Origin: Bolinopsis microptera
Lineage: Eukaryota > Ctenophora > Tentaculata > Lobata > Bolinopsidae
Reading direction: 5' to 3'
NCBI RefSeq assembly: GCF_026151205.1
Contig: NC_087075.1
Span: 13,715,628-13,779,627 of the forward strand
DNA length: 64,000 nucleotides
In this document: positions 1 to 64,000 of the stretch, piece after piece
Position numbering within the stretch: position 1 is the stretch's first letter
How the letters are laid out: each line of letters opens with the position of its first letter
Notes under the pieces: model-generated
Told to the model about the DNA's origin: nothing
Seen by the model: the letters and a program-made list of their open reading frames with translations, nothing else
Databases searched by the model: none
Translations under genes and position numbers: made by a program

Positions 1-1315
1 ACAGTACAGAGTTTTGTTATTAACAATAACTTAAAGTTATTTGCTGGTAGTTTTAGTTTAAAACTTTCACTATCAGCGTAGCTCACTGAATGAATTTTAT
101 TACAATTCCAATTTCTCTGCTTCTTAAGATTATCTGGCTTATCTTCGTTTTCCATGAATCAAGTAATTGCATGAATAAAGTATGACTAGATGTTAAATAT
201 TGTTGCCAATATTTTTGTGTGGGAAACAGTTGCTTCACTAGTTGTTACCAGCGTGTTCAATAGTATTACCCAGATGCCACTGTGTTACTGTGTACATAAA
301 ACTTCCTCACACATTGATTAGGTAAAAGAAAAGTAACATGTTTATAGCTTTATAGGCCACCAGCTGCATGTGAACATGATATTGTTTGAATCAAGGGGCA
401 TAACATACATAAAATCTGCATTCTGCATTTAACATTTGAAAGAAATGAAATTAGCGGGCCAGCAATCCTGCATGTTTGTCTAGCACTCTCTGGGAAGCTA
501 TCACAACTCATTAGCAGAGAATGCATATATAATATATATAATGGATCTCCAGCACAGCAAGCAAATTAATCTGTATAATAAATAATGACGTCATGGTTTT
601 CATAACCTGTGCAGCATGTTGTAACAGCTTGCTTATTTAAAACGTGTTAGAATCGCATATTGGACACCATTAAATGGGGTATCCAAAATTCTGATAGATT
701 TAGATTTTAGAGAAATGTTTTGGCACACCTCTGAATGAACCAGTTCTGTGGAAATTTAACATTATTTGTTATAATCGTTTTAATTTGACGCCAATTTAAC
801 CACAGTTCCTATAGTGTGTAAGTTACAATCAGTATGCACTTAACCTACCTAATATCATATTCTCTAGCATAAAATATGCGTTGCATGCAAGAGCTACCTA
901 TTCTATACTTGTTTAAATTCATGCACGATAGATTTGTCGAACTTCGCAAATCTGCATCCTCTGTACACTTTGCGATCGTGTGTTTTGCTTGCCTTCAGTC
1001 AGTTGCAGCTGTTCAACATAAATCTTTATCTTTCTGTTGTTCAACATCATAAAATGTTCATGGGCTGCTTTTTTGTTCACATAGGTACCCTTAAAAAGTT
1101 GATGTAGATTAATGACTTCTGTTAATCTCATACCACAACACAAGCCCTTTCTCAACGAAAACTCAACCCTTAAAAGCTCAAAGGCCTCTGAAAAAAGTTG
1201 ATTTTTTGGTTTAAAAGTTCTTGGAAAGGTACAAAAGACACACTACACAGAATCTAGTGTTTTCATCGCTAGAACAGTACATTTAGTCAATCTTATAAAT
1301 CATCATACTAGTAAA
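1..1315. other. AT-rich non-coding DNA upstream of a foldback element
   Basis: No exon-like stretch, RNA gene or clear repeat was recognised. The one short open frame here (919-1155, minus) has no recognisable motif. The missing first exon of the DNAI7 gene could lie here or outside the window. Confidence 0.5.
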
Positions 1316-2999
1316 GGATCTGACGACATTCCCGTCTATATAACTTCCGCCCCGGGGTTTGAGACTTGGAATACCTCAAGGGACCCATTAGAAACAAATT
1401 TGGCTTGGGTAGAAATTTTGGCTATGGGGCAGTTTTGCGCAATTGACCACGCCCTTTTTTGGCGCTTTTGCAACTTTAGAATCAAAATAACTCCGCTTCT
1501 AATTGGAATTAGAAGCTCAGCTTGGCTTTGAAGTTGTTCAGAATCATCACATTTAGGGGGGTAGAGCATAATTTTAAAGTCAACAGACATCGGGTTGTTG
1601 AGTTATGTGACCACACCCTTATTTACCCTCGCGAGTCGTGATTTTCACACTAAATACGAGATATCTCGGCTTCTGATTGAGCTACATGCTCATCCTGGGC
1701 ATTAAAATGCTCAGAATCATCACATTGAGTAGGGTAGACCACAATTTTAAAGTCCTCAGATGTCAGGTTGTTGAGTTATTAGGCCCCAACCTGTTTTTAC
1801 GCTCTTGCGGGTAGCGATTGCAGCGCTTAAAATCAAAATAACTCAGCCTCCAATTGAGGTTAGGAGCAAAACACGGGCAGCAAAATGTTCACAATCATCA
1901 CATTGAGTGGGGTAGAACGTAGTTTCAAAGTCCTCAGACGTCAGGTTGTTGAGTTATTAGGCGGAACCCTATTTTTACGCTCTTGCGAGTCAACACTTAA
2001 AATCAAGATAACTCGGTTCCTGATTAGAGTTAGGAACAAAACTTGGGCATTGAAATGTTCAGAATTATCACATTAAGTGGGGTAGAACTTGGTTTCAAAG
2101 TCTTCAGACGTCAGATTGTTAAGTTATTCGACGGAACCCTATTTTTACGCTCTCGCAAGTAGTGATTCTATGCTTAAAATCAAAATAACTCTGCTCCGGA
2201 TTAGAGTTAGGAATTAAACTTGGGCATGGAAATTTCCAGAATTGTGAACATTTTTATGCCCAAGTTTAGTTCCTAACTCTAATCAGAAGCCGAGATATTT
2301 TGACTTTAAGTGTCCACTCGCGACTTGCGAGAGAGTAAATATTATGGTGTGGGCCTAATAACTCAACAACCTGACGTCTGATGACTTTGAAACTACGTTC
2401 TATCCCACTCAATGTGATAATTGTGAACATTTTGCTGCCCGAGTTTTGCTCCTAACTTCAATTGGAGGCTGAGTTATTTTGATTTTAAGCGCTGCAATCG
2501 CTATCCGCGAGAGCGTAAAAACAGGTTGGGGCCTAATAACTCAACAACCTGACATCTGAGGACTTTGAAATTGTGGTCTACCCTACTCAATGTGATGATT
2601 CTGAACATTTTAATGCCCAGGATGAGCACGTAGCTCAATCAGAAGCCGAGATATTTCGTATTTAGTGTGAAAATCATGACTCGCGAGGGTAAATAAGGGT
2701 GTGGTCACATAACTCAACAACCCGATGTCTGTTGACTTTAAAATTATGCTCTACCCCCCTAAATGTGATGATTCTGAACAACTTTAAAGCCAAGCTGAGC
2801 TTCTAATTCCAATTAGAAGCGGAGTTATTTTGATTCTAAAGTTGCAAAAGCGCCAAAAAAGGGCGTGGTCAATTGCGCAAAACTGCCCCATAGCCAAAAT
2901 TTCTACCCAAGCCAAATTTGTTTCTAATGGGTCCCTTGAGGTATTCCAAGTCTCAAACCCCGGGGCGGAAGTTATATAGACGGGAATGTCGTCAGATCC
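1316..2999. mobile_element. Foldback transposon-like long inverted repeat (1.7 kb)
   Basis: The sequence starting GGATCTGACGACATTCCCGTC at 1316 returns as its reverse complement ending at 2999. The arms stay complementary almost to a centre near 2235. Each arm is built of tandem monomers of about 170-175 bp, marked by the motif GTTGTTGAGTTAT near 1593, 1766, 1942 and 2113 on the left and by its reverse complement near 2355, 2530 and 2705 on the right. The left arm is therefore about one monomer longer. Long inverted repeats made of tandem subunits are the hallmark of Foldback-type elements. No transposase is present, and no target-site duplication was recognised next to the ends (TAGTAAA left, ATGACTA right). 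The open frame at 1336-1590 is a by-product of the repeat. Confidence 0.85.
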
Positions 3000-3178
3000 A
3001 TGACTATACTGTCCTACTGCATCTATACTTATTTTACTAAGATTACGTAGCTAACCTTATCTAGTCACATACACTTAACAAGAATACAGTATCTGCAAGC
3101 GACTAGTAGAGAATATTACCATGATTTTATGGATAACCATTTTCAATCACCATTTCACTTTTCACTCATCACACTCAG

Positions 3179-5037
3179 GGGGGAGGGGGAAAGAAGAAGC
3201 AAAAGGGGCCTAAAAGTAAATTAGATCCCGAAGAGCTTGAGGCAAAACGAGGTGAAATTTATTTGATATTTACTACTTCGAAATTTTTGATCTGCCATAA
3301 TATGAAATTATGTAGTATTTCTTTTGGTCATGAAACATGATACCTACAATTTACGTGCACTCATATTTCAAATAAAAAGCCTCACTGTTGTTGTTGTGTC
3401 AGTTTATGAATAATTTTGCTGTATATTGCATTGTTCAGTTACTGAAATTTTTGATCTGCCATAATATGAAATTATGTAGTATTTTTTGTTGTGATACCTA
3501 CAATTCACATGCACTCATATTTTCGAATAAAAAGCCTCACTTTTGTTCTTGTGTGAGTTTATGAATAATTTTGCTGTATATTACATTGTTCAGTTACTAC
3601 TGAAATCGTATTGATGTGGCTTGCTCAACATACTCGATACCATTGCCAAATGTAACGTCATATCTCGCTGTTGTTAAATATTGAATCTGTAAATATTTTG
3701 AGCACATATTATATGACAATTTCATTGACAATTAAAGATTTCAAATGCTAATTTTATACCTTGATTTGATAACCAATTTATTCATCTGATTTTCAACAGT
3801 TTATGCGTTTTCATTCACCGTGTAAGTGTTTGCTCAAATTAAACACGTTGTAGTAACGTTATTGTAGGGAAAAAAAGCAGGAAAAAAAGCAGCCCCTCTC
3901 GGAGAAACTCCAGATAACATCGAAGAAGAGCAGAGATTAGGTCAGTTGAACACGTGACAATGAGATTGTGGTCATTCATTGGGATAGTGATCATTCATAA
4001 GAATGGTGCACTATGAAAATAAAGTTCACTTCAACAGAGTTCACTGCATTGCAGCAACACAAACACCATCTAATCTCATCACAAAGGAACATTATAACTC
4101 TTAAACCTCTAACTTTCTATGTCCACTTATAATTAATCATTGTGATCAACTACACTTCAGTCAAAAGATGTTATTTGAAGCACTTTACCAGAAGGGATTT
4201 ACTGTTACACAATGTGCATGTGTCATGAGTCACATTCCTTAACTTGTCTCTTCACATCTCCATTATTTGTGTTTATGTAACATCACTTTCAAATTAATTT
4301 TTATCTGGATGATCTCTGTAACATAATTCATAATATTATGTAATATAGTTCAAAGTGTTAATAATATGTTTGTTTTTTACTGGTTTATCCTAATCGGCTG
4401 AAGATTATCATATCTTTTTAATCTAGACAAAGAAGTGTTTCCCTAAATGGACATTAACTAACATTAATTTTATGGGATCCATAGTATTTTGATGGCCAGT
4501 CGTATATCAAGTTTAGTTATTTTGTTGATGATATTATTATAGGTTAGTTACTAAATAATATTTGCTTTAATAACTAAATCATTATTTCCCATCCAGCTGC
4601 TGAACGGGAAGCACAACGAATTGCACTTGAGCAGGAACAGGAGGCCAAAAGAGCAGAAAAAGAAGCCATGGAGGAAATGATGAAACAGGTATGTTATTTG
4701 AAAAAGAATTTTTTGTAAAAGTAGATTGGTTTAATGAGTTGACAACTTGACATAATATTTAGTATGTAGCGCTCAATTTTTTCATATGTGAATATTTTCA
4801 GCAGTGTAAATATTCTATTCGTCATTTTCTATGATCGCTCGATCTGAAAAGTTTCATAATATATAATTTATGTAACTTACATATTTCACATATTTCTTAT
4901 ATCAAATAGGAGGCGGAGCGGTTTGACACGGAGACACAAGTTCTACAGGAGATGTTGAATGAAAATAAGAGTTCATTGAAAGGTGAGAACCGTCGAATTT
5001 GGTACTAAAACTTTTTGTGTTTTAGTTATGGCTGTGA

Positions 5038-5098
<61 letters not shown>

Positions 5099-5099
5099 T

Positions 5100-5176
<77 letters not shown>

Positions 5177-8100
5177 TGTAATCAAGTATAAGTTTTACTT
5201 ATAATAATTTTCCTCGTCCTCTTCTGAACGATTTTCAGAAAACTTCAAAGGATATAATAAGTAAATTTGCTCATCAGATCTGAGAGAACAAGTGAGATCA
5301 CAGAAAATCTGGGACAGATTCCTGTTGTGTAACGGAACACCAGACCCTACCGTACAATCAGAACTCAACACTTTCACCTCACTTTCAATTGATGAGACCA
5401 AGAGCAGGTACTTAAACTTACAACTCACTATTGATTGAGTACATGTTTGGGCAATGTTTTATCTTAAGATGGTTTAGCATAGTTCGTCCGGTTCTCAAGG
5501 TCGAATATATAACATTTCTCGATATTATTGTGTATCATTAAACATGAATTTTGCTTGCTTGAAGATGTTAGAACCAAAAATCAATCGATCAAGAACCAAT
5601 CATGATAAGAAATGATCAATTAGTAGATAAGAAATGATTAATTAAATATCTAATTGATTAAATAATAGTACGAGTCAAGACGTGAGTGGTTGTTTGGGAG
5701 ATGTCGAGCAGGCTTTGGACCTCATCAATGAGCTGGAGGAGGTTATGACCTTGGACAAACAGCTGGAAATCAACGAGGGACACGACAAGTTTAAGGAGGT
5801 TAGCGTTTACCATAACTCCATAATAATTGTGTTGTTTGTTATTCAGCTATTTCACTATTTTAGTGCACAGGAATGTTCTTGTGGAAATCGTATCCTGCGG
5901 TTTTTCATCTAGAAATTGAACAAATTTGTAATTTCATTTCGTGCACATGGTGACAGCTATAGTGATATTACTAACAGCGCTATACTGCAACTATATTGCA
6001 ACTAAACCGCGACCGCGCTGTGTGCTGCCACTATAAAAAAATAGTTAGTTTTTGGGACATTCACAATGCAAGCGACTGTTTTAACTGATGAATTGCATGC
6101 AACAAGCAACTGCAGTTAAAACATGATAATCACATACTCCCATCAACTCATACTTCGTTTGCTACACAACACTAAAAAAGGGCAATAAAATAATAATGTT
6201 AAATTTAATTAGAATTATAATTAAAATTAAGTCAAGTTACAAATGATGTGTTTCAGGGAATAGACAGTCTTCAGGGTCTGATAGAAAATAAGGTTGATAA
6301 CGTTACCTTCAATGTCATGAGGACTGCTGAGAAGTTTGCCGATCCTGACTCGCAGAACTTACTCATCGAAAAGGAGTCACCCAGAGTCAAGTAATGTGAA
6401 AATTATTTTGTTAAGTTATCAACAAGATTATTTAGCCTGGCTTCATTATTCGTGTGAATATCTATTATTCTTATCGCGATAGGATATTAAAATGTAGATA
6501 GGATATTAAAATTCCAACCGGATATTATCCAACTATCAGTATCGACCTGGAGGGGGATATTTATTATTTAAAACATATAAGTGATACGAAAGATTTTTTT
6601 TATCAGTATCGATATTAAAATTATCTGAACAATTTAACCGATAATATTTTTTCTATTTTAATCGATATTTTAACTCTGTACTTTCCAGATTTTCCCTTTG
6701 GGGTAACCTCGCTAAGAATCCCCGTCAAAAAAGCTTCAAGCTGGACACGGACGAATTTCAGATGGAAATCCCTAAATCACTGGCAAACGCTGATGTTGCT
6801 GTGCGCCTGATTCACACTTCTTTTGACTTTTTGAGTCCAAAGGTAATTTATATCACGGGATAGTTAAAATTCGTGGTTCATCATTAATTGATTCAATGAT
6901 TGCACCATCCTTAACTTCGCTCTCCTCAAGATAGCATTTATCACAATTTTTTGTTTCAGTGCAAATCGTTCTTCTCTCAAAAGAAGAAAACACCAATGCC
7001 ATCCAGAGTACCGTCAGCTGCTCATGCTGGTGAACCAAACGAAAATGAAGGAGCAACCGCTAAACCTGCAGATCCCATTGCAGAGGAAACAGCTATTGAA
7101 AATGTAAGACAATAATTTAAGAGGAAAATTCATCTTAACCAAAATAATTGTATCAAGGAATGTACCGCCATACTTATTAGTCCAAATAGTTTCTGGAAAA
7201 TTCGCTGATATGTTACGATTTTCAGGTTCTTCAGGCAGTTGAAAATGAGAATTTGACGGAGAATCAAGATAATAGACCGGCAACTCCCTCCGATGTGGAT
7301 GAAATAGGTTTGATTATAATTAGTTCCTTAGTTGGGCTAAAGTAGATATGCTTCGAAATTTGATTGATTTTCATTACGCCGAGAATCCGTGACCTCTTTT
7401 TAAATATTCGGCAAAATTCCAAGTTCGCTTCAAATTCTATTCTATTATTTTTTATTCTATTTCATTCTATAAACAGGTAATAAGATTAGTTAGTTGGTGA
7501 ACACTTATCTCAATATAAAATTATTTCAGAGGACGAGGATGTAGTAGATCTGCGCGCAATGTCCACTGTGGGAGGAGTAATGTACCTGGACCTGCTCAAA
7601 CTGCCTCCCCAAGCTAAGAAAGTGGGCAACTGGGTCATTCAAGATAGTAAGTGTTTTCAACTCCCTTTTTGCTTTTATCAATGTTTCCTTGTGCCATTAT
7701 AATTGTTTTTGTAAATAAAAGCAGCTGAAACAACTTCCTTTCCACCTCACTAACAAACCCTTGGGCCTTGTCACAGTCACAGAAAATGCACTGGAGCGAA
7801 TACCGAACCCCACACCCGAGGACGAGAAAGAGGAGACAGCTAAGGAGGGAGAGGAGGGTGAGGAGGGCGGGGAGGCGGCTATAACCCAGCTAACTAAGGA
7901 GCTCACCTGGCCTCTTCTAAATATGAGCTTCACTGTGGCCAGCAATGTGAGTAATCTTTAACTAATTGGTTAATGGCTTAATTAATTGATCTGATCATAT
8001 TGTCATATTTTATAAATGTCAAAATATTGTCTTAAATGTAAGATTAATATTTAAAATATTCCACAATGGATATGCAGATAAAGAAAGGTTTCAACTAAGC

Positions 8101-11100
8101 CTAATGTTGCAGGCAGTGTTTACGGAGGAGCCCCAGCTAGCCAGGTGGGAGGATTCCCAGCAGTGCTGGAGGACTGATGGGTTTGAAGAGGTTAACTTTG
8201 ATGATATTAATGGGTCTATCTCCTTCAAGTCACAGTTTATTGGTCCCATCTGTACCTTCCAGGTGAGTTGGTAATTGGGAGGTAATTGGGAAGTAATTGA
8301 TATACATTCAATGATTAAAAATGATTGAGTTCCAATCATTGTCCAGTAATCAGGAAAGTTGTTTTCATAGCAATAATATTGGCAAATATTTCATGTTTCT
8401 CCTCTCTGGTGTACCACGAATATTGCTTTTAAAGCTGTCATTCTATCGAATCGCTTTCCAGTTTCATTTGGTTTGTCAACCACTTTAAATTAAAACCAAG
8501 TATATGTAACAATAGTTAATTATCTAATAATGTGGCTGGAGAGCAATTGAACAATCGTGGTTTTCGCATGTTCTTGACAAGTAACAACTGGCTTTTTTCT
8601 TTATATATCTCTGACATTATAATTTATCATGAATAGTAAGCTATGAACACGAAGTGCATCGCATCAATTTGAAGCGATTGTCGAATTTAAAGTTGCAATT
8701 ATAAAACTTCTTTTCCCTATACCAAACGCAAGGAAGTTATTCCATTAGGTCTAATTAAGCATTCATGGCATGGTCTTTAATTCATTGAAGTGTTAATATG
8801 CAAACAAGAGTCGATAAACATAGTATCTCTGTCGGAGAATGATGTTGTTTTCTTACTTTGACCACCAAAGTCACTCTTTCATAATATTTGTTCAGTAGCG
8901 CGCGAAAATACAAATTTAATAAAAGTATGTATTATTTTGCGCGTTGCTAGGGTAACCCATCTTTACATCTTGTCGATCGAAATTGTGGGATAATTTATTG
9001 CAAGGCTCAACCGATTAACAATTTTCAGAATTAATCATCACCTATAGACAGCATGAGAGTATGCCCTGCCATCTCGTCGTCTCGAAGTGATAATAACGAT
9101 TAACAAAACGTTAAGTTAAAAGTTCCCATCCCACATCGAGATTTCGGACGTTAGCCATAAGTGCAGGGTTTAGATAAGACCACCTGTGCAGTGATTATCA
9201 AAAAATGTAGTCGTACGAATCCGGTGATCTGGATTGGGGCTCCTATAAAAGTCTGGCAACTAAGCATAGTGTCAGCACTAAATTATTTGATGGTTGGCAA
9301 GCCATAGTTCTAGATAGACTAAAATCTAAGATTTTTTCTTCCAAAATATTTTGTAAACGGAATAAGACGGTTATTTCCACGGAGTCTGAGGACCTCAATG
9401 TCCTAAAAGAACATTTTATTATGACTAGCGTAGACAAAGCGAGTAATAATGTTTCCTTTGTCTGTAAGAAATATTATTTAGATAATTTACTGCATGAACT
9501 TTCTTCCACTAGTACTTATCAAGTTTCCACAGATTCTGAAGAAGATATTGTAAGAAGGCATGTGCAATTTTTCCTGAGGTTTAAGATTCCGGTAAATGAT
9601 CTTTCGGTACCATTTATGCACATGTTGCCGAAATTCCATAAACCGACCTTGGATTTCAGGTACATTGCTGCTGGGGTTAAATCTTCCACAAAAGTTCTTT
9701 CTAAGATCCTGAGTGTGGTATTTAAACTGCTTGGTACTACTTTAAAATACCAAGATAATTTTAATTTTAAGTTCTTAGACGCTTCTGGTTATTGGATTGT
9801 CAACAATAAAGACAAAGTGACATCTAACTTAAATTATCTTAATAATACCTGCTCAGCTAAGTCAGTATATTCGTTTGATTTTAAGAAACTTTACACCAAC
9901 CTTCCCCATGATAAACTTATTGAGAAGTTATCATCTTTGATTAAATTATGTTTTGAGGAAAAGAAACTTGATTTTATCAAAATCAACGACCAGTTTCGGG
10001 CAAGATGGTCGGGAGTTAATAAGACTAAGTGGTCTTTTACATGTAGTGACCTGATAGATATGTTTAAATTCTTAATGGATAATATTTATGTTAAGTTTCG
10101 AGGTGTGATCTACAGGCAGGTAATTGGTATCCCAATGGGATGTGATTGTGCCTCTCAGGTCGCTGACCTATTTCTATACTGGTACGAGCATGATTACATT
10201 ACATTGCAAGTTAAAAACAAGAACCCTGTGGTTCACACTTTGAAACATGCTAGTCGATATATTGATGATTTAACTACCCCTAATATCAGTCATAAGACTG
10301 TCGATATAATTTGCAAGGATATTTACCCAGTAGAGTTGAAGATTGTAGTCACAAACTCTAGCATTCTATCTACGACTTTTCTTGATTTAGACATTTATAT
10401 TACGAACAGTCGTTTCTACACTAAATTATATGACAAACGACGTGATTTCAGTTTTAAAGTCGTCACTTTTCCTAACCTTAAATCCAACGTACCTGTGAAA
10501 CCTTCATATGGAATATTTGTAGGTGAACTATATAGGATATGCAAATCCTCCTCTGCCCTCAGTAGTGAATGAATTTATTCATGAGGTTAAATTATTAATC
10601 GATAAACTGATCACCCAGAATTTTGAACGGAAAATCTTACATAGACATCTTAAATTATTTATTAACAGTCAACCAGCGTGCATCTTTAAACACTGGCACA
10701 ATTTCACAGTAAATGACTTCATGTAATTATATTGTGTGTGAGGCCAAACCTTGTAATTCCTTATGCATGTTACCTCGTCCGTGATCTATTCACTTCCCCC
10801 TTTGATCGTTTTGGAACAGTTTTATATCACGTTAACGATTCTTTGGCAGTTTATTATTTAGCTTTCTAGCAGTATATATTTTGTTTTCTATATTCTTTCA
10901 GACTTTTACTTAAGTCTAGTTATACATTACTTTATCATATTTTATCGAACTAAGGTGTAGTATTGCCAGATCCCAGTTCATTTTGTAACGGAGTTTTATA
11001 TTAACAGGAAACGATGTAACAGAGTCGATATATTTTAATGTTGCCATGGGGTGGCAAGTCCCCATACATCGTGGTCCGGTAGTTTCACTGCGTCTTAATA

Positions 11101-12936
11101 TATTTAGTATTCACCACATGAAAGGGGCCGCCAAAGGGCGTGCAATAAAAAGTACTTGTTTTCGGTGTGGACTGTCACATTTTTCACTCCAGCAGATAGC
11201 CATGCACTTTAACATGGCTCATGTATTGCTCCATGAGAACGTGCTTTACAAAAGTTTTTAATAAGGACTATTTTACCAACTAATCCGTCTAAATAACCTC
11301 ATATTGATACCAGAGGACATAAGGAATTAATACCCGATGTTTTTAGGACACATATAACAACATGCCCTTCCAATCCTGGGAAATCAGACCATACGGAGAG
11401 GGGTGTGTAATCTTCACTCTGATCGCTGCCAGCGTCGAACTGGAAATTTCCATCAAAGAAAACGCATGCTGTTTAAATTCTCCAGAAGATATGGAATTGG
11501 ATGGAATCAGGAATAAATGGCTTCCAGCCCACATTCTGATGCAGAAACTGGTGGCTGCAGGGATAAATGTATTCCCGAGTGAAGATGCAGATAAATATGT
11601 CAGCATCTCCGTCAAGGTTAGAAACATTTTAATTATTATTATTACGACCCTGAGTTCGATGGTTAAACTTCTAGCTGGGTCACCAAAATTTGTATCTTCA
11701 TCAATTAAGTTTAAAACAATACGTCTAATATGCATATCATGTTTACGTTAAATACCGCAAACTTCTAAGGAAAGCTTAAACAATTCAGGATGAGGAATTG
11801 GAATCCAGTGTGTATGAGCAGATGGCACTGGCTTCCTCCGCTTTTGCTTTTTCTTGGAGTCGCTGGAATGCTGACTGTGGTAAGATTTTGTTTGGATATT
11901 TTAATCTAATTTTAAGACGTTGTTTGGTGTATTATTGATGATTTAAAGGTTTTATCTGGTTTTATCTGGTTATATCTAGTTTATCAAAGAAGCCAGATAG
12001 ATAAGATGCTTTCGCACTATTTCTCTTTATTTCGATAAGAGTGCAAGTAAAAGCCGTGGAAGTTTTGATGGAAGTTTTGTAGAATGGGATTTTAACCGTC
12101 GACTGAACATTGTTTTAATATTAATTGAAGATATGATATTCAAGAGTTCGAGTAGAAGGTTGTAAAAACTGCTGATCTACCTTCAACATTATCTTCTTGC
12201 TTATAAAGTATTGTCTAATTAATCTATTAATTATTTAATTAATCTATTAATTAGGTGAGAAACGCCAGATCGTCCGAGCAGCGGAGAACTTAACCACGCA
12301 CCCTGTGGATGAAGACATGTGGAAAAATTACAGGTAATTACTTGTCAATTACATTGTCACTATGTAATTGTTTTCAATTTTGTCGGAAATGAAAAGTTAG
12401 ACCGAAATCGAGCAGATTATAATTGATATTTTAACCTATTTGTTTCAGTTGTGAACCGAGAAAAAGTTATGCTCTAAAATGCACTGATGATGACGACGAG
12501 ATGTTCGACGAGAAAGTTGAAGGAACACAGGTGAAGTAATTTATTAGTTTATTGTACACAAATACTGTAATAAAGTTGGTCAAAAAAATATGGAAAGTGG
12601 CTATAACCTGGAGATTCCAGATAAAACAAATAGTTATGATTTCATTGAAATCGAAATTAGTGCAACTAGTTCAAAGGTTGAATCCTTAAACCACATAACC
12701 CCTACAAATTATACATTATACATTATACATTATACATTATACATTATTCATTATATGTTATACATTATATGTTATATACTCACACCATTCCCCCTCAGTT
12801 CCACCCTGATATATTCCACTGTTTGAAAGAGGACGCCAGCTCAAAAGCTGTGGACATCCTATCAAATACCTCCTATACATTTGTGGATAACGTGTCAACT
12901 TGGCTTTTTGCCACCAAAGTGCTGACCTTTTCTTGA
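3179..12936 (+). CDS. DNAI7: DNAI7/CASC1 orthologue, axonemal dynein-associated protein (18 exons; start exon missing)
   Basis: DNAI7 (CASC1, axonemal 84-kDa protein) is an inner-arm-dynein-associated factor of motile cilia. Exons read here: 3179-3251, 3881-3940, 4597-4688, 4910-4982, 5278-5407, 5669-5798, 6257-6390, 6689-6842, 6960-7103, 7226-7307, 7530-7646, 7783-7946, 8113-8262, 11347-11616, 11789-11879, 12255-12333, 12449-12530, 12799-12936. They total 2163 nt, one unbroken frame of 720 codons plus TGA, close to the family length of about 700-730. Order: Lys-rich start, Glu/Arg-rich coiled coil, a CNGTPDPTVQSELNTF block, a WGNLAKNPRQKSF block, a VDLRAMSTVGGVMYLDLLKL block, an acidic linker, NMPFQSWEIRPYG, and MALASSAFAFSWSRWN near the end; each has a clear counterpart in animal CASC1. 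Exon 1 is in phase 0, so a short ATG exon lies further 5' and was not found. The 8263-11346 intron holds a Penelope-like element. Identity is firm; a few splice sites are choices. Confidence 0.93.
3275..3598. repeat. Tandem duplication of about 165 bp in a DNAI7 intron
   Basis: The segment starting GAAATTTTTGATCTGCCATA near 3280 is repeated from about 3446, with a few substitutions and small indels. Both copies run through AATAAAAAGCCTCAC and TGCTGTATATT to CATTGTTCAGTTAC. It lies wholly between exons 3179-3251 and 3881-3940. Confidence 0.85.
5036..5178. repeat. Hexanucleotide repeat (TGGTCG)n in a DNAI7 intron
   Basis: About 23 units of TGGTCG with two C-to-T variants, between exons 4910-4982 and 5278-5407. 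The long poly-Val and poly-Thr open frames across it on the two strands are artefacts of the repeat. Confidence 0.95.
9213..10572 (+). pseudogene. Penelope-like reverse transcriptase (no start codon, C-terminal frameshift)
   Basis: The frame is open from 9213, although the first ATG is only at 9421; the upstream codons (LFDGWQAIVLDRLKSK and onward) look like authentic element sequence. From 9421 it reads VDKASNNVSFVCKKYY (the DK[G/A] block near the N-terminus of these enzymes), MLPKFHKPTLDFRYIAAG, SFDFKKLYTNLP, IGIPMGCDCASQVADLF, RYIDDL (catalytic aspartates), then FLDLDIYI and YDKRRDFSFKVVTFPN. These are Penelope-like element motifs as widely seen in cnidarian and other invertebrate genomes. 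Near residue 375 the frame ends in an ectopic stop, while the +1 frame (10523-10726) continues the family's conserved FIHEVKLLIDKLITQNF tail. This indicates a small indel, so the copy is defective. The RT catalytic core itself is intact. Confidence 0.8.
10523..10726 (+). pseudogene. Frameshifted C-terminal end of the Penelope-like reverse transcriptase
   Basis: This frame overlaps the end of the upstream RT frame and carries the helical thumb/tail segment (EVKLLIDKLITQNFERKIL) expected after the PSYG-x-F motif. It ends with a natural-looking stop after NDFM. Its ATG is incidental. It is not a separate gene. Confidence 0.7.
11046..11261 (+). pseudogene. Possible C2H2 knuckle remnant at the 3' end of the Penelope-like element
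   Basis: A 71-codon frame contains CFRCGLSHFSLQQIAMHFNM followed by AH, which gives a C-x2-C-x12-H-x4-H spacing. It lies about 85 bp before the next DNAI7 exon and some 300 bp beyond the RT tail. It could be element-derived, or chance in AT-rich DNA; there is no splice evidence joining it to the host gene. Confidence 0.3.
12712..12780. repeat. Decanucleotide-like repeat (TTATACATTA)n in the last DNAI7 intron
   Basis: About six units of ATTATACATT, with degenerate copies towards the 3' side, lie directly upstream of the polypyrimidine tract of the last coding exon (acceptor CCCCTCAG, exon start 12799). Confidence 0.85.
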
Positions 12937-15900
12937 TTTTAGGGGTTGTTTTTTGGTTGAGTTAGTCGCTGTTAAGTGTTCAAAGCTGTGTGTCGACAAG
13001 AGATTTTCGTTTAAGTGTAGGATTGAATGTTTTGAAGAGAGTCAAGAGTTTTTGCATGCACTTTGGTCTTGCAACCACTTAAACCAGGCGATTTTTATTT
13101 TGAACAGAGAATGTACAGATTAATATCCTGTAAATATTTGTCGACAATTTTTCTCCGCAAATATTCTTGAATGGAAGTTGTACAGTTTTAATATGTAAAT
13201 CTCTTGCACATATGATAAGGATCAAGATCCGAAAGATGATTTATTTCAAATTGTGTTTTGCATTGTATAATAATAAATACAATTTGTACTGAAATATTTC
13301 TTTCATTTCTAAGTCAACCACAAAGTTTAACAAATCATGATATGGAAAATTGTCCGAAAATTGTTAACTTTAAATCAATCTAATATCCCTGGCCCCTGGT
13401 CATCTCTGCACAGCAGACATGTTAAAGATAATCACCAGCCCCTCCACCCCATACTATTCCTGATGGCACCTGTTTAATGTCTGGTACACAGCTAGCGGTA
13501 CTCAGTGGTACAAGGTGTTTAGTCGTTTAGTGTCTGGGGTCTAGTCAGTCATCCTCTACTGCCCCTGCCCCCCACTTGCACCGATATAATACTAAATTAA
13601 TAGACCTTTGTTTTAGCTGACCTAGCCTCGGAGGGTTCATAATATGGGATAAATATATTGGCTAGACACCGTTATCGTACTCATGGTCAAAATCTATTAT
13701 TAAGCTTAAGATTTAAATTCAATTCAATTATTATTGATTCCGTTAATATCTAAGAAATCTTAAATGGATCCAGTTAATATCTATGAAATCTTTAATGGAT
13801 CCAGTTGATATCTATGAAATCGTAAGTAAATCACGTTAACATATATGACATTGTATTTGTAAATGGATTCTGTATGCAGATATACCAACTGCAGTACAGT
13901 TGAGTTAAAAAATCAAGAATCAAAATCGTTCGCCGCACGTCATGAACGTAGTTTAGGATTTTAATTAAAATTTATCGATCTTGCTAAAATCTAGCAAATC
14001 GCTAATAAGAAATTTGGCTAAAGACTTTCTGTTAGATTCGATAAATAATCGAAATTGAAAATTAAGAAAATTAGCTAATAATTTAGCGATAGTAAAGGAT
14101 CTGTTTAAACTCTTGTGGATATATAAACTAACTTAGAGATGGTATTTTCGATGTGTTATCTCATTCATACCGACTCCTAAACACCTACCTATGAGTATGT
14201 CAAGTATGTCACGTATGTCAGGTATGTTGAGATTCGTTAAGCTTTAACAGAGCCATCACATTGTGTAACCACCCCAAAGAGAGGAGATCTCTCTGTCATT
14301 CCTCCAGCAAAGCAGTAAGTTTGAGTTCTGAGAATAAAAGTCTAACCGCTGATAGTGATATAGGTAGTGTTTCGGAAAGGAATAGCATGCACTAATGACT
14401 AAGTAAGCTCTGCGATTTAAATTGCTCCCAGTCGTCCCCAATTACCAATTCTTAAGTATTCTCGTGCTAGTGACTGCAAATTAATTATCACACAGTAACT
14501 GGTTTGCTACTGAGCTGTCCATCGTAACATCGTCTAGAAACAAGGCTACTGTGTCTGTACTTTATAGTTCATATTTTAGTTTACATTTTAGTTTAAGACG
14601 GTCGAAATATTGCTAATTAAAGCGCTAACTATTGCTAAATAAATAAAAACAAAGCAGACGGCTTGGAGCTTTCCATCCCACCCCCAGATATTTTTAATTT
14701 CAATGTTTTTCAATACATGTTTAATAACGGCCGTTACTAATTTGCAGAACTCATGTTCCTATATTTTATAATTAGGTTGTCCTCACGATCACACGTGCCA
14801 TCAACCAAGCTCATTACTCTGAGTTTTTAATTAAAATTTATTGAACTTGCGCAATAATAATTATAACAAGTCGTTCATGACTCTAAAACTAAATATGGCT
14901 GAAGACTTTCAGTTTCAATAATTATAATAGTAAGATTATCGCGATTTCAATAACACTAATTGCATACTTATCTTCTATTCGTGTTTATAAACACTAAGCC
15001 TAGATCCCCAGTTAATTGCATACAAAAAAGAAACTATATATAATTTGTTTGGGAGGAATTTTATATTGTGTTTCTGAAAAACATTAGTATAATCGAAAAT
15101 TATAAACTTATAATTGATAATTTGCGAATAAAAGGATCTGTTGAGAATTCTCGTGGATAATTTATACTGGTGATTGCCCTTTTGTATGGGTAATTTTATT
15201 TTTTATCTAATTCTATGCATTCTGCAAACGTGGCCGACCGGGCTCATAGATTTTTGATGATGCTGCAGGATTATTTTCGATTCAAACCGAAAGAAAAAGA
15301 ATTCATTCAAAAAGAACTGCGTTAAAAATGACATTCTTTCGATTGGAACATTACTGAAGGAATTTTACAGGCTTATAATTTACAAATAAAAGGATCTGTT
15401 GAGAATTATGCCCGTGGATAATTTATAAGTTTATACTGGTGATTGCCTTTTGTATGGGTAATTTTATTTTTAATCTATGCATACTGCAAACGTGGCCGAC
15501 CGGGCTCGTAGATTTTTGATGATACGGCATTATTTTCGATTCAATCAGAAAGGAAATAAATTCATTCAAAAACAATTATGCGTTAAAAATAGCATTTTAT
15601 CATGATGGCATTCGATCATAAAGGTATTTAATCATTATTAATTTCTTCAATAAGAGTAGTATATTGTTTAGTAAACCTTCTCCACTAAAATTATGGATGC
15701 CTTACTTATCAGCATTGTGTGATTTATAAGAAGCATGTGATAGCTGAATAATATCTAGACGCCTGCTTTATCGATTGCAACATTTCTGAGACTATAAAGT
15801 CGTCAGACTAATAAAATAACACCTTTGTATCACTTAAGTCACGCTGCATTAATAAGGTCATGTTTGACCGAGTATCTCATAGCATCACAATCTTTTATTC

Positions 15901-16582
15901 CGGATAGATAACGAACAATGCACTGGGGTTTGTCGCTAATTGAAAATTCTAGCGGACCTGTGTTTGTTAATTTATGCGGTATTTCTTAAACGTTTTTAAC
16001 CGATGTTTAATATTATCCATTGTTAATGGGATGAGTACCTCGTGCGCTATAATTCGCAAAGCTCTGCCTTGGGTCATTTTGAAAAAATATTAGACGCTAT
16101 TATCATGATCCGTCAATGTTCAATAAATTTGGATACTAGAGAGCTCGGTCCGGAAGTGCCCCATGTTTTCATTTGGAGCACATGATTTTGTGTAATAGTG
16201 AATATCTGAAAAATATCTCGTCGGTGAAAATTTTGATCATCTAAAATATAGTGAGGCGGTAAAATTGTTAATGCTTTAAATATTTACTAAAGAGCTAAAG
16301 ATATTGCCGCCGGCAAAATTAATAATCGCTGCAACCGCTACCAACTGAACGCATGTTTATTTTGCTGCCCAAATTAGCCAATAAGGTGGATATATTTTTG
16401 AAACTCCCTAATACGAATTGAATTCACGCTTGTAAAGCAATCATTTATTTGCTCTAGAACTTTCAATAACTGCAGCCAAATCCTACACTCCAATAACCTC
16501 AATATTTAGATATCATGGAAATCAGCATCTGCCGCGAACAATGTTAGAATGTTATCAAGCTAATTTCCTTGGCGTCGCCTAG
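12937..16582. other. DNAI7 3' UTR, then gene-free AT-rich DNA with old duplications
   Basis: A polyadenylation-type AATAAA lies near 13272, about 335 bp after the DNAI7 stop. Beyond it no exon was recognised. Around 13745-13850 there are imperfect copies of a unit of about 36 bp (GGATCCAGTTAATATCTATG type). Segments near 13960 and 14830 share a diverged block (TTAATTAAAATTTAT...CTTGC), which points to an old duplication. Confidence 0.5.
15121..15600. repeat. Tandem duplication of about 250 bp
   Basis: The block starting AATAAAAGGATCTGTTGAGA near 15127 and passing through GCAAACGTGGCCGACCGGGC and ATTCATTCAAAAA is repeated from about 15388, with substitutions and short indels. No coding potential is shared by the two copies. 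Confidence 0.85.
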
Positions 16583-17884
16583 AAGACCCTGATTTTTTGT
16601 GAAACTTGGTTTCGAGATAGTAGTTGACCAACAAACTAGGACCAGTGACCGAACTTTTGAGGGGTCCCATACCCCAACCGCCAAACGGTGCCCGCGGGGC
16701 AGCCACGCCCATATTTGGTCCAAATTAGGCCCAATTTAGCCAATTACCCTCAACATGCCCAAAACCCAGATTTTAGGTGCTTTACTTGTAGCCTAGTGGT
16801 CCCCTGAACTCGTATATGAAGTTTCATCAAGATTGGACAAAAAATGACTGTGTTATGAGCCAAAAACCATATGCCCATATTTGGGTATACGCACCAAATT
16901 TGGTCTATTTTGGCCCATAAATTGGTCAAATATCAATATTTTAGAATGAAACCAACTTTATATGGAAGGTAAGCCTATATTACACATTCTCTATGATTAT
17001 CAGCTCAGTATCTACCTAACTGTGGATTCTGTGTTCAATTAATCGCAAAAAATGAACAAAATCGCCCTTATCTCAGTTCGCGATATTTGCGAAACTGATT
17101 TCGTTCAAAACAATAGAACTCAATAGGGTGTCAATATTTTTACATGAAATTTTCAGAATCAACGTAGAATCGCATTTCGACCTTAAGTTTTAAAATGGAA
17201 TTTTGAGTTAGGCCTTTAAAAAAATTTGGCGGCCAAATTCTGAAATTTGCCGGGCATTTTTTAGAATTTGGCCGCCAAATTTTTTTAAAATACGATTCTA
17301 CGTTGATTCTGAAAATTTCATGTAAAAATATTGAAACCCTATTGAGTTCTATTGTTTTGAACGAAATCAGTTTCGCAAATATCGCGAACTGAGATAAGGG
17401 CGATTTTGTTCATTTTTTGCGATTAATTGAACACAGAATCCACATTTAGGTAAATACTGAGCTGATAATCATAGAGAATGTGTAATATAGGCTTACCTTC
17501 CATATAAAGTTGGTTTCATTCAAAAATATTGATATTTGACCAATTTATGGGCCAAAATCGACCAAATTTGGTGCGTATACCCAAATATGGGCATATGGTT
17601 TTTGGCTCATAACACAGTCATTTTTTGTCCAATCTTGATGAAACTTCATATACGAGTTCAGGGGACCACTAGGCTACAAGTAAAGCACCTAAAATCTGGG
17701 TTTTGGGCATGTTGAGGGTATTTGGCTAAATTGGGCCTAATTTGGACCAAATATGGGCGTGGCTGCCCCGCGGGCACCGTTTGGCGGTTGGGGTCTGGGA
17801 CCCCCTCTAAAGTTCGGTCACTGGTCCTAGTTTGTTGGTCAACTACTATCTCGAAACCAAGTTTCACAAAAAAATCAGGGTGAA
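16583..17884. mobile_element. Foldback element, family 2, copy A (1.3 kb palindrome)
   Basis: The left end ACCCTGATTTTTTGTGAAAC near 16586 returns as reverse complement GTTTCACAAAAAAATCAGGG ending at 17880, followed by TGAA. The two arms of about 640 bp match nearly base for base and meet near 17245 around GGCGGCCAAATTC/GAATTTGGCCGCC. A second, shorter copy lies at 41969-42883. Neither carries a transposase. A run of 22 C follows the right end directly. The open frames in the arms belong to the repeat. Confidence 0.88.
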
Positions 17885-17906
17885 CCCCCCCCCCCCCCCC
17901 CCCCCT

Positions 17907-18887
17907 TAAATACTTAAATACTTAAATATTTAATCATTTAATGGGACCCTGACAATCCAGTAAAGTTTAACAGCTTTACTTATTCTAGCACATATAACTT
18001 TAAGAACACCAGATATAACACCAGATATAACTTAAAGATTGCATAATTTTCTTCACAAGATCAAAAGAGCAAAAGTAATGTGTCCTCAAAGAACTCCCAT
18101 GATTTATTCATGATTGATATCTACGATATTCTTATGTTGATTTATGACTATTACTAGGTACAAAGTCACAGTCGGGTGTATTCTAAAGTCTTTGTAACTA
18201 TTGTATTTGCTCACATACATGGCTGAGTAACATAGCTAGTAGTTTAAAAACAGGTCTGACTGAGGTTTATGAAGTATTTTGTAAGTTGGATATCTAAACT
18301 TTGATTAATGATGCCATCCATCTCATTATGGTATTATAATATTTCTATTTCGTAATAAACCATAAATCATTGGGATTTTCGATCAGACTTATTTGTTTAA
18401 AACCATTATAATTGTTACGATAACGAAATATGCCAGGTTACAGTGCAGTGCTTTTCCTTTTTCTATTGTGCTAATATAAAACGTCATCAATACTCAATAG
18501 GCCAGCTAGAGGTAGAAGCTGAGGTGGTTATAGTATAGGACTACTGAATTTTCACATAGATAATTTCCTGATAATTTTCATCGATCCTTTCCCATTTCTC
18601 CCTTTCCCATCAGTTTTGATTATGACCAAAATTCCAGAAAATATGTATGCATTTTATCATAGACAAATTGTATTTGAAAATGCATTGAGTTAATGAAAAA
18701 ATTGTTATTCATAATCTTATACATATTCATTTAGACATGTTTTTATTTTCATTGGGTTTATCATCAGACATGTTTTTATTTTCATTGGTTTTATCATTAG
18801 ACATGTTTTTATTTTCATTGGGTTTATCATTAGAATGTATTGTTATGGTCGAGACTTAGCTAGCGACACAATTAAATTTAATCACTT
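17907..18887. other. Non-coding DNA with a 33-bp triplicate
   Basis: No exon recognised. At about 18735-18835 the unit AGACATGTTTTTATTTTCAT (33-bp period, ending GGGTTTATCAT) occurs three times in tandem. Confidence 0.6.
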
Positions 18888-18895
18888 GAGTAGAC

Positions 18896-19257
18896 CATAG
18901 TTGGTTCGTGCGTTACTTTTCCAGGAAAAGTGCGTTTAGTTCGTGAAGTTTTTTTCGTGCGTTTAAGTGCGGTAAAGTGCGTTACGTGCGTCTGCCTTTA
19001 AATTACGAGGTTTACGAATTAAAAAATGACAAAATTCTTCATTCCTGCATTTTATTAAGGTAGTGTAAACGAGAACTACCACGTGCAGCTGCACCAGTCG
19101 ATTTTCAGATGCACTGATATTGCGCACATTACGGTGGATATATACAAGTTTTTCTACATTTTCCGTGCCCATGCACTGTTTTGATAAAAGTGCGTTTTAA
19201 AAATTTTTTCGTGCGTTCGGTTTTAAAAGTGCGTTTAGTGTGCACGAACCAACTATG
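18896..19257. mobile_element. hAT-type MITE with an 8-bp target-site duplication
   Basis: The terminal inverted repeats are CATAGTTGGTTCGTGC at the left (18896) and GCACGAACCAACTATG at the right (ending 19257), exact over 16 bp. The direct repeat GAGTAGAC flanks the element on both sides (18888-18895 and 19258-19265), an 8-bp target duplication as made by hAT transposases. The 362-bp interior is rich in GTGCGTT and AACGCAC motifs and has no coding capacity. Related half-copies lie at about 54243-54288 and 55640-55737. Confidence 0.9.
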
Positions 19258-19265
19258 GAGTAGAC

Positions 19266-20785
19266 AGAGTACATAAATGATAAATAGGGTCACGTGATAT
19301 TTCCTTGCTTTCGTTTGAGATCGTCTAATTTTCTAATTCTATAATTATAGGTTTGGGGACTTTGATGCTTATCATTTCACGAGCGTGACTCAATCGAAGT
19401 ATTTTACTGTTTTAGCGTTATAACTAGACACCAGGCCGCGTTGGTTGCTGTTAAGAAAAGAATCTTAATGAAACTATGATCACAAATATCATGAATATGA
19501 GCATCAATATGATGGAACCCTTAAACTTTTTATCGACTAAGAGGCATTAATGGGACTTGTGAGCTCTCGACAAACTGGAACGAACAATTTATGTCGGTCC
19601 TAAATTGCTTTGACTATCATAATTGGGGGAACATAAAGTGATGAAATTATGACTAAATTATGATTTTAATGATTATTTAAAGTTTCGCAGACACTTTGTC
19701 GGTCTCGAAATGATACTTGTGGGACATAAAATAATGGTGCTATGGTTACAGCAATGGTCATAACATACTTAAATACTTTACATACCTTATCTCTGCTTGG
19801 AGTTTATATCCGCCTTAAGTCAAATAATTCATCATACCTAATCATGGACGCTGACCGCCCTAATTAGTAATTATCACCCTAATTAAGAGTAAGGCTTCAT
19901 TCCTTATAAGGTGGGGATAAATTTTGGTCACCAGTTTCATTTTGACAATTTTTAAAGAATTTCTAACCATCGTATATGATAAATTCCCCAATAAAATGGC
20001 GATATAAGCCGCATTTCTTTTGCTCTTTTCATTAAAGTGCAGGTATTTAACAGATATATTGTGTGCTCAAAGCACACTTTAAACTTCGGATCTTAGGGAT
20101 CATGGGCGAAAATTGCGCAAAATTTGACTATAGAACTATTGAATCAAGATAATTTTACAATTATTTCTCGACTCTCGAGCGTGATCATTCAGGTCAATTG
20201 AGATATTCTAGTCAAGAAAGATTAACACCTTTACAGTAACTGTTCGGCAATCAACAAAGGCACAATTTGCAATCGTTTATGTCACATAAGATCTAACAAT
20301 TTCAGAATTTATTACCTTAGTGATGGTCGTTATTCAGCGGCTACTAGTCGGTAAACAAGGCTTATTCATATCAACATGGCATTTTCCAGCAGATCTATGG
20401 TTCAATTCAGGTCATCTGTAAATATTTGATTATTTGGATCGTTTCGTGAAATGCAGATCCTGTCATATCCGTTAATTCCATCCACTTCTTTCGATGATCT
20501 GGCAATCCTTAAGTTTCCGAATCGTATGGTGATTGGTCAATTATTCCAGCAAGGTTTCAATTAAAATGTTAATTTGATGGGTAAATTATTTATCTGGATT
20601 CTGGATGCAATAAGAATAATAACTTGAGTATCTTTTGTCTTTTATTAGCATTGTAATATCAATAAAATTCTCTTGTTCTTATAGATTGTAATCAAATTTG
20701 CAGAGTGCTTTTCTGTCGAAGTATTTAAGTCAGTAGTATTTCAAGTTTAAGATATGAATATTAACTACTTCAGAACTAAGTTCAG
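19266..20785. other. Gene-free AT-rich DNA
   Basis: No exon, RNA gene or ordered repeat could be supported in this stretch. Confidence 0.4.
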
Positions 20786-20912
20786 GGTGGAGTCCAGGTT
20801 GGAGTCCAGGGTGGAGTCCAGGGTGGAGTCCAGGGTGGAGTCCAGGGTGGAGTCCAGAGTGGAGTCCAGAGTGGAGTCCAGGGTGGAGTCCAGGGTGGAG
20901 TCCAGGGTGGAT
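20786..20912. repeat. 12-bp minisatellite (GTGGAGTCCAGG)n
   Basis: About ten tandem units of GTGGAGTCCAGG with G/A variants. Because 12 is a multiple of three, it gives a spurious Val-Glu-Ser-Arg repeat frame (20754-20939). Confidence 0.95.
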
Positions 20913-22522
20913 TTACGACCCGGTACTGCCATGCAGTAGCACTAGCACAATGAGATGTTTGTGGAACTGATGATGAAAACGTTCAGCAATATATCCCGAC
21001 CGCTAATAAGTCTATAACGAGGCCATGTTAATACAAATGATCGGAAGATGCACGCCACTATAATCACCATGGCAATTCCACTACGATTATATGACTGATC
21101 TGATCCGCGTGATACACATCCATCATTAAAGTATTAACATTAATCCTTAATTGTAGATTTTCCTTAGGCAGCCGTTTCCCGATGGTCAGCAGATTACTCC
21201 CCAGCCCAAGTAGTTATCTCATTATCCAGTTATCCCGAAAACCACTCCAAGCCACGTGATTAGTCACGTGATATTGCGTTTGTCTTATTACGCGTGCACG
21301 GAGCCATCATAGCCTGGTAACGTGTCACGTGGTTGTATCTGGTAAGTGCACGTGGGCGTCACGTAGGCGTCGTTATTAGCTTTTTCCTGAGATCAGTTTT
21401 CCGGCTATAAAATAATAAGCAAGCCCTCAGCTAGATTATCCCGCACGGTGGTCCTCCAGAGTTCTGAGCACATGTAGTGCAGATATCATTACACCTAAAC
21501 CCCCGGTTTTGCGTCATTTGCGGACATTTCAGGGCAGCGAATGCAATTACGGTTTTATTTTTAGTGCGTTTTCAAATGTTTGACGATTTCTTCTGTCAGG
21601 AAATTTTAAAAGTGGCTCAACGATACCCACACAAAGATGAAAGAATATTTATTATCTGAAGCATTAACTATCTCTTGGTATGGAAAATAATATTCATTGT
21701 TTGGTCTAGATCAAGTATAAAATAGTAAATATAGTCATAGACAGTTTTCTCACATTCATGATACAATTACAATGTCCCGTGTCCGGAACAAATTTATAAA
21801 AATTCTTTTCATAATTAATATACAATTAATTAATTCACCTTCTGGATTCTTCATTTTTGGGAACAATATGCCAAATATTTTATGATTCTATTTGTTTTAA
21901 AAATATTTGTTGGTTCAATTTTCTTAGCCATTATCATGGACGCAGAAAATACGCGTACTGCTAGAGCGTACTCAAGCCGTTCCTACTTCTCCACTGGTAC
22001 CTTTTGTTCATAAAACTTTTGTCGAATCAGGGACTGTAACGTTCTGAACTAACCCCTCCGACCAATCGGAGAGCTTCTTTAGCTGGTCACGCGACCAGTA
22101 CCCACCAATAATTCAGCTCCCTTAGCTTCTCACGTGACTTTGTCTTGCCTACTTCCCCCAAACAAAAGGCCGAGCAGGGGTCTCATTCAATCCTCAATTA
22201 GTTTCTCTTGACTTTACGAATGGTCTGAGTTCTGACTGTTTATACCTAATTGAATGAGCCGATATAATGGCCGTACAATGGGTAGGAAGATGGAATCATT
22301 CCATGGAATGATGCTGACACAAAACAGGAATGTTGCCGATTGTACTACTACCTTTCTGCCAATGACATATTCGACAACCAACACATGAATCGCCACGATT
22401 GTCAATTTCGCAAACCGCACCAAACGCTTAATTGTGCCGGAAGAGCTGGATCAGACCGGGGTGACTTAGAGTATTAACTCATTTGCTGTCTCGTCTCATC
22501 TTATTCTTACTTTTCCAAACCC
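20913..22522. other. Intergenic DNA around the E-box block
   Basis: Apart from the promoter-like block there are two small perfect hairpins close together, CTCCGA-CCAA-TCGGAG near 22045 and CTGGTC-ACGC-GACCAG near 22083, and a further TCACGTGAC near 22131. No exon was recognised. Confidence 0.4.
21250..21440 (+). promoter_or_regulatory. Promoter-like block: four E-boxes (three canonical CACGTG plus context) and a TATA box
   Basis: CACGTG palindromes occur at about 21253, 21265, 21325 and 21349, followed by GGCTATAAAATAATAAG near 21402. A TATA box there predicts a + strand start near 21435. No convincing coding exon was found downstream; the 60-codon frame at 21477 is unsupported. The assignment rests on motif clustering only. 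Confidence 0.35.
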
Positions 22523-22700
22523 AGCTGGCACTTAAGCGTATCATTTTGACTCAATTTCAAGTCACTTTTTACACCATCCTCCACCATTCACTCTAATTTC
22601 ACCGGCAACCTTCCCCAGGGTTGCCACACCCCAGAGGTAGGCAAAGCATCTCAATGCTATCCTCTCGTGGGCTATCTTGGCCCAACCTCTATTTTTTTTA
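22523..22700. repeat. SINE-like dispersed repeat, copy A
   Basis: It shares about 160 bp with 30594-30757, in the same orientation: AGCTG-CACTT-AGCG at the start, then ACCATCCTCCAC-ATTCACT, the GGCAACC...GGTTGCC hairpin, CCCCAGAGG-AGGCA and CAATGCTATCCTCT or its equivalent. This copy is diverged and ends in a T-rich/A-rich tract. Confidence 0.7.
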
Positions 22701-25289
22701 AAATACGCTTTAATTTACGCTTTGAAAGAAAAATTTGGGGCTTGGGAAATGTATGTTTTACTAAACAGATGTCAACAATGAATGCCCATTTTCATTTCTA
22801 CTGTGCCTCTTCTGATGAAACACTTATTTGGATAAATTTTATGATTTGTACTTCTCTACCAGTACCATCTTTGTGCGATAAATTTTACGAATTATTCGAA
22901 TTTTCTAGATTACTCTTTCATACTTTAAACTTTTTTCGTGTACGTGCATGGGCAGTGGGTGTTACAACACAAAGATCAAAGATGTTGACTTTTATAATTT
23001 GGGATTAGTTCGAACTATTACCAGATTACGAGAGCTCTATTAATAGACTTTATTGCTGGAAGTAAAATGGATGAGACGTTATATTTCGCTATAAAACTTA
23101 AAAACCTAAGAGAAACCCTGTCGTAGATTAAGATTTGAGATTTCCCCAGAAAAGCTTATAATGTTTCGCTGGGCGTAAAAAGGTGTGGCAAGTTTACATG
23201 ATGACTTTCTAAAACCAGGCTATGAGGTAACATGATTCTAGAGCTCGTATAAAAGATTTTGAAACCGGTGCTTTGGCTTACTTTCACTTTATTTGAGAAA
23301 GTTAATACTTAATTTTGTAGTTCCGAGGGTTTCACTAAGCCTAGATTTACTTTTTAATCATATTGCATTTTAGTTTTTGGGAGCCGTGTTGGAGAGCCAA
23401 TCTGGCCGGTGGATATTTTGTGACATAATTAACATAAACGTTTTGATATTTATATGAGTGGGATATAATTAATACTATAACTACTAATGATTTGATACTT
23501 TGTTCACTAGCTCTCCTAGCTATTGCTCAATATTGCTCAATATCGCTCTCAGCCCTCGCTTCCTCATGGAGATCAGTATTTTAAAATTGTCATATTTATA
23601 TAAAATATATCATCATTGAGATTGCAGTTCTCATTCCAATATTATGATTGATTGATGAGCTCTCTCTCACTTCTTTCTAGCTTTACTATTTTGAAGAAAA
23701 TCATGTCAACTCCTCAGCCGTTTAAACTTTATTCTTTCTTCTATATGTTACTTTTAATAGCCATTTTATTAAGTTATTAAGTTTTATTTGTGCTATAACT
23801 TTATCAAATTACATGGACGCCTCTTAGTCTAATTTGATTTATATCAATTTGTCATATATTGCTCATATCTAGGGTTTCTTATAGTGGTCACGATCAGCTG
23901 TAGTGGCCGATCACGATTTATTATTTAGCATGGTCATTGTTTTCGATCTTAACAATGGTACGTGCAATAGTCTGATTTCTTTTCATTTCTATCCGGGAAT
24001 GGTGGCAATTTTGACAAAGAATTTTAAAACAGAACTAATTTTGATTCATCCGGATAATTGATGAAACTATACGAGTTTAAGAATGAATTGAACATTGAAT
24101 GAGTCTCTTTTGACTTTTCATTTTTCAATCCGATTCATTGTACGGATATAATTTTGTGCGACTCTGCGGAGTGGTATCAATTATCGAACACTGTATTGGA
24201 GTTTGTCACTAATTCTTATAGTGTCGCTACAATGTTGTGCAATCTCTAAAATATCTCGTTCTCCGTTTAAATTGCTCATGTTTTATATATCTATAAAATC
24301 CCGATGTACTGCGCCCCGATTTACCGCAAACCCCGATATACCGCGGCCATCTCCTTTCCCCAAATAGGGCTTAACAATTAACATATATAATGTTCACAAA
24401 CAAAACCCCAATTTACCGCGAACCCCAATTTACTGCGGATGTTTCCTTTACCCCAAGCACCGCGGAAAATTTCTGTTTTACATATCTGGAAAACAAACCA
24501 CATCTGTTTTGACACGTGACGGTGAAATAAAGCTCGTGAAAATATGTACTACTACTAAGTTATTAATTGGTACTAACGCTGATGCTAAAAAGATGTACCG
24601 CATGACATCAACATTTAATTAACAACATCCTCGGTGTGGAAATCCCGGTTTGGGAATTCTGAAATGTCACGAAAAAGTAAAACCAATGGTTAGAATAAGA
24701 AAAGAGGGACAACAGATAGGGTAACAAATTAGAGACTATTATGGTTGGAATTCAAAACAAGCTTTTGTCCGACCGTTGCGATATATGATCACTAAGAAAA
24801 TTGCAATGCATATCTCTGACAACACTAAATAATATGCGTAACCCGACATTAAGTGCTAAACCATGTCTTTCGTTTAGATTGAAATACGAAGCCATGAAGT
24901 ATAAATGAGTAAGTCAGTAAGAGGGGCCTTTGCATAATTATGGGACAATTAATGGGTCGAAAAGTGAAATCTTTGAGTTTAGGGTGAAGACATAGCCTTA
25001 TTTTTGTAAATGTACCGTGTGCAGTACTCAGATAATTTCAAGTCATAATTTATACGAGATGACACGGCTTCAAGGGAGAATGCACCGCAACTTTGAGCTG
25101 GGTTATCGCTTAGAGTTAGATTAAACTTTTCAATACTTTGTATAAAGGTGGGATATCCCGGTTCAGTGCCTTAATTCTCGGTTATTTATTTAAAAAAAAT
25201 ATATATCATTTTTAAATGATGCTTCTTCTTATTTTACAACAGCATTTTTGGGAGAATTAGCTTTAACGTGCATATTATTAGTACTACTA
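22701..25289. other. Gene-free DNA
   Basis: No exon recognised. The 113-codon frame at 22667-23008 has no domain-like composition. Near 24300-24470 a motif of the type CCCCGATTTACCGCAAA recurs four times with divergence. Confidence 0.4.
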
Positions 25290-25385
25290 GCATCATCAAA
25301 TATTATTTGTGCTAATGTTGACAGAAACAGCTTCTATTAGTAGCTTTTTTTCTGTCAACATTAGCACAAATAAATTTGATGATGC
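25290..25385. repeat. Short near-perfect hairpin (38-bp arms)
   Basis: The left arm GCATCATCAAAT...TTGACAGAAA and the right arm TTTCTGTCAA...TTGATGATGC pair with one single-base indel and one mismatch, separated by about 21 bp. It could be a small foldback MITE or a transcribed hairpin. A microRNA reading is disfavoured because ctenophores studied so far lack a canonical miRNA pathway. Confidence 0.85.
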
Positions 25386-26057
25386 TTATTATAGCTGTAG
25401 CAGTTCTGTTAACGGCCTATGGTATAAAACAACTTAGATTATTAGTTATCAACTTTCAGTTACTAGTTATTGGACCCCTAAAAGTTTAAATATGTGTTCC
25501 AAAACGTTAGAAGAATGATATTATAAATATTCTATGAGGTCGTGATGTTGAAACATAATCTTTCCTAATTCCGGCACACCCCGCTCATCATGCTTTATAT
25601 TACTGTGATTTTAATACGCTCCGACCTTTAGTTATTTTGTTAATGAGTTGTACGTTGTTAATCACAGGAAAGTTATCAATATATTATTACAGTAGAACCG
25701 ACTGGAAAATCACTGATACTTTACATTGTTCCTTTTTATTAGTCTTATCCCAGACAGTCAGCTAAAGACAGCCACAAACTGCACAGACAATAATTGGAGG
25801 ATTTAATACAAAATCCAACCCAGTTTCAGATGAGATTATTGACAAGTCAAATTTTAAATAACCTCGAGAAATTCGTGAGGATCACTATTAGTGGATGCTC
25901 AGAAAATTACAGTAAATCGAAACTGGCACGGTCATTAACCGTAAAGTGAACCAATCTCAGCTTTCCATCACCATGTGGGTTTCCTCCAAACCTTTCTCAA
26001 CTCACTTTTATTATTTTCACGAGTCAATCTTCGTATTTTACTTGTCACCTGTCATAC

Positions 26058-26106
26058 CCACGTGACCCTCACGTGACAACGCGCGCCTTATCACGTGACA
26101 CATCCC
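26058..26106. promoter_or_regulatory. Cluster of three CACGTGAC E-boxes
   Basis: CCCACGTGACCC, CTCACGTGAC and ATCACGTGAC lie within 45 bp. TCACGTGAC is the classic USF/TFE/MITF-type site. No TATA box or downstream exon was identified, so the target gene is unknown. Confidence 0.35.
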
Positions 26107-26404
26107 GCAGCACAATTTACCGGACAACCGTTCTCTTCACCGAGATTTCAAATTCTAATTATAATCCGTTAATTGCTTAATGACATAAAGAGCTAACGAT
26201 TCCCGCCGTATTATTCCCTACAAGCCCTTATCACCCCGTCATTAGCTCGGTTTCTCTTTTTCTAGCTCATGTGGCGAGAGAGGGAGGTGACGTGGGGAGG
26301 AGAGCCGTCACACGGTCGGGGGAGTGGTCCTCCTCACTTTTACTTAACTATCTGCCCTGACCTTACTTTTACCATGCTACCCTCGCATACGTGTGTCTTA
26401 ATTC

Positions 26405-27990
26405 GGAGACATGATAGCTAGCTGCTCCAGTGTCTCCATTACTTCTTAGGATCGGGGTATCTTCAACAATCTTTTACCGATTGATATCCATGTAGCCTCG
26501 AAGACATGATATCATTGTAGCTGCCTCACTCGGAGACATGATATCTATGTAGCTGCCTCACTCGGAGACATGGTATCTATGTAGCTGCCTCACTCGGGGA
26601 CATGATATCTATGTAGATCAGTAGCTACCTCGCTCGAAGACATGATATCTATGTAGCTGCCTCATTCGGAGACATGTGGTATCTATGTAGCTGGCTCACT
26701 CGGAGACATTGTATCTATGTAGCTGCCTCACTCGGAGACATAATATCTTGTAGCTGCCTCACTCGGAGACATGATATCTTGTGGCTGGCTCACTTGGAGA
26801 CATGATATCTATGTAGCTGCCTCATTCGGAGACATGATATCTTGTAGCTGCCTCATTCGGAGACATGTGGTATCTATGTAGCTGGCTCACTCGGAAACAT
26901 GATATCAATGTAGCTGCCTCACTCGGAGACATAATATCTTGTAGCTGCCTCACTCGGAGACATGGTATCTATGTAGCTGGCTCACTTGGAGTCATGGTAT
27001 CTATGTAGCTGCCTCACTCGGATACATGATATCAATGTAGCTGCCTCACTCGGAGACACGGTATCTATGTAGATGCCTCACTCGGAGACATGATATCATT
27101 GTAGATGCCTCACTCGGAGACATGATATCAATGTAGCTGCCTCACTCGGAGACATGATATCTATGTAGCTGCCTCACTCGGGGACATGATATCTTGTAGC
27201 TGCCTCATTCGGAGACATGGTATCTATGTAGCTACCTCATTCGGAGACATGTTATATATGTAGCTGCCTCACTCGGAGACATGGTATCTATGCAGTGGCG
27301 TAACGTTGCCTGATGGCGCCCCCCCCCTCTGTTGGCACCCCCCTTAAAATTGAACAAATGTTGTGATTTTAGAGGGTACGCCGGTTAAATCTCTAAAAAA
27401 TGTGTTTCTTTAGACAAGTTTTTCAAAATTGTCCCACATTCAAACGACGATTTTGCGCCCCCCTAAGATGGCGCCCCCCCCCCCCCCCCGAACAGCGGGG
27501 TCAGCGGGGCCCTTCGTTACGCCACGGTATTTATGTAGCTGCCTCACTCGGAAACACGGTATTTATGTAGCTACCTCACTCGGAGACATGGTATCTATGT
27601 AGCTGCCTCACTCGGAAACACGGTATCTATGTAGCTGCCTCACTCAGAACCATAATACCTATATAGCTGCCTCACTCGGAGATATGATATCTATGTAGCT
27701 GCCTCACTCGGAGACATGGTATCTATGTAGCTGCCTCACTCGGAGACATGGTATCTATGTAGCTGCCTCACTCGGAGACATGGTATCTATGTAGCTGCCT
27801 CACTCGGAGACATGATATCTATGTAGCTGCCTCATTCGGAGACATGATATCTTGTAGCTGCCTCATTCGAAGACATGGTATCTATGTAGCTGCCTTATTC
27901 GGAGACATGGTATCAATGTAGCTGCCTCGCTCGGAGACATGATATCTATATAACTGCCTCACTCAGGGACATGATATTTGTATTATAGCT
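26405..27990. repeat. 32-bp minisatellite, roughly 40 units
   Basis: The unit reads CTCGGAGACATGATATCTAT + GTAGCTGCCTCA (32 bp). Common variants are GGTATC for GATATC, ATTCGG for ACTCGG, and a 2-bp shorter form with ATATCTTGTAGC. Units are variable rather than identical, which suggests an older array. It is interrupted once by the insertion at 27293-27527. It is not a CRISPR array: units abut directly without spacers. Confidence 0.95.
27293..27527. mobile_element. hAT-like non-autonomous insertion in the 32-bp minisatellite
   Basis: The insertion begins CAGTGGCGTAACG and ends CGTTACGCCACGG, giving 13-bp terminal inverted repeats with one mismatch. TATCTATG precedes it and TATTTATG follows it: an 8-bp direct repeat with one mismatch, and the array phase resumes afterwards. 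The interior has two C-runs (GGCGCCCCCC type). The terminal sequence and 8-bp duplication fit the hAT superfamily. Confidence 0.75.
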
Positions 27991-28400
27991 GGCATATTGT
28001 CTCCATACCATCTTAAGCTGGGGTCCCTTTACCCTCATATCCATTATATATCTCCAAATACTATTTGAAACAATGTTTAAACGAATGTTCTCTTTATCCA
28101 AAGATCCAGCAACGTATTCTAAAAGGTAATTAGCTGCATTTAACGGAAACGTACCCCTTTAAACTACTACCACTAGTTACCATTCCTGTCTTCATGTTTT
28201 AATACGATTCTGCAAACTCTCCAAAAGCCAAAATCGTATCGGTTCTAAGTTACATTTGTGGTTTGGTTGCTCTTACTCTCTTAGGCTCAGCAGTTAGCAG
28301 TTGTATCACTATATGAGATACCATGGCACGAGTGCCACCCGACATAAGGTTATAAACCAAAGGTTTATTTGTCTCACTATATTTCAGTGGGGCAACCACT

Positions 28401-28578
28401 AACCAGGTAACCAGTTAACCAGGTAACCAGGTAACCAGGTAACCAGGTAACCAGGTAACCAGGTAACCAGGTAACCAGGTAACCAGGTAACCAGGTAACC
28501 AGGTAACCAGGTAACCAGGTAACCAGGTAACCAGGTAACCAGGTAACCAGGTAACCAGGTAACCAGGTAACCAGGTAA
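28401..28578. repeat. 8-bp minisatellite (AACCAGGT)n
   Basis: About 22 nearly perfect units of AACCAGGT. All three minus-strand frames are open across it and read Leu-Val-Thr-Trp-Leu-Pro-Gly-Tyr repeats. These are artefacts. Confidence 0.97.
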
Positions 28579-29154
28579 CTTGAACAATTGTCGCATGGTT
28601 GGCTGACACTCAGACGCATTTTAGGCACAGTCTGACGCACAAAGTCTGTTAAAGTGTTAAGACACGGTCAACACACTGGGACCCTCCACTATAAAGTGCT
28701 TTGTTCCTATTTGTTTCACATCACCCCTTGTTAAACTTCACCTTTATAAGTATAACAGCAAACATGGTGAGCTCTTTACTGCAAGCGCAAGCGCTCTGGT
28801 TAGAGCAGGCTCACAATCAGGCTCACAATCAGTAAGATTAACACTCATTATCAGTGAATCTCACCCTCGTTATCTCCTTATAACCACACAACCCCGGAGC
28901 TGTGCTGGTAGTTACTTGTGCTATCCAGTAAATTACAATCTGACGTCTTTACAGACCCTCGGGTACCCAATCTCAGACAATTATTTGAACTAGTTCCCAT
29001 GATCCCAGACCCACTATTTGCAATAAATAGGTTTGCAAATATTCCCATCCCCTCGCTTCATATCTACTTGCTTCCGGAACCTAATCGCTAATTACTTTTG
29101 CCATCCAACAAGATGACAACTTGGTATTCCTGCTGTCCCAGCGCGTACACAATC

Positions 29155-29310
29155 TAAAACCAATAGCCGGGCGTTTTTAACCATGGTCCCGGGTCCAATG
29201 CCAATGTATTGGTTGCTGGAGTACCCAGCGGCTTGTTCCAATGCATTCATTGGTCAGCTGCACAGTTCCCTTAAGAGCTATATAAGGGAGCAGCAGTAAA
29301 GATGGGTTAG
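29155..29310 (+). promoter_or_regulatory. CCAAT-rich TATA promoter
   Basis: CCAAT motifs occur at about 29160, 29195 and 29201, with reversed ATTGG at 29208 and 29249. They are followed by AGCTATATAAGGGAGC with the TATA core at 29279, so a start near 29308 on the + strand is expected. The next + strand gene found is the neuropeptide precursor, whose ATG is 2.7 kb downstream. A 5' UTR intron would be needed to link them, so the target is uncertain. Confidence 0.5.
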
Positions 29311-30593
29311 TTGGGGACTGCAGTTGTTAACCATGTGTAACCGCTAACATCCTGATCTTCTCTCCCCTGCCCCCCTTTTTATTGCAGTTGTGGTTCTATA
29401 GCCTATCTTTAATGTTTGTCGGAAATTGGGTATTTACTGCTGCACGCGGGGACATAAACAAATCTATATACTTATATACAGTGCACGGTTCACACTATAT
29501 AGTGCATACTGACATTTTGTACCCTATGTTAATCAGCCATTGTTATGTTTTTGAGGCTCTTTCATATTGTGAGTAAGTTTTTTCGTTTGATTTTCTATAA
29601 AGCTTCAAATGCTCATTTGCAAACCTTAAATGCCCCCAGACAGGCATATTTGTTATTCCATATAAACAAGGAAATCCTTCACCTCTGTTTCACTGTTGCG
29701 TTTCCAAGTATATACAGTAATTACGGTACAGCGTATATTTAGTGGAAATTTAACATAGAATTTGGGGGAAATTTAATTGTATAGCGTAAATTTCCGTCTC
29801 TTTGGTCTGGGCGGACAAAATTATTAAATTTAATGAAGTGAATTTCAAAAGATTCCAAGAATCTCGTTGTTATTTTGGCATTGTGTATGTCTGTTATAGC
29901 TGCAGCCAGGGGGAAGAACTAAGCAACCTCCTTTTGCCACACAATCACAAAGATCATACTTCTAGCATACTTCTTGCCCATTCTTTTCATATCTCTCATT
30001 TTCCTCTCTTCACTCTTTTCTTCTTTCGTACTTTCGACTTGTCTAGCGTGAAACCAGCAGACATTGGACAAAAGCCATTTCAAATATTCCCACTCTCTTT
30101 TGTCACCCGATTTTAAGCACGATATATTCCGTCTGTTTGTTTGTTGTGTGGTACAACGCACGTGCAATTCAACGATACTGTCAGCCGTTCCGTAGATCAT
30201 TATGCAGCGTCATCAATTAACGGTAAACCATACAACAAAGAGCTGAGTGGTGTTGTAGTAGTTGACGACTACAGACCGGATCACAAGTAATTCTCACTAT
30301 TCAACTCCCTGCGAGCTCGTTAGTAATTAAAACTATTTAGATTATTTATACGAAATTAGTCCTGCATGCTCAACGGGTAGGGACAAGAATTATTTTGGTA
30401 TCCGGTGGAATAAATAATAATATTATTGTTGATTTGGAGGGCGAAGGCGTGGTTGCCGTAAACCACGCATGGTGAAGTATAGGTATAAAGCTATAAATAG
30501 TAGGTCACCTCGTTCTACCTAACTAAAAAGGAGGGACTTTATTCCTCCCTTATGAAGGTTAGGATTTAGTTTACCGATCTGTCCTAATCACAG

Positions 30594-30757
30594 CTGACAC
30601 TTTAGCGTTCCTTTATGACTCATCTCCCCTCCTAACACCATCCTCCACTATTCACTTTAACTTCTCTGGCAACCTCCACCAGGGTTGCCATACCCCAGAG
30701 GCAGGCAGAGCATCCCCATGCTATCCTCTTCATCCAGGCCCAGACTCTTAAAAAAAA
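30594..30757. mobile_element. SINE-like insertion, copy B, flanked by a direct repeat
   Basis: The element matches 22523-22700 and ends in CTTAAAAAAAA. It is bracketed by GATTTAGTTTACC...GTCCTAATCACAG (30563-30593) and a close copy (30758-30786). This looks like a target duplication of about 29 bp with small indels. An internal GGCAACC...GGTTGCC hairpin is conserved between copies. No pol III A/B boxes were recognised, so it may be a LINE 3'-derived fragment instead. Confidence 0.55.
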
Positions 30758-31398
30758 GATTTAGTTCACCTCGGTCCTAATCACAGACCTCATATTGACT
30801 TAAGTGGCGCAAGATTTGCTAGCCAAATATTCGTGATAGCAGGCACGCTGCTATACTGCAGGTAAACAGGACAATAACTCCTAATTAGTTTCCCATTAAT
30901 AGCTTAAATTAACTAACGTTATTGGGATATAAGCGAGCAGTTTTACTGCAGTACTGGTGGTTCCCCAGTTCCTTATTACAGGAGAATTTAGTGATAATAG
31001 TGTTGTCTGGTAGTAAGATTACAACAACTAAATGCAAGTTGTAGTGCAATTAGTGGACTACACTAATTCTGTTGCACCCAGCTCTTTCTTAATTTCACGC
31101 TCCAGCACGCGCTGTAGAGCGTGATGTCTAGCCTAGCTCATAAGCGTGGCTCCCCCCAGCCAGCTCCCCCCAGCCAGCTCACTCCCCCGGCCAGCTCCCC
31201 CGGCCAGCTCCCTCCCCCACTGTCTTCACTTTCTTGGTCTCCGGATTTGCCGACTTGTTATAATCTATATCAAGACGCCTAAGGCAAAATCTATAGAGCA
31301 ACAGTAGCGTTACGTCTAACACCGCCATCTATAATGTTCCTCTCACAAAAGCACCGGCGACGCAAATAGCTGAACTTTACAGACTGAAGTCTCTTTAG

Positions 31399-31478
31399 TT
31401 ACTGGGCGGCGCTCAGCCTGTCATTCCGCCATATCTTCATATGTTTATGAATACAAATGCCTGAGGTCCCCAGGTTAC
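31399..31478. repeat. 80-bp structured repeat, copy 1
   Basis: It is identical to 50335-50418 over the first 32 bases (starting TTACTGGGCGGCGCTCAGCC) and the last 17 (GCCTGAGGTCCCCAGGT), while the middle differs but can form a hairpin in both. The ends are themselves roughly inverted (TTAC-TGGG against CCCAGGTAA). Confidence 0.75.
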
Positions 31479-32002
31479 TCTTCAGTTGTCCTATTCGTCC
31501 TAGGAGATTTGCCGCGCCCCGTTATGATAAATACGCTCAATAAATAGGGTTATTAATTGGGATGGTGAGACAATGTCCTGTTATCATGATATTATTGTTG
31601 GTATCAGCTCAATTGTTCGTAATTTATTGTACGGCCAGTAATGATATTGATGGTTGTTTAGACACCAAATTCATTAATTTGGGTATGAGTACGAGTACTT
31701 GAGTACTCGAAGCTGTCCTCAGTGCGTAGTGAGAGCTTGATTAGTTGTTGGAGCTCTCCTATCTGAGCGTCAAAAGTTTGGTGGCTGACTTTTGATTGTT
31801 GGTCAGATGCTGCCTTCTTTGAATGAATTGTTTTTACAAGTACCAACATCCCCAGCTGAGCTCGTGATTATAACCAGCTTCTGTTTTAAAAGTGGCAAAA
31901 ATGTTAATTAAAAACATTGTTCAATAATCTCTGTGACTAACATTTCTCTAACCTGCATAGCAAAAGACAAAAAGTTTTAACAAACAATAAAGACAGAGGA
32001 AG

Positions 32003-32720
32003 ATGAAGTGTTTTGTAGTTATGGTTACCCTGCTCGTTCTCTCACAGTCAGCTTCTCTCAACTCCAGAGGTTAGTTACGTTTAAACTTTCGGTAACTACT
32101 AGTAACCATGGTTACTTAGTGGTTACTTAGTGGTTACTTATTGGTTACTTAGTGGTTACTTAGTGGTCCAATATTAACAAATTTAATCGGGAAAATTTAA
32201 TTGCCAAAAATTTCTGAATCGATTCCACAAGTACACAATGACGAACGTCTCCAGCCGATATCAAACGCGAGTTGTTCATCACTGATATGAATATTGCCTC
32301 CTAGTCCTAATCTCCCAATAACTTTAATCTACTTCAGAGTCAATGGACGAAACGATAATGGAAAATGTTGAACAAGAGGTTGAAGCTGGAGAGGTTGCAG
32401 AGGAAGAGGCACGAGTTTACAAGGGATATAACGGTGGTAAGTCAACTGTCATCCTTATTACTTTATTAGTACATATTGAGTTTTTTTCTTTCTTAAACTG
32501 CGTGCAGTCTTTTCAAGATTTTTTTTTGCCTAAAATATTCCGGCGCGATAAAGTTCTCGCATTTCGCTAATTTTAGCTGGAAAGTTTAAAAGTTTCTTTT
32601 TGTAATCCCGAATCAGTTTGACATCATTAAGTATGAACTGTTAAATTATACGTAGAACATACTTTATACAAGTTGGATTTAACTTGGCTTTTTTCAGGAA
32701 ACCGTGTCTGGTACGGATAG
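32003..32720 (+). CDS. VWYamide-type neuropeptide precursor (3 exons, 62 aa)
   Basis: Exons 32003-32069, 32338-32436 and 32698-32720 join in frame (189 nt, GT-AG at both introns). The product starts MKCFVVMVTLLVLSQSASLN, a typical signal peptide with cleavage likely after about residue 17. It continues with an acidic spacer rich in Glu and ends ...GYNGGNRVWYG before TAG. The final Gly is the standard substrate for C-terminal amidation. Cleavage at the Arg before VWY would release VWYamide; cleavage at earlier Arg or Lys would give longer forms ending the same way. A short VWYamide peptide is known from ctenophores, to my recollection from mass spectrometry, and single C-terminal copies are usual in their precursors. 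This small gene escapes ORF scans because the peptide itself sits in a 23-nt coding exon. A dispersed CCAAT/TATA block lies 2.7 kb upstream. Structure is strong; identity rests on the terminal motif. Confidence 0.82.
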
Positions 32721-33583
32721 AGAATAAGATGGCCGGTGTCAAAACCCTTCACCATGACATTGTCATGGTGATATCACCCGTCATCACGAGAACAATTTGA
32801 TGACAAAACTTGGTCCTTGCTTCCAACCCAACGCCACTGCTTTGAACGAGCGAGGAAATTTCTTTTTTTGATCTTGACTTCGAACAGTTTTAATTCTAGT
32901 TTATCAATTTGAGATGATTTCCTTAACAATTCAAGGACAGTGTCATAGCTAAGCTTGGACAAAGACGGTTTTTAAAATTTTTAATGTGTTTAATCGTTGA
33001 CCTTAAGGTAAAAGTCGTAACCTTTTTTTCGTGCAGGGCGTTCATCTTAAACACGATTAATACAATTTATCAAGTTTCATACAAGATGCAAGAGTATCGT
33101 TTCTTTTTTTCGAGATGTAAGCTAATTTGAAGTTATCAATTTTGCAGCATGTATCTGCAAGTGTGGAAAATTGATTCAAGCTAAATACCAGTATTGAGAA
33201 GTCGACCTGTAAATGTGACAAGTTTTTTCTTCTTCATGTTTGGTAAAAATGAATTTTCATCAGTACTAAATTATAAAAATGGAAAAGAAAGTAAAAATTA
33301 CAGCCATAATGTTGACAATTTATGTTGGAATAATTTATAAAATGTAATATTAAGAAAGTAAACCGAATACTTGAAGTGTTGCCAATAAAATACTAATTAT
33401 TAATTAAAATGATATGATACGAGTGCCTACGTGGTGAAACTAAAAATTTCAGCAGAAATTTAAGAAGTAATTAATAGAACAGAATAAAATAAAAGCCTTT
33501 AAATTGTAGCTTATACTCTTATAATAGTTGACATGACCTGCAGTCCTACGGTATTATTCCTTGTATTCCACGCATTCCCCTCG
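32721..33583. other. 3' UTR and intergenic DNA after the neuropeptide gene
   Basis: No further exon recognised. AATAAA-type signals occur near 33387 and 33486. The segment ends at the tail of the RTE-like LINE. Confidence 0.4.
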
Positions 33584-33736
33584 AAACGAAACGAAACGAA
33601 ACACAGTACTTACTACCCCACTTCTATGCGACAAAGATGTTAAATAAAATATAACTATATATATAAACAAAAGCTCTAAGAAACAGATAGTGAACAAAGT
33701 AAACATTTCTGTCCCCTAATCTTTCTCACACAAAAG

Positions 33737-36700
33737 TCATGCGATTTGCATACTTCTCCATTTAACTCTATTTTGAGCGATTAAAGTTAAATAGTTTAAA
33801 TCACATAAATTATTTAACGATAATTTTCGAACACTAAGGTCGTGTAGAATCAGTGAGAAAAGGTTTGACTGCGGTCTTCCACGCCGCCCTTGGAGCTGTA
33901 AGGTGTTAACAGCAAAAACAAGCGACGAATAGGCTGGACCATCTGTAGGCCCACGCAGTACATGTCCGAGCATCCTCCAACGACTACGAGCCACTTTAGC
34001 TGACAATGGTTCGCTATTGCAGCGTTTATACAAGTTCTTGTTGGAAATGATGTGAGGGTATTTGTAATTCAAAATTGATCGCAGATGACGTCTGTGAGCA
34101 ATATCTAGTTTTTCCAATACTGATTTAGGGGCAGCCCAGCAAGATGAATTGTACATTAAAACGGATACTACCAGAGCCTCATACAACAGAAGCCTCTTGC
34201 TCAGAGGGATCTTATGGTTCCAAGCTTTCTTGTATTTGTTAAACGCGGCATATCCCAGACATATCCTTCTAGAGATGTCCTCCTTACTACAAAGCATGGA
34301 GCCAAGCGTGATACTCTTTCTCCAGAGCTCGTTCCCTGCAATTGGCTTACCCTGATCGTCTTTAGCTCCCTTTTCAGCTAAGTACACATGAGTGAAATCA
34401 GTTTTGTCTTCGTTAACGAAGAGATTCCAATCTTTAAGGACTTCTGTTGCAATAGGCAACAGCTCCCTCAAATTGTCTTCATCTTCATCATTGAAGTCGA
34501 TATCATCAGCATACTCACTGTCAAGTGGAAGACCAATATCGGTGATAGGTGGGTTAGGCCTATTCATTGCAGTTTCAAGCCTGTTACGGAGGTCACGCAA
34601 GGCACCCGCTAAGACAAGTGTGAACAAACATCCAGACAGACAGTCACCTTGGAATGCACCGAGAAAACTCTGGAATTCAGCAGACAGTGTACCGTTGATG
34701 TTGACTTTGAGCTTGGTGTTGGAAAGCAAAAGTCTTACCAAACGGACTTCGTCATCATCACAGCCACACTCAACAAGAAGATCGAGGATGGTAGATCGTC
34801 GTATAGTGTCAAAGGCACTAGACATATCGATCCCCATACGATGGTATTCCCACCTCTTCCTCTGGACAACTGATAACATCACACGCTGGCACCATACAAT
34901 GTCAGCACATGATCTACCCTGCTTGTAAGCACATTGCCATGGACCAGTGAAGGCATTGACTTTATTCTCAATTCTCTTCAAGGTTGCCATTGAAAGAATC
35001 TTTCTAACAGCATTTGAGAGAGTGAGGGGTCGTAGATTCTTCACTGGACCAATGGGCTTATTTGGCTTCTGTAAGGGGGTAATGTTTGCCTGTCCAATGG
35101 GGTCAAGGTAGGAATTGGTCTCGAAGCTTCTATTGATAATGTCTGCAAAACGTCTGTGTACTGATCCAGTAGAATACTTGAGAAGCTCGTTAGGAATTTC
35201 ATCTGGGCCGTTAGCTCGACCATTTTTGAGACTTCTGGCAGCTGATCCGATTTCTTCACTAGTGAATGGCTTAACTAGTGGGCGAGGAGGTCCTACAAAA
35301 GGTTCTAAAGGTGCTTCATCACGAGTAAGTTGTTGCTCAAGGTACTTAGCAACTACGGCAGCTTTACCAGTGTCTGTTGCAATATTGCACCCTTTCTCAT
35401 CATGAACACCAATACTAGAAGGGGCTTTAGGTAAGTTCAGGGTTCGAACAGCTTCAAACATTTTCTTACTATCTGTTGTTGAACTGATGGTATTACAGAT
35501 AGCATCAGCAGCAGCTGATCGTATGTTAGAAAGTCTCTGCTTGATCTGATTGGTGAGGCAGTTAATAGATGATCTAAGTGAGGTTCTGTCTAAAGACTGG
35601 TTATCATTAAGCTGCTGTCTCAACAAGTAACGCTGGCTAGATAAGTTTTTCACCTCATCATCGTCGCTGCGATTACGTTTCCTGTGTCTGATGACACCAA
35701 TTGACGATTTTGCAGCATCCTTTATGGACTCAAGTAAGCCATTCAAGTCTGAATTTGGATCCAGAGCAGAAACAGTGTTACTTAAGTTATCATCTAAGGA
35801 TTGACGATATTTCACCTGAATGGTGGGGTTCGAGGTGAGTTCAGAGGTGTTGAACTTTAAGGATGACTTGGAGTGGCGTTTATAGCAAAGACAGATGTCC
35901 TTAAAGTCTACTCTAGTGACAACAAATCTGTGATCAGAGTATGTCAAAGTGCCTGCATAAGATCTAGAATCTTGTAGCATTGGCTTCGGCCTACTCCGAC
36001 ACAGGATGAAATCGATCTGAGAATAGACCGGGATCGTCTTTTTACTATTTCGCCCGGCACTCCAGTCCTTCCTCCAGCCAGTGTAGGTGGTCGTATGTCG
36101 AGCAGGATGATAAAAACCAGTGTTGGAGGCAAAGAGGTCAAATTCTGATAACAAGTCTAACAAGTTTTCCCCCATATCGTTGCGCAAACCCATACCATGT
36201 TTACCCATGAAACGACCAAAACCAAAGTCCTTATCTGAAGTAGTCATTTTTCCCAAATTTGAATTAAAATCCCCCAAAACAAATATCTCAACATTAGCAG
36301 GGACGTTTAGAGCGTCCCTAACTTGGCCGTAGAAATTAATCAACAGTTGTTGATCATTTTCTGCAAGTTTCTTGTGTGGCCCATATACATTGACCACCCT
36401 ACATTTGATAAATTTTCTTGATTTTGTAGGGAGTTCTAGGTCCAAAAGGCTTACTCTATCACTGATACTGTTCCAGCATACCACATAGTCAATAAATCGG
36501 GGACTGATAACAAAACCGAGTCCATAGTGCCGGCCATTTTTCTGCTCAAACAATAAGAGTTTGTATCCGTTGCTAAGACTGCAAGAATCCGGTTTTACAA
36601 CCTTAGTCTCCTGAATAGCGCAGATATCTATGCCGTACCGTACACAATCGGTACCCAGTTGCTCCCGTTTGCTGTGGATGTCGTCTGGATCATCACAAGA

Positions 36701-36835
36701 ACCGAGGCCACGTATGTTAAAGGTGGCGAAGCTGATGAGGAGTGTAGCAAACAGGGATCGTCCTGTAGCTGAGGTAAACATTACGGAGGGCGATGTTGTC
36801 GTCTCTCCGCCGCTGGCGTTACCCATACGGTCCAT
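33737..36835 (-). CDS. RTE-like LINE ORF2: AP endonuclease + reverse transcriptase (1032 aa)
   Basis: This is a single open frame for target-primed reverse transcription. The AP-type endonuclease spans about residues 35-310: ATFNIRGLG, IQETK near 76, the catalytic block LGDFNSN near 188, and TYSDHR near 299. The reverse transcriptase spans about 520-810: KNGRANGPDEIPNELLK near 540, QKPNKP, the GIDMSSAFDTI finger/palm block near 668, GAFQGDCLSGCLFTLVL near 727, YADD at 775-778, and NEDKTDF. The C-terminal part has the SRWRMLGHVLR motif of RTE-type proteins. The length of about 1000 aa and the lack of a zinc knuckle also fit RTE. All catalytic residues seen are present and no stop interrupts the frame, so this copy may be recent. 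The Proto2 group is an alternative clade placement. Upstream, a 26-codon frame ends in TAG immediately before this ATG. Confidence 0.9.
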   Translation of the reverse strand: MDRMGNASGGETTTSPSVMFTSATGRSLFATLLISFATFNIRGLGSCDDPDDIHSKREQLGTDCVRYGIDICAIQETKVVKPDSCSLSNGYKLLLFEQKNGRHYGLGFVISPRFIDYVVCWNSISDRVSLLDLELPTKSRKFIKCRVVNVYGPHKKLAENDQQLLINFYGQVRDALNVPANVEIFVLGDFNSNLGKMTTSDKDFGFGRFMGKHGMGLRNDMGENLLDLLSEFDLFASNTGFYHPARHTTTYTGWRKDWSAGRNSKKTIPVYSQIDFILCRSRPKPMLQDSRSYAGTLTYSDHRFVVTRVDFKDICLCYKRHSKSSLKFNTSELTSNPTIQVKYRQSLDDNLSNTVSALDPNSDLNGLLESIKDAAKSSIGVIRHRKRNRSDDDEVKNLSSQRYLLRQQLNDNQSLDRTSLRSSINCLTNQIKQRLSNIRSAAADAICNTISSTTDSKKMFEAVRTLNLPKAPSSIGVHDEKGCNIATDTGKAAVVAKYLEQQLTRDEAPLEPFVGPPRPLVKPFTSEEIGSAARSLKNGRANGPDEIPNELLKYSTGSVHRRFADIINRSFETNSYLDPIGQANITPLQKPNKPIGPVKNLRPLTLSNAVRKILSMATLKRIENKVNAFTGPWQCAYKQGRSCADIVWCQRVMLSVVQRKRWEYHRMGIDMSSAFDTIRRSTILDLLVECGCDDDEVRLVRLLLSNTKLKVNINGTLSAEFQSFLGAFQGDCLSGCLFTLVLAGALRDLRNRLETAMNRPNPPITDIGLPLDSEYADDIDFNDEDEDNLRELLPIATEVLKDWNLFVNEDKTDFTHVYLAEKGAKDDQGKPIAGNELWRKSITLGSMLCSKEDISRRICLGYAAFNKYKKAWNHKIPLSKRLLLYEALVVSVLMYNSSCWAAPKSVLEKLDIAHRRHLRSILNYKYPHIISNKNLYKRCNSEPLSAKVARSRWRMLGHVLRGPTDGPAYSSLVFAVNTLQLQGRRGRPQSNLFSLILHDLSVRKLSLNNLCDLNYLTLIAQNRVKWRSMQIA

Positions 36836-36916
36836 CTAAATATAACTAAATAATTTAAACAACACGGTGCCCATGTCTAAGCGCGCGGCTCTCCTCGAAG
36901 ATACTTTCTCCGTCAT
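36836..36916 (-). CDS. Tiny upstream ORF of the RTE-like element
   Basis: On the minus strand an ATG near 36916 opens 26 codons (starting MTEKVSSRRAARLD) that end in TAG abutting the ATG of ORF2 (TTTAGATGG). RTE elements commonly carry a very short first ORF next to ORF2, so this may be it or a translation-coupling leader. Too short to be certain. Confidence 0.35.
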   Translation of the reverse strand: MTEKVSSRRAARLDMGTVLFKLFSYI

Positions 36917-36920
36917 CGGA

Positions 36921-38726
36921 GCAGAAAGTTAAAACAAACACCTGCTTTACATGCAACCAAAAAGAAGTGTAGATATTCCACCAGTTATATTACCGCTTAG
37001 GAGCATGGCTGTTGCACCTACCAGTATAAACTTCGAGAAGCATCATTGTACCCCAGCGGTATATTGCTTCAGTACCGGTAATCCTTACTGCTTTACTGTG
37101 CATTCCTATATATTTGGATAATCTCCAAACTTAAAAATAATGCGCAAAATGTTTCTTATCATTGCTACAGATAACATGCTACTATTATAATAATAGGGTC
37201 TCATATCTCAAGTTGTCATTGCTACAGATAACTTGCTACTATAGGGTCCCATTTCTTAAGTTATCATTGCTACAGATAGCTTGCCCCTAGCAATAATCTG
37301 TTACCCGACTTTTGTGCCAAAATCGATCACAGCTGCTGGTCAGCTCTAGCACCGCGGAGATCTGTACTTGGTCCTGTATCTGCCTTACATTATTTTATAG
37401 GTAAACATCGTACTAATTTCTGTTAAACAGAGGCAATTATAACTACCCAATATCACACGCCTGTTCACTTATAATTACAGGAAGGCTTTCTAAGTTATAA
37501 TTGTTATTGTAAAATTGTCTGCTACCCTGAGTAACTAGTACTTAAGTATTAAAGCTATAACTTACAATTTCTCCTCCAGATCCAGTCTTGACCTTAAATT
37601 GGACATAACTCAGTAGCTGAACTAGCTCTGATAGTCCGATTAGAACATGTAACACCATGGCCTCCAGCTCGCCATTTTTGTGATTCAAGCAAATCGAGGA
37701 TTTCCAAAAGTTCAAAAAGGGTGCAGGATGTTCAGTTCGGCAAAATATCGATGGAAAATATTTCGTAGGCCCTAAATTGATCACTCCTCCAGATCCAGTC
37801 TTAACCTTGGATTTGACATAACTCACTATAGCTGAAGTAGCTCTGATACGTCAGAACAAAACCTGTAAGATTGGCCTTTAGCTCGCCATTTTCGAGATTC
37901 AAGTTAATCGAGGATGTTCAAAGCTTATTAAGATGAGAAGATGATTAAACATCAGCAATTATTAATTATTGCAAATCTTCCAGATTTCAAAAAGGAAAAT
38001 CGCATGCAGTAGTTTGCTTTTTTAAAAACAATTTTAAACCAATTTGAAATCAATTTTAAAGCAATTTTAAACCGTTTTTAACAAATTGTAAACAAATTTT
38101 AAATCAATATTAATCATGGAGGTGTTCACTTTTCATGCCACGTGATATTTTTACCGGACAATGACATTTCGTAAATGGACACAATTTTGAACGGACAATA
38201 AAATGAATGCTATAAGGGCCTCAAGCGTCCGATTAATCCGTTCAAACTTCAAATAAAGTCCGATAAGGTACATATGCAAGTTATATTGAGTGATCTTAAC
38301 AAGCGGACGGCTATGCTTCGTTCCTGATTTTTGTCAGTTCTCAGTCATAGTTATCACTCATTCATGCATGTTCCTTTAATTTTTATCAACATTGTGAAAA
38401 TATGGACTAGTACATTTCAACTAACAAGTTCGTCATGATAAGTCAGATAGAAATAATTGTATAATTATAAAACAATTCACTTCAAGTGCATGGTCTCGTC
38501 CAATGTGAGATTGTCCCATTTGTTAATCGTAACACTAACACATTACAGCAGCAAAACATTGCTTAGTTTTAAAAATCGACTATCACAAAATAGTGCTTGT
38601 CAAGCTGTTCGTGCATTTGCAGTCGTTTTGTGAGCTTTGATTTGAGTTTTATCGTTAAGATTTCGATGGAGAACGGTAGCGAGGAAAAAGAAAATCTTCA
38701 GAAACCCTTTGTTAATAGGTTTGAAG
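36921..38726. other. Non-coding DNA with two local duplications
   Basis: At 37155-37285 a unit of about 55-60 bp starting TTATCATTGCTACAGATA occurs three times. At about 37570-37700 and 37787-37925 a longer block starting CTCCTCCAGATCCAGTCTT is duplicated with divergence (period about 218 bp). A region near 38140-38290 with GAACGGACA and CCGATAA motifs resembles 45690-45900, so it is probably an unclassified dispersed repeat. Confidence 0.6.
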
Positions 38727-40112
38727 CATATATTTGATTTGATTTGATTTGAAACTTTTACAAAATAGCAAGTATACAAATGTACAGCAATTCGAACAAA
38801 CATATAAAATGGGCCGAAATGTATAAATGCTAAAAAGCGTGGGTCAGTGAAACAAGTACAGAGGACAACTTTCAGAACAGGAGTTTTTTGGCCGCCCAAA
38901 GTCTCAATAACATCACCTCCACCTAGTAATAAAATTATGAAACGTGAAAAGTGTGAAACAATCAAATAATAATGTATTTATATAATATAATTGTCTCTCA
39001 AATACAGATAACGTCCGTAAACTCTTAAAATACCCCTACAAGTACATATTATACTGATTGGTGTCCGAGAAACATGAATTACGTCATCATGGTGCCTTCT
39101 TAACCCGGCTACAGACCTTCCCGTTACGGATGTAGTGGTCGAGATGAGTCTGTTCAGCCCTCTTCTTCTTCAGGTCAGTTACCACGTTCTTCCTTGCTGC
39201 ACGCTCTTCACTGGATCTATCAGGACAGATCCATACATCTTTGTGTGCATCAGCCATCCTCAGTCTCCCTGTTTTCATCAGAATCTGATGAACTGCTGTT
39301 GAGCTTGGGACGGTGATCTTGACTGGTCGGATAGCCGTGATACCTGGCCTCTTCCAGCCGACTCTAGTCGCTTCAAAATGAGGTTTCTCCCCGATCTCCT
39401 CCAATAGTGCGGTTACCAGAGCTGGAAGCTGTTCTTCATCATCTTCTTTCAGTCCAAACACTATCAGATTCTTGCTCCTGTCCTCCTCTGCAGCCACACT
39501 CTTTATTACATTCTTCAGAATTTTACTGTTGCAGACGGCGCCATTTATGCTGTTCTTTTGTACAGCGGCACTGTAGCTCTTAATCCCTGTCTCCACCGTT
39601 GTTTGTACTGTCTCTTCAACTGACGTCTTAAACAACTGTAGTTGTTCGTCCTTCTGCACTAGCAACTGGTCCTGCAACCTGACCATCTTTTCCTTGTCTG
39701 CTAGTGCTTCCGTCTTGAGGCACTCAACGATTTCCATCATAGCGCTCATCTGACTACTCTGCCGTCGTACGAGGTCTGCTGCTTGCATAACCCAGTTTGC
39801 CATATACCTTTTATAGATAGACGGAGACATGAGTATTTCTTGGTCCATATCTCCACGAATTTCGAAGTTTTCTAGTTTCAGTTCTCTTGCCATCGAAGTG
39901 AACCATCTATCAGCACAGCCCTCTACATCTTCCTTTTCTTCATAGTTGAAATCCTTGAGTTTCTTCTGAGATCGGGTCAACTGTAAATCATCCTCCGTGA
40001 TGTACATTGTATAGTAATGTACAAGTATACACACGCAAAGGCTTACTACGCGGTAGCAGCAAACTGAACTTATCGCAAAGTTACAAAAGATAAGGGAGCT
40101 CGATAATTGCAA
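38727..40112 (-). mobile_element. ORF1-only LINE insertion with its own 3' tail
   Basis: The minus-strand ORF1 (start about 40007) ends at 39087 and is followed by about 340 bp of 3' UTR-like sequence. It ends in an (AAATC)n microsatellite (plus strand ATTTGATTTGATTTGATTTG near 38729). No reverse transcriptase lies between ORF1 and this tail. The 5' border was not defined. Confidence 0.7.
39087..40007 (-). CDS. LINE ORF1 protein: coiled coil + RRM-like nucleic-acid-binding domain
   Basis: The open frame starts at 40112, but the Met at 40007 (MYITEDDLQLTRSQKKLKDF) is the likelier start, because the 35 preceding residues look like translated leader. The protein has a helical heptad-rich region (residues about 75-150 from that Met; EIVECLKTEALADKEKMVRL and onward). 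Then comes an RRM-like block beginning RSKNLIVFGLKEDDEEQLPA, followed by the basic C-terminal segment with PDRSSEERAARKNVV and KVCSRVKK. This is the L1/CR1-type ORF1 layout: trimerising coiled coil, RRM and C-terminal domain, acting as RNA-binding chaperone. It has no stop or frameshift despite lacking an RT partner in this insertion. The nearby RTE-like element is separate, since 2.2 kb and a 3' tail lie between them. Confidence 0.82.
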   Translation of the reverse strand: MYITEDDLQLTRSQKKLKDFNYEEKEDVEGCADRWFTSMARELKLENFEIRGDMDQEILMSPSIYKRYMANWVMQAADLVRRQSSQMSAMMEIVECLKTEALADKEKMVRLQDQLLVQKDEQLQLFKTSVEETVQTTVETGIKSYSAAVQKNSINGAVCNSKILKNVIKSVAAEEDRSKNLIVFGLKEDDEEQLPALVTALLEEIGEKPHFEATRVGWKRPGITAIRPVKITVPSSTAVHQILMKTGRLRMADAHKDVWICPDRSSEERAARKNVVTDLKKKRAEQTHLDHYIRNGKVCSRVKKAP

Positions 40113-40633
40113 CGTAAGCTACACACACTACACACGAATGGTGTAAAAATGTATATATTAAAATATATTTAAAATATATGTTTTAATTTAAAAATAAACT
40201 TGGTGTTACTAGGACAATTGATAAATTAACTGTTTTAACCATTTTTAACTTTTCCAACTTGATACATGCATGGAACATCGTCGATTTGTCAAAAAATTTG
40301 AATCGAAAAAGCTGTAAATCCCATAGACAGTATTTAAGGGAGAAGCGAGAGTTTCCAGCGGCTAAGTTAGGCCATACTTCTTCAGTTTCACTTTGCAATA
40401 CTCAAATATACAAATATCTAATTAAATATTTGAAAATAAGTGCTCATCATTATTTTGTGAATTAGACTATTAGAGTTTTTCTTAATTAATTTTAATTTAT
40501 TTGAGTACTAATCATAATTTATTATGTACTGATGATGAAAAAAATATTTTACTTATGCTACAAAGAAGTTTATTGGAAGTTTAACAATTATTACTCATTC
40601 GTAGTCTGATCGCAGAAAATATTGAATAATTAC

Positions 40634-40744
40634 CACTCATTACAGTGAAGTGTTACTAACATTAAAACCCCACTCATTACAGTGAAGTGTTACTAACATT
40701 AAAACCCCACTCATTACAGTGAAGTGTTACTAACGTTAAAACCC
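40634..40744 (+). repeat. Triplicated 37-bp unit carrying a splice acceptor
   Basis: Three tandem copies of CACTCATTACAGTGAAGTGT + TACTAACATTAAAACCC (the last copy has two substitutions). Each holds TTACAG, an acceptor-like site, at 40645, 40682 and 40719. Only the third continues in the frame of the downstream zinc finger exon without a stop. Confidence 0.9.
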
Positions 40745-43700
40745 TACTACGGTCTCATACCAGTGGACCACCCGGACACTTTATCTCCTTATCCCTGCTT
40801 ACAGTGCAGACGGCGCTGCAACACTATTGAGGAACTTGAATTGTGAGTTTGTTTTATTACATTATGAATTATCTAAAACTATAATTCGAAAGATTCTATT
40901 TGTTTGTTTGTCTTTCTTAAACTTGAATCATAGGTTTATTTTGTTACATTATTGATAATTGTATTATATAATTGCTGAACGATTACTGTGTAATATACAT
41001 TTACGTTTGCACATTGACTTGTGGCCCACCCTGTATTAAAACTTTAAAAGGCGAATTATAGGGATTGTCGTGGAGAATGTTTGACGAATATAAAACGTTT
41101 GGGCTTATAACATTTATATATATTACACAGTAATCGTTCAACAATTATATAGTAAATTATCTTTATTATGATATTATCATATAATTCATGTAATCATTAA
41201 TTTTACTGTGAAACTTTTCAGACACCGACGCTGGCATCGCCGAGAGTATGAGTGTTCTATTTGTGATAAAACCTTCACAACTTTTGAGATCTTCAAGTCT
41301 CACGTTAGAAAACATTATGTTGATGCAACAAAGGTGACTATAATGATTATAGGTCAACAATTATTCCAATAATTACTACCCTGATCCACTGTCAATGTCA
41401 TGGCCTATTTTGCTGTTTTCTGACAAAAGTCTTAATCAGACCACAAAAATTCGAGGTTTTTTGTCAGAAAACGCTAAAACGGCAAAATTGTATCATCTCA
41501 AAATCATTAGCGTGATGATTATACGCTGATAAAGGAGTTAATTGAGATTATATTTCTCTTCATCTCTTTTCTAGGTAGATACTTTAAATCCGATCAAACT
41601 TATCTAAATCCCGTTATTTAACCACAGGATTTTAGCGTGAACAACAAAATTAGAGAGACACCAGTGACGTGTAAATATTGTGAAGAGAAGTTCAGTACAC
41701 TCCGTGATCTGCACCAGCATACTAGTCTCTACTCTGGTTTATATGAACATTATCTAATTATCTAGAAATTATTTGGTTATTATTAAGAAATTATCTAGAA
41801 ATAATTATCTAGAAATTATCTAGAAATTATCTGGAAATTATCTAGAAATTATCTAAAACTCAGTATCCATACGTTAGCCTTAATAGTTCAGTCACAAGTC
41901 ACAAGTCACAAGTCACTGAGTGCCCAATTGAAATTATTCTTTTTGGTTTGGCTTACTACCACCACTAGTTCACCCTGATTTTTTGTGAAACTTGGTTTCG
42001 AGATAGCAGTTGAGCAACAAACTAGGACCAGTGACCGAACTTTCGAGGGGGTCCCGGACCCCAACCGCCAAACGGTGCCCGCGGGGCAGCCACGCCTATA
42101 TTTGATCAAAATTAGGCCCAATTTAGCCAAATACCCTGAACATGCCCAAGAACCAGATTTCAGGTGCTCTACTTGTAGCTAGTGGTCCCAGCCTTGAACT
42201 CGTATATGAATTTTCATCAAGATTGGACAAAAAATGACTGAGTTATAAGCCAAAAACCATATGACCATATTTGGGCATACGCACCAAATTTGATTGATTT
42301 TGGCCCATAAATTGGTCAAATATCAATATTTTTGAATGAAACTATGGAAGGTAAGCCTATACTACACATTCTCTATGATTATCAGCGCAGTATCTACCTA
42401 ACTGCGGATTCTGTGTTCAAATAATCGTAAAAAATGAACAAAATCGCCCATATCTCAGTTCGCGATATTTGCGAACTGATTTCGCTCAAAACAATAGAAC
42501 TCAATAGGGTTTTAATATTAAAGGCCTAACTCAAAATTCCAATACAAAACTTAAGGTCGAAATTCGATTCTACGTTGATTCTGAAAATTTCATGTAAAAA
42601 TATTAAAACCCTATTGAGTTTTATTGTTTTGATGAAAATTCATATTCGAGTTCAAGGGACCACTATAGCTACAAGTAGTGCACCTGAAATCTGGTTTTTG
42701 GGCATGTTCAGGGTATTTGACTAAATTGGGCCTAATTTGGACCAAATATGGGCGTGGCTGCCCTGCGGGCACCGTTTGGCGGTTGGGGCCCGGGACCCCC
42801 TCAAAAGTTCGGTCACTGGTACGTCCTAGTTTGTTGGTCAATTGCTATCTCGAAACCAAGTTTCACAAAAAAATCAGGGTGAACTCCCCCCCCCCCCCCC
42901 CCCCCCCCCTAATCCGTTTTGCCTCATGTTTTCAGATCAGATGCAACATTTAATAATCTACCGTATCTGAAAAAAAAATTAGGCGTTCAGTATGTTTAAC
43001 GAGAAAAATGTAGATTTTTTAATATTGAATGGGCATGGTCCAAAATATCCGAATTTTCATATTTTAGGGACGGAATCCTTGAACATTATGGTACAGTATG
43101 CCATCTGCAAAGCAACAACTCTCAAATATAAAACACGGCCACGGCAGTGGTGAGTTAAGACCCAACGTATGGATACTGACTTTTGCCCCCCCCCCCCCCC
43201 CCCTGCATATTACTGTATTAGTAAATTTAATCCGCGCTGGCTGACCTCTCATGTAGAAACACTTTTCTGATCAAGTGCAAGTGTCACCATGTTCATTAAT
43301 TATGGTTATTATGGCTTTAATTATACTTCTTGAATACATTTTTTTAAAACTCTAATTTAAATGTACATTTGTAAGAGCAACGCTGCTTGCAAATCCATTG
43401 ATCCATTCGCCAATTTATCAACCTCGAATAGATCTTATTTTCAGTTTTAAATAATTTATATCTGTTAGTTAAGCTTCTTGAAGAGATCATGTCTGATCAG
43501 TTATCAGTGCGTGGTGTGATATTCTCTGTTATAAAAAGAGACAAGCATAATATGATAGAGAGATTATAGAAAACCACCATCACTTATATAAGCTTTAAAA
43601 CTCATATAAGCTTTAACTACCAAATGTTACAATATTAAACTCACTCGACATATCATACAAAATCACAGAACTTTTAAAGTATGCATTGTATGATGATATT

Positions 43701-45379
43701 TGTATAGCTTCAGCCAGATTGTACAAAGCAATGTCGTTGAAGAATAAAACCTTGAAACACTGCGTTTTTAGCTTCAAACTTTGATAAACTGCTTCTTCTA
43801 AACTGCTTCTAAACGGTTTCTTCTAAACAGCTTCTAAACGGCTTCTAAACAGTTTCTAAACGGCTTCCAAACGGTTTCTAAACGGTTTCTAAACGGCTTC
43901 CAAACGGTTTCTAAACGGTTTCTAAACAATCTTCTTTCTGTGACTCAGACGACTACACGAGGTGTGAGCAGTGTGACCAGTTCCTGCCAGCTTGTCACGT
44001 TCACTTGGTCGGAGTGGACGCTCTGGAGGTCGGAGAGGAGATGATGAAGAGGTACAACCTGAACAAACTCAGGGAGGAAACCTATCTGGAAACATCGTGA
44101 GTTTGAGGAATTGTTTTGTGTGCAGCCATGCGGGTACATTCTTTTTCCTTAATTAATCAATTTTATAATTATTTTAAGTTTAAAACCAAAATATTCCATT
44201 TTTATTGATTGACGATGCTGTTCTCGGAACACTAACCACTGTTCTTCTGTCTCTTGTTGTGTAATTCCAACCCCTTTGTTAATACCTTAGATGTGTGCTG
44301 GACGGTATACCTAAGATCCACAGTAGTGTGTCAACCTACAACCATCACGTCAGAAAGGAACCGTCTTATAGGCCCTTCAATGTGACATTTGTAAAACAAG
44401 GTGATGTCAGTTCATTTTATACTTTTTATAAGCTGTTTATACAAGGTGATCTCAGTTCATTTTATACTTTTTATAAGCTGTTTATACAAGGTGATCTCAG
44501 TTCATTTTATACTTTTTATAAGCTGTTTATACAAGGTGATCTCAGTTCATTTTATACTTTTTATAAGCTGTTTATACAAGGTGATCTCAGTTCATTTTAT
44601 ACTTTTTATAAGCTGTTTATACAAGGTGATCTCAGTTCATTTTATACTTTTTATAAGCTGTTTATACAAGGTGATCTCAGTTCATTTTATACTTTTTATA
44701 AGCTGTTTATACAAGGTGATCTCAGTTCATTTTATACTTTTTATAAGCTGTTTATACAAGGTGATCTCAGTTCATTTTATACTTTTTATAAGCTGTTTAT
44801 ACAAGGTGATCTCAGTTCATTTTATACTTTTTATAAGCTGTTTATACAAGGTGATCTCAGTTCATTTTATACTTTTTATAAGCTGTTTATACAAGGTGAT
44901 CTCAGTTCATTTTATACTTTTTATAAGCTGTTTATACAAGGTGATCTCAGTTCATTTTATACTTTTTATAAGCTGTTTATACAAGGTGATCTCAGTTCAT
45001 TTTATACTTTTTATAAGCTGTTTATACAAGGTGATCTCAGTTCATTTTATACTTTTTATAAGCTGTTTATACAAGGTTTGTTCCTTTGGTAATTAATGTG
45101 AAGTACTCGTTATTACAGATTAGTGAAGATATATAATGAGTTTTGAGATGAGCTTATAGTTAGCCAAACTCAACTTTTTGCAAGCAGAGCTTATAAAAAA
45201 AGCAAGTTTACTGTAAATATTTCAGGATCGGGGACAGAAAATCGCTGGAACAACATCTGAACAATCATTTCACGGAACACAATCTCCTGTACGACTCCTC
45301 CGCATCTTTCCCAAGCAAAAACAGGGTTACAATTCGAGAAAACGGAGCTGATTCTCATTCGTACAATCTTATATCGTGA
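40720..45379 (+). CDS. C2H2-like zinc finger protein with a coding 15-aa tandem repeat (partial, 5' exons unknown)
   Basis: Exons 40720-40842, 41222-41333, 41628-41736, 43949-44096, 44291-45088 and 45226-45379 join in one frame (480 codons, then TGA). Finger 1 has C-x2-C-x12-H-x3-H spacing (CLQCRRRCNTIEELEL-H-RRW-H). Finger 2 is CSICDKTFTTFEIFKSH + VRKH. Further pairs are CKYCEEKF (incomplete finger) and CEQCDQFLPACHVH. Exon 5 continues through a 45-bp x 15 array encoding GDLSSFYTFYKLFIQ. Using the donor after the array (CTTTG|GTAATT at 45088) restores the phase of the last exon, which reads WIGDRKSLEQHLNNH and onward; the donor before the array (44400) would instead run into a stop after 11 codons. 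A foldback element sits in the third intron (41737-43948). Upstream exons are not identified. Function unknown beyond probable nucleic-acid binding. Confidence 0.72.
41750..41862. repeat. Short tandem repeat (AATTATCTAGA)n
   Basis: Several imperfect 11-bp units of AATTATCTAGA lie just after the exon ending at 41736, in the intron that also holds foldback copy B. Confidence 0.85.
41969..42883. mobile_element. Foldback element, family 2, copy B (0.9 kb)
   Basis: The terminal inverted repeat TTCACCCTGATTTTTTGTG (41969) returns as CACAAAAAAATCAGGGTGAA (ending 42883). The arms closely match copy A (16583-17884) along most of their length, but this copy lacks part of the central and right-arm sequence. 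C, T and then 24 C follow the right end, as with copy A. It lies in the third intron of the zinc finger gene. Confidence 0.88.
42884..43948. other. Remainder of the zinc finger intron, with C-runs and a 12-bp repeat
   Basis: C-runs lie at 42886-42909 and near 43185-43203. Just before the next exon, 43795-43925, a 12-bp unit of the type TTCTAAACGGCT recurs about ten times with variants. Confidence 0.7.
44401..45075 (+). repeat. 45-bp minisatellite, exactly 15 units, in frame within an exon
   Basis: The unit is GTGATCTCAGTTCATTTTAT + ACTTTTTATAAGCTGTTTAT + ACAAG. Fourteen units are identical and only the first differs (GATGTC for GATCTC), so the expansion is recent or actively homogenised. Two forward frames are open throughout. 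Each unit starts with a donor-like CAAG|GTGATC and contains an acceptor-like CTCAG. Confidence 0.97.
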
Positions 45380-47864
45380 TAATATGTGGAACCAAGATAT
45401 GCAAATTGCAGATGAATGATCCAATGATCAATTGTCAAACTGTCAAACAAATACGCTTACCCAAAAATATTTGGATTTTTCTTTTGATTTTATGTATTTA
45501 TGTTTGAAGAAACCTGCACTGTGCGGCTGCAAGATTGTTGAGCTTTTTTGGAAGATTTATGCATGACCTATGATTTGGTTTAATACTAGATTCCGATATT
45601 GTAAAAGTGCACTTTTGTATGATTGTGTTACACTACGTTACTTACTTACTTAGTATCGCGAAATAGTTGAATGTAAAATGATATACCTTATCGGATTTTA
45701 TTTGAACGGACATTAATTGGATGCTGGAAGCCCTAGCGTTAATTTTAATGTACTCCGTTCAAATAAGGTCTGACAAGGAACCTAGTTAAATTAAATACAT
45801 TTGAAAAATGCCTTGGAGTGTTCATTTTAATATCCCTTCAAAATTATGTCCGTTCATGCAATGTCTGGTCGAATAACGTCCGATAATGTATATTTAATTG
45901 ATCAGACAAAAAATCACAACATTTTATATTTAACATCAGTCAATAATCCTGGTATCATTTAAATTTTCAATCATGATTACGTATGGATAGTCATTGCCTT
46001 CAATGAAACGAGTTGATTTCATGAAACAATTATATAATGATAATCAGGTAACCCTACAGTATATCCAATATTTCCAAAGCTAGTTAACCAAAGCAAAGCC
46101 ATAATACGGACTTCAGCTCATTGAGTAATGGCCCATGAATTCCCCTCCTTGAATTGCCGACCCCTATAATTCTAATTGTAATTCTTAATCAAGTCCACGT
46201 CAGCTTTTTTACAAGTTCAGCAAATAAGAAATAAAGTATTTTATTTCGAGGACGAAGCACTACGAGACCGACTTGCGACTATCAAGTATAAAAGATGTAA
46301 ATTGGATAAGTAAGACGAAGGAAAAAAAAAACTTAGACTGGTTATCAATTTACTCACAGACTGACCTGAGATCTAGCATCTTTTATAAAGGCCCAATGCT
46401 CGCTATTTCATAGCATAACACTCGCATTACATGCCCATCCAGTATATTTTCTATCAACATAATATATAAGAATTCGTCAAAAAAAGTACTACTAGACTTG
46501 CAAAGTGCTGGCTGCAACGACGAATGGCCACCATTTTTACTCCACAACCTACCTGGATTACGTAAATCACAAAGAACATAGTCAATAATCACTCAAAACC
46601 AAACTCATACAGCTCAAATTAAACAATCTGAATCAGGACAACATTTCAAACCACCTGCCATTCTAACAACACATTCCTTATTTCACTGCCACATAGCGCA
46701 TATCTACACTGATAACACACCTAATTGCGGTGAGGCAGCATCATAAAGTTACCAATATCAAATATGTTTGCAGATCAGGGCTAGTCGACTCGACCAATAA
46801 AATTTTAATCGAATAGTTTTAACAGATAACATCACAATTATAATCTGCGTGCCCCTTGGGGATGAATATTTAACTTATTTCAATTATATATTACTTTTGA
46901 GTAAACATTGGCTGGTACTACGGACCAGTCCCCCAATCAGGAGGATAAGGAGGTCGAGCCAAACAAAAATCGCACTAAATCGCAAGATTTTCGAAGCCAT
47001 TGTAGAGACAGGACAGGATCAGGGTCGAAATTTTACATCTCAGCTTATAATTTTATAAAATACAGAATTTTGTTAATGATTAACGAACACTTTTCACATT
47101 GAAATTAATTGAATTTGTTATATTTTCCTCCTAGAAGCTCCAGCTGCTAATACAATTAACATGTATGAATACTAATGTCTGAATATTAATGTCTGAATAT
47201 TAATGTCTGAATACTAATGTTCCATTATATTCGTCTGCTAGCTCAACTTTTAACCAGGACTGCAAAAATTAAGTAGATTGACATAACTTCTCGAGCGCTG
47301 ATTATATTTTTAGCACAAACGCTGAGCTTAATTTACTGTATAATAATATAATAATAGTATAATAATGAATAATAAATTATAATAAATGATCGTGTTGATG
47401 TGAGATTTCTACAAACCCGAGACAAATAGAATTACGGGTATGGGCTGAAGGAAGCACGTGATCACTGATGCTGAGACTGGAGAGGCTGTATATATATCAG
47501 CTTGCAAATCAAACCAATCTCACTTCCAAGATTGCGTTTTACTGTTATAGTAAGATAGTACTAGGTCGGAGCCAAGTGCGATTTATGCTAGATAAATTAT
47601 CCGTATCACATCGCTGTCCAGCATGGCTCATGAGGGCTATCACGTCCTTTTTAGAGTTTGTTCAACTTACCTTCTGTAACATATAAAATAATCTGGACTC
47701 GGTTGGCTTGTTGTGCTCTATCCTACCACGTATAATACTATTACTATAATAGCTTCACTTAAGGCAATATATCACTGATTATAGTTATCGTCTCCTATAC
47801 TTCATATCACCACCTCTAGTATCACTTGTTTGAATCAAATTTATTTGAATATAGTTTTACCAGG
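45380..47864. other. Intergenic DNA between zinc finger and secreted-protein genes
   Basis: No exon recognised. About 45690-45900 shares GAACGGACAT and CCGATAA motifs with 38140-38290. A 15-bp unit (TGTCTGAATATTAAT) is repeated near 47168-47220. Close to the downstream gene, CACGTGAT (47455) and GTATATATATCAG (47489) form a possible promoter about 370 bp upstream of its ATG. Confidence 0.45.
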
Positions 47865-50333
47865 ATGAAATTTTCTCTGAATATCGTTGTGATTACTACT
47901 TTGGCGCTTTTGGCAGCCAAAGCAGTTTCTGAAAAAGGTAGGAAAAGATCCAGATAATGCTTACATATTGAAACTTTGATAATACATTATTGGGAATTAG
48001 AGTTTTCAGCGCATATCAAAACGTTACTAACCCAATCTTATCAAGTTGCTTGCTTTTGTCATTAATTATTCATGGCCTTTACTCCTTGAAAAGTCAAATG
48101 GCACTTAATTTATCACATGGTTTTTCAATTTTTGGAAATTTCATAATATTCAAAAGCATTCCATTCCAGCTTGGAGAGAAGATAGGAGATGTGGAGAAAA
48201 CTTCCCCCTCGCTGACGGTACCCCTGCTCAGTGTAATCCTGACAGCGAATATCGAGATACTGATAGATGCTGTACACCGTCTGGGTGGTGCCGCGGCGTC
48301 GGTTCATACTGGCACATGCAATGCGATTGTGAAGATTGCATTGACTACAGCAAGGAACTGAACAGTGAGTCTTTCTCAACTATAATTGATAAATAATCCA
48401 TACAAAAATCCCCTGATCGGTTTCAAATCCCCTCAGTGTTGCTCGATATAATGATATTGTTATACTTATAACTTTTAATATTGATATGTGCCGCTGTCCT
48501 TATGTAAAAGTACACATTGTCATTGACTCATCCCTTTACTTGTAATGACCTTCATTATTATAGCTTTAAGCACTTTTTACGGGTTTGAGGTTAACGTTTA
48601 TCCAGAAATATGTTCTTTATAGCCACACAGTTAATTTCATTTTACTTTCACAGGTAATGGTATAAGTGAGTGGAAGCCTTTTACCTATAGTAATAGATTG
48701 GAAATTCCCACCGACAGCTACTCCAGAAAGGTGGAAAGGTACTTCGTCAGGCAACCTTGTGTAGCCGGAGGAGATATGAAAGAGTTTCTTCTTGTCCTCC
48801 GAAGTCAGAGTGCGTCAGCGATTGGTAGCAGGGGAATCAATTCGATAGTCAGGCTTTCTACTAAGGTGCGTTTTCCAGCTATGATAAAGTTAATGTGGCT
48901 CATGTTATGTGTTTTTCATCCGGTCACTTAGTGTGCAACTTATTATATCGCAATGCCAACTTTACCATTCGTTGTACATCCAAATAATGTCAGTGTAATT
49001 TCAAATTTGGCATGGCTGAAATGTAACACTTGATTCTTATTTTATGTACCTATAATAATTAATTGGATTTTCAACAAAAAAATGGCCAAAATATTTTTCA
49101 GTTTGGTTAAAATTTAGTGGAATCAGTTGAAATCTGCTTTGTTCTTGGGTACACAAGCGAAACCCATAGCTGTTTTTATCTCTTTATTAAATTTAACGAG
49201 CGTGCTAAACTTAGATGAGAAATATGGACCCGTACGTATTAAATACGTAAATTAAACAGCTGGCGACTATATAATAAGTACCACGTACTTTTTGGTACCG
49301 AAATTTTATAAAAATTTCATATTACAAAAAATTCAAGTTTTACAAATAAGACTTGAATTTTTTGTAATATGAAATATTGGACGCAATATTTTAAAACTTC
49401 TAGTCTTTAGCCAATGAACCAATCAAAACTCGTTATTTTTCAATGTAAATATTTAAGTACTTATACTACTAAACAATCAGGATAAAAATAAAAGTCAACT
49501 TATTTCTACTTTAAAAGATTCCTATATCTATTTTCAAACAGTCATGACTCATATTTCAAAATATTTATCTCGTGCATGGTTTTTGGGACAGTACTTTTCA
49601 ATACAAACTTAAAAATACACATGACACCGTCGAATTGTAAAGTAGGTACGATTAGTCCGTACTTTTCATTTTAGGTGCTAAATCACCTTAATGTAGAGTT
49701 ATTTATCATTATCCCTTACTCCCTTAGTGATTAGTTAACGAAAACAAAAAATACAACATATCCTCCAGGGAAGAGGGTACATTTGGTGTGTTGATATTCG
49801 TGGTGCACATCATAAAGGACTTGATACTTGGTTTGACTTGAATGAAGATGCTATAAAATGTGAACCTGATGGAAGATACATTATCTTTGTGTGAGTTTGG
49901 AATGGTGACCTTCAACATTGCTATAGAGTCACAGAAATTAAGATGTTTTTTATGATGTCAGCAAAATCCATTTGATTTTGACGGCTATCAAATAATATAT
50001 ATTTATTGAAGACGTTTTAAATTTTCGGAACGTTTGCATATTATAAATACTACAATTTAGTTGTTAGTTCCTAAATAAATTAAATGTTCCTGTAATAAAT
50101 CAATAATTATTATTAGAGTGGAGAAAACAGCAGGCAGAGTCACCATCAAGAACGAAAGAAAAGTTTTGTACAGCCTGCACTTTGATACTGAAAAGTACGG
50201 AAAATGCAGCGAGGAGACAAACTTTGTCGAACCTCAAGAACCACATGAGACCAAGGGAGAAGGGTTGGCTATTGGTTTCTACTCCCATCCAAGTAAGTTC
50301 GCGGACATCCAGTTCCACTATAAGTATAAGTAG
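47865..50333 (+). CDS. Secreted cysteine-rich protein with hevein-like domain (5 exons, 272 aa)
   Basis: Exons 47865-47937, 48170-48364, 48654-48865, 49769-49890 and 50117-50333 have matching phases and total 819 nt ending in TAG. The N-terminus MKFSLNIVVITTLALLAAKA is a signal peptide. Exon 2 encodes a cysteine-rich module: CGENFPLADGTPAQCNPDSE, then CCTPSGWCRG and a CDCEDC run. The CC-x3-GWC core resembles the chitin-binding type 1 (hevein) fold, though spacing differs, and the tail could be a lineage-specific module. Exons 3-5 encode about 180 residues with few cysteines and a probable beta-rich fold (YIWCVDIRG, VTIKNERKVLYSLHFDT, GFYSHPSKFADIQFHYKY) that I do not recognise. It is probably an extracellular lectin-like or matrix protein. 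Intron 3 holds a perfect 25-bp hairpin, and an 80-bp repeated element begins just after the stop. Confidence 0.85.
49314..49375. repeat. Perfect 25-bp hairpin in intron 3 of the secreted-protein gene
   Basis: ATTTCATATTACAAAAAATT + CAAGT (49314-49338) and its exact reverse complement (49351-49375) are separated by 12 bp. This may be a minimal foldback element or a transcribed stem-loop. Confidence 0.95.
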
Positions 50334-50334
50334 A

Positions 50335-50418
50335 TTACTGGGCGGCGCTCAGCCTGTCATTCCGCCGAATCTCTATGTTTATCATTATGAACATGATAGC
50401 CTGAGGTCCCCAGGTAAT
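50335..50418. repeat. 80-bp structured repeat, copy 2, in a 3' UTR
   Basis: It starts one base after the TAG of the secreted-protein gene. The first 32 and last 17 bases are identical to 31399-31478; the different middle contains a near-palindrome ATGTTTATCATTATGAACAT. Confidence 0.75.
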
Positions 50419-50469
50419 AAATAGAGGGGAGGGGTGTTCTGTAAAACGTTTCAGTTCCTCTCTTATCCA

Positions 50470-51030
50470 GGAGGTGACCGGGATTCCCGGTACCGGGATT
50501 GGCAATTTTGAGCTATCCCGGTCCCGGTCCCGGTCCCGGTCGAATGCTGATTTATTTATTTATGATCCCGGTCCCGGTCCCGGTCCCGGTTAATTCGGGA
50601 TTCTTGGTCCCGGTCCCGGTCAATCACTCAAATTTGCCGGGATTTTGACCGGGATCTTTTACATAATTTCATTCACTGTGATTTAAGTTTTTGTGAATTT
50701 CATCTTTAAACATCCTCTGAGCCAAATACAACAATGTTTACAATTTCTAAACAAGTTTGAGTAATAAATTATGATCATGAATTAACCAGTATTCGACCGG
50801 AATTCCCGGTACCGGGAATCCCGGTACCGGGAATCCCGGTACCGGGATTGGTAATTTTGAGCTATCCCGGTCACGGTCCCGGTCCCGGTAAATTGATAAT
50901 CTCAGCGGATCTCAGTCCCGGTCCCGGTCCCGGTCCCGGTCCCGGTCCTGGTCCCGGTCAAGTCACATTTTGTATCCCGGTCCCGGTCCCGGTTCCGGTC
51001 CCGGTCAGGCCTGAAATCATGTCCCGGTCA
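50470..51030. repeat. Degenerate (CCGGTC)n simple repeat clusters
   Basis: Several blocks of CCCGGT/CCGGTC units (about 50514-50540, 50564-50630, 50866-50890, 50914-51010) alternate with GGGATTCCCGGTACCGGGAT palindromic stretches. Locally GC-rich within AT-rich surroundings. Open frames across it are artefacts. Confidence 0.9.
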
Positions 51031-51988
51031 CCTCCTGCTCTTATCATATTATCGTCATTCATGTCAGAATCTTTTTAAATTTCAGGGATTACAAATATGG
51101 GCCAGATTCCCTGAAAGTTTTGTAAAATTTCGTCGATTACAGTAATTGATGTGGCGTGCCATTTCCTTTCTTCAACTATTTTCGTCACAAAGTTAGAACA
51201 CAATGAGCGAAGAGCTGATATACCTCAGGTAAAAGAAAGAAAGTAAAACATAGGTAAAGTTAGCGGGTATGCTATATTCCATAATCGAGGCCCGATTACT
51301 GCAAATGAGTTTGCGTACAGCGTTTGACTTTGACCACGCTGACTCCTGGACTTGGCTAGACTCGGGACAACTCAGCTCCTTTTTGGGGATGTCTGAGTGT
51401 CTCTGAGAACTGAATGTTGACATCATTTGGGTATCCAGGCATCTGCCATGTAGGATTTTCCATACATGAATGATCATGTACAGTTCTCGTTTTCTGTGAA
51501 AACGAGGCTTTTTATAGTTTCTGCCAATAGTCGAGGTGTTGGACGCTGTGGATCCTCGATGTTAATGTGCGCTGAGACCCCCCCCCCCCCTCCCGGCCAG
51601 TTTCTGGATATCTGCATTTTTGCAAGGGTTCCATAGGGGGCAGCAGTATTAGCGATAGCTCCTGACAAGAAATTTATAAATGGTCATCACTAGTGTGACT
51701 TCATTTCCGCAATTTGAAAAAGTGGATTATCTTCACGACATCAATTTTCGCGATTTTAAATGCAATTTGATAAAAAGAATAAGTTCACGACACATTAAAT
51801 ATTTTGGTATTTTAAATTAATCACCAAAACAATTCTTCGCACAAGTGAATGGTACTTACTTAAAGACCCCAGCGGAGTGATAGGAGGATGTACAATGTAC
51901 ATTGATACTGTTGTCCTGAAGCGATCCCAGCCAAACCTACTCAAAGTACTCGAAGTACTAAGTACTTTAACAATAATGTTTGTTACAG
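51031..51988. other. Unresolved 5' region of the ephrin-receptor-like/PAN gene
   Basis: The first four-cysteine exon starts in phase 1, so upstream exons must exist, but none could be placed with confidence. A frame from 51877 runs directly into the first module exon; its codons before 51989 may be coding or a short intron. A C-run lies near 51578-51591. Confidence 0.4.
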
Positions 51989-54900
51989 ATCCCTCATGCT
52001 CGGCTGGAAGTTTCATTAGGGGAAGTGGATGTATGCAATGTAGAAAGAACACTTTCAGTGCTGCTGGAGCTTCTTCATGTTCTGATTGTCCTGAGGACAA
52101 GGTCTCAGCTGCCGGATCTACAAAGATTGACGACTGCGTTTATGGTAAGAAAGATACTATCTTCCTTATAAACACATAATGATATAGTGATGCGATGTGA
52201 ACAACTAATCAATCATTCTTTGAATTCAATTTAAGCAGTGAAATTGTGATAATCATTTTAGATTATCATTTAAATAGCGTTAGGTTCTTTTTACACTGCT
52301 AATGGTATTTGTTACAGCTCCCTGCTCGGCTGGAAGCTACATGACGGGAAGTGGATGTAAGCAATGTAGAAAGAACACTTTCAGTGCTGTTGGTGCTTCT
52401 TCGTGTTCTGATTGTCCTGAGGACAAGGTCTCAGCTGCCGGTTCTACAAAGTTTGACGACTGCGTTTATGGTAAGAAAGATACTATCTTCCTTATAAACA
52501 CATAGTGAATAGTGATATAGTGATGCGATGTGAACAATTTAACAATCATTCCTTGAATTCAATTTAAGCAGTGCAATTGTGAGAATCTTTTTAGATTATC
52601 ATTTAAATAGCGTTAGGTTCTTTTTACACTGCTAATGGTATTTGTTACAGCTCCCTGCTCGGCTGGAAGCTACATGACGGGAAGTGGATGTAAGCAATGT
52701 AGAAAGAACACTTTCAGTGCTGTTGGTGCTTCTTCGTGTTCTGATTGTCCTGAGGACAAGGTCTCAGCTGCCGGTTCTACAAAGTTTGACGACTGCGTTT
52801 ATGGTAAGAAAGATACTATCTTCCTTATAAACACATAGTGAATAGTGATATAGTGATGCGATGTGAACAATTTAACAATCATTCCTTGAATTCAATTTAA
52901 GCAGTGCAATTGTGAGAATCTTTTTAGATTATCATTTAAATAGCGTTAGGTTCTTTTTGCACTGCTAATGGTATTTGTTACAGCTCCCTGCTCGGCTGGA
53001 AGCTACATGACGGGAAGTGGATGTAAGCAATGTAGAAAGAACACTTTCAAATTTGCTGGAGCTTCTTTCTGTTTTGATTGTCCTGAGGACAAGGTCTCAG
53101 CTGCCGGATCTACAAAGATTGACGACTGCGTTTATGGTAAGAAAGATACTATCTTCCTTATAAACACATAGTGATATAGTGATGCGATGTGAACAGCTAA
53201 TCAATCATTCTTTGAATTCAATTTAAGCAGTGCAATTGTGAGAATCTTTTTAGATTATCATTTAAATAGCGTTAGGTTCTTTTTACACTGCTAATGGTAT
53301 TTGTTACAGCTCCCTGCTCGGCTGGAAGCTACATGACGGGAAGTGGATGTCAGCAATGTGGAGAGAACACTTTCAGTGCTGCTGGAGTTTCTTCATGTTC
53401 TGATTGTCCTGAGGACAAGGTCTCAGCTGCCGGATCTACAAAGATTGACGACTGCATAGGTAAGAAAAATACTATCTTCCTTATAAACCTCACCACTCCG
53501 AAGCTACTACTCTACTAACTGTGAGGATTGTTACTGATGGGGAGGGATGGATGAATCAACCCACCCCCAGTATGATAAGGGTTAACAAAGAAGTTCGATA
53601 ACGAAATTCCGCTATAATGGTGTCAGTCTTCTTGATTACTACCCAAAGGAGAACAGTAAGAACAATCTTATCTAATAAATTTTAGATTAAAAATTGGCGT
53701 ATAAGATTTACCAAGTACTCAAAAATTACAGCTAGTTCTTTTTGATAAGAAAATTTTGCAGAGTACCTAGCCCCAAGCTGCTTCACAATGGGCTTACGAA
53801 CATCCGGGACTGTATTAAGAGAAGTTAATTACTCCTCGGAAGAAAACTGCATGAACCTTTGTATAAAAACGGCGGGGTATGTTTCGATCATTTTACATAC
53901 TTTAACAGTCGAACAAATCTAACTGCTATCTTTCAATGTCTAACTGCATCTTCAGTCTTTATAGTGCACACTATTTGATTTAATTTTGTGTCTGCTGTTT
54001 GAATCTCACAATCCAAAGAGAATAACGATCTTTCAATAATTTGTATCATTGATATTAATTGCAGCTGTATGGCAGCGGTTACTAGTCCGTTATCTTGGCG
54101 TAAATCCTCATGTTACGCTATCGGAGACTACACTCTGTCCAGGGGCGGAGGTTGGGCCACAGCTGGAAGAAAATGCTTCGACACAACTTCAACCGGCCTT
54201 GCTTCTGGTAATAAGGGGGAGGGACAGGGAGAGGGACAGGGAAATCATAACGCACTTTACGCAATTTTCGACTCACGGACCAACTATTATTATTGCACCG
54301 CCCTATTACTAAATTAATAACCGTGCATCAGAATTGTGAAAACTTATTTGAATGGTACTCCATGGGTTGTGAGAAGTTATAAATATATTTATTTGAAGGA
54401 ATTATTTGGACAAAGAAATTAGGCAAATTTCTGAGCCGTTACAGTGCTGGAACCGCCAAGTACAGTACTCTTTTGGTGGCTCAGGACGAATGTCTCAAAC
54501 GATCTGGTGAGTTCATACTTGCGGTTATATATTATATTAATCATATCGATTAGATAATTTATTAGGCAGAATTTCTCTGGTAAGAGATAACCTTGTCATA
54601 AATACAATATTCTCCCACTAGATTGTGGAGGTATAACATACGAATCCTTCTCCAAAAAGTACTCTCTACGAAAAGGAACCGAATTCAAGGATAGTCCCTC
54701 CGGCCTCGAAATCTCCTGGATACATGGTGAATATCTTGGAGTTAGTTATATATTGATAAACTAACTCAGCTAAGTTTTGGACATTTAACTTAAAATTTGT
54801 GCACAAGTTTACATTAACATAGTCAGTGTAATAAGCGCCAAGCGCGAGCACAGAACTTACTTTTTATCTCCAATTTCGATAAATTTGGTACCAAAAGTTG

Positions 54901-56185
54901 CCTAAAAATGTGAATGAAATAAATCCACCGTGTAGCAATTTTCACTAAAAGAAAAATGCTACACGGCGCTTGTTCGCCACGCGTGCTTTTTTTTCGCGCA
55001 AATTTTTAGTTTTTGGCCTATAACTTTTACAATTTCAGTTATACTCATTATCACATAATTATTATGGCATAATAATCAGCTCATCGAAAGTTGCGTCTTC
55101 CTAAGCTCATTAAGATCCTGTAAGAATTATATTTCAAAATATTCAATATTTTAGGAGTTATAGGCAGTTTAACTTTAAGCAATAAATTACCCATTTTTCG
55201 TCCTTTGTGCACTCTTGCAATGCACAGGAGGCCCACATACAGCTCGACGTTATCGTGCTACACGGTGAATTTTCATTATTCACAGTTAGAGGCAACTTTT
55301 GGTACCAAATTTATCAAAATCAGAGACAACAAATTCTGTGCCAACTCATGGCGCTTACTACATAAACTGACACTTATCTGAAGTTCAATGCATAAGATCC
55401 AATTTTACTAGAAATCGAAAGCCCGTAGTTACAGGGAGGAAGGTAATTGTATTCTTTGGTAGTGAGTTTTTATCGCATCAAAAACATCCGTAAGAACTGG
55501 ACAACGATTCCTTGAATCCAATTTAAGCAGTGTAATTGTGATATTCATTTATAATCATTTAAATAACGTTTAGTTCTTTTGCCAGTGAACAGCTTATTAA
55601 GGTTGGATAATTTTTATCCAAACCTAGGATCACTCGCAAGATTTAAGGCAAACGCACTTTAACGCTCTTAAATCACTTTAACGCACGAAAAAAATCATAA
55701 CGCACTTCACGCACTTTTCGACTCACGAACCAACTATGCTGTCTATCGCGCCCGCCCTATTATAACTAATAATAATAACCGTGCATCAGAATTGTGACAA
55801 CTTATTTGAATGGTACTCTTGGTTGTGAGAAGTTATAAATATATTTATTTGAAGGAATTATTTGGAGAAAGAAATTTGGAAAATTTCTGAGCCAATACAG
55901 TGCTGGAACCGCCAAGTACAGTACTCTTTTGGTGGCTCAGGACGAATGTCTCAAACGATCTGGTGAGTTCATACTTGCGGTTATATATTACATTAATCAT
56001 ATCGATTAGATAATTTATTAGGCAGAATTTCTCTGGTAAGAGTCAACCTTGTCATAAATACAATATTCTCCCACTAGATTGTGGAGGTATAACATACGAA
56101 TCCTTCTCCAAAAAGTACTCTCTACGAAAAGGAACCGAATTCAAGGATAGTCCCTCCGGCCTCGAAATGTCCTGGATACATGAAG
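51989..56185 (+). CDS. Extracellular modular protein: five GCC2/GCC3 (ephrin-receptor-like) exons plus PAN/apple exons (partial)
   Basis: Exons 51989-52144, 52318-52470, 52651-52803, 52984-53136 and 53310-53459 each encode one module: CSAGSYMTGSGCKQC, then NTFSAVGASSCSDCPEDKVS, then AAGSTKFDDC. This is the tyrosine-kinase ephrin-receptor-like (GCC2/GCC3) repeat common in secreted and membrane proteins. All are phase 1-1, so they can be added or skipped without frameshift. Then 53762-53876 (SCFTMGLRTSGTVLREVNYS, then ENCMNLC), 54065-54207, 54399-54506 and 54622-54726 give PAN/apple-like sequence (AQDECLKRSDCGGITYESFS). The last two exons recur at 55855-55962 and 56078-56185. Neither an N-terminal signal exon nor a stop was found; a LINE begins 275 bp later, so the 3' end may lie beyond it or be lost. 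Likely role: adhesion or ligand binding outside the cell. Confidence 0.78.
52145..53309 (+). repeat. Tandem exon-intron duplications of about 330 bp
   Basis: Each module exon plus its intron forms a unit of 326-333 bp. Units 2 and 3 are identical over most of their length, including intron sequence (TTAGATTATCATTTAAATAG). The repeats therefore arose by recent unequal exchange or conversion of whole exon-intron units. The fourth exon has a local change (AFKFAGASFCFDC-like) in the middle module. Confidence 0.9.
54810..55370. mobile_element. MITE-like inverted-repeat insertion in copy 1 of the PAN duplication
   Basis: The left side TAAGCGCCA...GATAAATTTGGTACCAAAAG and right side CTTTTGGTACCAAATTTATC...TGGCGCTTA are imperfect inverted repeats of about 80-100 bp, including CACCGTGTAGCA/GCTACACGGTG. 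The insertion separates sequences that are adjacent in copy 2 (GTGCACAAGTTTAC and ATCTGAAG or its equivalent), so it entered after the duplication or was lost from copy 2. Confidence 0.75.
55418..55500 (+). repeat. Dispersed AAAGCCCGT repeat, copy 1
   Basis: GAAAGCCCGTAGTTACAGGG, then GGTAATTGTATTCT...TATCGCATCAAAAACATCCG. It shares about 80 bp with copies at 56322-56405 and 62567-62650, all in the same orientation. Confidence 0.75.
55640..55737. mobile_element. Right-half remnant of the CATAGTTGG hAT MITE
   Basis: The stretch with AACGCACTTCACGCACTTTT and CACGAACCAACTATG matches the right end of 18896-19257. A shorter counterpart is at about 54243-54288, in the other copy of the duplication, where it forms the 3' part of a spurious open frame. 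Confidence 0.7.
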
Positions 56186-56321
56186 GTGAATATCATAGAG
56201 TTAGTTATATATTGATTAACTAACTCAGCTAAGTTTTAGACATTAAACTTAAGATTTGTGCACAAGTTTACAGTTATCTAACCGAAGTTCAATGCTTAAG
56301 ATCCAATTTTATTTGCTTACT

Positions 56322-56405
56322 AGAAAGCCCGTAGTCACAGGGATGAAGGTAATAGTATTCTATAGAAGTAAGTTTTGATCGCATCAAAAATATCCGTAAG
56401 AACCG
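56322..56405 (+). repeat. Dispersed AAAGCCCGT repeat, copy 2
   Basis: AGAAAGCCCGTAGTCACAGG, then GGTAATAGTATTCT...GATCGCATCAAAAATATCCG. It is the closest match to copy 1 and lies just before the LINE 3' tail. Confidence 0.75.
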
Positions 56406-56911
56406 AAGATACAGTCGATTTAAATGCTTAAATGTAAAACACTCTAATAGTCTAAACACAACGTAAACTGGAATTAAACTGGAATTAAACTGGAATTAAA
56501 CTTAAATAGTCAAAGGGAACACTAACGGACCCGTCGTGACAATACATCAATGAAATAAATAAGATAATTATAAGAAAATCATAAATAAGACCCAAAACAC
56601 GTAAAAAAATTAACTTCACTACAATCTGTACGAAAAAGAAACAAGATCAAATATAATAATTTAACCGGATAAAAGTGAATAATGCACCGATAAGGTAATA
56701 AATTATGCAGGAGAGGTTCATAAAATTCACAAAGTTACTCCAAAAGTCAAAAATACACTATCAAGAAAGATTACACACAAACTCAAAGACGGGCGTAAAT
56801 TATGCAACTGTAACTCCGAATGAAAACAGTTCGAACACTCATTTAAGGGACACTGGGGTAGTTAGAATGTCCTTAAGACAGTGACTCGGAATCATTACCG
56901 GATGTGTTAGA

Positions 56912-59900
56912 TCAAGTGGAAGACGATGTTGGTGTCTTTTTCGGATTTCTGATGCGATGACAGCTGCTGAGAAACTTGCCCAGTTCTTCTATGTGGGCTG
57001 AATCCATCATGTCTTTGTAGTTCCTTTGAAGTAAAAGCCCTTTGAGGTCATCTGAGAGAGAAGATCGTACTGAGTGGTACATGGGGCACTCAGTAAGGCA
57101 GTGTTCCTCGTCTTCAATAATCGTGCCTTCAAAGAAGGGAAGGTATTCGAAGCCGAGAACGTGATCCCTATCGCAGCAGAATCTGCATGCTCTTGGCCAT
57201 ACTCCGGCCTCCTTCGTGTAACGCCCTCGTTCTATCATCAGGTCGTGGCTGCTTGAGCGGATTTTAGCTGTATTCGTTCGGAATTGCCTGCTCTTCAGAT
57301 TGAGGTACTGCTCTTCTCCAAATTCCTCCTTGATTTGGTTGTAGAACTGCATCTTGGTTTGCGATCCCAGATCCACCCTCCAGTCACTGATAAAGACATC
57401 CCTCATGGTGCCATGAGCTGCTTCTGTTTCATAATGAGCCACAGAGCTAAGTTTCTCGTACCAGGAGAGGTTAAGATTTTTCTGTTCCTGAAACGCTTGA
57501 GATACTAAAAAATTTACACTGTTCATCTCAGAAGAAGCTCTGGAAAGTCTTCCAAAGTATCTGAGGCATTGTGGCAGAACTGAGAGGGCCCAGGGCATCC
57601 TTCCGGTATCCCCGTAACAGAAGTTGTTGTTAGTTTTCTTGTGCACACCCAGTACCCATTTCAGCATTTTGAGGTGTGTTGTCTCAAGACTGTCTTTTGC
57701 TGCAACTTTTGATAGGTTGTGTCTTTGGCTGGGTTCACGCGCCATTTCTTTCATGAGGTGAGTCGAGGGTAGCCATATCTGACAGGCGTAAGTTGCTACC
57801 GGTTTCACCAGACAGTCAATTAGCTTTAGCATGGTTTTGGTGGTCAGAGCTCTGGTGTCTACCATGCGTTTTATCGAAAAGAATGCTCGAAGCGCCTTCT
57901 TCCTAAGTTCGTTCATGGCGCATTTAAAAGATCCATTGAGACTGAGCTGGATACCTAGATAGCAGTAGGACCTTGTTGGAGAGATGTCGAGCTGTCCAAG
58001 CTTGAACCCGTACGAGCAGTTTAGCACCCGCGAGCTTGAGTTGAAGACCATTATTTTAGTCTTATCAATGTTGATAGATAGCTCCCATTTGCTTGCAAAT
58101 TCATTTAGGCAGTCAAGCTCTTTCTGAAGGCTTTGGTGGTCGAGAGCTAAAAGGATGAGATCGTCGGCCCAGAGCAGGTGGTTGACCGGGAAGCCATTAA
58201 GTTCAGGGACAGAGAGATCTTCTAGGGCTGCTAGATAGATGGAGAGGTCGTAGATGTATATTTTAAACAATTCAGGAGACATTGGATGCCCTTGCTCTGT
58301 TCCAATGGTGACATCAATGGTCTCCGATAGTTTTTGGATCAGTTTGATGCGGGTCACCGAGTTGCTGTACATGTTCTTAAGGCAAGCGAAGAAGTTCCCT
58401 CCGATACCAAGGTGATTGAGTTTATACATGAGTGCTTCTCTGCACACCGTATCGAACGCTTTCCGGTAGTCAACAAAACAAGCAAACACTCTCTTTTTGA
58501 GCTTTTTCGTGTATTTCTCAATGATTGTGGTAATTGTAAGGATGTGATCCGAGCACTGTGCACCAGCTCTGAAGCCAAGTTGGTGGGGGAAATCGGGGCA
58601 GATAACTTTGCGGAAGTCGATAAGTCTTTCAAGGAGAAGAGAAGCAAATAGCTTCCCTAGACAGCTTCCAACAGTTATTGCCCTATAGTTGTCAGGGTTC
58701 TGTTTGTCGCCCTTCTTGTGGAGAGGGGTGGTTATCGAACAATTCCATGGGTAAGTCCCCTGTTCCAGGCAGCCGTTGAACAACTTGAGAAGAACTTTCC
58801 TTAGGCAAAGTTTGGAGTTCTTGAGCATCTCGTTCGATATTAGGTCCAGTGATACGCTCTTGTTGTTTTTGAGTTTGTTGATCACCTTTTCAAGCTCTTG
58901 TAGAGTGAACTCCATGTTAAGATTTTCCACTTCAGTTGGTAGGTCAGGGTGGCTGCTCCCATCATTGCTTGCGTTGTGGGCTTGAAGTTCACGGTGGGAT
59001 GGATCCTTGCACTTTTGGTTGTAGAGGTCGTTGAAGAATTTGTGAAAAGCAAATAGGTCGTACAGATCGAACGTCTCAGGATCTCTACAGGAGGACGAGA
59101 GATCTTTCAGAGCAGACCAGTTGATGTCATTGCCATTGTTTATTTTCTCGTTCAGTTGAAAGAGATATGCGCCTTTTTTAGATCGAACTTGAACCCTGTA
59201 TTCCTTTTTTCGGAGGTAAAACTTAGCCCGAGTAGGTTCCACTAGCATGGGATCAATGTAGGGGTTGTTCTTTACTCTTTCGATCTTGCAAACTTGACGT
59301 TTTGCCTTTCTGCAGTCCCAATCGAACCATTTGTTTTTGTTAGTGTGAAGACGGCCACTTTTTTGGGTAGTGACCTGGCTGGCTAGGTTAATGTAGGTTG
59401 TAATCACAGAGTCATTGTATTTTCGAATGTCTTCGGGGCAGGTGATGTCATTTGCTAGGAGCGATTCGACCTTCTGCATGAATTGGGCATCATTCTGGGC
59501 CGACTTGAACTTTTCTGATGTACCAAACCCAGTGCTAGTGTCTTTGGTCCACTTGAAGGGCTTCGGCACTGGTGCTAGTTTCCGTTCACGTTCTTTATAG
59601 AGGTTGTCATCAAGAAGATTCACCCCATGGTTTGTGGTGAGGGCGGTTGATATCGGTCTGTGGTCTGAGTAAGGTGTGATATCGCCCACATGGAAGAACC
59701 TAACCCGATGGTGGATATCTCGTGAGACACAGATGTAATCAACAGTGCTGGCTCCGTGACGTTGAATGCATGTATGGCTACCGAAAATGTCTCCAATAGT
59801 CCTTCCATTAAGAATTATCATCCCTGCTGTTTGGAGAAGCTCAATGAACGGTTTGCCATTCGAATTCAAAGTTCGGTCCTGATTGTTTCTTGGTGTCAAG

Positions 59901-60607
59901 GCTGTTATGAATTGAGGAGGGTCGAGATCGACATGTATATTCCTAGATTCGCAGGGAATAAGAAAATCTTTCAGAGTACCGGTCCGTGCGTTCATATCTC
60001 CAAGTATGGCGGCATCTTCTGTGTCGGGAATCCTGGATAGGCACTCCTCAAGTTGTTCGCAGGTAGTGATGTATTCCTCGGTATTCGAACGTATACGTTT
60101 TTTATACGAACCGTGTGCTGGCGAGTCGTATACATTGATAAGGTTTAGGTCCTTGTCAAGATTAAAGTATTTGGCTCTTAGCTTGACGATGAGTATGTCG
60201 TCACAATCTGGAACGTGGACTCTAACAGCTCCAGCTGCTAGGTGTTTATGAATCGCCGTACATACACCGCCTGAGTTTGTTCCTGTCCTGTTAGCATTGA
60301 AGCATTTGAAGTCACGTAAAGAAACTTGCCCTTTAGTTTCTTGCAAGCAGATAACGTCGTGACTGTTAAGGAGCTTCTGAACTTCATCGATTTCAAATTT
60401 GATACCTTCAAACTTGTCACGCTGATGGTTGATGTTCCAGCTCATCAGCCTAAGGCAATTGCTTGTGTCCCGGTTTTTACTCATCTTTGAAACGGTTCGA
60501 GCTGCGTTTTTGACGAGGATTTCCATCGTGGCTCTGGTGAGGAATGCGCATCGTCTTCTTAAGTCCTTCACGAAGGCTGACGTAGAGCATTTTTTCGCCT
60601 CTGTCAT
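56912..60607 (-). CDS. CR1/L2-like LINE ORF2: AP endonuclease + reverse transcriptase + zinc knuckle (1231 aa)
   Basis: The endonuclease spans about residues 52-325: LRLMSWNINHQRD, ICLQETK near 87, ILGDMNARTG near 201, VDYICVSRD near 289, and PYSDHRPIS near 312. The reverse transcriptase spans about 560-850: TTPLHKKGDKQNPDNYRAIT near 626, FVDYRKAFDTV near 711, GTEQGHPMSPELF near 769, catalytic WADD at 813-816, and SINIDKTKIMVF near 850. Near the C-terminus, CRFCCDRD...EEHCLTECPMYHSVR forms a CCHC-type knuckle as in CR1/L2/jockey-group proteins. The Met at 60607 lies inside ORF1; a later Met near residue 28 or 42 could be the true start if translation is by reinitiation. No stop or frameshift is seen, so the copy may be young. 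The exact clade needs a tree. Confidence 0.92.
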   Translation of the reverse strand: MTEAKKCSTSAFVKDLRRRCAFLTRATMEILVKNAARTVSKMSKNRDTSNCLRLMSWNINHQRDKFEGIKFEIDEVQKLLNSHDVICLQETKGQVSLRDFKCFNANRTGTNSGGVCTAIHKHLAAGAVRVHVPDCDDILIVKLRAKYFNLDKDLNLINVYDSPAHGSYKKRIRSNTEEYITTCEQLEECLSRIPDTEDAAILGDMNARTGTLKDFLIPCESRNIHVDLDPPQFITALTPRNNQDRTLNSNGKPFIELLQTAGMIILNGRTIGDIFGSHTCIQRHGASTVDYICVSRDIHHRVRFFHVGDITPYSDHRPISTALTTNHGVNLLDDNLYKERERKLAPVPKPFKWTKDTSTGFGTSEKFKSAQNDAQFMQKVESLLANDITCPEDIRKYNDSVITTYINLASQVTTQKSGRLHTNKNKWFDWDCRKAKRQVCKIERVKNNPYIDPMLVEPTRAKFYLRKKEYRVQVRSKKGAYLFQLNEKINNGNDINWSALKDLSSSCRDPETFDLYDLFAFHKFFNDLYNQKCKDPSHRELQAHNASNDGSSHPDLPTEVENLNMEFTLQELEKVINKLKNNKSVSLDLISNEMLKNSKLCLRKVLLKLFNGCLEQGTYPWNCSITTPLHKKGDKQNPDNYRAITVGSCLGKLFASLLLERLIDFRKVICPDFPHQLGFRAGAQCSDHILTITTIIEKYTKKLKKRVFACFVDYRKAFDTVCREALMYKLNHLGIGGNFFACLKNMYSNSVTRIKLIQKLSETIDVTIGTEQGHPMSPELFKIYIYDLSIYLAALEDLSVPELNGFPVNHLLWADDLILLALDHQSLQKELDCLNEFASKWELSINIDKTKIMVFNSSSRVLNCSYGFKLGQLDISPTRSYCYLGIQLSLNGSFKCAMNELRKKALRAFFSIKRMVDTRALTTKTMLKLIDCLVKPVATYACQIWLPSTHLMKEMAREPSQRHNLSKVAAKDSLETTHLKMLKWVLGVHKKTNNNFCYGDTGRMPWALSVLPQCLRYFGRLSRASSEMNSVNFLVSQAFQEQKNLNLSWYEKLSSVAHYETEAAHGTMRDVFISDWRVDLGSQTKMQFYNQIKEEFGEEQYLNLKSRQFRTNTAKIRSSSHDLMIERGRYTKEAGVWPRACRFCCDRDHVLGFEYLPFFEGTIIEDEEHCLTECPMYHSVRSSLSDDLKGLLLQRNYKDMMDSAHIEELGKFLSSCHRIRNPKKTPTSSST

Positions 60608-61958
60608 TTAGGGTGAATCCAGTGTTGATTGAATAAATGTTCTGGTTGCCGACCAGGTCGTTAGCAAACGTGAATATGCGTGAACGAGCGGTTTCGCTTT
60701 GTCTGTGGAACCAGCTAACATTGCTTTTAATTTCGTTGTTAACAGCTTTGATTCGCTCGTTCATTTTCTTGTCATTAGAGGTTGGAATGAAAAGTGAAAA
60801 ACATATCTGAGCTTTGCAGGTCTCCAGGAGATACTCTGCGAGTTCGTGGATAGCTCCAGATGGGATACATTTCCTCTTCGTAAGGTCGTTGATACCCAGG
60901 TGAACGTAAATACAGTCTGGTCGTAGCTTATTCAACTTCTCGTTGAGCTGTTTTCGTTTCTTTGCTAGGTTTTCGAGACTTGATGCCCCGAATTGGTGCA
61001 CATTGAATTGAGAACTGAAACTACGTGGATTGAACTTGTCAAAGTTACTATCGTGTATGAGAAGTACCGTGTGCCTACGATAGATATGAGAGTTCCTGGT
61101 TCCAGTTCCTGTGCCTGGTCCGACTTCCCGAGATTGTGAAGTTGAGGATGGTACATGATTTTCACGCCGATGAGGCATGCGGCTATCATTTAGAGAATTG
61201 TCTGGGCGCTCTTCTTGAGCTTGTTCGTTCTGGACAGTTGTCATGCGGCCACCATTTTGAGACCCGTCTCGTCCCCCAACAGTGGGTGAGTTGGTGCGTT
61301 TATTGCCTCTGCTGCCGTTCTGTAGCCGCTCACTTTGGCTCGGTTTTCTCTCACGGTGGTTTTTGTTGTTACGTTTGTCTGCTTTTGTAAACGGATTTCC
61401 GCTGTTAGCTGCCGATATTGAGGCCCAGGTAGGGGTTCCTGTTGCATTCGGACCATTACTTTGAACGTCCCGGGTAGCAGTGTCAGGTTTGCTTATATGC
61501 GTTACAACGGGCTGTACGTCATTTGCAAGGACAATTGCTACATTCTCATGGTTGGTCTCAAGGGCCTCAATTCTTGTCCTGTTAGATGAGCTTACAGTGT
61601 CAAGTGACTGAAAAGCGTTGTTGAACTCGTTCCTAAGCGAATCGATTGAGGCGATCGTTTCATTCTTAGCAGAACTTACCGTGCTTCTAAGAGCTTTCTT
61701 CAGTTTATCTTGCTCGAGCTCTAGATCTTCAAATCGCCTCTTGGAGGTGCTACTCGCTTTTTCGAACGTTTTGACGCTGTCTGCGACCTCGGCTCTAACT
61801 TCCTGTAGTGATTGAATCTCTCTGTTGGCTATGATCTCGAGAGTTCTATTTTGTTCATCAACTGCATCCCTGAGCAAATTGAGGTCAACCCTAAGTTGTC
61901 TCACTTTGTTCTCCAACGGGCTAACCTTGCAACGTATAATTACCAAAAAACCGATCAA
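60477..61958 (-). CDS. CR1-type LINE ORF1: coiled coil + SGNH esterase domain (493 aa)
   Basis: Residues about 12-140 are heptad-rich (ENKVRQLRVDLNLLRDAVDE and onward), and about 160-290 form a low-complexity, Arg/Ser/Asn-rich linker. Residues about 294-465 make an SGNH/GDSL-type hydrolase: RRHTVLLIHDSNFDKF (nucleophile Ser block), CIYVHLGINDLT (GxND block), then FIPTSNDKKMNERIKAVNNE and FTLNDRGEKML. Esterase-bearing ORF1 proteins are known from CR1-group non-LTR elements. The C-terminal 43 codons overlap the start of ORF2. Some expected catalytic positions (the DxxH block) are not clear by eye, so enzymatic activity is uncertain. Confidence 0.85.
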   Translation of the reverse strand: MIGFLVIIRCKVSPLENKVRQLRVDLNLLRDAVDEQNRTLEIIANREIQSLQEVRAEVADSVKTFEKASSTSKRRFEDLELEQDKLKKALRSTVSSAKNETIASIDSLRNEFNNAFQSLDTVSSSNRTRIEALETNHENVAIVLANDVQPVVTHISKPDTATRDVQSNGPNATGTPTWASISAANSGNPFTKADKRNNKNHRERKPSQSERLQNGSRGNKRTNSPTVGGRDGSQNGGRMTTVQNEQAQEERPDNSLNDSRMPHRRENHVPSSTSQSREVGPGTGTGTRNSHIYRRHTVLLIHDSNFDKFNPRSFSSQFNVHQFGASSLENLAKKRKQLNEKLNKLRPDCIYVHLGINDLTKRKCIPSGAIHELAEYLLETCKAQICFSLFIPTSNDKKMNERIKAVNNEIKSNVSWFHRQSETARSRIFTFANDLVGNQNIYSINTGFTLNDRGEKMLYVSLREGLKKTMRIPHQSHDGNPRQKRSSNRFKDE

Positions 61959-62217
61959 TATGCCGTTCCAACAATCTTTTCACGTGCATGTGCGCACCCC
62001 AACCAAGGATGCTAATTACCTATGTAGCGTATCTTATAACTTTATAAACGTACGGCACACGAATACCGTACGTATTTCTCAAAAGTGTTTATATGCGACA
62101 TGCGTACTTCGTTCAAATCTTTCATTTCGACCATCGATTCATTAAATATGAGCATTTAGCAGTAACACGCTAAAAACGCGAGTTTATAGATATAAATAAT
62201 ATGTTACTGTAGTACAA

Positions 62218-62288
62218 GACCTCGTGGCTTAGTCGATTGGGGCGTCACTTTTAATCTGCAGCACCCGGGTTCTGGGCCTGCCGAAGTT
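62218..62288 (+). tRNA. tRNA-Lys(UUU)-like sequence, probably a pseudogene or SINE head
   Basis: Seventy-one bases fold partly as a tRNA. The acceptor arm GACCTCG/CGAAGTT has six of seven pairs, the D-arm box reads GGCTTAGTCGATTGG, the anticodon loop CTTTTAA has UUU in the canonical place, and the T-arm CCGGG-TTCTGGG-CCTGC follows. A T-run comes after. The anticodon stem (CGTCA/TCTGC) is mostly mispaired, which argues against a functional tRNA. It may be a decayed gene or a tRNA-derived SINE. Confidence 0.4.
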
Positions 62289-63480
62289 TTATTTTAACTT
62301 TTTGTTGGCAATTATGAGTAGCTAACGAATAACTAATAATACCTCAGTAATATAATCAAACGTATTCCACGTATTTTTTAGAATTTTAACAAACGGCTTA
62401 TTTTCGACCGGTTTTTCGGCTTACTTAACAACGATGACTCCAAAACTGTTCGTATGCAACTTTTTGCTTTTACCTAACTTCCTATTTATATTTTTCATCT
62501 AATTTGCACGTGGGTGGTCGACGGTCGTACATACAAACATAATCTTTCGAATTATATTATAAACTAGAAAGCCCGTGGTCGCAGGGATCAGGAAGCTAAT
62601 AGTATATTTTGAAAGTTGCAGTTTTTATAGCATCAAAAATATCCTAAACACCCTAAACGTATAACGTAATAATCACAAAATCGATCAAAATTTCGGTACA
62701 ATAATCATTGCAAGTGCACTTTCCCTCCTCGTTACTATGGTTCCTATACAATGTACACCCTTTGCTTTTATCTGATTTACACATGGGCGGTCGTACAGAC
62801 AAAAAGAATAAATGTATTAAGCTACAATATGTTGAATTTTTAAGTAATTATAATGAATGTTTTGGTAACATCCTTTACTTCAGAGAATTAGACTAGAAGA
62901 ATGATGGAAGCAGGTATAATTTGGAGTTTGGACAGCTGTTCGTCGAGAGATGATTACTATATTAGATCTGGATTTCGGGAGGGACATGAACAATTATATT
63001 TATATTTAAATCTAATTTCAGTTTGACTCGTGACAGTTATTTTAAGTTTTCATAAGTAAACGCTTATAAGTGAAACTTTATTCAAAAGCTCAAAGTTCGT
63101 ATCGAATGTTCAAGTTGTTAGTTTGTTATAGCGATTTCAATTACTATTTCAGAAAACCTTGTCTCACTTGTTTTACAATTAGTCTAAAAGCATTCGCATT
63201 CATTAGAAAAGTTTACAAAATTTAAAGTTCCCTATTATATACAGTTCCATGTTATACAGGTCACTAAATTTAGCAATATTATGGCTAAACAGTAAACAGT
63301 AAACATTAAGACATTATAGTTTTGAAGTCACAAACTGCTGTAATACTACTGTACTGATGTTTACTGTTGACACGCAAAAGAATTTAGTGTTTATATCATT
63401 ATGCACCCATGCCCACTGCAAAATCAAATGTAAGATGACGTCATGATCTTACTGCTTACACAATACACAGCATGGATATA
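62289..63480. other. Non-coding DNA
   Basis: Apart from the dispersed repeat near 62567 and a duplicated block near 62430-62540 and 62700-62810, no feature was supported. Confidence 0.4.
62567..62650 (+). repeat. Dispersed AAAGCCCGT repeat, copy 3
   Basis: AGAAAGCCCGTGGTCGCAGG, then GCTAATAGTATATT...TATAGCATCAAAAATATCC. It lies on the far side of the LINE from copies 1 and 2. A neighbouring block (CACGTGGGTGGTCG...CGTACATACAAA near 62508) is itself repeated near 62785. Confidence 0.7.
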
Positions 63481-63483
63481 CAG

Positions 63484-63740
63484 TTACTAAATTATCCAGC
63501 ATATTCGCTAATTAATCCAGCATATTTGCTAATTAATCCAGCATATTTGCTAATAAACCAGCATATTTGCTAATAAACCAGCATATTCGCCAATTAACCC
63601 AGCACATTTGCTAAATAACCCAGCATATTTGCTAATAAACCAGCATTTTTTTAATAAACTCAGCATATTTGCTAAATAACCCAGCATATTCGCTAATTAA
63701 CCCAGCACAGTTGCTAAATAATCCAACATATTTCTAATTA
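63484..63740. repeat. Tandem repeat of about 20 bp (CCAGCATATTTGCTAATTAA)n
   Basis: About twelve imperfect units, with TATTCGC and ACATTTGC variants and AAT/AAA spacers. It is A/T-rich and non-coding. Confidence 0.92.
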
Positions 63741-64000
63741 ATTAATCACCATATTTCTAATCAACCATGTATGTTCTTATGATACCGTTATTCATGTGGC
63801 CATATGAGGAGATGTATAACCTTATATAGATGTATAACCTTACATACTAAAATAGTCGTATTATATATAAATCGAATGTCTAGTTTGGTAGAAATCGAAT
63901 GACATGGTAATTGTATAACATGTGTTCGTGCTATTTCGTGTCGTCGGTGTTTGACTTAGAAAGTTAGAAATGGTGACTTTCCTTTCATAATTCATAGCTT

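Follow-up and report, generated by a model that had tools for sequence, protein, structure and literature searches.

The gene at 32003-32720 on the plus strand of the window, the 64,000-nucleotide stretch C4:13,715,628-13,779,627 analysed here, almost certainly encodes the precursor of the neuropeptide VWYa in a ctenophore of the genus Bolinopsis, most likely B. microptera, and we hold the processing and function scheme given below, taken as a whole, with the same confidence. As part of this best explanation, there is very little doubt that the gene is the counterpart of the VWYa precursor of B. mikado and of ML02736a of Mnemiopsis. Three segments, 32003-32069, 32338-32436 and 32698-32720, when joined in phase encode a 62-residue product, MKCFVVMVTLLVLSQSASLNSRESMDETIMENVEQEVEAGEVAEEEARVYKGYNGGNRVWYG, followed by a stop, and the 15 encoded residues before its final Gly, ARVYKGYNGGNRVWY, are identical (15/15) to the B. 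mikado VWYa neuropeptide as given in PMC9525235. The comparison with B. mikado, a different species, was made at the level of the mature peptide, and the likeness to Mnemiopsis leidyi ML02736a is by the published VWYa assignment (PMC9525235). The initial annotation had put forward these three exons, joined in phase into a 62-residue protein, and the coordinates, phases, GT/AG borders and product are confirmed. It had read them as encoding the precursor of VWYamide, with a signal peptide and an amidation Gly; this reading is right as to the precursor, to a leader that is hydrophobic and to the Gly, which a stop follows. The features of the gene are as follows.

32003..32069, plus strand: coding part of exon 1, with the leader MKCFVVMVTLLVLSQSASLNSR, ending in phase 1 (translation).
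32070..32337, plus strand: intron 1, 268 nt, GT...AG, containing a GGTTACTTAGT-like minisatellite (sequence and site scores).
32338..32436, plus strand: exon 2, 99 nt, with the acidic spacer ESMDETIMENVEQEVEAGEVAEEE, nine peptide residues and base 1 of the tenth codon.
32409..32436, plus strand: start of the mature peptide, ARVYKGYNG, with base 1 of the Gly codon that follows (matches the published ARVYKGYNGGNRVWYa).
32437..32697, plus strand: intron 2, 261 nt, phase 1, interrupting the mature peptide (sequence and site scores).
32698..32720, plus strand: exon 3, coding portion of 23 nt, with the rest of the split Gly codon, NRVWY, Gly and stop (translation; the terminal-exon pattern is unique in the genome).
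32749..32771, plus strand: perfect 11-bp inverted repeat, TCACCATGACA/TGTCATGGTGA, in the presumed 3' UTR, 28 nt past the stop.

Both introns are GT-AG and in phase 1. The leader reads as a hydrophobic VVMVTLLVL stretch after MKCF, and it passes the hydrophobic N-terminus filter of the chain search described below. In the translated precursor AEEE immediately precedes A47. The nine peptide residues of exon 2 occupy 32409-32435, the tenth codon is split as 32436|32698-32699, NRVWY ends at 32714, and the amide-donor Gly (32715-32717) is followed by the stop TAG (32718-32720). The precursor matched no Pfam family. Among solved structures, seven different sequences came within E 1, the best of them, at E 0.011, being the chain Cake6, and we judged this to be chance.

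The nature of the mature peptide is where the initial annotation and the published data part. It had placed the active peptide wholly in the 23-nt segment, with VWY-amide as the product, which would put an Arg border, NR|VWY, at its N-terminus. The published peptide is ARVYKGYNGGNRVWY-amide, a 15-mer: exon 2 supplies nine residues, one Gly codon is split, and the 23-nt segment encodes five residues in full. On its N-terminal side it is bordered by acidic residues, EEE|A. Hayakawa et al. 2022 determined amidated peptides of B. mikado by mass spectrometry, VWYa being ARVYKGYNGGNRVWYa, and described acidic residues as major cleavage sites in that species; the legend of their Fig. 1e points out the signal peptide, the cleavage site, the peptide itself and the Gly that donates the amide in the B. 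mikado VWYa precursor (PMC9525235). That the active product is the tripeptide VWY-NH2, cut after NR and derived from the last exon alone, is very improbable: an Arg does precede VWY, neuropeptide precursors are often cut at basic sites, and there may be shorter forms, only one peptide having been synthesised where a precursor gave several (PMC9525235), but the same paper names VWYa as the 15-mer and finds the synthetic 15-mer active on larvae, its antigen, Cys-NRVWYamide, is longer than VWY, and the YKGY..GNR.W core recurs in the WTGa precursor, which suggests that a longer part of the peptide matters. The NRVWY of this antigen is encoded in the B. microptera window. A mass search for VWY-NH2 alone would target the wrong main product. 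It had also been expected that gene predictors would miss such a gene, an expectation at odds with the Mnemiopsis counterpart, which is the gene model ML02736a and had already been predicted as a precursor (PMC9525235). Overall the initial annotation is partly supported.

To return to the 15-residue VWYa as the product, its identity with the published peptide spans the exon 2/3 junction, and for this reason the gene stands above chance and the intron 2 junction is supported. The donor at 32437 was chosen over that at 32434 because the latter would give one Gly fewer than the published peptide has. The peptide identity bears on intron 2 alone, so that we infer splicing at this locus from the peptide match for intron 2 and from the frame and site scores for intron 1. 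By generic splice matrices, the donors at 32070 (GAG|GTTAGT) and 32437 (GTG|GTAAGT) rank 96 and 20 among the 3719 GT sites of the window, and the acceptors at 32337 and 32697 rank 298 and 10 among its 3547 AG sites. The intron 1 acceptor is thus of middling strength (298/3547), a point against the model. An acceptor-like sequence, TTTCTCTAACCTGCATAG, lies at 31943-31960, upstream of the start codon (rank 537/3547); it could be the end of a 5' UTR intron, a trans-splice acceptor, or nothing. The intron 1 minisatellite, built of GGTTACTTAGT-like units, covers 32109-32167, and similar stretches are found on C3, C6, C10 and C12, among others.

When both strands of the window were searched for three-exon chains with a hydrophobic N-terminus, one was found on the plus strand, the VWYa gene, and none on the minus strand; the thresholds were set post hoc, just under the weakest sites of the VWYa gene itself, and the matrices were generic, which makes this a mild control. 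The VWYG-stop ending was rejected as evidence by itself, since 41 matches to the degenerate pattern GTNTGGTAYGGNTRR were counted across the genome searched (264.65 Mb, 232 contigs) against 39 for the reversed pattern, a chance rate; nine of the 41 carry TGG at the stop position and 32 a true stop. That three open segments came together by chance, or that the copy is decayed and unexpressed, is more improbable still than the tripeptide, for even with VWYG-stop alone occurring at the chance rate, 15 residues spanning a splice junction agree without exception with a published peptide, the frame is intact, no other copies were found, and the chain is the sole one of its kind in the window. A genome protein search for a second copy of VWYa returned the gene's own two larger exons and one match at E 4.2, the 3' flank (32721-33430) matched itself alone in the genome, and the terminal-exon pattern had a single genome match, its own exon, with two for the reversed control. 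These copy searches score the best candidates and take exons separately, and a diverged or split relative could escape them.

Peptide and gene in close relatives are already in print, and to this extent the main finding is known. Mnemiopsis ML02736a is stated to encode VWYa, its precursor prediction coming from an earlier study (PMC9525235). In B. mikado, antibodies to Cys-NRVWYamide stain neurons in the subepithelial net, in the comb rows, in the apical organ and in the tentacles, and the synthetic VWYa 15-mer makes the oral epithelium expand and the body volume increase (PMC9525235). In Mnemiopsis some of the vesicles in the syncytial nerve net react with an ML02736a antibody (PMC7617566), a labelling also mentioned in PMC10730927, and in Vallicula a VWYa-positive net is kept (PMC10826244); expression of VWYa in the subepithelial nerve net is thus reported for B. 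mikado, Vallicula and Mnemiopsis (PMC9525235, PMC10826244, PMC7617566). The B. microptera assembly is described in PMC10232365, and the species is given as having 13 chromosomes and 38.5% GC (PMC11797021).

Taken together, these data suggest a scheme in which the three exons would be spliced in B. microptera, the leader would direct the VWYa precursor into the secretory path, a protease would cut after the acidic EEE run, and the C-terminal Gly would be converted to the amide by a PAM-type enzyme. The genome has five matches to Cu2_monoox_C, an amidating-enzyme domain, all of them over the cut-off, and this domain is not specific to PAM. The released 15-residue ARVYKGYNGGNRVWY-NH2 would be stored in vesicles within neurons of the subepithelial nerve net and elsewhere, and its release by volume transmission would lead to expansion of the oral epithelium, as predicted for B. 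microptera from the function in its relative.

We also sought four further B. mikado peptides in this genome, and relatives of three, NPWa, WTGa and FGLa, are encoded; with the VWYa peptide being that of B. mikado, the ctenophore origin proposed from the DNA alone is upheld. The loci of two of these precursors are as follows.

C13:11,681,249-11,684,293 (L014), minus strand: NPWa precursor, three exons (model).
C4:1,002,123-1,002,640 (L023:1022-1539): WTGa precursor, ending RGWTGG.

For NPWa, published from B. mikado as IGSDIKLVPGAGGNPWa (PMC9525235), the genome encodes IGSDIKLAPGGGNPWGRK followed by a stop according to our exon model, which started from a weak search match (E 0.353, 93% identity) that was then read by eye. 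By this model the precursor resembles that of VWYa in having three exons, an acidic spacer and a second intron of phase 1 inside the peptide: a leader exon and an acidic spacer exon precede a last coding segment of 53 nt, and intron 2 falls after peptide residue 1. The mature peptides of NPWa and VWYa have chance-level similarity (2,527 of 20,000 shuffles as good). An intron splits the peptide in two of the four precursors examined, VWYa and NPWa, a small sample, and its occurrence in both may be coincidence.

The WTGa pattern had 39 genome matches, the control 14, and a single identical 17-mer accounts for 32 of the 39. Eight of the matches became loci, two of which were translated (L016 and L023), and L023 is the gene; by the exon model (L023:1022-1124 + 1430-1539, C4 at about 1.0 Mb) its precursor is MKLFLSLVLLGLVAVISSESVESVEDNAELNANEESGSLRVKRAKFSMNNYKGYRQGNRGWTGGEMQEEE. 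The published WTGa antigen is RGWTGamide (PMC9525235), and the N-terminal cut of the peptide would lie after KR. For FGLa four genome matches were found against two in the control, and one of them (L025) reads QAFGLG in a leader-bearing frame. The single match to the RWFa pattern (control 0) reads GTRSWFG, which is not RWFa, and it was rejected.

We consider it probable, on the strength of the sequence comparisons, that VWYa and WTGa are paralogues from an old gene duplication in which the YKGYxxGNRxW core was kept and the C-terminus diverged. WTGa YKGYRQGNRGWTG and VWYa YKGYNGGNRVWYG are identical at 9 of 13 positions (BLOSUM62 score 52), a score reached by 1 of 20,000 shuffles; within the mature parts the count is 8/12, and in the ninth identity the donor Gly of VWYa stands opposite the final Gly of WTG. 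The mature peptides of WTGa and NPWa are alike at the level of chance (14,842/20,000 shuffles as good). For whole precursors, shuffles as good among 5,000 numbered 0 for VWYa-WTGa, 173 for VWYa-NPWa and 68 for WTGa-NPWa, and the latter two scores indicate that leader and acidic composition alone raise such scores. The YKGYxxGNR pattern has one match in the genome, WTGa, and none for the control; VWYa is missed by this contiguous pattern because its intron splits the peptide. The WTGa protein segment, searched against the genome, matches itself alone.

The WTGa precursor is like that of VWYa in its leader, in the phase-1 first intron after the leader and in the YKGY..GNR.W core, but unlike VWYa it has two coding exons (model), KR before the peptide, an unsplit peptide and six residues after the amide-donor Gly. 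Intron 1 follows the leader in phase 1 in both genes; the peptide-internal intron is found in VWYa alone, which speaks against kinship. The C-termini differ as well (RVWY-amide against RGWTG-amide), as does the stretch leading into the peptide, acidic EEE in VWYa and KR in WTGa. Also against kinship, noncoding similarity between the two genes is unsupported in the 3' UTR (100/300 shuffles as good) and upstream (229/300), and VWYa intron 2 compared with WTGa intron 1 gave nothing (291/300); intron 1 against intron 1 gave 6/300, on an A+T-rich stretch. The 3' UTR controls were 184/300 for VWYa-NPWa and 11/300 for WTGa-NPWa. Both VWYa and WTGa are reported in the B. mikado subepithelial nerve net (PMC9525235). 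A further point against kinship is that no WTGa was observed in the Vallicula nerve net (PMC10826244), so that the location shared in B. mikado is not general. A kinship of VWYa and WTGa is not stated in the available parts of the ctenophore literature on these peptides, Sachkova et al. 2021 (Mnemiopsis) and supplements aside, and the relation may be new.

The inverted repeat past the VWYa stop is one of three such perfect repeats in the window and may be unrelated to the gene. A hairpin also lies just past the WTGa stop (L023:1563-1592), with 13-nt arms that are 92% complementary and include TGACGTCA. For the first 100 nt past the stop, 15 of 400 random window stretches reached the folding energy of VWYa and 8 of 400 that of WTGa; the same test gave nothing for NPWa (335/400) and FGLa (174/400).

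Elsewhere in the window the following frames and repeats were found.

9211-10572, plus strand: 453-aa frame, weakly matched to reverse transcriptase at 24.2 bits, under the Pfam cut-off of 29.6.
33737-36835, minus strand: 1032-aa open frame of LINE type with endonuclease and reverse-transcriptase domains (Pfam).
44283-45096, plus strand: tandem repeat array open in two frames, with units such as GDLSSFYTFYKLFIQ.
56912-60607, minus strand: 1231-aa endonuclease/reverse-transcriptase frame (Pfam).
60477-61979, minus strand: 500-aa frame without a Pfam match, overlapping the 1231-aa frame and presumably the first frame of a LINE.

The LINE-type frame at 33737-36835 lies about 1 kb downstream of the VWYa gene, on the opposite strand.

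With this gene a functionally tested ctenophore neuropeptide is now placed on a chromosome-sized contig together with its exon structure, and the expected product is corrected from a tripeptide to an intron-split 15-mer. This matters for genome-based peptide searches, which would meet just NRVWYG in the terminal exon. Should VWYa and WTGa indeed be paralogues, the C-terminus, which is the antibody target, would have diverged while the core stayed, and related receptors may serve both peptides. The pair would then form a within-phylum peptide family for testing how receptors are paired and how the peptide repertoire of ctenophores grew, a question that bears on whether peptidergic neurons had a single origin.
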